From NCBI GenBank assembly GCA_937919685.1, contig CALFOM010000044.1:1-38586 (forward strand): a DNA stretch of 38,586 nucleotides, written 5' to 3'. The notes under the pieces are model-generated. The model saw nothing but the letters and a program-made list of their open reading frames with translations. It was not told the origin of the DNA and searched no databases. Position numbers and translations under genes: made by a program. Positions 1 through 38,586 of this stretch are shown piece by piece; the stretch's first letter is position 1, and each line of letters starts with the position of its first letter. The stretch is from an uncultured Phycisphaera sp. GTDB lineage: Bacteria > Planctomycetota > Phycisphaerae > Phycisphaerales > SM1A02.

Positions 1-15
1 TGATCTCCAGCGGCC

Positions 16-1023
16 TCAGAATCGCCAGCTGCCGAACACTCCGATGAACGGTGCCGGATCGACGTCGGAGCTCGCGATTTCGTTGCCATTCGAATCGTCG
101 AGGCGGTAAGTGTTGAACAGCGAAACGCCGCCAATCACGTCGAGCCGGATCCCGTTCTCGAAACGCCAGGTCGCTCGCGCCCAGAGTGGGAAGCCGGTGT
201 CTTCGCCGACGCCCTTCTGGCGAACGAGCGGGCCGTCATCGTCGAGCCGGAAACGCCGCGATTCATATCGGCCGCCGATCGCAACCTCACGACTCGCGTC
301 CGGCCGCCACGCGGCTTCGATACCAGCACCGGTCGGATACACCTCGGGGCCGAGCACATTCGAGATCAACACCGTGTCGGTGACCTGCCAGTACACGACG
401 AGTGCGGGGATCACGAGGATTGAATCCTCGATCTGCGAAGAGATGATGGCGCCCGCGCCGAGTGAGAACTTCGGGCTAAAGGCGTAGCTGACAGCGCCGA
501 GGCCGCCATAGGTCATCGAATCTCCGGCGTCGGCATTCCGTTCGCCGGCGACCCGCAGGTCAAGGCCAACGATTGTGGACCATCGCTCGTCGATCTTCCA
601 GGTCGCACGGCCGAGCAAGGCGATTGCCTGGACGTCTGACCAAGGAGCCGTGTCCGGAGCGGGTGAGAGTTCCGAGGTGCCGTCGAAGTCGTACCAGTCG
701 CCTCCCCATGCGACGCCGATGCTTCCCGTCACGTCGGTGCCGGCGGCAAAGCCGACTTTGAACGCCGCGAATGCGCGGTCGACAGAAACAGATCCGCCGC
801 CGGAGAGGTTGGCGCTGAATTCATGGACGAAACCGCCTGAGGGCTTGTAGTCGACCACGCGGAATCCCGAGGTCGTCTCGACTGGGGAATCCGTCGCCGC
901 GTCCGCCGTTGCCGAGGCCGAGGCTTCCTGAAGCAGCAAGAGGGCATCGCCCGAGAGCGATGCGTGAATCGATAATGCGGTGATCGCGACGGCCGTTCTG
1001 GGGCAGAGGATCTTCATGAGCAT
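16..1023 (-). CDS. Probable outer-membrane beta-barrel protein, function unknown
   Basis: This 335-residue protein has a short hydrophobic N-terminus (about residues 10-28) that could be a signal peptide. The rest is made of alternating polar/hydrophobic strands rich in Gly, Trp and Tyr. It ends in Ser-Trp-Arg-Phe, and a terminal Phe is typical of outer-membrane barrels. It may belong to the DUF6268-type planctomycete barrel family, but I could not check this. It starts 33 bases after the stop of the MoxR-type ATPase gene and is probably the last gene of the clpP-clpP-moxR transcript. Met1 (1023) and Met3 (1017) are both possible starts, and neither has a clear ribosome-binding site. No catalytic motif is visible, so the role (porin, structural or other) is open. 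Confidence 0.7.
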   Translation of the reverse strand: MLMKILCPRTAVAITALSIHASLSGDALLLLQEASASATADAATDSPVETTSGFRVVDYKPSGGFVHEFSANLSGGGSVSVDRAFAAFKVGFAAGTDVTGSIGVAWGGDWYDFDGTSELSPAPDTAPWSDVQAIALLGRATWKIDERWSTIVGLDLRVAGERNADAGDSMTYGGLGAVSYAFSPKFSLGAGAIISSQIEDSILVIPALVVYWQVTDTVLISNVLGPEVYPTGAGIEAAWRPDASREVAIGGRYESRRFRLDDDGPLVRQKGVGEDTGFPLWARATWRFENGIRLDVIGGVSLFNTYRLDDSNGNEIASSDVDPAPFIGVFGSWRF

Positions 1024-1056
1024 GGTCTCTGGGGAAAGGGAACTTCGTTGCTGGAA

Positions 1057-2076
1057 TCAGGCGGTCGCTTGGATCGCCGCTTCGGTGGGAAGCGTCTCGA
1101 CGATGTTGGTGATCACGTCATCGGTGCTCACGCCTTCCGCCTCCGCTTCGAAGTTCAGGAGGCAGCGATGTCGGAGTGCGGGAAGCACAATCTCCCGAAT
1201 GTCCTGGGCAGCGACGCTGGTCCGGCCGTCGAGCAGCGCCCGAACCTTGCCGGCGAGCACGAGGGTCTGGGCCGCGCGGGGGCTGGCGCCGAATCGGAAG
1301 TAGCGGTTCACGTCAGGGGTTGCGAACTGACCGCCGGGGTGGGTGGCCAGGACGAGGCGAACCGCGTAGTCCTGTACCGTCGGCGTGATTCCGACTCGAC
1401 GCACCAGTTTCTGCTGTTCGACAATGGTGGGTGCATCGAGCACTGATTCGATCGATGCTTCATACCCGGTCGTGGTTCGATCGAGAATCTCGCTCAATTG
1501 TTCGCGGGTCGAATAGCCGACCTGCAGTTTGAAGAAGAACCGGTCGAGTTGCGCTTCGGGAAGCGGGTAGGTGCCTTCCTGTTCGACGGGATTCTGCGTG
1601 GCCATCACGAAGAACGGCTTGTCGAGAATGTGCGTCTCGCCACCGACGGTGACGGATTTCTCCTGCATCGCTTCAAGCATCGACGACTGCGTCTTCGGCG
1701 TCGCCCGGTTGATCTCGTCTGCGAGCACGATCTGCGCAAAGAGTGGTCCCTTGCGGAACTGGAACTCGCGATTACCGTCGCTCTCAACCACGATCGTGGT
1801 ACCGGTGACATCGGCAGGCATCAGGTCGGGTGTGAACTGGATGCGATTGAACTGAAGGTGCAATGCTTCGCTGAGCGAGCGAATGAGAAGCGTCTTGCCG
1901 AGGCCTGGGACACCTTCGAGGAGCGCGTGGCCGCCGGCGAAGAGGCAGGTCAAGACACCATCGACGATCTCCTCATGTCCGACGACAGCGCGGCCGATTT
2001 GCTCGCGAACCCGCCGATAGTCCTTGCCAAACTTCTCGATCGCGGCGGTGAGGTCTTCATTCGGTGAACTGGTCAT
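1057..2076 (-). CDS. MoxR-type AAA+ ATPase
   Basis: This is a 339-residue cytoplasmic AAA+ ATPase of the MoxR group, chaperone-like proteins that help assemble or activate partner proteins. From the ATG at 2076 the Walker A motif GVPGLGKT lies at residues 55-62, the Walker B acidic pair at Asp120-Glu121 (LADEINRA), and sensor 1 in MATQNPVEQEGTYPLPEAQL around residue 162. The C-terminal third is the usual helical lid. An upstream in-frame ATG at 2148 exists, but the extra 24 residues look non-conserved and would run to within 21 bases of clpP, so I prefer 2076. MoxR genes are usually followed by DUF58 and von Willebrand-type genes. Here the next gene codes for a barrel-like protein, and the neighbours upstream are two clpP genes. 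The substrate is unknown. Confidence 0.92.
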   Translation of the reverse strand: MTSSPNEDLTAAIEKFGKDYRRVREQIGRAVVGHEEIVDGVLTCLFAGGHALLEGVPGLGKTLLIRSLSEALHLQFNRIQFTPDLMPADVTGTTIVVESDGNREFQFRKGPLFAQIVLADEINRATPKTQSSMLEAMQEKSVTVGGETHILDKPFFVMATQNPVEQEGTYPLPEAQLDRFFFKLQVGYSTREQLSEILDRTTTGYEASIESVLDAPTIVEQQKLVRRVGITPTVQDYAVRLVLATHPGGQFATPDVNRYFRFGASPRAAQTLVLAGKVRALLDGRTSVAAQDIREIVLPALRHRCLLNFEAEAEGVSTDDVITNIVETLPTEAAIQATA

Positions 2077-2169
2077 GGCGTGCGGTCGCTCCAAAATGGG
2101 ACCGACGAGCCGCTGGTTGCAGCCCGTCGAGTCCCGGGTTGTCCGCACAGTATGCCGCGCCGGAGGGAA

Positions 2170-2796
2170 TCAGTCGTCCCCGTCGGCCTTCTTGGCATCG
2201 GTATTTTTCGGAAGATGCTCGAGAACCTCGTCGGCGAGGCCGTACTCGACCATCTGCGGGGCCGTGAGCCAGTTGTTCCGTTCGCAGTCCTTGGCGACCT
2301 TCTCGGCGGTCTGGCCGGTCTGCTCGTGGTAGATGTGGTAGATCTGATCCCGCATCCGGAGGATGTGACGGGCCTCGATCTCCAGATCCGTGGCCTGGCC
2401 TTCCAGCACGCCGTGGAGCAACGGCTGGTGCATCAGGTTCTCGCTGTTGGGCAGGCAGAACCGCTTGCCCTTCGCGCCGGAGCATGCGATCACGGATCCC
2501 ATCGATGCGGCCTGTCCGATGACGAAGGTCGAGACGTTGTTGGGAATGAATCGCATGGTGTCGACGATGCCGAGACCCGAGGTCACGCTGCCCCCTGGGC
2601 TGTTCACGTACATCGAGATGTCCGCAGTCGCGTCCTCGTTGGCGAGGAACAGGAGCTGCGCCACCACCAGGTTGGCCATTTCGTCGCCGACCGGGCCGCC
2701 GCAGAAAATGATGCGGTCATTGAGCAGCCGCGAGTAGATGTCGTAGGCCCGTTCGCCGCGGCCGGTCTTTTCAATCACGATGGGAACCAAAGTCAT
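2170..2796 (-). CDS. clpP: ATP-dependent Clp protease proteolytic subunit (second copy)
   Basis: This 208-residue serine protease subunit would form the barrel-shaped Clp peptidase that degrades proteins unfolded by ClpX, ClpA or ClpC in the cytoplasm. The catalytic triad is complete: Ser98 in GQAASMGS, His123 in LMHQP and Asp170 in AKDCERN. The NSPGGSV loop that lines the active site is at residues 65-71. Length is normal for the family. The start lies 24 bases after the stop of the other clpP, so the two are almost certainly co-transcribed and may form a mixed-ring complex. The short charged tail (residues 195-208) is probably disordered. No ClpX or ClpA gene is in the window. Confidence 0.95.
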
Positions 2797-2820
2797 GGTC
2801 GGTCGTCTCCTGTCATCGGT

Positions 2821-3540
2821 TCACTTGGAATCCGGGGACTTGATCCCCTTGTTCGGCGGGAATTCGGCGACTTCGTCGACGAGTCCGTACGCCAACGCCT
2901 GCTTGGCGTCGAAGAATTTGTCTCTTTCGCCATCGGCGGCGATCTTGTCGACATCCTGGCCGGTATGCCGGGCAAGGATCTCGTTGAGGGTTCGCTTGGC
3001 CTTCACGATCTCCTCGGCCTGGATCTGGATGTCCGAGGTCTGGCCGGTGACGCCGCCGTAAGGCTGATGGATCATCACCTTGGCATGCGGAAGGATGTGT
3101 CTTTTGCCTTGCTGTCCGGCCGCGAGGAGCACCGAACCGCCGGAATAGGCTCGTCCGATGCAGTACGTCGCGACTTCGCTCGAGATGAACTGAATGGTGT
3201 CGTAGAGCGCGAGGGTGTCGTCGACGGCGCCGCCCGGACTGTTGATGTACAGCTGGATGTCCTGGCCTCGCTTCTGGTTCTCGAGGTAGAGCATCTGCAT
3301 CATGACGCGAGCCGCGGAGGCCTGATTGATCTCGCCGATAAGAAAAACCACTCGGTTCTCAAGCAGCAGTTCATCGATCGACATCTCCCTGGTCCGCTGA
3401 TAGTTGATCGAGGCGATCGGGCTCCGGGGGTCCATCGCCCCCTGAAGGCCAGCCATCATGGAAGGGTCGATGCCCGCGAACGGGTTCGGAAAAGCGGTGG
3501 GATTCAAGTGGTCTGGCATGCGGTCATCCGTGCGAATCAT
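2821..3540 (-). CDS. clpP: ATP-dependent Clp protease proteolytic subunit (first copy, variant active site)
   Basis: This 239-residue ClpP homologue differs from its neighbour. It has an N-terminal extension of about 40 residues before the catalytic fold, and the nucleophile sits in GRAYSGGS (Ser133) instead of the usual GQAASMG. His158 (MIHQP) and Asp203 (AADGERD) complete the triad, so it should be active, unlike ClpR-type dead subunits, although the residues next to the serine are unusual. An in-frame ATG at 3519 is an alternative start that would remove seven residues. Neither start has a Shine-Dalgarno sequence. As the first gene of the cluster it probably carries the promoter; a TATCAT hexamer lies upstream on the minus strand (3573-3578). 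Confidence 0.93.
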   Translation of the reverse strand: MIRTDDRMPDHLNPTAFPNPFAGIDPSMMAGLQGAMDPRSPIASINYQRTREMSIDELLLENRVVFLIGEINQASAARVMMQMLYLENQKRGQDIQLYINSPGGAVDDTLALYDTIQFISSEVATYCIGRAYSGGSVLLAAGQQGKRHILPHAKVMIHQPYGGVTGQTSDIQIQAEEIVKAKRTLNEILARHTGQDVDKIAADGERDKFFDAKQALAYGLVDEVAEFPPNKGIKSPDSK

Positions 3541-3572
3541 TCGAAATCGAGTGACGGGGGGGAGGGTCGAAG

Positions 3573-3578
3573 ATGATA
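3573..3578 (-). promoter_or_regulatory. Possible -10 element for the clpP-clpP-moxR cluster
   Basis: Read on the minus strand the hexamer is TATCAT, close to the sigma-70-type consensus. Transcription would begin near 3566, giving a leader of about 26 bases to the ATG at 3540 or 47 to the ATG at 3519. I see no recognisable -35 element at the expected distance, so the call is weak. Confidence 0.25.
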
Positions 3579-3643
3579 CGACGGTCCGTATCGTGGTGCC
3601 TCGATCGGCGAATCGAGAGACCGAGTATTCCGGTCGAGGCGGC

Positions 3644-5221
3644 TCAGCTGAATGTCACGCCAAGGTCTCCATCTGGGAGCGCCCGAGGCCCCCGAGTGCC
3701 GGCGGCATCGAGTTCATCGGACCTTGAGGCGGGCAGCGTGATTCTGAATGTCGCTCCGGCGTGATTCCCTTCAAGAAGGGTGATCGTCCCCAGATGCTGT
3801 TCGACGAGTTTTCGGGCCACCGCGAGGCCGAGTCCCGTTCCTCGCTGACCCTTCGTCGAGAAGAAGGGCTCGAAGATGCGGTCACGGCGATCTGCGGAGA
3901 TTCCCGGCCCATTGTCGAGAACGTCGATGGCGACCTGATCCTGCGTACGATCGAAACTCGTCGTGATCAGAACCCGCCCCGATCGATCTTCGACGGCATC
4001 CAGTGCGTTCCCCACGAGATTGAGGATGACCTGATGAAGGGCGTCTGCGTCGATCGGAATCGGGGGTTCATTGGGGTCGGGCCGACATTCGAGGTCGATT
4101 TGCCGCCGAAGGGCAGAGGCCGCCAGCAACTCCACGGCATCACGTGCCACGTCCCCTGGCCGTCTGGACTCGAGATCGAGGCCGCGGTCCTTGGAGTAAA
4201 CGAGCATGTTGAGGCTCAACGCGAGGATGCGATCGAGATTTCGGGCGAGGATCGTCCATCCTTGGCGGGCCAGTTCGACGTTATTGCGGTTGAGGGCGAG
4301 CTCGACGGCGTCGGTACCACCCCGCAGCCCCTGAAGGATGTTCTTGATCGAGTGACTCAACGCGGCAATCGCCTCACCCATCGCGGCGAGCCGCTCGGTT
4401 CGGCTGGCATGGGTTATCCGGTCCGCCGACACGAGAAGCAATGCCCCGACGTTTCCGATCAGGGCGAGGAGGTCCAGATCCTCCGCCTGCCACGGCCGAT
4501 CTTGCCCGCGGCTTGCGGCGAGGATGGCCGGCGGAAGGTCCGAATCACGGATGGCGAGGGCGATGATAGAAGGCCCCTTTTCAACCAATGCGATTCGCGG
4601 CCGGTCGGACGCGAGCGCTGCCTGAACCAACTGGCGCGGGAGTTCCAGAGGTGTCTCGGTCTCCTCGCCATCGGCGGTTCGGATGACGGGGCTGCCGATC
4701 GCGACACCCTGACTATTCAAGCGGATGACCGCGGCGGCCTCCGCGCCCAGCAATTCACAAGTCACGGTGCATAGTCCGGCGACCATCGCTGCGGGATCGG
4801 TTTCTGTGGCGAGTTGGAGAAGCGGAAGGAGCTGGTGATCGGAAATCGAGGAGGGCTTCTCCTCCGGGAGGATGATGACCGTGGTCAGGGTCGGATCAGC
4901 AGCACGAATTCCACCGCTGGTGTGCGTCTCCTCCGCGTGGATCAGGACCAGAACGGTATCACCGCATCGGATTCGATCGCCGGGGCCGAGGGGAACTCGT
5001 TCGAGCACCGGTGCGCCGTTGACGAAGGTGCCATTGCTGCTCTCGAGATCGCGTATCCACCATCGGCCTTGGTCCGGCGTCAATTCGGCGTGCCGTCGAC
5101 TCACGGAGTCATCGCGGATCGGGATCGCCTCTGTAGAGCGACCGATGAGCTGCGGTTCCCGCTCGGGAAGCGGAAATCGAGCGCCGGCATCCGGTCCTTC
5201 AGCAACAAGCAGGGAATACAC
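3644..5221 (-). CDS. FHA-GAF-like sensor histidine kinase
   Basis: This is a 525-residue signalling protein with no transmembrane segment. Residues 1-95 form an FHA domain, which binds phosphothreonine peptides (GRST near 27, SRRH at 41-44, SSNGTFVNG at 61-69). Residues about 130-265 look like a GAF-type sensor. Next come the dimerisation/phosphoacceptor helix with His290 (LSHSIKN) and a HATPase domain with N-box VGNALDA around 403-409, G1 box DNGPGI at 436-441 and FSTKGQRGTGLGLAV at 454-468. Translation starts at a GTG. FHA domains usually report Ser/Thr kinase activity, so this kinase may join phosphothreonine and two-component signalling. No response regulator is adjacent, making it an orphan. 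It is divergent from holA with 77 bases between the start codons. Confidence 0.9.
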   Translation of the reverse strand: MYSLLVAEGPDAGARFPLPEREPQLIGRSTEAIPIRDDSVSRRHAELTPDQGRWWIRDLESSNGTFVNGAPVLERVPLGPGDRIRCGDTVLVLIHAEETHTSGGIRAADPTLTTVIILPEEKPSSISDHQLLPLLQLATETDPAAMVAGLCTVTCELLGAEAAAVIRLNSQGVAIGSPVIRTADGEETETPLELPRQLVQAALASDRPRIALVEKGPSIIALAIRDSDLPPAILAASRGQDRPWQAEDLDLLALIGNVGALLLVSADRITHASRTERLAAMGEAIAALSHSIKNILQGLRGGTDAVELALNRNNVELARQGWTILARNLDRILALSLNMLVYSKDRGLDLESRRPGDVARDAVELLAASALRRQIDLECRPDPNEPPIPIDADALHQVILNLVGNALDAVEDRSGRVLITTSFDRTQDQVAIDVLDNGPGISADRRDRIFEPFFSTKGQRGTGLGLAVARKLVEQHLGTITLLEGNHAGATFRITLPASRSDELDAAGTRGPRALPDGDLGVTFS

Positions 5222-5227
5222 ACCAGA

Positions 5228-5233
5228 AGTCTA
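5228..5233 (-). promoter_or_regulatory. Possible -10 element giving a leaderless kinase mRNA
   Basis: On the minus strand this reads TAGACT and ends six bases before the GTG start of the FHA kinase. If used, transcription would begin at or beside the start codon, so the mRNA would be leaderless. There is no Shine-Dalgarno sequence to compete with this reading. No good -35 element is seen. Confidence 0.3.
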
Positions 5234-5284
5234 CGGCAGGTCACCCCGGGGTGACTCGTCGTTGGGCTTGCCGCGGGCTCGGGG

Positions 5285-5290
5285 TACCAT
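5285..5290 (+). promoter_or_regulatory. Possible -10 element for holA
   Basis: TACCAT lies eight bases before the holA ATG at 5299. A partial -35, TTGGGC, lies at 5262-5267 with a 17-base spacer. The predicted transcript would have a leader of zero to two bases. The match is partial and based on sequence alone. Confidence 0.35.
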
Positions 5291-5298
5291 TCCACCGT

Positions 5299-6336
5299 AT
5301 GGCCAAGGCATCCTCCAAGCCGTTTTCATTCGATCCCGGGTATCGGATCATCCTGCTCAAGGGCAAGGAGACCTATCTTCATGCCCAGTACCTGCGGATG
5401 ATCGAGACTGGCCTTGAGGCGACGAACGGAGGGCCTCCGGCTCGATTCGACTTCGAAGGCGCGTCGACGGATCTCGCCACCTTGCTTGACGAACTCCGCA
5501 GTTACGGGCTGATGCAATCCCACAAGTTGGTCGTGCTCGAGAATGCGGACGCCTTCGTCAAGCGGGAATCGCATCGGCGCGGACTTGAGGCCTTCGCAGA
5601 GTGCACCATGGAGGAGGCCACGCTCGTCCTTCGAACGACCGGAGACTGGCGACCGGGCAAGATCGACAAGGCGATCGCCAAGGTCGGCATCGTGGTGGCC
5701 TGCGACTCGCCGAATGCCTCGGGTGCCATCGCGTGGTGTCGGGGGCGAGCGGAGAAGCAGCACGCGGCGGTCATTCAGCGAGATGCGGCCGAATTGCTTG
5801 TGGAGCGGATCGGGGCGTCTCTCGCACGGCTTGACATGGAGATGGCGAAGCTTGCGGTCGCCGCTTCCGGAGACCCGCCGGTGATTGACGCCGATCTGGT
5901 CCGCGAGATGGTCGAACCCAGCCGAGAGGAGCAAGGGTGGATGATTCAGAGCGTGGTCCTCGCAGGCGACGCGGGCCGGACGGTTCGAACTTTTCGCGCC
6001 CTCAAAGAAATCTCAAGAGTTCCAGATCAGGTTATCAGTTGGGCCTTGGTGGATCTTTGTCGCAAGCTCCATGAGGGCGCTCGCCAGTTCGAGGCCGGCG
6101 GGACGGACGCGGCGATCAGCAAGGCACTGAAGCTCTGGGGCCCGGACTCCAGCCCGGTTCTGGCGACCGCTCGTCGTCTTGGAGGACGTGAGGCTGCGAA
6201 GCTCCTCGATCGGGCGGTGGGGATGGAGCTCGCCTTGAAGAGTGGGGGATCCCAGAACTCGACGCGGACTCTTGAAGGCTTCGCGGTGATTCTGGCCGAT
6301 ACATGTGGAGGCCGGCGACGAACGCCGACCCGATAG
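5299..6336 (+). CDS. holA: DNA polymerase III delta subunit
   Basis: This 345-residue protein matches the clamp-loader delta subunit, which opens the sliding clamp during replication. Visible features are the N-terminal RIILLKGKETYLHAQYL segment, the acidic ARFDFEGAS strand, the LVVLENAD strand in the place of a Walker B, and the later LARLDMEMAKLAV helix typical of the family. As expected for delta there is no Walker A motif. The ATG at 5299 (MAKASSK) is preferred over an upstream in-frame ATG at 5251, because the longer N-terminus is not family-like and 5299 fits a nearly leaderless promoter. Length agrees with the usual 340 or so residues. The pairing with a divergent kinase gene has no evident functional meaning. 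Confidence 0.88.
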   Translation: MAKASSKPFSFDPGYRIILLKGKETYLHAQYLRMIETGLEATNGGPPARFDFEGASTDLATLLDELRSYGLMQSHKLVVLENADAFVKRESHRRGLEAFAECTMEEATLVLRTTGDWRPGKIDKAIAKVGIVVACDSPNASGAIAWCRGRAEKQHAAVIQRDAAELLVERIGASLARLDMEMAKLAVAASGDPPVIDADLVREMVEPSREEQGWMIQSVVLAGDAGRTVRTFRALKEISRVPDQVISWALVDLCRKLHEGARQFEAGGTDAAISKALKLWGPDSSPVLATARRLGGREAAKLLDRAVGMELALKSGGSQNSTRTLEGFAVILADTCGGRRRTPTR

Positions 6337-6523
6337 ACTGAGCGGATCAGATCGTGCGGACGCCAATCTTGGCGACCTCAAAGAGCGATCGCCGCCGTTG
6401 GTTGTGCCGGTGAATTTGGGTTGTGCAGGTCAACAGCGTTTTTGCAAGACCAGAGTCGGCCGGTGATCAGAACCACCCTTGAGAGGCAGGATGCCTGAAT
6501 GGGTTCACGGCCAATCAAGCGGC

Positions 6524-6529
6524 AGGAGG
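6524..6529 (+). promoter_or_regulatory. Ribosome-binding site deciding the lipoprotein start
   Basis: AGGAGG, a perfect Shine-Dalgarno core, ends six bases before the ATG at 6536. It makes that codon the best start, in preference to the in-frame TTG at 6479, the ATG at 6491 or the ATG at 6587. Confidence 0.6.
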
Positions 6530-6535
6530 CCGATT

Positions 6536-7747
6536 ATGTGTAGGTTCACTCGCATTGGCAGCGATGCCACCGGCGTCGCACCATCGATGGGTGCATTCGA
6601 GACCCCAAAAAAAGCCGTTTTCGACACCAAGAACGTTGCCAGGCTGGTGGGGACAGCCTGGGCGATCGCGTCGATCCTCGGATGCGCCACCGGTACCGTC
6701 AGCCAGCCTCCGCCTGCGGCACTCGCCTCCGAGCCCGAGCCGGGTTCGGCGAACCAGACTTCTGGTGACGATCGGACCGCCGCTGACCGCGGACTCGTGG
6801 CGTCGGTCCCGTCCGAGGACGATCTCATGTCTTTGGCCGGCGGTATCGGCGATCCGTCATCGGTCTTCGGCAGCCCGGTCCGGTCTCCGCAGCTCGAAGT
6901 CGACCCTGCACGCAGCCAGGTCGCCGAAGACGCAGCCGGGCCAACAGAAGAAATGACGGTCGAGCCAGTCACGGCCGAGTTTGTCTCCACAAGCGCGAAT
7001 ATTGCGCCGATGGAGTCACGACCGGACCTGGAAGAGATCGCGAGGGTGCTTCGTAAGATGGCTGCCGAGGCCGATGATCCCGTTCCGTACCACCTCGCCG
7101 AGTCGATTCTTCCACTTCTGGGGGTCAAGGGGCTGACGTCTTCCACGCTTGGTGATTTTGAGTTTCCCGAGCAGGATCTTGACGGCGCCGAGGCATCGAT
7201 GCTTCAGGAAGTCTCGGCGTTCTCTGCGGCGGTTCGGACGCGACTCGACGCCGGGGAGCCGACTCGAGTGGTCTTGGTAGAGGAACTGGAAGAACTGCTG
7301 AGCCGTCTGGAGCGAGGCTCCCGGCTCACCATCGCCGTGGCAGAGCTCTGCAGTGCGGTCCGCGGTGCTGGCGACTACGAGCTCCTACCGAGGGTCTTTG
7401 CGAGCGGTCGGAATCAGGAAGTCCTCGTCTATGTCGATTTGGATGGCGAACACTGGGCGGAGGTCAAGGGCGGCCAGTGGGAATGGGCCGTGGAGTGGCA
7501 GTTGGAACTCCACCAGATCGCCGATCAGTCCATTCCCCATCAGACCGATTGGGAACGTCAGGAGATCAGAAGGGCCTATCCGGTCGAGGACAACTATCTG
7601 CTCATCCGGTACACGATCCCTTCAGAGGACCTCTCTTCCGCTCTTTACATGCTCAAGATCCGCATTCGAGAGCCGGGGACGCGGCGAGAGACCGAGCGGT
7701 CGATTCAGTTTCAGCTCGTGCCACGGAGCACGATCGACCAGGGATGA
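6536..7747 (+). CDS. Predicted lipoprotein of unknown function
   Basis: This is a 403-residue protein with no family I recognise. A hydrophobic stretch, LVGTAWAIASILGC, ends in a lipobox-like ILGC with Cys50, so it is probably exported and lipidated. The n-region of about 36 residues is long, and a start at 6587 (Cys33) would give a more normal signal peptide, but only 6536 has a strong Shine-Dalgarno sequence. After the Cys comes a Pro/Ala/Ser/Glu-rich linker to about residue 150, then a helical part and a C-terminal beta-rich domain (around residues 300-400) with many Trp and charged residues. It ends 32 bases before pyrB and may be co-transcribed with it, without an obvious link to pyrimidine synthesis. 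Confidence 0.75.
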   Translation: MCRFTRIGSDATGVAPSMGAFETPKKAVFDTKNVARLVGTAWAIASILGCATGTVSQPPPAALASEPEPGSANQTSGDDRTAADRGLVASVPSEDDLMSLAGGIGDPSSVFGSPVRSPQLEVDPARSQVAEDAAGPTEEMTVEPVTAEFVSTSANIAPMESRPDLEEIARVLRKMAAEADDPVPYHLAESILPLLGVKGLTSSTLGDFEFPEQDLDGAEASMLQEVSAFSAAVRTRLDAGEPTRVVLVEELEELLSRLERGSRLTIAVAELCSAVRGAGDYELLPRVFASGRNQEVLVYVDLDGEHWAEVKGGQWEWAVEWQLELHQIADQSIPHQTDWERQEIRRAYPVEDNYLLIRYTIPSEDLSSALYMLKIRIREPGTRRETERSIQFQLVPRSTIDQG

Positions 7748-7779
7748 TCGTGCCGAGGTCGGCGGTCGAGGTTGGTAGC

Positions 7780-8727
7780 ATGCCACCCCGAATGACCGAC
7801 TCAAACCGTTCACTACTGACCCTGCGAGGACTCGACGCGGCGACGCTGACAGCCCTCCTAGATCGGACAGAATCGCTGCTCCCGGTGGCCCAAGGCATCG
7901 AGCGCATGTCGAAGACCGACGCCGGTGCGATGGTCGGACTGCTGTTCCTCGAAAATTCGACTCGAACCCGGTGCAGTTTCGAGACGGCCTTGCATCGGCT
8001 CGGCCACCATCCGGTGAGTCTCACCGGGCAGGGCTCCAGTGTCGGAAAAGGCGAATCCCTGACAGATACGGCGGCGAACATCGCCGCGATGGGCGTCCGT
8101 GCATTGGTCGTCCGGACGTCGTATTCCGGGGGAGCGGATCTGGTTGCCCGGGTCACCGGTGTCCCCACGATCAACGCCGGAGACGGTCGGCACGAGCATC
8201 CCACGCAAGGATTGCTCGATGCATCGACGCTACTCGCCCATCTCGGGTCCCTCCGGGGCAAGCGGATCCTGATCGTCGGGGACATCCTCAACAGCAGGGT
8301 CGCTCGTTCCAATATTCACGCGCTCGCGACATTGGGTGCGACGGTGGTGCTCGTCGGTCCGCCATCGCTGGTCCCGTGGGTATTCGCAGAATTTGGTCCA
8401 ACAATCGAAATTTCTCATGATCTGGACGCGGTGCTGGAGTCCGCGGATGCCGTCATGATGCTTCGGATCCAACTCGAACGCGACGCTGGAAAATCGGTGT
8501 CATCCGACTATCGCATGGCCTTCGGAATGACATCAAGTCGGGCTTCCCGGCTACCGGAAGGGGTCCCAGTGCTCCATCCGGGTCCGATCAATCGGGGTGT
8601 GGAATTGGATGATGAGGTCGCCGCAGATCTTGCGCGTTGCCTGGTCCTCGAACAGGTGTCTCGAGGCGTCGCAGCGCGAATGGCCATCCTCGAGCGAGCC
8701 TTGGTTCTGAACGCCCGAATCAAGTAA
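7780..8727 (+). CDS. pyrB: Aspartate carbamoyltransferase catalytic subunit
   Basis: This enzyme joins carbamoyl phosphate and aspartate to carbamoyl-aspartate, the committed step of pyrimidine synthesis, in the cytoplasm. The 315-residue protein has every family signature: FLENSTRTRCSFE for carbamoyl phosphate binding, GDGRHEHPTQGLLD, the MLRIQLER loop that binds substrate, and the C-terminal HPGPINRGVE. The ATG at 7780 has GAGG eight bases upstream (7768-7771) and is my choice. The ATG at 7792 (MTDSNRS) is also credible, because TAGCAT at 7776-7781 could act as a -10 for a near-leaderless transcript. No pyrI or pyrC gene is adjacent, so it is probably an unregulated trimer or pairs with distant genes. 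carA lies about 27 kb away. Confidence 0.95.
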   Translation: MPPRMTDSNRSLLTLRGLDAATLTALLDRTESLLPVAQGIERMSKTDAGAMVGLLFLENSTRTRCSFETALHRLGHHPVSLTGQGSSVGKGESLTDTAANIAAMGVRALVVRTSYSGGADLVARVTGVPTINAGDGRHEHPTQGLLDASTLLAHLGSLRGKRILIVGDILNSRVARSNIHALATLGATVVLVGPPSLVPWVFAEFGPTIEISHDLDAVLESADAVMMLRIQLERDAGKSVSSDYRMAFGMTSSRASRLPEGVPVLHPGPINRGVELDDEVAADLARCLVLEQVSRGVAARMAILERALVLNARIK

Positions 8728-8890
8728 CGGTTGAGAATCGTTGGTCTTTACTCAATGCCGCATGGTCTGGTCGCCGATGAATCGGACGAACCGGGTTTGT
8801 ACCGCAAGTGGCGGTGCTGCTCACCTCGCGCCCCACGGGGCAGGTATGGAGTCCGGCGTGCGAAGTCTTACCAACGACAAGAGTCCTGGA

Positions 8891-10414
8891 ATGATCATGC
8901 GAACAATCGTCATGTTGCTGTTTTTGATGATGTCCGCTGTCACCATGAATGGATGCGAGGTTGATTCTTTCTTCAATCCCAGCGTCACCGGCTACTACGA
9001 GAGTACGCCATCGTCGATGCCGATTCTCACTCGCATCGACGTGATTGAGCGGGAATCGGGATTCTCGCCGGACGTCACGAAGCCGACCCCGGAAGATCTG
9101 GTTCCCAACCAACTGGTCTATCGACTGGCACCCGGCGACGTCGTTCGAGTAGAAATCTACGAACTCGTCTCCGCGAATCAGACCGACGTCTCGGTGCGGG
9201 TGATCGATCAGGCAGGCTCCATCCGCCTTCCAACCCTCGGTGACATCCAGGCCGCCGGCCTCACGGTCGACGAACTTCAGGAAGACATCATCAATCGGCT
9301 GACGGGGCTCATCTCCGATCCACTGGTGACGGTGGTCCTCGAAGACGGTCGGAGTTTTCAATTCACGATCTACGGTGCGGTGGCTGGAACCGGTATCTAT
9401 GCCCTCACCAGACCAGATTTCCGCATCATGGACGCGCTCTCGCTTGCGGGAGGCACGGCCAGTACGACTCAGAAGATCCTGATCATTCGCGAAGTCGCGA
9501 TCGATGAAGCGGTCCGTCCGGAATACGAACGCGGCGAAGGCGTCCCCGGGTCAACCGATGACGGAACCGGCGAAGACGATGTGTCGGACATCGATGCCCT
9601 GATCGAGGCGCTGGGCGACAACACTGGCAGCCCCTCGGCCATGAGGCAGTCCGATGAGCCGCCGGTGGACGTTGACGACCTCAAGGGTGTTTCGGTCGAC
9701 GATGGGCCTCGTGTAAGACCTGGTACCGATCGAATTCGAAGCGCAACTTCTCAGGAGGGGAGTGGTGACGCATTCGTCTTTGACGAAGATCGTCAGGAGT
9801 GGGTCCGACTCTCTGCCGAGCAGGTCGCGGAGCTTGAGAAGAGTGGCGGGAATGTCAGGCCGAACACTGATCGGGAATCCGTCGCGGAAATTGAGGAAAA
9901 GCGGGAGAGCCCTTACGCCACTCGGATCATCCAACTCGACTATCAGGCTCTGGCTCGTGGCGACAGCAATCTGAACGTGGTGATTCGACCCGGCGATCGT
10001 GTCTTCATCGATACGCCTGAGATCGGCGTCGTCTACATCGACGGCGAGATCATCCGTCCTGGTGTCTACCAGTTGCCGATCGCAGGAAAATTGACGCTGA
10101 GCCGGCTCGTCGCTGCCGCCGGCGGACTCAATCCGATCGCCATTCCCGAACGAGTCGACTTCACCCGAAAGATCAGCGCCGATCGTGAAGCGACTTTGAG
10201 AATCAATCTCGCCGCCATCCGCAATCGCGCGGAGCCCGACATCTTCATGCGGAGCGATGACCACGTTCATATCGGAACAAATTTCTTCGCGGCCCCGCTC
10301 GCGGTGATTCGAAATGGATTCCGATTCACCTACGGGTTCGGTTTCTTGCTGGATCGCAACTTCGGTAACGATGTCTTCGGGCCTCCGCCAACCAACATCG
10401 GCAATGGCCTCTGA
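8891..10414 (+). CDS. Wza-like polysaccharide export lipoprotein with a split SLBB domain
   Basis: This is a 507-residue outer-membrane exporter of the Wza/OPX family. The N-terminus (MIMRTIVMLLFLMM) is a signal peptide ending at Cys22 (TMNGC), a weak lipobox. The polysaccharide export domain covers about residues 72-150, starting at VYRLAPGDVVRVEIY. A first SLBB domain begins at about 156 (FTIYGAVAGTGIYAL) but is interrupted at about 206-342 by an acidic, Gly/Ser/Asp-rich insertion. It resumes at RIIQLDYQALARGD with IRPGDRVFI. A second SLBB follows (VYIDGEIIRPGVYQL, 381-395). The C-terminal part is Phe/Gly-rich and could span the outer membrane. ATG at 8891 or 8897 fits; the longer frame from 8741 lacks a signal peptide. 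It opens the exopolysaccharide/exosortase locus. Confidence 0.88.
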   Translation: MIMRTIVMLLFLMMSAVTMNGCEVDSFFNPSVTGYYESTPSSMPILTRIDVIERESGFSPDVTKPTPEDLVPNQLVYRLAPGDVVRVEIYELVSANQTDVSVRVIDQAGSIRLPTLGDIQAAGLTVDELQEDIINRLTGLISDPLVTVVLEDGRSFQFTIYGAVAGTGIYALTRPDFRIMDALSLAGGTASTTQKILIIREVAIDEAVRPEYERGEGVPGSTDDGTGEDDVSDIDALIEALGDNTGSPSAMRQSDEPPVDVDDLKGVSVDDGPRVRPGTDRIRSATSQEGSGDAFVFDEDRQEWVRLSAEQVAELEKSGGNVRPNTDRESVAEIEEKRESPYATRIIQLDYQALARGDSNLNVVIRPGDRVFIDTPEIGVVYIDGEIIRPGVYQLPIAGKLTLSRLVAAAGGLNPIAIPERVDFTRKISADREATLRINLAAIRNRAEPDIFMRSDDHVHIGTNFFAAPLAVIRNGFRFTYGFGFLLDRNFGNDVFGPPPTNIGNGL

Positions 10415-10662
10415 TTCTCGCGGCTCTGAGTCGCCGAAATTCCGCGGGAATCCGGGGGATGAGAACCTGATCTGGGCCGGCTCGGTCAGGACGACGAACC
10501 AGTGAGTGTGCGACGAAAGAACCTTCTCGGAAGATCTGCTGGAAAAATCTCAAACCGAGCGAACCCGCCACAACGGCGGAGGGGTACTCGCGTCACAGGT
10601 GAAGCCGTCTCGGCTCACCGATTTCGGGTGGCTTGGATTGAATTCCACGGCCTCCAGAGCCG
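10415..10662 (+). other. 248-base gap before the exosortase, with small inverted repeats
   Basis: No convincing gene is present. There is a 5-bp-stem hairpin at 10565-10579 (CCGCC, loop ACAAC, GGCGG) and a 5-bp inverted repeat ATTCC/GGAAT near 10439-10451. Neither is followed by a T-run, so they are not typical terminators. The gap may hold a promoter for the exosortase genes, but I see no clear hexamers. Confidence 0.4.
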
Positions 10663-11670
10663 ATGGCAAGAGACATGACCACCGCACCTTTAAAGAGCCC
10701 CGATATGGACGGAGAGCGGACGATAGACCTATCGCCGCGGACGTTCTACGTCGGCCTCGGTGTGATGCTCGCGTGTCTGGCAGGTGCGTTCTTCTATTTT
10801 CTGACCTCACAGGTTGAATATGCGATCGACTCGCCGGATGACTGGGGGCACACGCTGCTGGTTCCGGCCATCGTGGGGTGGCTTGTGTATCGGGATCGAG
10901 GGCGACTGCAAGAGATGCAGCCGTTCAAGCCGGCCTGGTCGGGCATTTTTCTTGTCGTCGTCGGGCTCGCCTTCTATCTGACCGCCATGCCCGGCATCGG
11001 GCCGAAATGGCTGATGATTCACCACAACGCCCGCGCGGTCGGAATCGGGATCACGCTGGTTGGCGTCGTGCTGACCTTGTTCGGCTGGCGGCCCATGCGG
11101 TGGCTCTGGTTTCCGATCGCTTATCTCGTGGTGTTCGGTACCACTTACACCGACGGAATACTCAACGTCATCACGGAACGGTTGCAGGACATCAGTGCCC
11201 GTGGCGGTTTTCTCCTGCTGGTGCTGATGGGCGTGGATGTCGATATCTCGGGAAATGCGATCACGCTCTTTCCCGACGGGAGCGACGCCAACGGCGCACC
11301 TTTGCCGCCGATCCCGCTGAACGTGGCGGAGGCCTGTTCCGGCATGCGGATGCTGGTGGCCTTCATGGCGTTGGGCACGCTGATGGCTTACGTCGGGTTG
11401 AAATTCTGGTGGCAGCGGATTCTGCTGATCGGCCTCGGTGTTCCCGTCGCGGTGATCGTCAACGTTCTCAGAGTGGCGACACTTGGCGTGCTGAGCCTCT
11501 GGGATCCCGGATTCTCCTCTGGTCAATTCCACACCTTCATTGGCTTTGTCTGGCTGGTTCCCGCCTTCATGTGCTTCCTCGGATTGATGAATCTGGTCAG
11601 CCGATTGGTCATCGAGGTCCCGGACGAATCGAAGAAGTCCGTGGCACAGGCACCGGGGAGTGGTTCATGA
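10663..11670 (+). CDS. Exosortase (membrane transpeptidase-like protein sorting enzyme)
   Basis: This is a 335-residue multi-pass inner-membrane protein. The exosortase catalytic triad is clear: Cys225 in NVAEACSGMRM, Arg270 in IVNVLRVATLG and His290 in FHTFIGFVW. Exosortases are thought to cut a C-terminal signal (PEP-CTERM or a variant) from exported proteins and pass them to the surface, often alongside exopolysaccharide genes, as here. About eight hydrophobic segments are visible from residue 28 on. ATG codons at 10663, 10675 and 10705 are possible starts. The stop overlaps the next start (ATGA at 11667-11670), implying translational coupling with the EpsI-like partner. I found no protein in the window with a PEP-CTERM-type C-terminus, so its substrates must be encoded elsewhere. 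Confidence 0.93.
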   Translation: MARDMTTAPLKSPDMDGERTIDLSPRTFYVGLGVMLACLAGAFFYFLTSQVEYAIDSPDDWGHTLLVPAIVGWLVYRDRGRLQEMQPFKPAWSGIFLVVVGLAFYLTAMPGIGPKWLMIHHNARAVGIGITLVGVVLTLFGWRPMRWLWFPIAYLVVFGTTYTDGILNVITERLQDISARGGFLLLVLMGVDVDISGNAITLFPDGSDANGAPLPPIPLNVAEACSGMRMLVAFMALGTLMAYVGLKFWWQRILLIGLGVPVAVIVNVLRVATLGVLSLWDPGFSSGQFHTFIGFVWLVPAFMCFLGLMNLVSRLVIEVPDESKKSVAQAPGSGS

Positions 11671-12548
11671 TTCGTTTTCACAAACGTGTCAAGACGGCCT
11701 ACGCCTCGCTTCTGGTCGTGATGATCGTCGCGATGGTGGCGTTCCCGATCATGATTGCCAGCCTCGGTATCTACCTTCGGAAGAAACCGCTCGACATTCG
11801 CGAGAGTCTCGATTCGATCCCCGTTCGACTCTCTGGCTGGGCTCAGAAAGGGGAGGACGATCAGTACTCGTCGGAAATGGTCGAGGAGTTAGGGACCCCG
11901 ATCTACCTCTCAAGAAATTACGAGCGTCGCAACGCTCGGCTGAATGTCCATATCGCGTACTACACGGGGCAGATCGACGATGTTCCACACGTCCCCGAAC
12001 GTTGCTGGGCGGCGAATGGTGACAGCTGGGAGCGGGTCCTTGGTCACGACGGCATCAAGTCGATCAGCGTCGAGATCGAGGGCGCAGCACCTTCCGACGC
12101 CCCCGCCAACCGCGCGTCCGGAGAGCGATACAAATCGATCCCCATCATCGACCCGGTAACCGGGGCCACGGACCAAGTGCATCTTCCCGTCGGCGACTAC
12201 CAAATGACCGTGGTCGAGTTCAAGCCCAATCCCGCTGACCCGAAGTTGCGGCAGATAGGCGGGTACTTCTTCATTGCCAATGGTCGAATCAGTCCCTCGG
12301 CACGTGGGGTAAAAAATCTCGCGTTCGATCCCAGTGAAGAATACGCCTATTACTGCAAGGTTCAGTTGTCCTATCGCAGCAAGATCACCGATCCCAGCCA
12401 GGACACCTTGATTCCTGAATTTCTTGAGATCGCGGAAGACTTCCTTCCCGACCTCGTCCCCGAACTCTCGCAGTGTCTTCCCGACTGGATTGCAGTCGAG
12501 GCGCTTCGATCTCTCCCATCCGTGATTCCCCAGCAGTCTGACCTCTGA
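11667..12548 (+). CDS. EpsI-like exosortase-associated protein
   Basis: This is a 293-residue protein with one N-terminal membrane anchor (about residues 12-36, VVMIVAMVAFPIMIASLGIY) and a large exported domain. The pattern of an aromatic-rich core, HVPERCWAANGD (His108, Cys113) and GYFFIANGRISPSARGV fits the EpsI (DUF3485) family, which accompanies exosortases either as a separate gene or as a fusion. The start overlaps the exosortase stop by four bases. The frame runs open for about 790 bases upstream inside the exosortase gene, but that part is a shadow frame. The biochemical role of EpsI is unknown; a function in exosortase action or exopolysaccharide export is inferred from constant linkage. 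Confidence 0.82.
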   Translation: MIRFHKRVKTAYASLLVVMIVAMVAFPIMIASLGIYLRKKPLDIRESLDSIPVRLSGWAQKGEDDQYSSEMVEELGTPIYLSRNYERRNARLNVHIAYYTGQIDDVPHVPERCWAANGDSWERVLGHDGIKSISVEIEGAAPSDAPANRASGERYKSIPIIDPVTGATDQVHLPVGDYQMTVVEFKPNPADPKLRQIGGYFFIANGRISPSARGVKNLAFDPSEEYAYYCKVQLSYRSKITDPSQDTLIPEFLEIAEDFLPDLVPELSQCLPDWIAVEALRSLPSVIPQQSDL

Positions 12549-12561
12549 GAAAATTCCCCCC

Positions 12562-15500
12562 ATGGCCAAGCAGAAACTCAACATCAAGTTCCTCGCCATC
12601 TTCCTGAGCATCGCAGCGGTCTTACTCGTTGCGGTCACGGTCGTCGGCCTGGTGATCTACCGGAACGATCCGATCAAGCACATCACGACCGGTGATGGCT
12701 ACATGGCCAATGGGAAGTTCGACAGTGCGTCGAAATCGTACTTCCGCGCCTTCGGCAAGGACCCCTATCAGACCCCCGACTATCGGCCGATCGACAAGTC
12801 GATCGAGGCTGTTCAGTCGATCGTTCCAGGGTCCAATGTCGATGCCTTTGACCGCCAGAAGTTGATTCTCACGCTCTTCGCGAACAAAGCGATCTACGCC
12901 CAGAATTCGGCCGAGCGGGAAGCAGCGATTCGAGACCAGGTCATTCCGATCATGCGAGGAATGGGTATTCAGACGCCGATTATCGCGACGCTCATCAACC
13001 TTCAAGGCCTGAGCAATGAAACAAGGGCGATACTCGAAGGAATGATTCTCGAAGTCGCCTGGCGGAATGCATCTAGGCTTTCCTCCAACGAATGGAAGAC
13101 CAATCGAGATGACTTGGAAGAGTTGATCAAGCTTGATCCTGCGAACATTCGCAACCATTACGGCCTGCTCCGCGGCGATCTCGAGCAGTCATTCGAGCAA
13201 AGCACGGAGTCGTTGCAGGTCACCGCAGCCACCAAACCCTTTGACGATCAATTGGCTGCCGCTCGAGAAGCGGCCGGGCCGGCCTGGGAGTTTGAAGCGA
13301 TCGAATTGGAGCGGGACATTCGGATTGCGAGGATCGGCTTGCGGGATCAAGATCTCAAGGGTCGTGACGTGGCGCCGCCGGACCCGCAACGGATAGCGGC
13401 GCTGGTTCAAGCGATTCGGTTGGCGACGGCAGACTCGCTTGTAGAGGCGGATCGGGACCGGCTCGAACTTCTTCAGAGGATCTTCATTTCGAATGCCGGT
13501 CTGGCTTCATCGAATTCACGCGACTTGGAATTGGCCAGAGCCTGCGACATTGAGACTCGGGACGGCATCATCGCGCTGTCAGATGCGATCTATCGGATTG
13601 ATCCCGACGATTTTCGCAGCATCGCGAAGCGATTCGATGTTCTTCTCAGAGTTTCGAAGGATGAGGCCGAGGCCGATCGTCTCGCTCTTGCAGAGATCAT
13701 GGCGGACGGCCGGTACGTGGAGGGTTCTCTGACCCCGGCGGAGATTCGGTTGCGTGAGAAGAGGTCTATTCGTCTTGCGATGGCCGAGGATTTGATCGGC
13801 AGGAGTCGGGGCGCCATGGGAGGACTGAAGAACGCCGATGGGTCGTTCTCATCAAAGGTCAATCTCAACGAGATCTACTTCAGGAAGATGCAGACGATCG
13901 CTCGAAAGATGGTGCTGGATGCGGCGATCGAAGATCACCAAGCTACGCGGGACCAGCTCGCTGAAGAAAATCTGTCTCTGGCACTGGCAGAGGTGGAGTC
14001 AGCGTTCGAGGCATTCAAGGTGGAATTCGATGCCGAGAACGATCCGGAAATCAGCAAAGCCGTGCTCGTCGTCGAAAGACTGCGAGGGGAGAATCTGGAA
14101 TCACGAGGTCGAAACGCAGAAGCCCGAGGGGCTTTTGCCAAGGCGGTGACGGCCTACAACCAGTTGGTCTTAAATGGGGTCGAGAATGAGGCGAATCTTT
14201 CGCTCGCTGAAATCGATGCCGCGATTCTCGCGACACTAAAGACCGAACAGTTCGGCATGGTCACTGGCATCAAGAGGCGGCTGGCGGACCGGTATCCGGA
14301 ATACTGGAAGGAACCAGGCTTTCTCCAGAGCTTTGCGAACGACTTGGCGAAGGAGGGGCGGCTTGAGGAGGCAACGAAGTACGCGATTCAAGCCCAAGAA
14401 CTTGCCGTAGAACGTGGCGACGCGGAATCGATCGCCTCTCTTGAGAAGTTGGTTTCCGCGATCGGAGCCATGGGACAGGTTGGCTCCGGCGCCGTTCTCC
14501 CCGGAACGGAAATGCTCGCCGAGGACTCCGCGGCACGGGCGTCTGGTGATCTCGCCGAACGGCGACGTATTCTCAATTCGATACTCGACCGATCGCCAGT
14601 CGACCCAAGTGTCCACCGTCGAGTCCGATATCAGGCCATCATGAGGTCGATCGGGATCGCCGACGCCGAGGGGGACCAGGCGGGCCTTCGTGGTCTCGCG
14701 GAGAAGCTCCGAGAACTCGACCCGGACGACAGAACCGCCACCATGATTCTGGAGAGCGAATCCGCGAGTTATCTCGATCGCGCACGGACGCTGGCCCGGA
14801 TCAGCATCGAGCAGGACGTGGGGTCGGACTATTCTCCCGACGAACTCGACGTCGTGATTGCGGGTTACTTGAAGGATTACCTTCGGGTGACCAGCATGGT
14901 CTCCGGCAGCGGTCAAGAAATTCCTCCCGAGTACAAGGCGGAGCGAGGGGCCGTGGTGGCGGAAGCCAAGCGGCTTAACGATTCGATTCTGGCGATCGAT
15001 GACGACATGAAATCACCGGCGGTTCTTCGATATGTGATTCGGCGATCGCTTGGCCTGGATCAGAGAGATGAAGAGAAGGCTCGGAGATGGATCGATCGCC
15101 TGAGAGTGCTGGAAGGTGAGACGGAATTCACCATTCAGTCCCAGCTTTTGCTCTATCAAATCGCAGGAGAACGCGACAAGGCACTGGACTTGGCGGCGCG
15201 GGCTTGTGATGAAATGGGCTTCGGAACCGCCGAGGTCAGATTTGCATACGGTCTCCTGCTCGTCTTGAAGAACGATCGTGATGGCGCTCTTCGGCAGTGG
15301 AGACTGGCGAATGAGTTGTCACCCCGTGACCTCAGGGTGGCGGTGGCCCTCTCAGACCTGCTTGCGACGAACGGGGAGACCACTCAGGCGATCGAGGTCT
15401 TGCGCCGGACGAACTTGGCCATCGGATCACAAGATCAAAATTTCCGAGAACGTTGGCTCGCCGCGGAGCAGACGATCGGGAACAGCTTGATCGTCATAAA

Positions 15501-17871
15501 CGAGCGGCGGCGTGTGTTTGAAGTGGATCCCGGCAACGTGGTCAATGCTATTGCTCTTGCGGAGCGGCTGATGGGATCGCGTATCGATCGCGAGGACTTC
15601 ACGGAGGAGATCAAAGACCGAAAGACTGGGGAGATGATCTCGAATCCGAGTTACAGCGAACGGGAATGGGTGAAGCTCAACGAATCGGAGAAGAGCTCGC
15701 TGATCACAGTCAAGGGACGAGAGCGGTTCGACGAAGCAGATTCCGTCTTGAGGAGACTTCGTGCGTTCGATGACACTGATCCCGGTGTAATCATCGCCAT
15801 CAGCCGGTTCCTGCGTCAGGCGGGAGACAAGCCTGAATCAGATCGAGAGCTCGATGACGCGGTGAAACGGCTGGCGGAGATGGAAGATGCGCCGGAGAAT
15901 CGTCAAGGCCTCATCATTCTCGAACAGGGAAGAAATCTGTGGCGTGATGGCAGTCGGGTGGCTGCGAGAGAGAAATTTCAAGCGGCGTCCGATGCTCAGG
16001 CCAAGGATTCCGCCGAGATCACGGCGCTCACGGCAGAGTTTCTAACGTCCGCGAACGAGATCGGAGAGGCGATTTCCTATCGAGAGGAACTTCTTGCCCG
16101 GCTCAAATCTGCGGAATCAAGCCAGCGGATCATTCGATTGGTCGCTCGAGATCTTGTGTCCGCATATCTGGCGGAGAACGAGCTCGAGAAGGCTGAAGCG
16201 CTCATCGACGAATACGTTGATCCCGAATCAAGCAGCTATGGTGAGCAGGTCATCATTGGGCGTCTCGAATTCGCCAAGGCGGAGCGAATGTGGAAGAACG
16301 CCGGTGATCGACAAGGGGCACTCAAGCAGATCGAGAAGACGATCGCCGTCGCCGATACGGCGGCAGCGATGGTCGAATCTCAGGGCGGGGCGCCCTTGCT
16401 TCGTGCAGATGCCCTCCAGCTTCAACTCACGACGATGACCGATCCGGACGCTGCCAAGGATGTGCTGGAAGAGGCGACGCAGAGTTATCGCCGGGCCATT
16501 GCGTTCGAGCAGAGAAACTGGGAAACACGGCTCGCCCTGGTCATGTTCTTGGTTCGGAACTTCGAGTACGAATCGGCAGTGTCTGAGTTGGAGGAGTTCA
16601 TCAGCATTCGTAACGACCTTCCGGAGGCATCGATCATTCTCGCGGATCTTCTCGACACCCGATTGGAGCAGAGTGGCCAGGCGATGCAAGTCGCTCAGGA
16701 GGCGTTGAATCGTTCGCCGAAGAACCTCTTGCTGATCGATCTCGTCGCGAAGCTTCGTGAGAAGCGGAAGGAATACGACAAGGCTGCAGTTCTTTACCAA
16801 AGAGCGTTTCAAATGACCCAACAGCCGAGTTTTCTCGCTCGAGAAATTCGGGTGCGAATGAACCGAATTCCCCCGGATGCCAGAGCCGTGGTCGAACTCG
16901 CTCGGGCAAATCCCGGGGAATTTGCGAGGGATCCCGCCATTGCCGCGGCCTATGCCACGGCGGTCGAGTTACTCGGGGTTCAAAAGGGAAGAGGGCTCAT
17001 CCAGTTTCAGGATGTCTATTCGGCGTTCAAGGCCCAGACTGATGAAGCCATCGCGAAGAATTCTACGGATCCGTCCAATCTGAGAAGAGCGCAAGAGTCT
17101 CAAGAACGCGTGATGGAGCTGATCGCGTTCTGGTATCCGTGGCTCTTCGGTACCCAGAGCGGCGAAGGCGTCAACTTCATGGAGAAGGACGCTGCGGCCT
17201 TGGAGGATTTCATCGAGCAAGTGTCGAAGGGGAGCCCTTCATTGCACGATCTTCTGCAACTCAATAGGGCATGGCTCCTTGCGGGTAACGAAAGTCGGGC
17301 GATGCAGGCGCTGGAGAGGGCGCTGGAACTTGAGCATGTCTCGGAGAACGGTCGATATGCGACCTACGTCCGACTCGGAACGATTCTCCTGAATCTGGAA
17401 GAACCGGACTGTGAGCGAGCGCTCGATATCTTCGGCCGTTCCGCCTCGCTTCGTCCGCAGGACGCTCTGGTGAAGAACAACCTCGCCTACGCCATCCTCA
17501 GTTGCGGACGCGATCTCAAGAAGGCGCTCGCATTGAGTCTCGAGGCCGTCGAGGCCCGACCGGCGAATTCATCCTTTCGCGACACGCTTGCCGGGATCTA
17601 CTTTGCCATCGGGGAATCACTGGATGAATCCGATCAGGAGCGAACGGAGTATTTCCGAGCGGCCGAGCAGGAGTTCAAGCTCGTGCTAAAGATCGCTCCC
17701 AAGAACTTGGATTATCGGATTCGTCTCGCGAGGGTCTTCCTGGCTCTTGAGCAATGCGGCAACGCAAAATCTGCGCTCAAAATGGCTGGTGATGCAGGTC
17801 CGACCCCGAAACAACAAGACGAAATAGATGCCTTGACGGTGAAACTCGCTGATTGTGAGCGTGATCGATGA
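12562..17871 (+). CDS. Giant membrane-anchored TPR protein of the exosortase locus
   Basis: This 1769-residue protein has an N-terminal membrane anchor (about residues 10-33) with a short basic cytoplasmic end, so the body should be extracytoplasmic. Nearly all of the rest is alpha-helical, with many degenerate tetratricopeptide repeats. Examples are a unit starting YMANGKFDSASKSYFRAFG near residue 47, units around residue 870 and 1400-1460 (YDKAAVLYQRAF) and the C-terminal units from about 1570 on (ALERALELE, AEQEFKLVLKIAPKN). No enzyme motif is visible. TPR proteins accompany exosortases in other phyla (PrsT-type), but this one is about twice as long as I expect. It starts 13 bases after the EpsI-like gene. 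A scaffold role for the polysaccharide or sorting machinery is inferred. Confidence 0.85.
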   Translation: MAKQKLNIKFLAIFLSIAAVLLVAVTVVGLVIYRNDPIKHITTGDGYMANGKFDSASKSYFRAFGKDPYQTPDYRPIDKSIEAVQSIVPGSNVDAFDRQKLILTLFANKAIYAQNSAEREAAIRDQVIPIMRGMGIQTPIIATLINLQGLSNETRAILEGMILEVAWRNASRLSSNEWKTNRDDLEELIKLDPANIRNHYGLLRGDLEQSFEQSTESLQVTAATKPFDDQLAAAREAAGPAWEFEAIELERDIRIARIGLRDQDLKGRDVAPPDPQRIAALVQAIRLATADSLVEADRDRLELLQRIFISNAGLASSNSRDLELARACDIETRDGIIALSDAIYRIDPDDFRSIAKRFDVLLRVSKDEAEADRLALAEIMADGRYVEGSLTPAEIRLREKRSIRLAMAEDLIGRSRGAMGGLKNADGSFSSKVNLNEIYFRKMQTIARKMVLDAAIEDHQATRDQLAEENLSLALAEVESAFEAFKVEFDAENDPEISKAVLVVERLRGENLESRGRNAEARGAFAKAVTAYNQLVLNGVENEANLSLAEIDAAILATLKTEQFGMVTGIKRRLADRYPEYWKEPGFLQSFANDLAKEGRLEEATKYAIQAQELAVERGDAESIASLEKLVSAIGAMGQVGSGAVLPGTEMLAEDSAARASGDLAERRRILNSILDRSPVDPSVHRRVRYQAIMRSIGIADAEGDQAGLRGLAEKLRELDPDDRTATMILESESASYLDRARTLARISIEQDVGSDYSPDELDVVIAGYLKDYLRVTSMVSGSGQEIPPEYKAERGAVVAEAKRLNDSILAIDDDMKSPAVLRYVIRRSLGLDQRDEEKARRWIDRLRVLEGETEFTIQSQLLLYQIAGERDKALDLAARACDEMGFGTAEVRFAYGLLLVLKNDRDGALRQWRLANELSPRDLRVAVALSDLLATNGETTQAIEVLRRTNLAIGSQDQNFRERWLAAEQTIGNSLIVINERRRVFEVDPGNVVNAIALAERLMGSRIDREDFTEEIKDRKTGEMISNPSYSEREWVKLNESEKSSLITVKGRERFDEADSVLRRLRAFDDTDPGVIIAISRFLRQAGDKPESDRELDDAVKRLAEMEDAPENRQGLIILEQGRNLWRDGSRVAAREKFQAASDAQAKDSAEITALTAEFLTSANEIGEAISYREELLARLKSAESSQRIIRLVARDLVSAYLAENELEKAEALIDEYVDPESSSYGEQVIIGRLEFAKAERMWKNAGDRQGALKQIEKTIAVADTAAAMVESQGGAPLLRADALQLQLTTMTDPDAAKDVLEEATQSYRRAIAFEQRNWETRLALVMFLVRNFEYESAVSELEEFISIRNDLPEASIILADLLDTRLEQSGQAMQVAQEALNRSPKNLLLIDLVAKLREKRKEYDKAAVLYQRAFQMTQQPSFLAREIRVRMNRIPPDARAVVELARANPGEFARDPAIAAAYATAVELLGVQKGRGLIQFQDVYSAFKAQTDEAIAKNSTDPSNLRRAQESQERVMELIAFWYPWLFGTQSGEGVNFMEKDAAALEDFIEQVSKGSPSLHDLLQLNRAWLLAGNESRAMQALERALELEHVSENGRYATYVRLGTILLNLEEPDCERALDIFGRSASLRPQDALVKNNLAYAILSCGRDLKKALALSLEAVEARPANSSFRDTLAGIYFAIGESLDESDQERTEYFRAAEQEFKLVLKIAPKNLDYRIRLARVFLALEQCGNAKSALKMAGDAGPTPKQQDEIDALTVKLADCERDR

Positions 17872-17973
17872 ACTCTGCGGCTTCAGTGTTGCGAGCGGTC
17901 CAATAGTCCGATTCTATCTTTTGGCCAACTGTCCGAAACCTTGGATCCCGATGGATCTGGAAATCGAGAAATC

Positions 17974-20160
17974 ATGAGCGTCCAGACAACAAGATCGTCT
18001 ACTTCAGCTTCGGCCAACACCGGTGCCTCGTCGAGAGGAGGCAATGCCGTCGACCCCATTCGGCTCCTGCGGCAGAATCTCACCCTTCTCATCGTGACCG
18101 GTGTCGTTGGACTGGGCTTGGGTGGGTTGTGCTTCGTGGTCGCCGGTGCGTTCTTCCCGAGCTTCCAGGGAGTAGTTCGTTACAAGCTGCTTGGAGAGAT
18201 CGGAAGCGCTGATGATGCGATCGGCAAGGAGACGCGAAACGAGGACACGGTCGCTCGGCTTGCGCAGACCGAAGCGTACAGTTCAATCGCCGAGCCGCTT
18301 CTTGAGATAGTGGTCCGTGACCGCGAAGTTCAGAACATCGATTGGATGAACCAGTTTAAGGATGACGCGGGGTTGGTCAATCACGCCGAGGCGCTTCGCG
18401 AACTTTTGGAAGAGATCTCCGCGAGTCACCTCAAGCGAACGCAGTTCTTCGAGATCAAGTGGAATGCGGGCAATCCGAACGACGTGATGGCTCTTCTAAA
18501 CAGCGTCCAACAGACCTACGATCAATTCAGGAAGACCGAACGTGAGAATCGCCTCCGACGGGCGATCGACCCATACGAAGTCTCCGTGCAACAGATCGAG
18601 AGCGACATCGCGGACCTCGAGAACCAGATTGAAGGCGACATCGAGTCGTCGGAAATTCTGACCTTGGCCAACGATGGCGGATCCGTGCAGGACGATCTCG
18701 TCAGCCGGGAACTCGAACGGAACCTCGTACTCACTCAGATTGAGCAGTACAGTGGGTCGCAGAAGCAGCTCACTGCGAAACTCAGCGGTTTTCGAGATGC
18801 TTCACAGGATGACATTCGAGATGCCGAGATGGATCCGGTCGTGATGAACTCCCTTCAGGAGATTCAGGCGATTCGCGGAATTCTGGGGGAGCATCGTCAG
18901 CGATTCAGCCCGGATCACCCGCAGGTTAGAACCACGCAGGGGATGCTTGATGCTCGACTCCGGGAAAAGGACCGGAAGGTCGAGGAGATCATCAATCGGA
19001 ACCTGACAAGCTCGTTGAGTGGAGTGACGAACGCGCTGGCTCAGCTCCTCAACACCGAGAAGATGCTCGATAGCGAGATCATCACAATGAGGACGGCGCT
19101 CGTGGAATCGAACGGGCATCTTTCCGATCTCGCGAAACTCGAATCGAGACTCGAGCGGAAGGAAGAGCGCAAGCAGGATATCCAACGTCAAATCGACGAT
19201 ATCCGGGCGGTCTTCCTGCGGACTGACTCGGACATTGTCATGCTGGCAGTCCCGGTGCAACGGCCTACTGAGCCAAGTTTTCCGCTCTGGTACACGATGA
19301 TTCCCGGAGTGGCGTTCCTTCTGATCCTCAGCGTTGGCGGCGTGGTGTTCGTTCGAGAGTTGCTCGACCAGCGAGTACGAACGACCACGGACGTCCTTGC
19401 GGTTCCGGGCGCGAAGCTGCTCGGAGTGATTCCAGATCTGAAGGACGATCCGACCGATGCGACCAGAGGCGAGACCGTGGTACGGGATCATCCCAACTCC
19501 GTGCTCGCCGAGAGCTACCGACAATTTGCCGCGACATTCCGTCGCGCACGACTCGACGCGAATGCGAAGAGCGTGCTGTTTTCGGCAGGGATGCCGGATG
19601 CCGGCACAACTTCCGTGGTGCTCAATCTTGCTTCGACGATCGCCGCGGCGGGTCGATCGGTCGCCGTCGTCGATGCAAACTTCCGCCGGCCAAAAATCGC
19701 CCCGATGCTCGGATTGGACCCCAACGATCCAGGACTCGGCGATATTCTCTGCGAGGGGAAGTCGATCGATTCCGTCATCTCGAAGACCTCTGACGGTATC
19801 TCGGTCATTTCCGCCGGTACCTCGACGAATCGAGTCTTTGAGCGCTTTGACGGCGAAGCGATGATCGAATTTCTTGCAAGCATGCATGAACGCTTCGACG
19901 TGATTCTGATCGACGGGCCGCCACTGGTGGTGGCCAGCGAGTCGATGAGCATTGCCAATGCCGCCGATGCGTCAATTCTGGTGATCCGTGCCTACTCCGA
20001 GCAGCGAGGACTGGTCGCCCGACTGATTCGGCAACTCAACGAGCAATCGGGTTCTTTCCTCGGCGTGGTTCTCAATCGCCCTCGAAATACGGCGGGTGGT
20101 TACTTCCGTCGGAACTACGAAGCGATGGCGGCGTATTCCGATGATGTTGAGTCGAAGTAA
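17974..20160 (+). CDS. Wzc-like chain-length/BY-kinase protein with degenerate Walker A
   Basis: This is a 728-residue polysaccharide co-polymerase. An N-terminal Wzz-type part has membrane segment 1 (about residues 35-60), a long periplasmic coiled-coil part and membrane segment 2 (about 435-460). A cytoplasmic P-loop-like domain follows. The domain keeps the Walker B-like VILIDGPPL (Asp647) and the usual fold motifs, but in the Walker A position it reads SAGMPDAGTTS, with Thr545 where the invariant Lys of GK(S/T) belongs. In the Walker A' motif VVDANFRRP, Asn569 replaces the second Asp. The C-terminus has three tyrosines (YFRRNYEAMAAY), like the phosphorylated cluster of true kinases. It therefore probably regulates chain length without normal ATP-dependent kinase activity. 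ATG at 17974 is preferred over the TTG at 17941. Confidence 0.87.
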   Translation: MSVQTTRSSTSASANTGASSRGGNAVDPIRLLRQNLTLLIVTGVVGLGLGGLCFVVAGAFFPSFQGVVRYKLLGEIGSADDAIGKETRNEDTVARLAQTEAYSSIAEPLLEIVVRDREVQNIDWMNQFKDDAGLVNHAEALRELLEEISASHLKRTQFFEIKWNAGNPNDVMALLNSVQQTYDQFRKTERENRLRRAIDPYEVSVQQIESDIADLENQIEGDIESSEILTLANDGGSVQDDLVSRELERNLVLTQIEQYSGSQKQLTAKLSGFRDASQDDIRDAEMDPVVMNSLQEIQAIRGILGEHRQRFSPDHPQVRTTQGMLDARLREKDRKVEEIINRNLTSSLSGVTNALAQLLNTEKMLDSEIITMRTALVESNGHLSDLAKLESRLERKEERKQDIQRQIDDIRAVFLRTDSDIVMLAVPVQRPTEPSFPLWYTMIPGVAFLLILSVGGVVFVRELLDQRVRTTTDVLAVPGAKLLGVIPDLKDDPTDATRGETVVRDHPNSVLAESYRQFAATFRRARLDANAKSVLFSAGMPDAGTTSVVLNLASTIAAAGRSVAVVDANFRRPKIAPMLGLDPNDPGLGDILCEGKSIDSVISKTSDGISVISAGTSTNRVFERFDGEAMIEFLASMHERFDVILIDGPPLVVASESMSIANAADASILVIRAYSEQRGLVARLIRQLNEQSGSFLGVVLNRPRNTAGGYFRRNYEAMAAYSDDVESK

Positions 20161-20205
20161 GGCATGCGTGCGCTGCAGTATTCGAGAATGGCTTACCGAA
20201 GAGCT

Positions 20206-20210
20206 AGGAG
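20206..20210 (+). promoter_or_regulatory. Ribosome-binding site supporting a TTG start
   Basis: AGGAG lies six bases before the TTG at 20217. There is no ATG or GTG nearby that keeps the NAD-binding motif of the next gene, so this site decides the rare start codon. Confidence 0.65.
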
Positions 20211-20216
20211 CGTCAA

Positions 20217-21206
20217 TTGACCGATGGTGGAATCAGCCTCGTCACGGGCGGGGCGGGCTTCATAGGCTCGCATCTGGTCGATCTCCTTCTGGAGGCCGGT
20301 GATCGGGTGACTGTCGTCGATGATCTTTCGACCGGTTCGCTCGCTAACCTCGAATCGGCGATTGCGGCGGCTCCGGATCGAATCAAGATTCTCGAAGGTC
20401 GAGTTTCCGACGTGTTGCCCGATCTCGATCCGTCACGTTTCAGTCGAACCTTCCATCTCGCCGCGGCAGTCGGTGTGAGGCTGGTGGTCGACGAGCCGAT
20501 TCGCACCATTGAAACCAATGTGCACGAGACGTCCGCGGTGCTCGCGTTCGCTCGCCGTGGTGCGATTCCGACTCTCATCGCATCCACCAGCGAAGTGTAT
20601 GGCAAGGGAACACGGACGCCGTTTGCGGAAGAGGACGATGTGGTCTACGGGCCGACGACCACGACGCGGTGGTCTTACGCGTGCTCCAAGGCGATCGACG
20701 AGTATCTCGCGCTCGCGCACCATCGTGAGGGCCTGGCTCCAACGGTGGTGGTCAGGTTCTTCAACACCGTCGGTCCTCGGCAATCCGGAAAATACGGCAT
20801 GGTGCTGCCGAGATTCGTGGAAGCGGCCCTAGAGGGTCGTCCGATCGGGGTGCACGGAGATGGAAAGCAGTCGCGATGTTTCTGTGATGTTCGCGATGCG
20901 GTTCCAGCATTACCACGGCTGATTGAAAATCCGGCGAATCACGGTCGAGTGTTCAACCTCGGTCGCGCCGAATTGATCGAGATCGGTGACCTCGCGCGAC
21001 TCGTAAAATCCCGTCTCGGCAGCGAAAGCGAGATCCGCATGATTCCCTATGCCGAAGCTTTCGACGAGGGATTTGAGGATCTTCGAGTCCGCCAGCCGGA
21101 TCTCGATCGGATTCGCACGGCAATTGGCTTCGATGCGAAGATCGCATTGGAGACCACCATCGACGACCTCGCATCCAGTCTTCAGTCCGGGGGGGTCGAT
21201 CGATAA
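20217..21206 (+). CDS. NAD-dependent sugar-nucleotide epimerase/dehydratase
   Basis: This 329-residue short-chain dehydrogenase of the extended type should modify a nucleotide sugar for the polysaccharide. Residues 8-19 hold the Rossmann motif VTGGAGFIGSHL. The catalytic Ser/Thr is in STSEVYG and the Tyr-Lys pair in YACSKAIDEY. RFFNTVGPRQ and the later FCDVRDAV are typical of UDP-glucose 4-epimerase and UDP-glucuronate decarboxylase relatives. The exact substrate cannot be read from the sequence. It begins with TTG, supported by AGGAG, and its stop overlaps the ATG of the next gene (TAATG at 21204-21208), so the two are translationally coupled. The upstream gap to the Wzc-like gene is 56 bases. 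Confidence 0.88.
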   Translation: MTDGGISLVTGGAGFIGSHLVDLLLEAGDRVTVVDDLSTGSLANLESAIAAAPDRIKILEGRVSDVLPDLDPSRFSRTFHLAAAVGVRLVVDEPIRTIETNVHETSAVLAFARRGAIPTLIASTSEVYGKGTRTPFAEEDDVVYGPTTTTRWSYACSKAIDEYLALAHHREGLAPTVVVRFFNTVGPRQSGKYGMVLPRFVEAALEGRPIGVHGDGKQSRCFCDVRDAVPALPRLIENPANHGRVFNLGRAELIEIGDLARLVKSRLGSESEIRMIPYAEAFDEGFEDLRVRQPDLDRIRTAIGFDAKIALETTIDDLASSLQSGGVDR

Positions 21207-22984
21207 TGCTTCTCGGAGCGATCAATTCTCAGAACGACTTGCTCGGCGATCTATCGATGGTCGAGCCGGACGCGTTCGATTCGAATGGAGTCTGGGCGAA
21301 CGTTCAGGAGGCATGGCAGGTTCTGGTCGGTGTCGATCGGTCCGGAGGATTTCCGGTGAACGTGCCAGAATGGTCGAGTCTGCTCAATGCGTTTCTTCCG
21401 ATCCTGATCATTGCCTTTCTTCTGACGCTCTTCACCGTTCCCTTTGTTCGCTGGCTCGCCGTGAAGTTCGACATCGTCGACCACCCTGACGGAGGTCGGA
21501 AGGTTCACGCCTATCCGGTGGCCTATCTCGGAGGGATGGCGGTCTTCGTCGGTCTTCTCGGTGGGATCTTCGCCAGTTACGTCCTGCCGTCGCTGGTCTC
21601 AGCCAGAGCGGGAACCATCGTATCCGAGTACTCGTTGGTCCCATTTGCGATCACGGCGGGGATGTTCACGATCTTCGTGACCGGGATATTCGATGACATC
21701 TTCCACTGGGATCCTCGATTGAAGATCGCGGGGCAGTTGGCCGCGGCGGCATTTCTCGCGTTGAGTGAAATTGGGACCGCGGCAACGCGAGGTCTGATCA
21801 GTCCGATCCTAAATCGCTGGTCGGTTCCAAACTCAAACGTCTGGTTTCTTTCGGATGGTCGAGAGCTCTCGATCTGGAAGTGGATTGACCTCGGTCCAGC
21901 TGGAGTCGAAAGCTGGATGGGTTGGATTCCCTGGTACAGCGTCGATGGAATCTATTACTGGGCGGGCGTGATCTTCATCGCGGCGCTCATTCTCGGAGCG
22001 TGCAACGCTGCCAATCTCATCGATGGTCTTGATGGGCTTCTTGCCGGAAGTGTCGGAATCATGGCGGCGGGTTTCGTGGTGGTAGCGGTGATGCTGGCGA
22101 TCGTCGATCGTCAGGAGGTCGAACCGTTGGAGTTGACGGATTCCGCCCTCGCCGCAGTTGTGGAATCCGAGCTCGATCGCCCGATCGATGGGGAAGAGAG
22201 ACTGGTGGCGCTGCTTCGGGAAGAACCCGTGAATCAGTTCGGCGAATCGAAACTCCGGAGGTTCGTTGCGGATCGTCAAACGGCGGATGGCGCCGAGACC
22301 TTGCTCGACCTGAACGGCGACGACCGCTTCGATAAACGTGATTCTGAAATTCTGGGAACAGTGCTGGAATCCCGCATCGGACCACGCCCCGATCGACTCG
22401 TCGGGTCCCGGCTCGTTCTGGCGCTGGCGCTTCTCGGTGCCGTTCTGGGATTTCTTCCGTTCAATTTCAACCCTGCGGTCATCTTCCTCGGTGATGCAGG
22501 CAGTCTGATGCTTGGATACGTCTGCGCTGTTCTGATTCTCTCGCTCGGCGAGGAGGGGCAGACGCACTACGTGATCGCAGGTCTGATCATCTTTGCGCTT
22601 CCGATCATGGATACGATTCTCGCGATCCTCCGTCGAAAACTCGCAGGAGTTCCGATGTCGGTGGCTGATCGAAATCACATCCACCACATTCTGCTTCGGA
22701 GTTTGGGCTCGGTGAAGAAGGCGGTGCTCCTCCTCTACGCGATCAACGTCGTCTTTGTGCTTCTCGGCGTTGGACTTGCGGCGGCGGTCGCATTCGGCTC
22801 GGCTCGATACCTCCTGGTCTACGGCGTGGCGACGATCTTCTTCGGCATCGTGGGAGCGGCCGCACTCAAGTCCGGTCTCCGGCACCGTTGGCTGATGCAG
22901 ACGTTGACTGCCCGAGGAAAGGACAGCGTCGGCACGCCGTCCAACGTCTCAAAGGGGACGGAATCGCGGCGCGAGGCTGGTTGA
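21206..22984 (+). CDS. WecA/MraY-family polyprenyl-phosphate glycosyl-1-phosphate transferase with an EF-hand-like insertion
   Basis: This 592-residue membrane enzyme should move a sugar-1-phosphate, probably GlcNAc-1-P, from its UDP form to undecaprenyl phosphate, starting the repeat unit on the cytoplasmic face. Family motifs present: HPDGGRKVHAYPVAYLGG (93-110), DDIFHWDPRLKIAGQ (163-177, the Asp pair), NLIDGLDGLLAG (270-281), FLGDAGSLMLG (427-437) and the HIHH cluster (491-494). Usual homologues are about 350-400 residues. Here an extra N-terminal part of about 60 residues and a loop of about 100 residues (300-400), between two membrane segments, make it longer. Loop residues 368-379 have the pattern D-x-N-x-D-x-R-x-D-x-x-D, like an EF-hand or dockerin calcium loop. 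By family topology the loop should face the periplasm. It closes the polysaccharide cluster. Confidence 0.9.
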   Translation: MLLGAINSQNDLLGDLSMVEPDAFDSNGVWANVQEAWQVLVGVDRSGGFPVNVPEWSSLLNAFLPILIIAFLLTLFTVPFVRWLAVKFDIVDHPDGGRKVHAYPVAYLGGMAVFVGLLGGIFASYVLPSLVSARAGTIVSEYSLVPFAITAGMFTIFVTGIFDDIFHWDPRLKIAGQLAAAAFLALSEIGTAATRGLISPILNRWSVPNSNVWFLSDGRELSIWKWIDLGPAGVESWMGWIPWYSVDGIYYWAGVIFIAALILGACNAANLIDGLDGLLAGSVGIMAAGFVVVAVMLAIVDRQEVEPLELTDSALAAVVESELDRPIDGEERLVALLREEPVNQFGESKLRRFVADRQTADGAETLLDLNGDDRFDKRDSEILGTVLESRIGPRPDRLVGSRLVLALALLGAVLGFLPFNFNPAVIFLGDAGSLMLGYVCAVLILSLGEEGQTHYVIAGLIIFALPIMDTILAILRRKLAGVPMSVADRNHIHHILLRSLGSVKKAVLLLYAINVVFVLLGVGLAAAVAFGSARYLLVYGVATIFFGIVGAAALKSGLRHRWLMQTLTARGKDSVGTPSNVSKGTESRREAG

Positions 22985-22997
22985 TTTTCGCTTGCGG

Positions 22998-23033
22998 AGC
23001 CCCTGGCGGGTTGGGGGGCTTCGATCGCGATCG
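22998..23033. terminator. Inverted repeats between convergent genes, possible terminator
   Basis: AGCCCC (22998-23003) and GGGGCT (23015-23020) can form a 6-bp GC-rich stem with an 11-base loop. A perfect 12-base palindrome, CGATCGCGATCG, follows at 23022-23033. The site lies between the convergent ends of the WecA-like gene (22984) and ftsI (23133), where a two-way terminator is expected. There is no clear T-run, so this is a weak call. Confidence 0.3.
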
Positions 23034-23132
23034 GTCCCACCCGGTCAGTGTGCATCACCACTCGAAAGAGCGATTCGACGACGACTCGCCTTTGATGAGC
23101 ATTGCCGGTGGCGGTTCACGCCGCGGAGTCGA

Positions 23133-25229
23133 TCAGCGGAGTACCACGGCGACTTCCGTCTTCTCATCCGGCGGTACGCCGAGGTACTCAAGGGCATGGT
23201 CCAAGACATCCCGCACGACGCGACCGGCGGAATAGCCTCCGCCGTACCCGTGTCCGTTGTGGTCGAGATTGGCACCCGAGTGCTTATCAGGGTCATTGAG
23301 CCCGCAGGCCACGATCAGCCGCGGTTCATCAAACGGCCCGGCGCCGACGAAGTTGGGGTTGTACCGTTCATCCCAGTAGCCTCGCGCGATCCAGGTTCCT
23401 TCGAGGAGATCGCCAGCGGCGTTTAGTTTGGCAGGGACGAAATCGTTTCTCACCATCTGGGGCGTTCCCGACTTCCCCCAGAGGCGGTAGTTCTTCTCGC
23501 TGATTGCATACCGACCCGTTCCCGCCGGACTGATCACCGTTTCCAATGCCCGCCGGGTGGCCATGGCATCGTGAGACGAGAGTACGGCCGCGGACGGCAC
23601 GATCCGGACCGGAAGTTTGGATGACGGCCGGACGATTCTCATCGTCGGAAGCCGGCCGTCGTTTCGGGCGATCGGGCAGTAACTTCGAGCGAGTTGCAAG
23701 GGTGTGACGCCGATCTCCTGTCCGAAACTCACACTGAGCTGACTGTAGAGCGGCGTCCAGGCTTTCAACGGGGTGAGCATCGCGGTCTGCTCTCCCGGCA
23801 TGTTGATTCCATTTTCGTTGAGGAATCCGAATGCCCGGAACATCTCTCGCATCCCGGTGCCGATGGGCTGTCCCAGATCTTGATCCCGATCCGCCATACG
23901 GACGGCCACCATTGCCATCGCGGTATTGAGGCTCTTGACCAGCGACGTCTCCCAGCTCACGTCTGCATGGCCGTACGCGTCTTTGATCTGACGAGTGCCG
24001 CGCTGCCCGGGGTACGTGAAGGTCAGGCCGTTTGTCCCGAAGCCGCCGCCCGGTGTGCCACGCCCCTTGGCGTCTCGAATGGTCTCGGCTGGATCGGCGA
24101 GCCCTCGCGATACCGCCCACGACCAGAAGACCGGCTTCATGGTCGAACCCGGCTCGACCAAGTCGGTCCAGACGCGATTGCGACCGAAGGAGTCACCGAG
24201 TTTGTCACGAATGGGATCGAGCGAAGACTCCGGCCAGCCACCCCGGCGTCTTCCTTCTTCATTGTCGATGAGATCATGAGCGGCGAGGACGTCTCCGGTG
24301 AGCGGGTCGATCACGACGATCCAGCCGCCGACCGCGTGATGTTCGGCGACGGCGCGGGCAAGTCGCTTCTCCACGTAGTCCTGAATGAAGAGGTCGATGG
24401 TGAGTTCGACGTCGCCGCCGTCTTCCCCCGACTTGTAGTCGCCTTCTCGCACGAACAAGGGTCGGTTTCTCACGTCCTTCTGGAATCTCATGCTTCCGTG
24501 AGTCTGCTCCAACGTACGGTCCCGCGCCGCTTCGACGCCGGAGGATCCTCGTTGCCTTCTCTTTGATCTGCGGGCGCGATCGGCTTCACCTCCGCGGTCA
24601 TTCGACAGGTCATCGGTCGCATTCCAGTTGGGATCCGGGCCGAAGTCGCCGACCGAACCGAGAATGGCTCGCCCTGGGATGCCGTCGACGATTCGTCGCG
24701 TGGTCCGTTCGCTCAGAACAACGCCGCCGGGCAGTACCGATCGGAGCATGACCCGATCCACCTGAAGAAGATCCTCCGCCTCCGCGATCTTCACATAGCG
24801 GGCATCGACATTGTCGAAGAGTTGGTTCTCGATCACGGTTGAATCGAGACCGGTGTGTTGGCTGATGAGGTTTGCGAGTGGGGTGAGCGGATCGTCGACG
24901 CCCGCTTCACGGGCACGGTCCATGACCACCTTCACATCGACCGCCAGGTCGTATCCGATCACGCTCATCGCCATCAAGCGACCTTTGGCGTCGACGATCG
25001 AGCCGCGGGATCGGATCTCGGGGACCGTGGAGTGCCTTCGCCCCATGATCTCGACGATCACCGGATCCGGCGCGATCTGAAGCTGAAGGGTTCGGCCGAA
25101 ACCGACGGCGAGGATCGCGGCCGTGCTCCAGAGAATGAACCGGCCGATGCGGTCTCCACGTCGCAGGTCGAGTGCAGAGTCTTCTGCGGCATCGGCCTGT
25201 TCTTCCAACGGCTCGAAGCCTGCATTCAT
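23133..25229 (-). CDS. ftsI: Peptidoglycan D,D-transpeptidase FtsI (class B penicillin-binding protein)
   Basis: This 698-residue class B penicillin-binding protein would cross-link septal peptidoglycan in the periplasm. A single N-terminal membrane anchor lies at about residues 30-50. The N-terminal dimerisation part starts at about 70 (IRSRGSIVDAKGRLMA). The transpeptidase motifs are intact: Ser362-Thr-Met-Lys365 (EPGSTMKP), Ser433-Leu-Asn435 and Lys586-Ser-Gly-Thr589. A basic, low-complexity segment at about 205-240 (with RRSKRRQR) is extra compared with usual homologues. There is no PASTA domain. It starts four bases after the FtsL-like gene stop. Many planctomycetes of other classes lack ftsI, so its presence supports a Phycisphaerae-type assignment. 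Confidence 0.93.
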   Translation of the reverse strand: MNAGFEPLEEQADAAEDSALDLRRGDRIGRFILWSTAAILAVGFGRTLQLQIAPDPVIVEIMGRRHSTVPEIRSRGSIVDAKGRLMAMSVIGYDLAVDVKVVMDRAREAGVDDPLTPLANLISQHTGLDSTVIENQLFDNVDARYVKIAEAEDLLQVDRVMLRSVLPGGVVLSERTTRRIVDGIPGRAILGSVGDFGPDPNWNATDDLSNDRGGEADRARRSKRRQRGSSGVEAARDRTLEQTHGSMRFQKDVRNRPLFVREGDYKSGEDGGDVELTIDLFIQDYVEKRLARAVAEHHAVGGWIVVIDPLTGDVLAAHDLIDNEEGRRRGGWPESSLDPIRDKLGDSFGRNRVWTDLVEPGSTMKPVFWSWAVSRGLADPAETIRDAKGRGTPGGGFGTNGLTFTYPGQRGTRQIKDAYGHADVSWETSLVKSLNTAMAMVAVRMADRDQDLGQPIGTGMREMFRAFGFLNENGINMPGEQTAMLTPLKAWTPLYSQLSVSFGQEIGVTPLQLARSYCPIARNDGRLPTMRIVRPSSKLPVRIVPSAAVLSSHDAMATRRALETVISPAGTGRYAISEKNYRLWGKSGTPQMVRNDFVPAKLNAAGDLLEGTWIARGYWDERYNPNFVGAGPFDEPRLIVACGLNDPDKHSGANLDHNGHGYGGGYSAGRVVRDVLDHALEYLGVPPDEKTEVAVVLR

Positions 25230-25233
25230 CCCA

Positions 25234-25581
25234 TCAACTCCCGAGGTTCGAGGGGTTCGGAACGTCTCGCTTGTTCGCCACCACTTCTGATGGCACGGCG
25301 GAATTCTTCAGGGGGCGATCGAATTCCGGTGCGAACGGAAACGGCATCCAAAGGAGATCCCCGGCTGCTTCGGTTCGAACCCGGTACTCCTCAAGCCGTC
25401 GCAGATTGCTCAGTTCGCCGATGCGGAAGGACTTCGCCCGAAGATCCTTCTCCAGTGATGAGATCTGGCGTCGAAGGGTGCTCTGGGTGGCGAGGACATC
25501 CTGTTCCTGTTGTCGCAGCACCAACAGCCCGCAGGCGGTGCCGCCGAGTGTGAGGACCACGAGGGTGAGCTTCCAGAACAT
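25234..25581 (-). CDS. FtsL-like division protein (by position and structure)
   Basis: This 115-residue protein has one N-terminal membrane segment (about residues 4-22) and a following helical coiled-coil-like part (about 24-70: QQEQDVLATQSTLRRQISSL). FtsL proteins have no strong sequence signature, but a short bitopic coiled-coil protein directly before ftsI and after rsmH is the classic position in the division and cell-wall cluster. The C-terminal 45 residues are Pro-rich and probably unstructured. The gap to ftsI is four bases. The assignment is an inference from context; it could also be an unrelated small anchor protein. Confidence 0.6.
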   Translation of the reverse strand: MFWKLTLVVLTLGGTACGLLVLRQQEQDVLATQSTLRRQISSLEKDLRAKSFRIGELSNLRRLEEYRVRTEAAGDLLWMPFPFAPEFDRPLKNSAVPSEVVANKRDVPNPSNLGS

Positions 25582-25611
25582 GGGTGCGGGATGCCTTCTA
25601 GGAAAAGTCGA

Positions 25612-26325
25612 TCAGCTGGTCGGGATCTTCAACATCTGACCGGGATGAACCTGTGTGTCGCTCATCCCGTTGAGAGATTGGATATCTCGCCATCGAGACT
25701 GGTCTTCGAGTTCGCGCTTCGCGATTCTGCTCAGGCTGTCGCCGGGAAGAACCTTGATTTCACGAGCCTTCGTCGTCGAGGCGATGGATCGAGGCCGAGC
25801 CGCCGATGCGATGTTGCGATCCGGGATGACCAACACCATGCCGACCCGGAGATCGTCGGCATTCGCGAGCACGTTGCGATTGGCATCTGCGATCTCTTTC
25901 CACTTCTTCGTGGTTCCGAAGAAGTCGGTGGAGATGGACTGCAGCGTCTCTCCCGACGCGACCTCGTGGGTTAAGGGCCGAACCGCGGCGGGTCGCACGG
26001 TCTCCGCGGCAGCGCGGTCGGTGGAGTCAATGGTTCGGCCGGTCGGCGTGGGAATCGACGATTCGACTCTCGCGGTGTCCAAGGCGATCTCGGCCTGTGG
26101 TCGGGTCTTGATCGCGACTTCTCGCGGGATGTCGGGTGACTCACGAAACTCCCGACTTGGGGATGCCTGAATGCTGGACGGAGGCTGGTATGTGCTGGTC
26201 ACCGAGTTGGTCGGAAGCGGATCATGGAGTCGACTCGTCATCGAGAGATGATCGGTGATGAGGATTCCAACGAAGAGGATCAGGCCGAAGCCCACCACGA
26301 GTGCCAGTTTGTGATCTCGAGTCAT
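25612..26325 (-). CDS. Membrane-anchored protein with two LysM domains
   Basis: This is a 237-residue protein with an N-terminal membrane anchor (about residues 7-24), a Pro/Ser/Thr-rich linker (about 30-115) and two LysM domains at about 119-168 (HEVASGETLQSISTDFFG) and 189-236 (IKVLPGDSLSRIAKRELED). LysM domains bind N-acetylglucosamine chains such as peptidoglycan, so it probably sits in the inner membrane and touches the wall. No hydrolase domain is present. It lies between rsmH and the FtsL-like gene, with a 30-base gap to the latter, an uncommon place for a LysM protein. A role in wall recognition or division is inferred. Confidence 0.85.
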   Translation of the reverse strand: MTRDHKLALVVGFGLILFVGILITDHLSMTSRLHDPLPTNSVTSTYQPPSSIQASPSREFRESPDIPREVAIKTRPQAEIALDTARVESSIPTPTGRTIDSTDRAAAETVRPAAVRPLTHEVASGETLQSISTDFFGTTKKWKEIADANRNVLANADDLRVGMVLVIPDRNIASAARPRSIASTTKAREIKVLPGDSLSRIAKRELEDQSRWRDIQSLNGMSDTQVHPGQMLKIPTS

Positions 26326-26417
26326 ATGTCGTCAGCGTCCCTGCTGTCGGGGTGGTCTCCGTCGAGCCACCGTTGTCACGTTCTCGCTTCGACCGGGGGC
26401 TGTGGGGGATGAGACCC

Positions 26418-27383
26418 TCAGAGGTGACCGGATCGGCCGCCTACCGTGGCGACCCGAAGCTTGGCTGACCGCGACCGAGAGTTGGTCACGATCTCGGTCT
26501 CAGAGGGCAGAATCGGCATCCGTGCCGGCTGCGATCCGAGACCGCGTCGATCGAGTTCGACGAATGCTCGCTTGACTCGTCGATCCTCAAGGCTGTGGAA
26601 GGTGAGGAAAGCCACCCTCGCACCATCAGCGAGCCAGGTCGGTCGGTCGGCTCCAATCGCTTCCGCTGCTTCCATGACCTGCCGAAGCAGTCCATCGAGG
26701 GCTCCGAATTCGTCATTGACTGCGATTCGGAGCGCCTGGAAGGTACGGGTAGCGGGATGGAGTCGGCTTGACGCGGCACGCTGCCCGTAGGCATCACGAA
26801 CAAGTCCGGCGAGATCCGCCGTGGTAAGAATCGGCTCGTCGGCTCGCTTCTGGACAACATTTCGCGCGATGCGTCGAGCCAGAGGTTCTTCGCCGTATTC
26901 GCTGATGATTCGGGTCAATTCCCGCTCGTCACTGCTGGCCAGAACGTCGGCGGCGGTCATTCCCCTGGTGGGGTCCATTCTCATGTCGAGTGGACCCTCT
27001 CGCATGAATGAGAAACCCCGGGATGGGTCGTCGATCTGCGTGCTGGCGAAGCCGAGATCGGCCAGGACCGCATTGGCGAGCAGACCCTCGGCGCGGAGAT
27101 CCCGCGGGACTCGGGCGAAGGAGCCTTGGAACGGTATCACCCGGGTGACCCCGGTCGTCCGAACTCGATTGGTCGCGAAATCGAGATTCTCGGGATCGAG
27201 ATCGCAGAGCACGACGGTTCCGCTGCTGCCGGTGGCCGCGGCCAGCAGCGAGGCATGCCCGCCTCGGCCGGCGGTGCAGTCGAGAACCACGTCTCCCGGC
27301 GTGACTCGCAGCCCGGCAATGACCTCTTCCGGCATGACCGGGGCGTGGCCGGGATCGGGAGATGGTGTGGGAGAAGCGGTCAC
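26418..27383 (-). CDS. rsmH: 16S rRNA (cytosine-1402-N4)-methyltransferase RsmH
   Basis: This 321-residue cytoplasmic enzyme methylates N4 of cytosine 1402 in 16S rRNA using S-adenosylmethionine. Visible are HAPVMPEEVIAGL near the N-terminus, the cofactor site LDCTAGRGGHASL, VLADLGFASTQIDD, GPLDMRMDPTRGMTAADVL, and the C-terminal FLTFHSLEDRRVKRAF. I place the start at the GTG at 27383. The frame is open back to 27509, but that would overlap the previous gene by 86 bases and add a basic, non-conserved stretch. Length then matches the family (about 310 residues). The gene heads the cell-wall group as in many bacteria, although mraZ is absent and a membrane protein gene lies upstream. Confidence 0.92.
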   Translation of the reverse strand: MTASPTPSPDPGHAPVMPEEVIAGLRVTPGDVVLDCTAGRGGHASLLAAATGSSGTVVLCDLDPENLDFATNRVRTTGVTRVIPFQGSFARVPRDLRAEGLLANAVLADLGFASTQIDDPSRGFSFMREGPLDMRMDPTRGMTAADVLASSDERELTRIISEYGEEPLARRIARNVVQKRADEPILTTADLAGLVRDAYGQRAASSRLHPATRTFQALRIAVNDEFGALDGLLRQVMEAAEAIGADRPTWLADGARVAFLTFHSLEDRRVKRAFVELDRRGLGSQPARMPILPSETEIVTNSRSRSAKLRVATVGGRSGHL

Positions 27384-27423
27384 GGCGGCATTGTCGCAGG
27401 TCGATTCCGAGCCTGCTCGTCGG

Positions 27424-28311
27424 TCAGATCGATGGATCGGATGTCGCGAGTTCGGGCCTCGGATTCGGATGGATCCAGCGATGCCAGAGATCGATGAACG
27501 CGGGATCATTTGGGCCGTCGAAGTAGAGCCGACGGGTGGGGACGCCGACGAGATCGACCATGATCCGGTCGTCGAGGCCCGAGGGACTGGCCATGCGCCG
27601 GACGAATAGGATCGACTGGTCGGTCCGGATCACCCGGCCCGTGCCGCGGGTTCGAAGGAACCCGGTGCCCATCGTGAATCCGGGCCTTACGTGGGACCAG
27701 AATCGACTGATACCCGAGGTGATGGGGGTTCCGACGAACGGCCCGATCATGAAGCAGAGGTAGAAGGGGCTGAAGATCATGGTCGCACCGACGGTCCCGA
27801 AGAGCCATGACAGGTTCGCGAACATGACGAGCATGCTCGCGGCCAGCAGGAGGATCGTTATCGATTTCGGTCGCCACGAACGCCAGGCGCCGTGAACCAG
27901 CGGCTCCTCCTCCAGCAGATCGGGGAGGAGCGGAACCTGCTCGAGTGTCGACCAGGTCTCGCCATCCACCACCGCGAGGAAGTCCATCGTCGATCCGTCC
28001 TCTTCGACGATCTCCTCGAGCCGCCTGAGGATGTCGGCGTCGGTGAAGGGTGACCAGGCGGGCAGGCCGGCGTCCTTCGAGGCGTTCGGGATCGACGCGG
28101 TATCTCCGGTGTTGGAGGGCGGTTTGCGGGCGAACTGGGAGAGTCGCAGCCGGCCGCCGGCCGCCATCATCAGCACGGGGAGTCCCCCGGCGAGCCCGAG
28201 TCCGACGTACGCGAGGAGCGGGGCACCGGCGGTGATGCCGGCGAGCATGAGCATGAAACCCGCGGCGGCGATCCAGTTGATCATCCACAGTGGTCGATCG
28301 AGTCGTCGCAT
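27424..28311 (-). CDS. Membrane protein of unknown function
   Basis: This 295-residue protein is unrecognised. It has two N-terminal hydrophobic segments (about residues 10-28 and 30-51), a polar central part (about 55-148) with acidic helices (ADILRRLEEIVEEDG) and two more hydrophobic segments (about 151-172 and 174-198). A soluble C-terminal part, mixed alpha/beta, contains several Trp. It precedes rsmH by 40 bases on the same strand and is probably co-transcribed. A second long minus-strand frame over the same DNA (27506-28462) looks like an arginine-rich shadow. No Shine-Dalgarno sequence is seen. Confidence 0.7.
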   Translation of the reverse strand: MRRLDRPLWMINWIAAAGFMLMLAGITAGAPLLAYVGLGLAGGLPVLMMAAGGRLRLSQFARKPPSNTGDTASIPNASKDAGLPAWSPFTDADILRRLEEIVEEDGSTMDFLAVVDGETWSTLEQVPLLPDLLEEEPLVHGAWRSWRPKSITILLLAASMLVMFANLSWLFGTVGATMIFSPFYLCFMIGPFVGTPITSGISRFWSHVRPGFTMGTGFLRTRGTGRVIRTDQSILFVRRMASPSGLDDRIMVDLVGVPTRRLYFDGPNDPAFIDLWHRWIHPNPRPELATSDPSI

Positions 28312-28374
28312 GCGTCGATCGTGGGCCGACCATTCCCGCCATTCGACACTGCTCGACGTCGGGACGACGCGGAC

Positions 28375-28405
28375 GAATGGATGAACGGATGAATGGATGA
28401 ACGGA
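28375..28405. repeat. Short tandem repeat, 8/16-base unit
   Basis: The stretch is four 8-base units, GAATGGAT GAACGGAT twice over with the last base missing, that is a 16-base unit present nearly twice. It lies between the sucB stop and the start of the upstream membrane-protein gene. It could vary in copy number by slippage. Confidence 0.7.
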
Positions 28406-28422
28406 GTCCGCCTCGCTCGCCT

Positions 28423-29673
28423 TCACAGCTCCAGCAGCATCCGTTCCGGAGCCTCGACGCATTCCTTGATGGTCTTCAGGAAGGTCACGGCTTCGGTGCC
28501 GTCGATGATCCGGTGGTCGTAGCTCATCGCGATGTACATCATCGGACGGAGCACGATGTTGCCCGGATTGTCCGGATCCTCGACCGCTCGCTTCTTGATC
28601 CCGTGCATTCCGAGGATGCCGGATTGCGGCGGATTGAGAATCGGCGTCGACATCATCGACCCGTAGACGCCGCCGTTGGAGACCGTGAAGGTGCCCCCGG
28701 TCATTTCTTCGATCGAGAGTTTTCCAGTACGCGCTCGCACGGCGAAGTCCTTGATCCGGGCCTCGATCTCTGCGAACGACATGCCTTCGGTGTTTCGCAG
28801 CACCGGAACGACCAACCCCCTGTCGGTGCCGACTGCAACGCCCACGTCCATGTAATCGTGATACTCGATCTCGTCGTCGACGATCGACGCGTTCACGGTG
28901 GGTTGAGCCTTGAGGGCGTGGACCGCGGCCTTGACGAAGAAACTCATGAAGCCGAGACCGACGCCGTACTTCTCGGCGAACGCTTCCTTGTACTGCTTGC
29001 GGAGGGCCATCGAGCGGGTCATGTCGACTTCGTTGAACGTGGTCAGCGTGGCCGCAGTGTGCTGGCTATGGACGAGTCGTTCGGCGATCCGCTTGCGTAG
29101 CTTGGTCATCCGAACGCGTCGGACTTCGCGGCTGCCGGGGATGGTCGACGAAGTGGGGATCACCACCGGCGCAGTGGGCGCAACCGGCGTCGATGCGGGT
29201 GCAGCCGGCACCACAGGGGCTGCCGTCGTGGCGGCGGGGGCGGCCGCACTCGCCGCGAGCACGTCAGCCTTGGTGACACGTCCGGAAGGCCCCGTTCCCT
29301 TGACCGAAGCGAGATTGACCCCTTCGTCGGCGGCGATCTTCCGTGCGACCGGAGTTGCCTTGACGCCCTCGGCGGGAGCCGCGACCGCTTTGGAAGTTCC
29401 GGTGTCGGCAGCCGGCGCCGAGGCGGCCGGTTTCGTTGCCGAGGTGTCGATGGCGCCGATCACTTCACCGACGGCGAGTTCGTCGCCGGTGGCGCCGGTC
29501 GCGGTGAGAAGGCCGGAAGCCGGGCTGGTGATTTCGAGAGTCGCCTTGTCGGATTCGATCTCGAGGATGATCTCATCCTTGTCGACCCAGTCCCCGGATT
29601 GCTTCATCCAGGTTCCAACGGTGACTTCGGTGATCGATTCGCCGGGGCTCGGGATGGTGATGTCCACGCTCAT
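28423..29673 (-). CDS. sucB: 2-oxoglutarate dehydrogenase E2, dihydrolipoyl succinyltransferase
   Basis: This 416-residue core enzyme of the 2-oxoglutarate dehydrogenase complex transfers the succinyl group to CoA in the TCA cycle. The lipoyl domain (1-77) carries the lipoylated Lys43 in [11 protein letters not shown]. An Ala/Pro/Thr-rich linker follows, then an E3-binding domain (about 105-140, [19 protein letters not shown]), a second very Ala-rich linker and the catalytic domain with [13 protein letters not shown] (His387, Asp391). The ATG at 29673 ([13 protein letters not shown]) is the family start. An upstream ATG at 29718 would add 15 unrelated residues. It follows sucA by 125 bases. 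The E3 gene is not in the window. Confidence 0.94.
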
Positions 29674-29798
29674 GGCTTGGAGTTTCCCTCTGCTGGGGTT
29701 CAGTGCCGTCTCGGACACGGGGTTCGGTCTGGTGCGAGTGAGCGCCGCGGTCGTGCGACGGAGTCACTCCATGGAAGGCCATTTGATGTTCGATCGTC

Positions 29799-32600
29799 TC
29801 AGCTGGAAGGTGCGGTCTTCTTTTCACCGCTCGTCTTCTTGGAATCCTGCGGCGACTTGCGAGCCTCGCTGCGGGACTTTCCGCCTCCGCCGTCGATGGC
29901 GGCGAGAACGATCTCCTGTTGTTCCTGTTCGTGCATCGCGGTCGATCCGCCAGAAGGGCTCGGGCTGGCGACCCGGGTGATGTCGTCGATCTCGAGTTCG
30001 AGAAGCTCTCTCATGCATCGTTCGACGAAGAAGAACGCACCATGATTTCGTGGTTCTTCCTGGACCCAGGTGACCTGCTCGCGGTTTGGGTACTGGTCGA
30101 GCATCTTCTGAACATCACCGGCGGGGAACGGTGCAAGTTGTTCGATCCTCACCAGCGCCACGTCCTTTCGATCGACGGTGTCGCGGCGGTTGGCCAGGTC
30201 GTAGTAGACCTTTCCGGCGCAGAGGATCACCTGTCGGACCTTGTCGCGGTCACCACCCGCCTCCTCGAAGCGGGTGTCGTCGATCACGTTCAAGTAGCCG
30301 CCGGTCAGGAATCGTGAGATCGGGCTCCTCGACGCGGGCAGGCGGAGCATGCTCTTCGGCGACATCATGATCAGCGGCTTTCGGAACGTCTGGTTCATCT
30401 GCCGACGAATGAGATGGAAGATCTGCGACGCCCTAGTCGGGGAGCAGATCACCATGTTCTCGTCGGCCGAGAGCTGGAGGAATCGTTCCAACCGAGCGGA
30501 GGAATGCTCCGGTCCCAGACCTTCGTTGCCGTGAGGGAGGAACAGGGCCAGGCCGGAAGACCGCTGCCACTTCTTTTCGGCGGAGGCGATGAACTGGTCG
30601 ACGATGACCTGGGCGCCGTTGACGAAATCGCCAAACTGGGCCTCCCAGATGATCAGCATCCGCGGATCGGTCAGCGAGTATCCGTACTCGAATCCCAAGC
30701 AGGCCTGCTCGGTCAGCGGGCTGTTGTGCACGCAGAATTGCGCCTGGCCTTCACGGATCGCGTTGATCGGCATGAAGCGTTCGGACGTCTTCTGATCATG
30801 GATCACCATGTGCCGGTGGCTGAAGGTGCCTCGCTCCACATCCTGGCCGGTGAGCCGGATCGGATGGCCTTCGAGCAGGAGGCTTCCGAATGCGAGCGCC
30901 TCGCCGGTGGCCCATTCGACATCCCCGGCGTCGTAGAGCTTTCGCCGATTGGCGAATCCACGGCTGAGCGTCTTGTGATGGGCGAAGTCCTTCGGAAGGC
31001 GTTCGATGCCTTCAAAGATCTCGTCGAAGGTCTCCCGGGTGATCCCGGTTTCGATGGACGTGATGTCGTACTCGTCGGTCAGCCCTTCCCAGAGCGATCC
31101 AAAGGGATCGATCCGTGGGTCTTCCGGATTCTCGGCGGCCCGTTGCTGAGCTTCGTCCATCACCTGCGTGTACTCGGCCTGCATTTTTGCGAACCGGTCT
31201 TCGTCGATGATGCCGTCGGCGATGAGGCTATCGCGATAGAGCTTGGCCACGGGGGGATGCTTCTGGATCCGCTCGTACATGAGCGGCTGGGTGAACTTTG
31301 GTTCATCGGCCTCGTTGTGACCACGCCGCCGATAGCACCACATGTCGATGACCACGTCGTTGTGGAAGGCCTGGCGGTATTCGACGGCGAGTCGCGCGAC
31401 CCATGCGACGGCCTCGGGATCGTCTCCGTTCACATGGAAGATCGGAGCGTCGATCATCTTCGCGATGTCGGTTCCGTAGTGTCCGCTGAAGGAGTCGGTC
31501 TGTTCCGTCGTGAAACCGATTTGGTTGTTCACCACGATGTGGAGCGTTCCACCGACGGTGTAGCCATCGAGTCCCATCATGTTGAAGCACTCGGCGACGA
31601 TACCTTGGCCCGCAAAGGCCGCGTCTCCGTGCATCAGGAGTGGGACGACCTGCTCGCGGCTTCGATCGTCGCGAAGACGCTGCTTTGCCCGGGTTCGTCC
31701 GAGGACGATCGGATCGACGAACTCCAGATGGCTCGGGTTCGCTGCGAGCGTGAGGCGGACGGTCTGGCCGCTGCGGGTTGTTCGGTTGCTGGAATAGGCA
31801 CCGTGGTACTTCACGTCACCCGTGCCAGCGATGAAATCTTCCTCCCAGGTTTCCGCGAACTCGGTGAAGAGCTGCCCGTAGGGTTTTTCGAGAATGTTGC
31901 AGAGGACGTTGAGACGACCGCGATGCGACATTCCAATGACGAACTCGTTGATCCCGTTGGCCGGGGCCAGTTCGATGATGGTGTCAAGCAGCGGAATAAG
32001 CGACTCGCCACCTTCGATGCCAAATCGCTTCTTGCCGACGTACCGGGTCTGGAGGAAGGTCTCGAACGCGTCGGCCGAGGCGAGCATCTCCAGCAACCTG
32101 GTGCGATCCTCATCGCTCCGGGGTGGTTTGTTGGCCACGCCCTCCATCCGCTTCTGCAGCCATCGCCGCTTCTCGCGATCCTGGATGTGCATGTACTCGG
32201 CGCCGATGTGGCGGCAGTAGGTCAACTCAAGAAGGTCGATGATGGAGCGAAGCGTCGCCGGATTCTCGAGAGGCAGCACCCCGGGATCGAACTTGTCGTC
32301 GAGATGCTCGTCGCCGAGACCGAAGCTCTCCAGCGTGAGGTTCTCCGGGAAGGGGCGGGAGCGATCGAGCGGATCGAGATCAGCCGCGAGGTGCCCGATG
32401 TCCCGGTAGTGGTAGATGAGCGAGTCGATCTTTCCCTGGAGGGAATGGGCGACTTCTGGCTCACCAGCTTCAGATCGTGCGGCCCCGAGTTCGAATCCTT
32501 CAAAGAATCGCTGCCAGTCGACGCCGACCGAGGTCGGGTCGGACTTCCACTGGCGGTAATTCTCTTCGACGAACTCGGCGTTCCAGCCGTTCAGCGACAT
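29799..32600 (-). CDS. sucA: 2-oxoglutarate dehydrogenase E1 component
   Basis: This 933-residue thiamine diphosphate enzyme decarboxylates 2-oxoglutarate and passes the succinyl group to SucB. The start has the E2-contact helix (VEENYRQWKSDPTSVGVDWQ). Family motifs run in order: VIGMSHRGRLNVL, LAANPSHLEFV, LMHGDAAFAGQGIVAE, VVNNQIGFTTEQ, MWCYRRRGHNEADEP and LFLPHGNEGLGPEHSSARLE. The normal end near VERCMRELL is followed by about 60 extra residues, the last 35 rich in Lys, Ser, Gln and Gly, not seen in the E. coli protein. A GAAGGG motif seven bases before the ATG could be a weak ribosome-binding site. The upstream gap to priA is 182 bases. Confidence 0.95.
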   Translation of the reverse strand: MSLNGWNAEFVEENYRQWKSDPTSVGVDWQRFFEGFELGAARSEAGEPEVAHSLQGKIDSLIYHYRDIGHLAADLDPLDRSRPFPENLTLESFGLGDEHLDDKFDPGVLPLENPATLRSIIDLLELTYCRHIGAEYMHIQDREKRRWLQKRMEGVANKPPRSDEDRTRLLEMLASADAFETFLQTRYVGKKRFGIEGGESLIPLLDTIIELAPANGINEFVIGMSHRGRLNVLCNILEKPYGQLFTEFAETWEEDFIAGTGDVKYHGAYSSNRTTRSGQTVRLTLAANPSHLEFVDPIVLGRTRAKQRLRDDRSREQVVPLLMHGDAAFAGQGIVAECFNMMGLDGYTVGGTLHIVVNNQIGFTTEQTDSFSGHYGTDIAKMIDAPIFHVNGDDPEAVAWVARLAVEYRQAFHNDVVIDMWCYRRRGHNEADEPKFTQPLMYERIQKHPPVAKLYRDSLIADGIIDEDRFAKMQAEYTQVMDEAQQRAAENPEDPRIDPFGSLWEGLTDEYDITSIETGITRETFDEIFEGIERLPKDFAHHKTLSRGFANRRKLYDAGDVEWATGEALAFGSLLLEGHPIRLTGQDVERGTFSHRHMVIHDQKTSERFMPINAIREGQAQFCVHNSPLTEQACLGFEYGYSLTDPRMLIIWEAQFGDFVNGAQVIVDQFIASAEKKWQRSSGLALFLPHGNEGLGPEHSSARLERFLQLSADENMVICSPTRASQIFHLIRRQMNQTFRKPLIMMSPKSMLRLPASRSPISRFLTGGYLNVIDDTRFEEAGGDRDKVRQVILCAGKVYYDLANRRDTVDRKDVALVRIEQLAPFPAGDVQKMLDQYPNREQVTWVQEEPRNHGAFFFVERCMRELLELEIDDITRVASPSPSGGSTAMHEQEQQEIVLAAIDGGGGKSRSEARKSPQDSKKTSGEKKTAPSS

Positions 32601-32782
32601 GCGTTGACCCTTCGAACCAGCCGCTCAAGCGGTGACTTCTGATGATGCGGACGAAGCCCGAAGGGGCTCGTTCTCGACTCACCGGATTCTATCCGATCAC
32701 GACCCGATTTCGGGGGTGGATGACCTCGGAAAAGATGGGTTGTGTCGGTTTCGGGACGTTGGGCGCCGCCGACGACTTCGGG
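32601..32782 (-). other. sucA upstream region with two small hairpins
   Basis: This 182-base gap between priA and sucA carries two short inverted repeats: AGCCC/GGGCT with a four-base loop (32655-32668) and CCCG/CGGG with an ATTT loop (32703-32714). Either might end priA transcription, but neither has a T-run. A promoter for sucA must lie here or further upstream; I see no convincing one. Confidence 0.35.
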
Positions 32783-35119
32783 TTACATGAGGGAAGTCGG
32801 ATCGACGTCGATGGCGACCGCTTCGCCGAGGGCGAGCGGCCCGGTGAAGACCCCCTTCGCTCGAGCATTTGCGATGAAGCGGGAACCGTCGCCGGCACTC
32901 TGGGCAAAGATCTCCAACTGCATCCGGTAGCGGGCGGCGATTCGAGCGATCGAGCAGGGGAGGGGGCCCCGGATCTCGATTCCGTCCTGGCCCTCAAGCG
33001 ATCGGAGCCGATCGGCGAGGGCCGTCGCCAGTCGGGCGGCCTGAGTCTCGCCACCATCGCGGATCACGATCCTGGTGAGCCGTCGGGTGGGGGGAAGTTG
33101 GAAGCGTTCGCGATCCGCGAGTTCTTGTTCGGCAAAGCCTTCGTAATCGTGTTCCGCGGCCCGACGAATGGCGGGAGCGTCGGGCTGGAAGGTCTGGATG
33201 ATGGCCTCTCCGGCCGACGAGCCGCGACCGCATCGGCCGACCACCTGAGCGACGAGTTGGAACGTTCGCTCGCCGGCTCGAAAATCGGGCATGTTCAGTG
33301 CGGTGTCCGCATTGATCACACCGACGAGCCGCACGCCGGGAAAATCGAGCCCTTTGGCGATCATCTGGGTCCCGGCAAGCAGCCTGATTTCGCCGGTTCG
33401 GAACCGTTCCAGAACGTCATGGAAGTCATCTCCGGTATGCATGGAGTCCGAATCGACCCTGACCATGGCGCCGATTCGGGCGAGATCTGGGTGAAGACGG
33501 CCGAGATCCTCCTCGACCCGCTGCGTGCCCAGACCGAAGACCGTGGTCTTCTTGCGGCAGAGTGGACAGGTGGGGGGTAGCCGGAGTTGGGCGTCGCAAT
33601 GATGACAGCGGACCCAGCGGTCTCGAGCCGATGATCGCGCGTTCTGATGGCAGACCATTCCAGCGTCGCATTCGGTGCAGGTCATGACCCATCCGCAACG
33701 GTGATCGGGGCACGCGATGTAATTGGCATACCCCCGGCGATTCAGGAGGAGCATCACCTGCCCGCCGCCATCAAGGGTGCGTTTGATGGCGCCGCCGAGG
33801 CGGGGGCCGATCAACCTGACCCCGGTGTGATCCAGATTTCGGCGCTCCTCGGCGAAGTCCACAATCTCGACCTTCGGAAGCGTCAGCCCGGGGGCTCGCT
33901 CGGGCAGGCGATGGATGGTGCTTCGGGCAGTTCGGGTCGCGTTATGCCAGCTCTCGAGGGCCGGCGTTGCAGAGCCGAGGATGACCGGGCAGTCCGCGAG
34001 TTGAGCGCGGCGAATGGCGACGTCCCTTCCCTGATACCGCGGCGCCTGGTCCTGTTTGTAGGACGGATCATGTTCTTCATCGACGATGACGAGGCCGAGC
34101 TGGCCATCCGAAATCGGGGCAAAAACCGCCGATCTGGCTCCAAGGACGATATTGGCCTGTCCATCAGCAACCCGGCGCCACTCGCGATGCCGCTGCGCGG
34201 CCGTGAGGCCGGAATGAAGGACCGCCGCAGGGGAACCTGGGAATCGCGCGAGCACGCGGGCGGTCGTCTGGGGCGTGAGGGCGATCTCCGGAACGAGAAT
34301 GAGCACGGTCCGACCGGCGTCGAGGGCCTGTCGGGTGAGGCGAAGGTAGACCTCGGTCTTTCCGCTCCCCGTCACGCCGAAGAGGAGGTGGCTCGAAAAT
34401 CCTCCGCCGAGGGTTTTCCCGATCGATTCGACCGCGGTGGCCTGTGCGGAATTCAACTGGACCTCGCGATCTTCGATTCCAGTTCCGGCTCGTGCTCTGG
34501 CTTCCACGGTCGTGACGGACTCGAGTTCGAGGAGGCCGAGGTCGGCAAGTCGCTTGAGGATCGCCGTGCCGCCAACGCCGGTGCGTTCGGCGAGGTCGTT
34601 GGAGGCGATCGGCAGTTCGGTGGGCGGCGTGGCGAGGATGGCGTCGTAGACCGCCTGCTGTTTCTTGCCAAGCCTGGGCAGCGGGTCCGGGATGACTACG
34701 GCGGGCTTGATGAGGAGTCGCTTGGACGCCCCGATCCCCTTCCGGACGGCTGCGGGCACGATATTCGCGAGGGTGATTCCGATCGGGCAGGCGTAATAGG
34801 AGGAAATCCAGGTGGCGAGGTCGAGCAATTCGGCCGGAAGTGGTGGGAGGTCGTCAGTCCGCTCGATGACCGGCTTGATCCGGCCTGGATCGAGGCCATC
34901 CGCAACGACGGCGGCCGTTCCGATTCTCTCGACGACCGTTCCGGGGACCGGGGCATTCCCCCGTCCGAGAGGGACAAGGACACGGTGCCCAACCAAGATG
35001 TCCTCGCAGGTCTTCGGCAGCGAATAGAGGAGCCCAGCGGGATACCGATCGACCGCGCGTTCCACCGCAACGCGGACGAACTCGCCGGAGATCAATGGAG
35101 GTGCGAAGAGATCGCTCAC
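32783..35119 (-). CDS. priA: Primosomal replication-restart helicase PriA
   Basis: This is a 778-residue superfamily 2 helicase that reloads the replisome at stalled forks. An N-terminal DNA-binding part (FVRVAVERAVDRYPAGLLYSLP) is followed by the helicase core with Walker A GVTGSGKTE, Walker B VIVDEEHDPSYKQ, and motifs YQGRDVAIRRA and ILGSATPALESW. A zinc-binding cluster of eight cysteines comes next (ACPDHRCGWVMTCTECDAGM, then VRCHHCDAQLRL and TCPLCRK). GTQMIAKGLDFPGV and QVVGRCGRG follow. I choose the GTG at 35119: the frame continues to a GTG at 35200, but that would leave only 35 bases to divergent carA, and a TACACT element sits six bases before 35119. Confidence 0.93.
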   Translation of the reverse strand: MSDLFAPPLISGEFVRVAVERAVDRYPAGLLYSLPKTCEDILVGHRVLVPLGRGNAPVPGTVVERIGTAAVVADGLDPGRIKPVIERTDDLPPLPAELLDLATWISSYYACPIGITLANIVPAAVRKGIGASKRLLIKPAVVIPDPLPRLGKKQQAVYDAILATPPTELPIASNDLAERTGVGGTAILKRLADLGLLELESVTTVEARARAGTGIEDREVQLNSAQATAVESIGKTLGGGFSSHLLFGVTGSGKTEVYLRLTRQALDAGRTVLILVPEIALTPQTTARVLARFPGSPAAVLHSGLTAAQRHREWRRVADGQANIVLGARSAVFAPISDGQLGLVIVDEEHDPSYKQDQAPRYQGRDVAIRRAQLADCPVILGSATPALESWHNATRTARSTIHRLPERAPGLTLPKVEIVDFAEERRNLDHTGVRLIGPRLGGAIKRTLDGGGQVMLLLNRRGYANYIACPDHRCGWVMTCTECDAGMVCHQNARSSARDRWVRCHHCDAQLRLPPTCPLCRKKTTVFGLGTQRVEEDLGRLHPDLARIGAMVRVDSDSMHTGDDFHDVLERFRTGEIRLLAGTQMIAKGLDFPGVRLVGVINADTALNMPDFRAGERTFQLVAQVVGRCGRGSSAGEAIIQTFQPDAPAIRRAAEHDYEGFAEQELADRERFQLPPTRRLTRIVIRDGGETQAARLATALADRLRSLEGQDGIEIRGPLPCSIARIAARYRMQLEIFAQSAGDGSRFIANARAKGVFTGPLALGEAVAIDVDPTSLM

Positions 35120-35125
35120 GCGGCG

Positions 35126-35131
35126 AGTGTA
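35126..35131 (-). promoter_or_regulatory. Possible -10 element giving a leaderless priA mRNA
   Basis: On the minus strand this is TACACT, six bases before the GTG start of priA. It supports that start and predicts a transcript with little or no leader. The same hexamer lies before carA on the other strand. No good -35 is visible. Confidence 0.35.
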
Positions 35132-35220
35132 CGTCTGGTTTTCCCATCGACGAGGATGATCGGCGTTTGTGGATGAATGTTCCGATCCGGGCGGGATCAC
35201 CTTTTCGGCAAACGGTTCGC

Positions 35221-35226
35221 TACACT
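35221..35226 (+). promoter_or_regulatory. Possible -10 element for carA
   Basis: TACACT lies nine bases before the carA ATG at 35236. Transcription would begin about three bases before the ATG, leaving almost no leader and no room for a Shine-Dalgarno sequence or for a leader-based pyrimidine attenuator. The -35 is not recognisable. Confidence 0.35.
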
Positions 35227-35235
35227 TCGCGACGT

Positions 35236-36495
35236 ATGGTCATTCACGGTGGATACGACGTTCTGATCGAAGCGCCCACTCGGGTCCGAGGGGTTCGTCT
35301 TGCATTGGAGAATGGCGCGATCTTCGAAGGTCGAGGATTTGGTGCTGCGGTGCCTGCTGGCGGCGAAGTCGTCTTCAACACGGCGATGGGCGGCTATCAA
35401 GAGGCCCTGACCGACCCCAGTTACACCGGGCAGATCTTGGTCATGACCGCGTCGGAGATCGGGAACTACGGAATCAACCTCGAGGATCAGGAAAGCGCCT
35501 CAATCGCCGTCGCAGGGCTGGTGATTCGGGATTACTCGAGAGTGCGATCCAACTATCGGTCGAGCGGCCATCTCCATGACTGGATGGCGGAGGCGGGTAT
35601 TCCTGGTCTCGAAGACATCGACACCAGGGCGATTGTTCGCATGCTTCGGACCGACGGGGCCATGCGAGGCGTCCTCGAATCTGACCCCGGCGTCAGGGAC
35701 CGAGAGCTCGTGGCTCGGGCTCGTGGGCTCGCCTCGATGGGTGGCCGCAATCTGGCCGCGAAGGCCGGACCGTCGGAATCGGGCACATTCACCGAAGGTC
35801 TCGGCGAATGGCCCGCCTTGATCTCTGAGAGGGCGGAGAAGGACGAGCCTCTGGTGGTCCTTGCGTTGGATTGCGGTGCGAAAAGGAACATCTATCGGCA
35901 TCTCATTGCGCGAGGGTGCGAGGTTCGGTTCATTCCGCACGACACGCCTGCGGCGTCGATCCGAGCTGCATTCCTAGCCGGAACCGTGCATGGCCTCTTT
36001 GTCTCGAATGGTCCCGGGGACCCCGCAGCGGTCGAGGCGACGATTCGCACGTTGAAAGAGATTGCCGGCGAGATTCCCACCTTCGGGATCTGTCTCGGTC
36101 ACCAACTCCTTGCCCTGGCGATCGGGGCGACCACCTATAAGCTGAAGTTCGGTCATCGAGGTGCCAACCAGCCGGTTCGGTGCGACATGACCGGTCAGAT
36201 CGAGATCACCAGTCAGAATCATGGTTTCTGTGTGGATGAAGCGTCACTTGAGGCGGCTGGTGGTGAAGTGACCCATCGCCACTTGAATGATGGCACGGTG
36301 GCAGGGTTCAGGCACCGCGAACGCCCGATCTTCAGTGTCCAGTATCACCCTGAGGCAAGCCCCGGTCCACACGAATCAGCCTATCTCTTCGACGCCTTCA
36401 TACGGATGATGAAGTCACGGAAACCTTTGCAGGCTAGCGACTTAGGTGAGACACCATCGAATCCGGCCTCGCCCCTGCAGCCGAACCTCGCCTGA
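35236..36495 (+). CDS. carA: Carbamoyl-phosphate synthase small (glutaminase) subunit
   Basis: This 419-residue protein releases ammonia from glutamine and feeds it to CarB to make carbamoyl phosphate for arginine and pyrimidines. The N-terminal domain (about 16-150) has the typical LALENGAIFEGRGFG and FNTAMGGYQEALTDPSYTGQI motifs. The class I amidotransferase domain holds the nucleophile Cys286 (FGICLGHQLLALA) and His371/Glu373 (VQYHPEASPGP), with oxyanion-loop motif SNGPGDP. ATG at 35236 fits the family start. carB is not adjacent, and the next gene is unrelated. The last 25 residues (after KSRKP) look extra and unstructured. Confidence 0.95.
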   Translation: MVIHGGYDVLIEAPTRVRGVRLALENGAIFEGRGFGAAVPAGGEVVFNTAMGGYQEALTDPSYTGQILVMTASEIGNYGINLEDQESASIAVAGLVIRDYSRVRSNYRSSGHLHDWMAEAGIPGLEDIDTRAIVRMLRTDGAMRGVLESDPGVRDRELVARARGLASMGGRNLAAKAGPSESGTFTEGLGEWPALISERAEKDEPLVVLALDCGAKRNIYRHLIARGCEVRFIPHDTPAASIRAAFLAGTVHGLFVSNGPGDPAAVEATIRTLKEIAGEIPTFGICLGHQLLALAIGATTYKLKFGHRGANQPVRCDMTGQIEITSQNHGFCVDEASLEAAGGEVTHRHLNDGTVAGFRHRERPIFSVQYHPEASPGPHESAYLFDAFIRMMKSRKPLQASDLGETPSNPASPLQPNLA

Positions 36496-36520
36496 CCGTT
36501 TTGGCCTCTGACCGTTTTGG
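36492..36520 (+). repeat. Direct repeat across the carA stop codon
   Basis: CTGACCGTTTTGG occurs at 36492-36504 and again at 36508-36520, 16 bases apart. The first copy contains the carA TGA stop. It looks like a small tandem duplication. Confidence 0.6.
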
Positions 36521-36741
36521 GCGGTCTTTCGAAGGTGAATCGCATGGCTGCCAGGCCTCTCGATGAATGGCCAAAGGCGTCAAAGAGGAACGTTGCTCCT
36601 AATAGCGTATCGGGGACGGAAGGGATCCAGTTCCTTGATCGCCACGTAAAAGCCCCCCTTTAAGGGGATTCGACGGCAGATCGGTCGAGTTCGATGCCAG
36701 TAAGGTTCCGGGGGAATTTTGGAGAGAAAAATCCGGGTTGA

Positions 36742-36760
36742 ATTCACCGTCGTGGTGAAT
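36742..36760 (+). other. Perfect stem-loop in the carA downstream region
   Basis: ATTCACC (36742-36748), loop GTCGT, GGTGAAT (36754-36760). There is no T-run after it, so it is not a classic terminator; it may be an operator-like inverted repeat or an RNA hairpin. Confidence 0.45.
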
Positions 36761-36937
36761 CCGTCGGGTGGCTCTCAGGTTGCAGTGCTCAAGGGGGCGA
36801 AGTAGTCTTCCTGATCGCTCGTCGACTGACGGGGTTTCCGCCAGCGACAGACATGACTTGGTACTCAGCGGCTTGACGTTCTGATTTCGTCTCGCCGTCG
36901 GGTGATGTGCTTTCCGTCCACGCACAACACCACTCAG

Positions 36938-36942
36938 AGGAG
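36938..36942 (+). promoter_or_regulatory. Ribosome-binding site of the secretin-like gene
   Basis: AGGAG lies ten bases before the ATG at 36953 and supports that start. Confidence 0.55.
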
Positions 36943-36952
36943 TGTGATCGAC

Positions 36953-38586
36953 ATGGAATTTTCTTCGAGATCTTTCGTTGCAGACCTTGGCCGCGGTCTT
37001 ACTGCTGCCGTCCTTCTTGCGACGTTCATCTGTTCGACCAACGTTTGGGCCATGCAGGACGCGCCTGCCGAGCCCACGCCTGCCGAACCAACTGCGGATC
37101 CTGCTCCGGTCGATGACCCCGCCCCTGCCGACGAGCCTGCGGCGGCCGAAGAGCCAGCCGCATTCGATCCGCCTGCGGCAGACCCGCCATCCGCCGATGA
37201 CGCGATGGGTGCTGGTGGTCCGGCGATCACTCCACCAGCGTCGACCCCGGCGGCCGGCCTGAAAGATGCTCTGGAGTCAGCCCGCAACGCCATGTCGAGC
37301 GCCAACTGGCGTCAGGCCATCGATGCTTGGACCTCGGTACTTGCCATCGATCCGGGCAACACCGAAGCGATTGCAGGACTCAAGCACGCACAAGCCATGC
37401 TTGATCAGGCTTCCACAATCGACAACGTCCAGGAAGACTTCTCGCTTCGGCGTGAGCGACTCAAGGTTCAGTTCCAAGACGACATGGTGCGATCCAACTC
37501 GTCCTACGACGAGGGTGATTATCGCAAGGCTCGAGAGAACGCCGTCACGGCTCGACTTCGCGTCGATCGTGACCGAGGCGTGCTCCCCGCCGATCAGTAT
37601 GCATCGATGCTCAAGCAGATCGACACCATGCTTGATCGGGTTGCGGCTGCCGAGCAGCTTGAGTCACTTGCCAAGGATGAAGCCAAGCGCGATCAGGCTC
37701 GTTCCGCCGCCGACTCGGAGCGTCGCAAGGAACAGGCAGATCGTCAACGAACCATCAACGAGAGCCTTCAGCGTGTCCGTCAGTTGCAGATGGAACTGAA
37801 GTACGACGAAGCGATTCAGGTGCTCGACACCGTGCTCTTCATCGATCCGAACAATCCCGCGGCGAACGCGCTTCGGGACGTGATCAGAACCAGCAGCATT
37901 TATAGGGAGTATTCCCAGACGCTGCGACGACGCGACTATGCATTCAGTCACTTCACGCAGGAGAATCTGGCGGCCACGATTCCTCCCTCCACGAACTTGA
38001 GCGGGCCCGGGCCACGTTCGACTTCGGGTCTGATGGCCTACCCCGAGGACTGGCCGCAGCTTTCGATCCGTCGGGATGCTGCCGCAGGATTCCGCGAGAC
38101 GGAAGAGAACCGCCGGGCGATGTCCACATTGGGCAAGACCGTCGCGGTCAACTTCAAGAACAACTCGCTCGATCAGGTCTTCGCGTACATGAAGAACGTG
38201 ACCGGCCTTGAGATCTATCCCGACTGGAAGGCGTTGGACCTCATCGGCATTCGTCCGGACACGGAAGTCGATCTTGAACTCGGACAGATCTCCGCTGATG
38301 CCGCGCTCAAGCGAATTCTCGAGCAGGTCGGCGACGATCTGGATCGGCCCGAATTCGCCGTCGAAGACGGTGTGGTGGTGATCTCCAGTGATGAAGCACT
38401 TCGCAAGAAGACGGTCACCATCGTCTACGACATTCGCGATCTGCTCTTTGAAGTCCCGTACTTTGATAACGCGCCCGAATTCGACCTCAGCAGTTCGCTC
38501 AGCTCCGGCGGCGGCGGTGGTGGCGGCGGCGGCGGTGGACAGGGCGGCGGCGGCGGCGGCGGCTTCGGCGGCGGCGGTAGCGGCGG
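36953..38586 (+). CDS. Secreted TPR protein with secretin-N-like domain and poly-Gly tract (partial, runs off the window)
   Basis: At least 544 residues are visible and the frame stays open to the window end. A signal peptide (residues 1-33, ending NVWA before Met34) is followed by a Pro/Ala/Asp/Glu-rich spacer (about 35-100). Two TPR-like parts follow (ALESARNAMSSANWRQAIDA at about 105, and YDEAIQVLDTVLFIDPNN) with a charged helix between them (KDEAKRDQARSAADSERR). A compact domain from VAVNFKNNSLDQVFAYMKN to VVVISSDEAL resembles the STN/secretin N domain of GspD-like proteins. After YDIRDLLFEV the sequence enters a run of almost pure glycine. The full protein may be an outer-membrane secretin or a planctomycete surface protein; the missing C-terminus decides. 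A good Shine-Dalgarno sequence supports the ATG. Confidence 0.8.
   Translation, partial: MEFSSRSFVADLGRGLTAAVLLATFICSTNVWAMQDAPAEPTPAEPTADPAPVDDPAPADEPAAAEEPAAFDPPAADPPSADDAMGAGGPAITPPASTPAAGLKDALESARNAMSSANWRQAIDAWTSVLAIDPGNTEAIAGLKHAQAMLDQASTIDNVQEDFSLRRERLKVQFQDDMVRSNSSYDEGDYRKARENAVTARLRVDRDRGVLPADQYASMLKQIDTMLDRVAAAEQLESLAKDEAKRDQARSAADSERRKEQADRQRTINESLQRVRQLQMELKYDEAIQVLDTVLFIDPNNPAANALRDVIRTSSIYREYSQTLRRRDYAFSHFTQENLAATIPPSTNLSGPGPRSTSGLMAYPEDWPQLSIRRDAAAGFRETEENRRAMSTLGKTVAVNFKNNSLDQVFAYMKNVTGLEIYPDWKALDLIGIRPDTEVDLELGQISADAALKRILEQVGDDLDRPEFAVEDGVVVISSDEALRKKTVTIVYDIRDLLFEVPYFDNAPEFDLSSSLSSGGGGGGGGGGGQGGGGGGGFGGGGSG
38507..38586 (+). repeat. GGC/GGT glycine-codon tract at the window end
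   Basis: From 38507 to the end nearly every codon is GGC or GGT, broken by one Gln, one Phe and one Ser. The tract encodes a flexible glycine linker in the secretin-like protein and may be prone to slippage or assembly error. Confidence 0.8.

Follow-up and report, generated by a model that had tools for sequence, protein, structure and literature searches.

In the protein encoded by the Wzc-like gene of this planctomycete locus, a Wzz/chain-length part is joined in one chain to a P-loop domain of the BY-kinase type. The Walker A lysine is absent from this domain, which raises the question of whether it is still a kinase. The original prediction had proposed a pseudokinase that controls chain length without autophosphorylation or, alternatively, a domain that binds something other than ATP. 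We addressed this question by comparing the gene, its locus and its homologues across the family, order, class and phylum. In what follows, the window denotes the whole 38,586-nt stretch of DNA that was analysed.

The Wzc-like gene and its exosortase locus

The features of the window that bear on the question, all on the plus strand, are the following.

8741..10414, +: OPX protein (polysaccharide export), Poly_export plus SLBB domains (profile search, tblastn)
10663..11670, +: exosortase, EpsH family (profile search, tblastn)
10878..12548, +: ORF whose second half carries DUF3485 (EpsI-like); overlaps the exosortase ORF, start as called
12562..17871, +: large TPR protein (PrsT-like, below cut-off), 1769 aa, directly upstream of the Wzc-like gene
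17974..20160, +: Wzc-like PCP-2a gene, 728 aa (profile matches, PDB BY-kinases, Foldseek)
19582..19614, +: degenerate Walker A motif SAGMPDAGTTS, residues 537-547 (alignment, translation)
19672..19680, +: Walker A' D567-A568-N569 (DxN, not DxD; class-wide) (alignment)
19912..19914, +: Walker B Asp647 (119/119 order sequences)
20074..20136, +: conserved C-terminal motif NRPRNTAGGYFRRNYEAMAAY, residues 701-721, at the site of the tyrosine-rich tail (alignment)
20217..21206, +: NAD-dependent sugar epimerase/dehydratase, directly downstream of the Wzc-like gene
21206..22984, +: glycosyl transferase family 4 (WecA/MraY-like), further downstream (profile search, tblastn)

The ATG at 17974 was taken as the supported start of the Wzc-like gene, since in three congeners (L034-L036) the alignment begins at this Met too. 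Profile searches gave weak matches of the N-terminal two thirds of the protein to chain-length determinant models, with TIGR03017 matching residues 145-486 (E 5.1e-8) and TIGR01005 matching residues 310-702 (E 1.3e-22), both under their curated cut-offs. BY-kinase models matched at about residues 502-705 (TIGR03018, E 1e-25; TIGR01007, E 5.4e-25), likewise under the cut-offs; the best NCBIfam match, TIGR03018, reached 90.3 bits against a curated cut-off of 230.65. The best sequence matches in the PDB were solved BY-kinases, namely BceF (6z0p, E 4.6e-23), VpsO, CapB and Wzc. An AlphaFold2 model of the domain, for which seven sequences were put in, was of poor quality (mean pLDDT 56, and below 50 in the P-loop at model residues 98-104) and was used for fold recognition only, not for residue geometry. 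With this model, the top Foldseek ranks were again taken by BY-kinases: Etk (3cio), CapAB (3bfv), Wzc (3la6) and Wzc K540M (7nhr). The Wzz/chain-length part and the BY-kinase fold, which together mark a PCP-2a protein, are joined here in one chain of 728 aa.

When the proteins of the window were compared by tblastn with 16 neighbourhoods (12 from the order and four from the class outside the order), OPX/SLBB and exosortase genes were found to adjoin the Wzc-like gene in 14, the two exceptions (L037 and L038) being short contigs that end before these genes. An EpsI match was likewise present in 14/16 (none in L038 and L245). The TPR protein was matched in only seven neighbourhoods (L034-L039 and L238), and in the others the stretch from EpsI to Wzc had no tblastn match to it. 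Between congeners, this TPR protein diverges faster than its neighbour, with 67-69% identity in the best segment as compared to 86-88% for the Wzc-like protein. Downstream, the epimerase was matched in 10 and the family 4 glycosyl transferase in all of the 12 order loci; the four class loci, which comprise three Lys-keeping copies (L243, L245 and L246) and one copy from family f9 (L244), gave a weak epimerase match in one case and no match to the glycosyl transferase. Since the OPX-exosortase locus is common to Lys-keeping and Lys-less genes, these genes are best taken as positional orthologues.

Residue 545 and the other positions of the kinase-type domain

Translation from the ATG at 17974 placed Thr545 (codon ACA, 19606-19608) at the position of the Walker A Lys, within the region 19591-19680 that corresponds to codons 540-569. 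In three alignments with BY-kinases from the PDB, the P-loop Lys of BceF, VpsO and CapB1 lines up with T545, and the predicted reading SAGMPDAGTTS, with a Thr for the Lys, was thereby confirmed. The protein carries GTT where an active BY-kinase has GK[ST], and Ala543 occupies the site of the acidic residue that is usual in Walker A.

The residue that follows Gly544 was scored in 189 homologues and in one paralogue. Whole-protein matches (E up to 0.001) were found in 177/181 genomes of the family, 298/301 of the order, 297/298 of the class and 84/99 of the phylum, the wider samples including the genomes of the narrower ones. The 79 own-family sequences, drawn from the 177 matching genomes among the 181 searched, cover 43 of 45 genera. 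From the matches listed, we selected by hand the 40 rows that represent the order's other families, an initial 20 class rows and all 20 phylum rows; the remaining 30 class rows came from 31 chosen genomes, one of which (G420) gave no locus. Because 12 of these 31 were f9 genomes, deliberately chosen since the first f9 member was without Lys, the class proportions given below are those of a non-random sample.

None of the 119 sampled sequences of the order, from 78 genera and six families, carries a Lys at 545, so that the orthologues bear out the substitution seen in the window. In the own family (f1; 79 rows, 43 genera) the residue is T in 63, V in 7, A in 5, S in 2, N in 1 and C in 1; in the five other families (40 rows, 35 genera) it is A in 16, T in 11, V in 6, G in 2, S in 2, C in 2 and N in 1. 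The non-random sample from other orders of the class (50 rows, 21 families) is divided over Lys (22), Arg (14) and neither (14), and all 20 rows from the phylum outside the class (15 families) have Lys. The 14 class rows with neither residue consist of 13 from f9 (nine genera) and one f13 genome (L200); Lys is present in a second f13 row. In f9 (L153, L180, L182, L185, L187-L191, L193, L194, L205 and L207), the P-loop ends in GG[AST][ST] and a Tyr stands at the position of Arg571. The Arg rows, which read GRT or similar, belong to families f10, f15, f24, f25 and f26 (L143, L144, L154, L157, L178, L179, L181, L183, L186, L192, L195-L197 and L204).

The acid that precedes GK follows the same distribution. 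It is present at 543 in 20/20 phylum rows, in 19 of the 22 class rows with Lys and in all 14 with Arg; it is found in 0/119 order rows and in 0/14 class rows with neither Lys nor Arg. In the aligned rows, acid 543 and the Walker A Lys are hence missing together. The second Walker A' position behaves differently. That Asn569 (codon 19678-19680) replaces the Asp of the DxD of an active BY-kinase had been predicted correctly, but as an event it stands apart from the Lys loss: Asn occupies this position in 116/119 order rows and in 50/50 class rows, including all 22 Lys-keepers, with Asp in 20/20 phylum rows. We therefore rejected the idea that Asn569 is part of the same loss as the Lys.

Much of the rest of the domain is kept. 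The retention of Walker B, which the original prediction had pointed out, extends to Asp647 in 119/119 order rows; Gly544, Glu513, Arg516, Arg571 and Tyr721 are equally invariant, position 546 is Ser or Thr in all 119 and Asp567 is present in 113. Of the EX2RX2R motif, E513 and R516 are thus invariant, while residue 519 is Ala in the Wzc-like protein and, as judged by eye, Arg in most rows of f2-f6. R620 and R624 lie in a loop at 19831-19845 that in the class rows mostly resembles PNPAELL; R624 is Arg in 52/79 own-family rows and in 0/50 class rows.

The C-terminal tyrosine cluster was only partly as predicted. Three tail tyrosines (710, 715 and 721) do remain, and two of them are conserved, with Y710 kept in 117/119 order rows (77/79 in the own family) and Y721 in 119/119 (79/79). 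The tail is nonetheless reduced: the YxY pattern is found in none of the 79 own-family rows. Elsewhere in the order it occurs in f5 (3/3) and f6 (7/12) and is absent from f2 (0/22), f3 (0/1) and f4 (0/2); outside the order it occurs in 15/20 phylum rows, 13/22 class rows with Lys, 7/14 with Arg and 3/14 of the other class rows. As YxY is also absent from nine of the 22 Lys-keepers of the class, its loss alone is no mark of a dead kinase.

A second exosortase/EpsI/Wzc locus is present in the same genome on contig C224, and its Wzc paralogue has GDGKTT and DAD. This locus (L248, 1-7000) combines an exosortase, DUF3485, the Lys-intact Wzc and a bacterial sugar transferase. All 20 paralogues L208-L227, including that of the own genome, carry GDGKT; L228 has Lys and L229 has Arg, so that 21 of the 22 examined keep the Lys. 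A genome-wide loss of the kinase Lys was rejected on this basis, and since the paralogues keep GDGKT, the loss is specific to the copy in the OPX-exosortase locus.

The order of events was approached with a quick LG+G4 tree of 187 rows, from which the P-loop columns were excluded and in which the phylum rows served as outgroup; three long branches (L002, L166 and L169) were omitted from it and are present in an equally quick 190-row tree. In the 187-row tree, one branch (SH-aLRT 100) separates the 119 order rows from all the others, and another (also 100) sets apart the 13 f9 rows. Going from Lys or Arg to neither requires three changes on this tree, one of them for the whole order, and three on the 190-row tree as well, the direction as a loss depending on the phylum outgroup. 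Among the sampled sequences, then, the change from Lys to a neutral residue is a trait of the whole order, and on these trees a second, independent loss has taken place in f9, a family of another order. Asn569 predates the Lys loss, since Asn coexists with Lys in class rows and Asp is present in 20/20 phylum rows. In a first step, the ancestor of the class would have exchanged DxD for DxN; in a second, the ancestor of the order would have lost the Lys together with the neighbouring acid. The disappearance of YxY from f1, f2 and f4 may be a third step, although its tie to the others is less clean. It fits a later date because some Lys-less families still carry YxY, but it is not cleanly ordered because 9/22 Lys-keepers also lack the pattern.

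Pseudokinase or active domain

The reading that we favour, at a probability of roughly 0.8, is that of a PCP-2a protein, belonging to an exosortase-linked locus for exopolysaccharide, with a cytoplasmic BY-kinase domain that has become a pseudokinase. By its sequence, the domain would qualify as a BY pseudokinase, as it unites the BY-kinase fold with the absence of two residues of catalysis, the Walker A Lys and the second Walker A' Asp. Some P-loop NTPases function without the Walker Lys, and in WNK kinases another basic residue takes over the role of the catalytic Lys. The domain could accordingly still be an ATPase or kinase in which R524, R620 or R624 replaces the Lys and the conserved tail tyrosines are the substrates, but we consider this unlikely. 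Basic residues conserved in the order might partly replace the Lys: position 524 carries a basic residue in 91% of the own-family rows, 84% of the order rows and 0/20 class rows, and R620 is present in 78/79 own-family rows, 82% of the order, 0/50 class rows and 2/20 phylum rows. Moreover, the near invariance of Y710 and Y721 would be natural for a phosphorylated tail, and Gly544, Ser/Thr546 and Asp647 are unchanged throughout. However, R620 occurs in only 19/40 rows from the other families of the order, which are Lys-less too, and none of the candidate positions is basic throughout the Lys-less rows. A general replacement was therefore rejected: no residue is basic in every order row yet absent from the class, positions 524 (84% versus 0/20) and R620 (82% versus 0) coming closest. 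The Asn at the second Walker A' position and the missing YxY of the own family also argue against an active domain, and the structural model (mean pLDDT 56) is too poor for placing these arginines.

It is quite improbable that the tail tyrosines are instead phosphorylated in trans by another tyrosine kinase, such as the Lys-keeping Wzc paralogue of the C224 locus, even though the own genome does hold this intact-Lys protein in a second exosortase locus. Among 71 good genomes of the family, a relative of the C224-type paralogue (E < 1e-30) was found in 21, the own genome included, and one more gave a match at 2.5e-18. The other 49 had no C224-type second Wzc, with best matches no better than 4.6e-16 that were the Lys-less protein itself or shorter MinD-like frames; Y710 and Y721 are kept in the family all the same. 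Because the paralogue is absent from 49/71 genomes, trans-phosphorylation by it cannot be general. The own genome has two low-molecular-weight phosphatase genes (PF01451) on other contigs (C232 and C23), and one of the 16 neighbourhoods (L238) contains a phosphatase homologue close to the locus (E up to 0.01), but no such homologue was found in the window or in the other 15 neighbourhoods at the same threshold.

A sequencing error at Thr545 or a decaying pseudogene is hardly credible: the assembly is a fragmented draft of 254 contigs and the congener copy L036 carries an in-frame TAG, but 0/119 order sequences have a Lys, the reading frame of the Wzc-like gene is open and its kinase domain (500-700) shows an NG86 dN/dS of 0.038-0.072 against three congeners, a ratio that is rough in view of 0.45-0.62 synonymous differences per site. 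In these congeners (L034-L036, three genomes, 86-88% identical), Thr is encoded at 545 by ACA or ACG, the surrounding codons show synonymous changes, and residues 700-721 have zero replacements. The kinase-type domain is under purifying selection among congeners, and the earlier view of an intact gene that is not simply decaying was upheld. The TAG in L036 lies at codon 85, as does one in the L007 orthologue, each in an otherwise open copy.

Since the protein is intact and under selection but lacks the catalytic lysine, it is most readily read as a pseudokinase, which is the first of the two options that had been put forward. Its control of chain length is inferred from homology to PCP-2 proteins.

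Known systems and the phosphorylation cycle

The closest points of comparison are Wzc of Escherichia coli, which likewise has a Wzz part, a cytoplasmic BY-kinase fold and an adjacent OPX export gene (passages of PMC8285477 and PMC11986026), and its engineered K540M variant, in which the same Lys is absent. As described in passages of PMC8285477, mutation of K540 abolishes phosphorylation, and K540M is a homogeneous octamer that was solved with ADP and Mg. In contrast to E. coli Wzc, the loss of the Lys and the preceding acid is natural here and is accompanied by DxN, a tail without YxY and an exosortase locus. The second option of the original prediction, the binding of something other than ATP, found support in none of our results. 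Since the residues of the fold remain (Gly544, Ser/Thr546 and Asp647 in 119/119, Asp567 in 113/119) and Wzc K540M was solved with ADP-Mg, nucleotide may still be bound.

BY pseudokinases fused to a PCP are a kind of protein that is already known. Portions of PMC12004946 describe EcpK (with EpsV, Myxococcus xanthus) and HfsB (with HfsA, Caulobacter) as BY-kinase folds without catalytic residues in Wzx/Wzy pathways, both required for polysaccharide synthesis, with EcpK binding its PCP. These are stand-alone proteins and EcpK has no Walker motif or tail Tyr at all, whereas the domain studied here is fused to a Wzz part and keeps most P-loop positions, Asp647, Y710 and Y721. Fused variants with a PCP and a BY pseudokinase in one polypeptide (SMc01795, Mlr8439, BCETI_6000729 and VV1_2305, from Cuthbertson et al., as cited in part of PMC12004946) resemble it by description only. 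CapB1 of Staphylococcus aureus, inactive in vitro and likened to a pseudokinase by its authors, differs in that its fold is the usual one and binds ADP-Mg, with the Walker residues and catalytic K55 marked in the alignment; in sections of PMC3795738, the N-terminus and surface charge are discussed as causes of the inactivity. The XrtA-associated tyrosine autokinase of TIGR03018 shares the exosortase neighbourhood and, as noted above, is the best NCBIfam match, yet its score falls far from the cut-off and the Lys of the autokinase is absent. Order-wide fixation of fused BY pseudokinases does not appear in the account that portions of PMC12004946 give. A search of titles and abstract starts in open-licence PMC, outside which most subscription papers lie, found no description of Lys loss in planctomycetes; what appears new relative to that literature is the fixation across an order, the second independent loss and the separable steps.

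Without the Lys, the pseudokinase would not autophosphorylate its own tail. Its cytoplasmic ring may resemble that of Wzc K540M, a stable non-phosphorylated octamer with nucleotide possibly still bound, and the protein would then support polymerisation and export as a scaffold and would not be an assembly switch driven by phosphorylation. More tentatively, and with some doubt on our part, the order may have turned the BY-kinase of its exosortase locus stepwise into a phosphorylation-independent co-polymerase (first Asp569, then the Lys and the acid, with several families also lacking YxY; independently in f9), the neutral P-loop GxPx[AS]G[TAV][TS] holding a nucleotide whose role is structural or sensing, without phosphate transfer.

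In current models, the function of PCP-2 proteins depends on a cycle in which the tail is phosphorylated and the octamer comes apart. The order, with a conserved and selected co-polymerase that cannot plausibly run the cycle and with Lys-keeping orthologues in the same locus of neighbouring orders, presents a natural experiment on this need. Genes with DxN and Lys, DxN and Arg, and DxN and neither offer comparison points for the change that silences the kinase. Annotations as 'tyrosine autokinase' within the order are probably wrong; in the building and export of surface sugars by these marine planctomycetes, the Wzc-like protein is probably a structural scaffold and not an enzyme.
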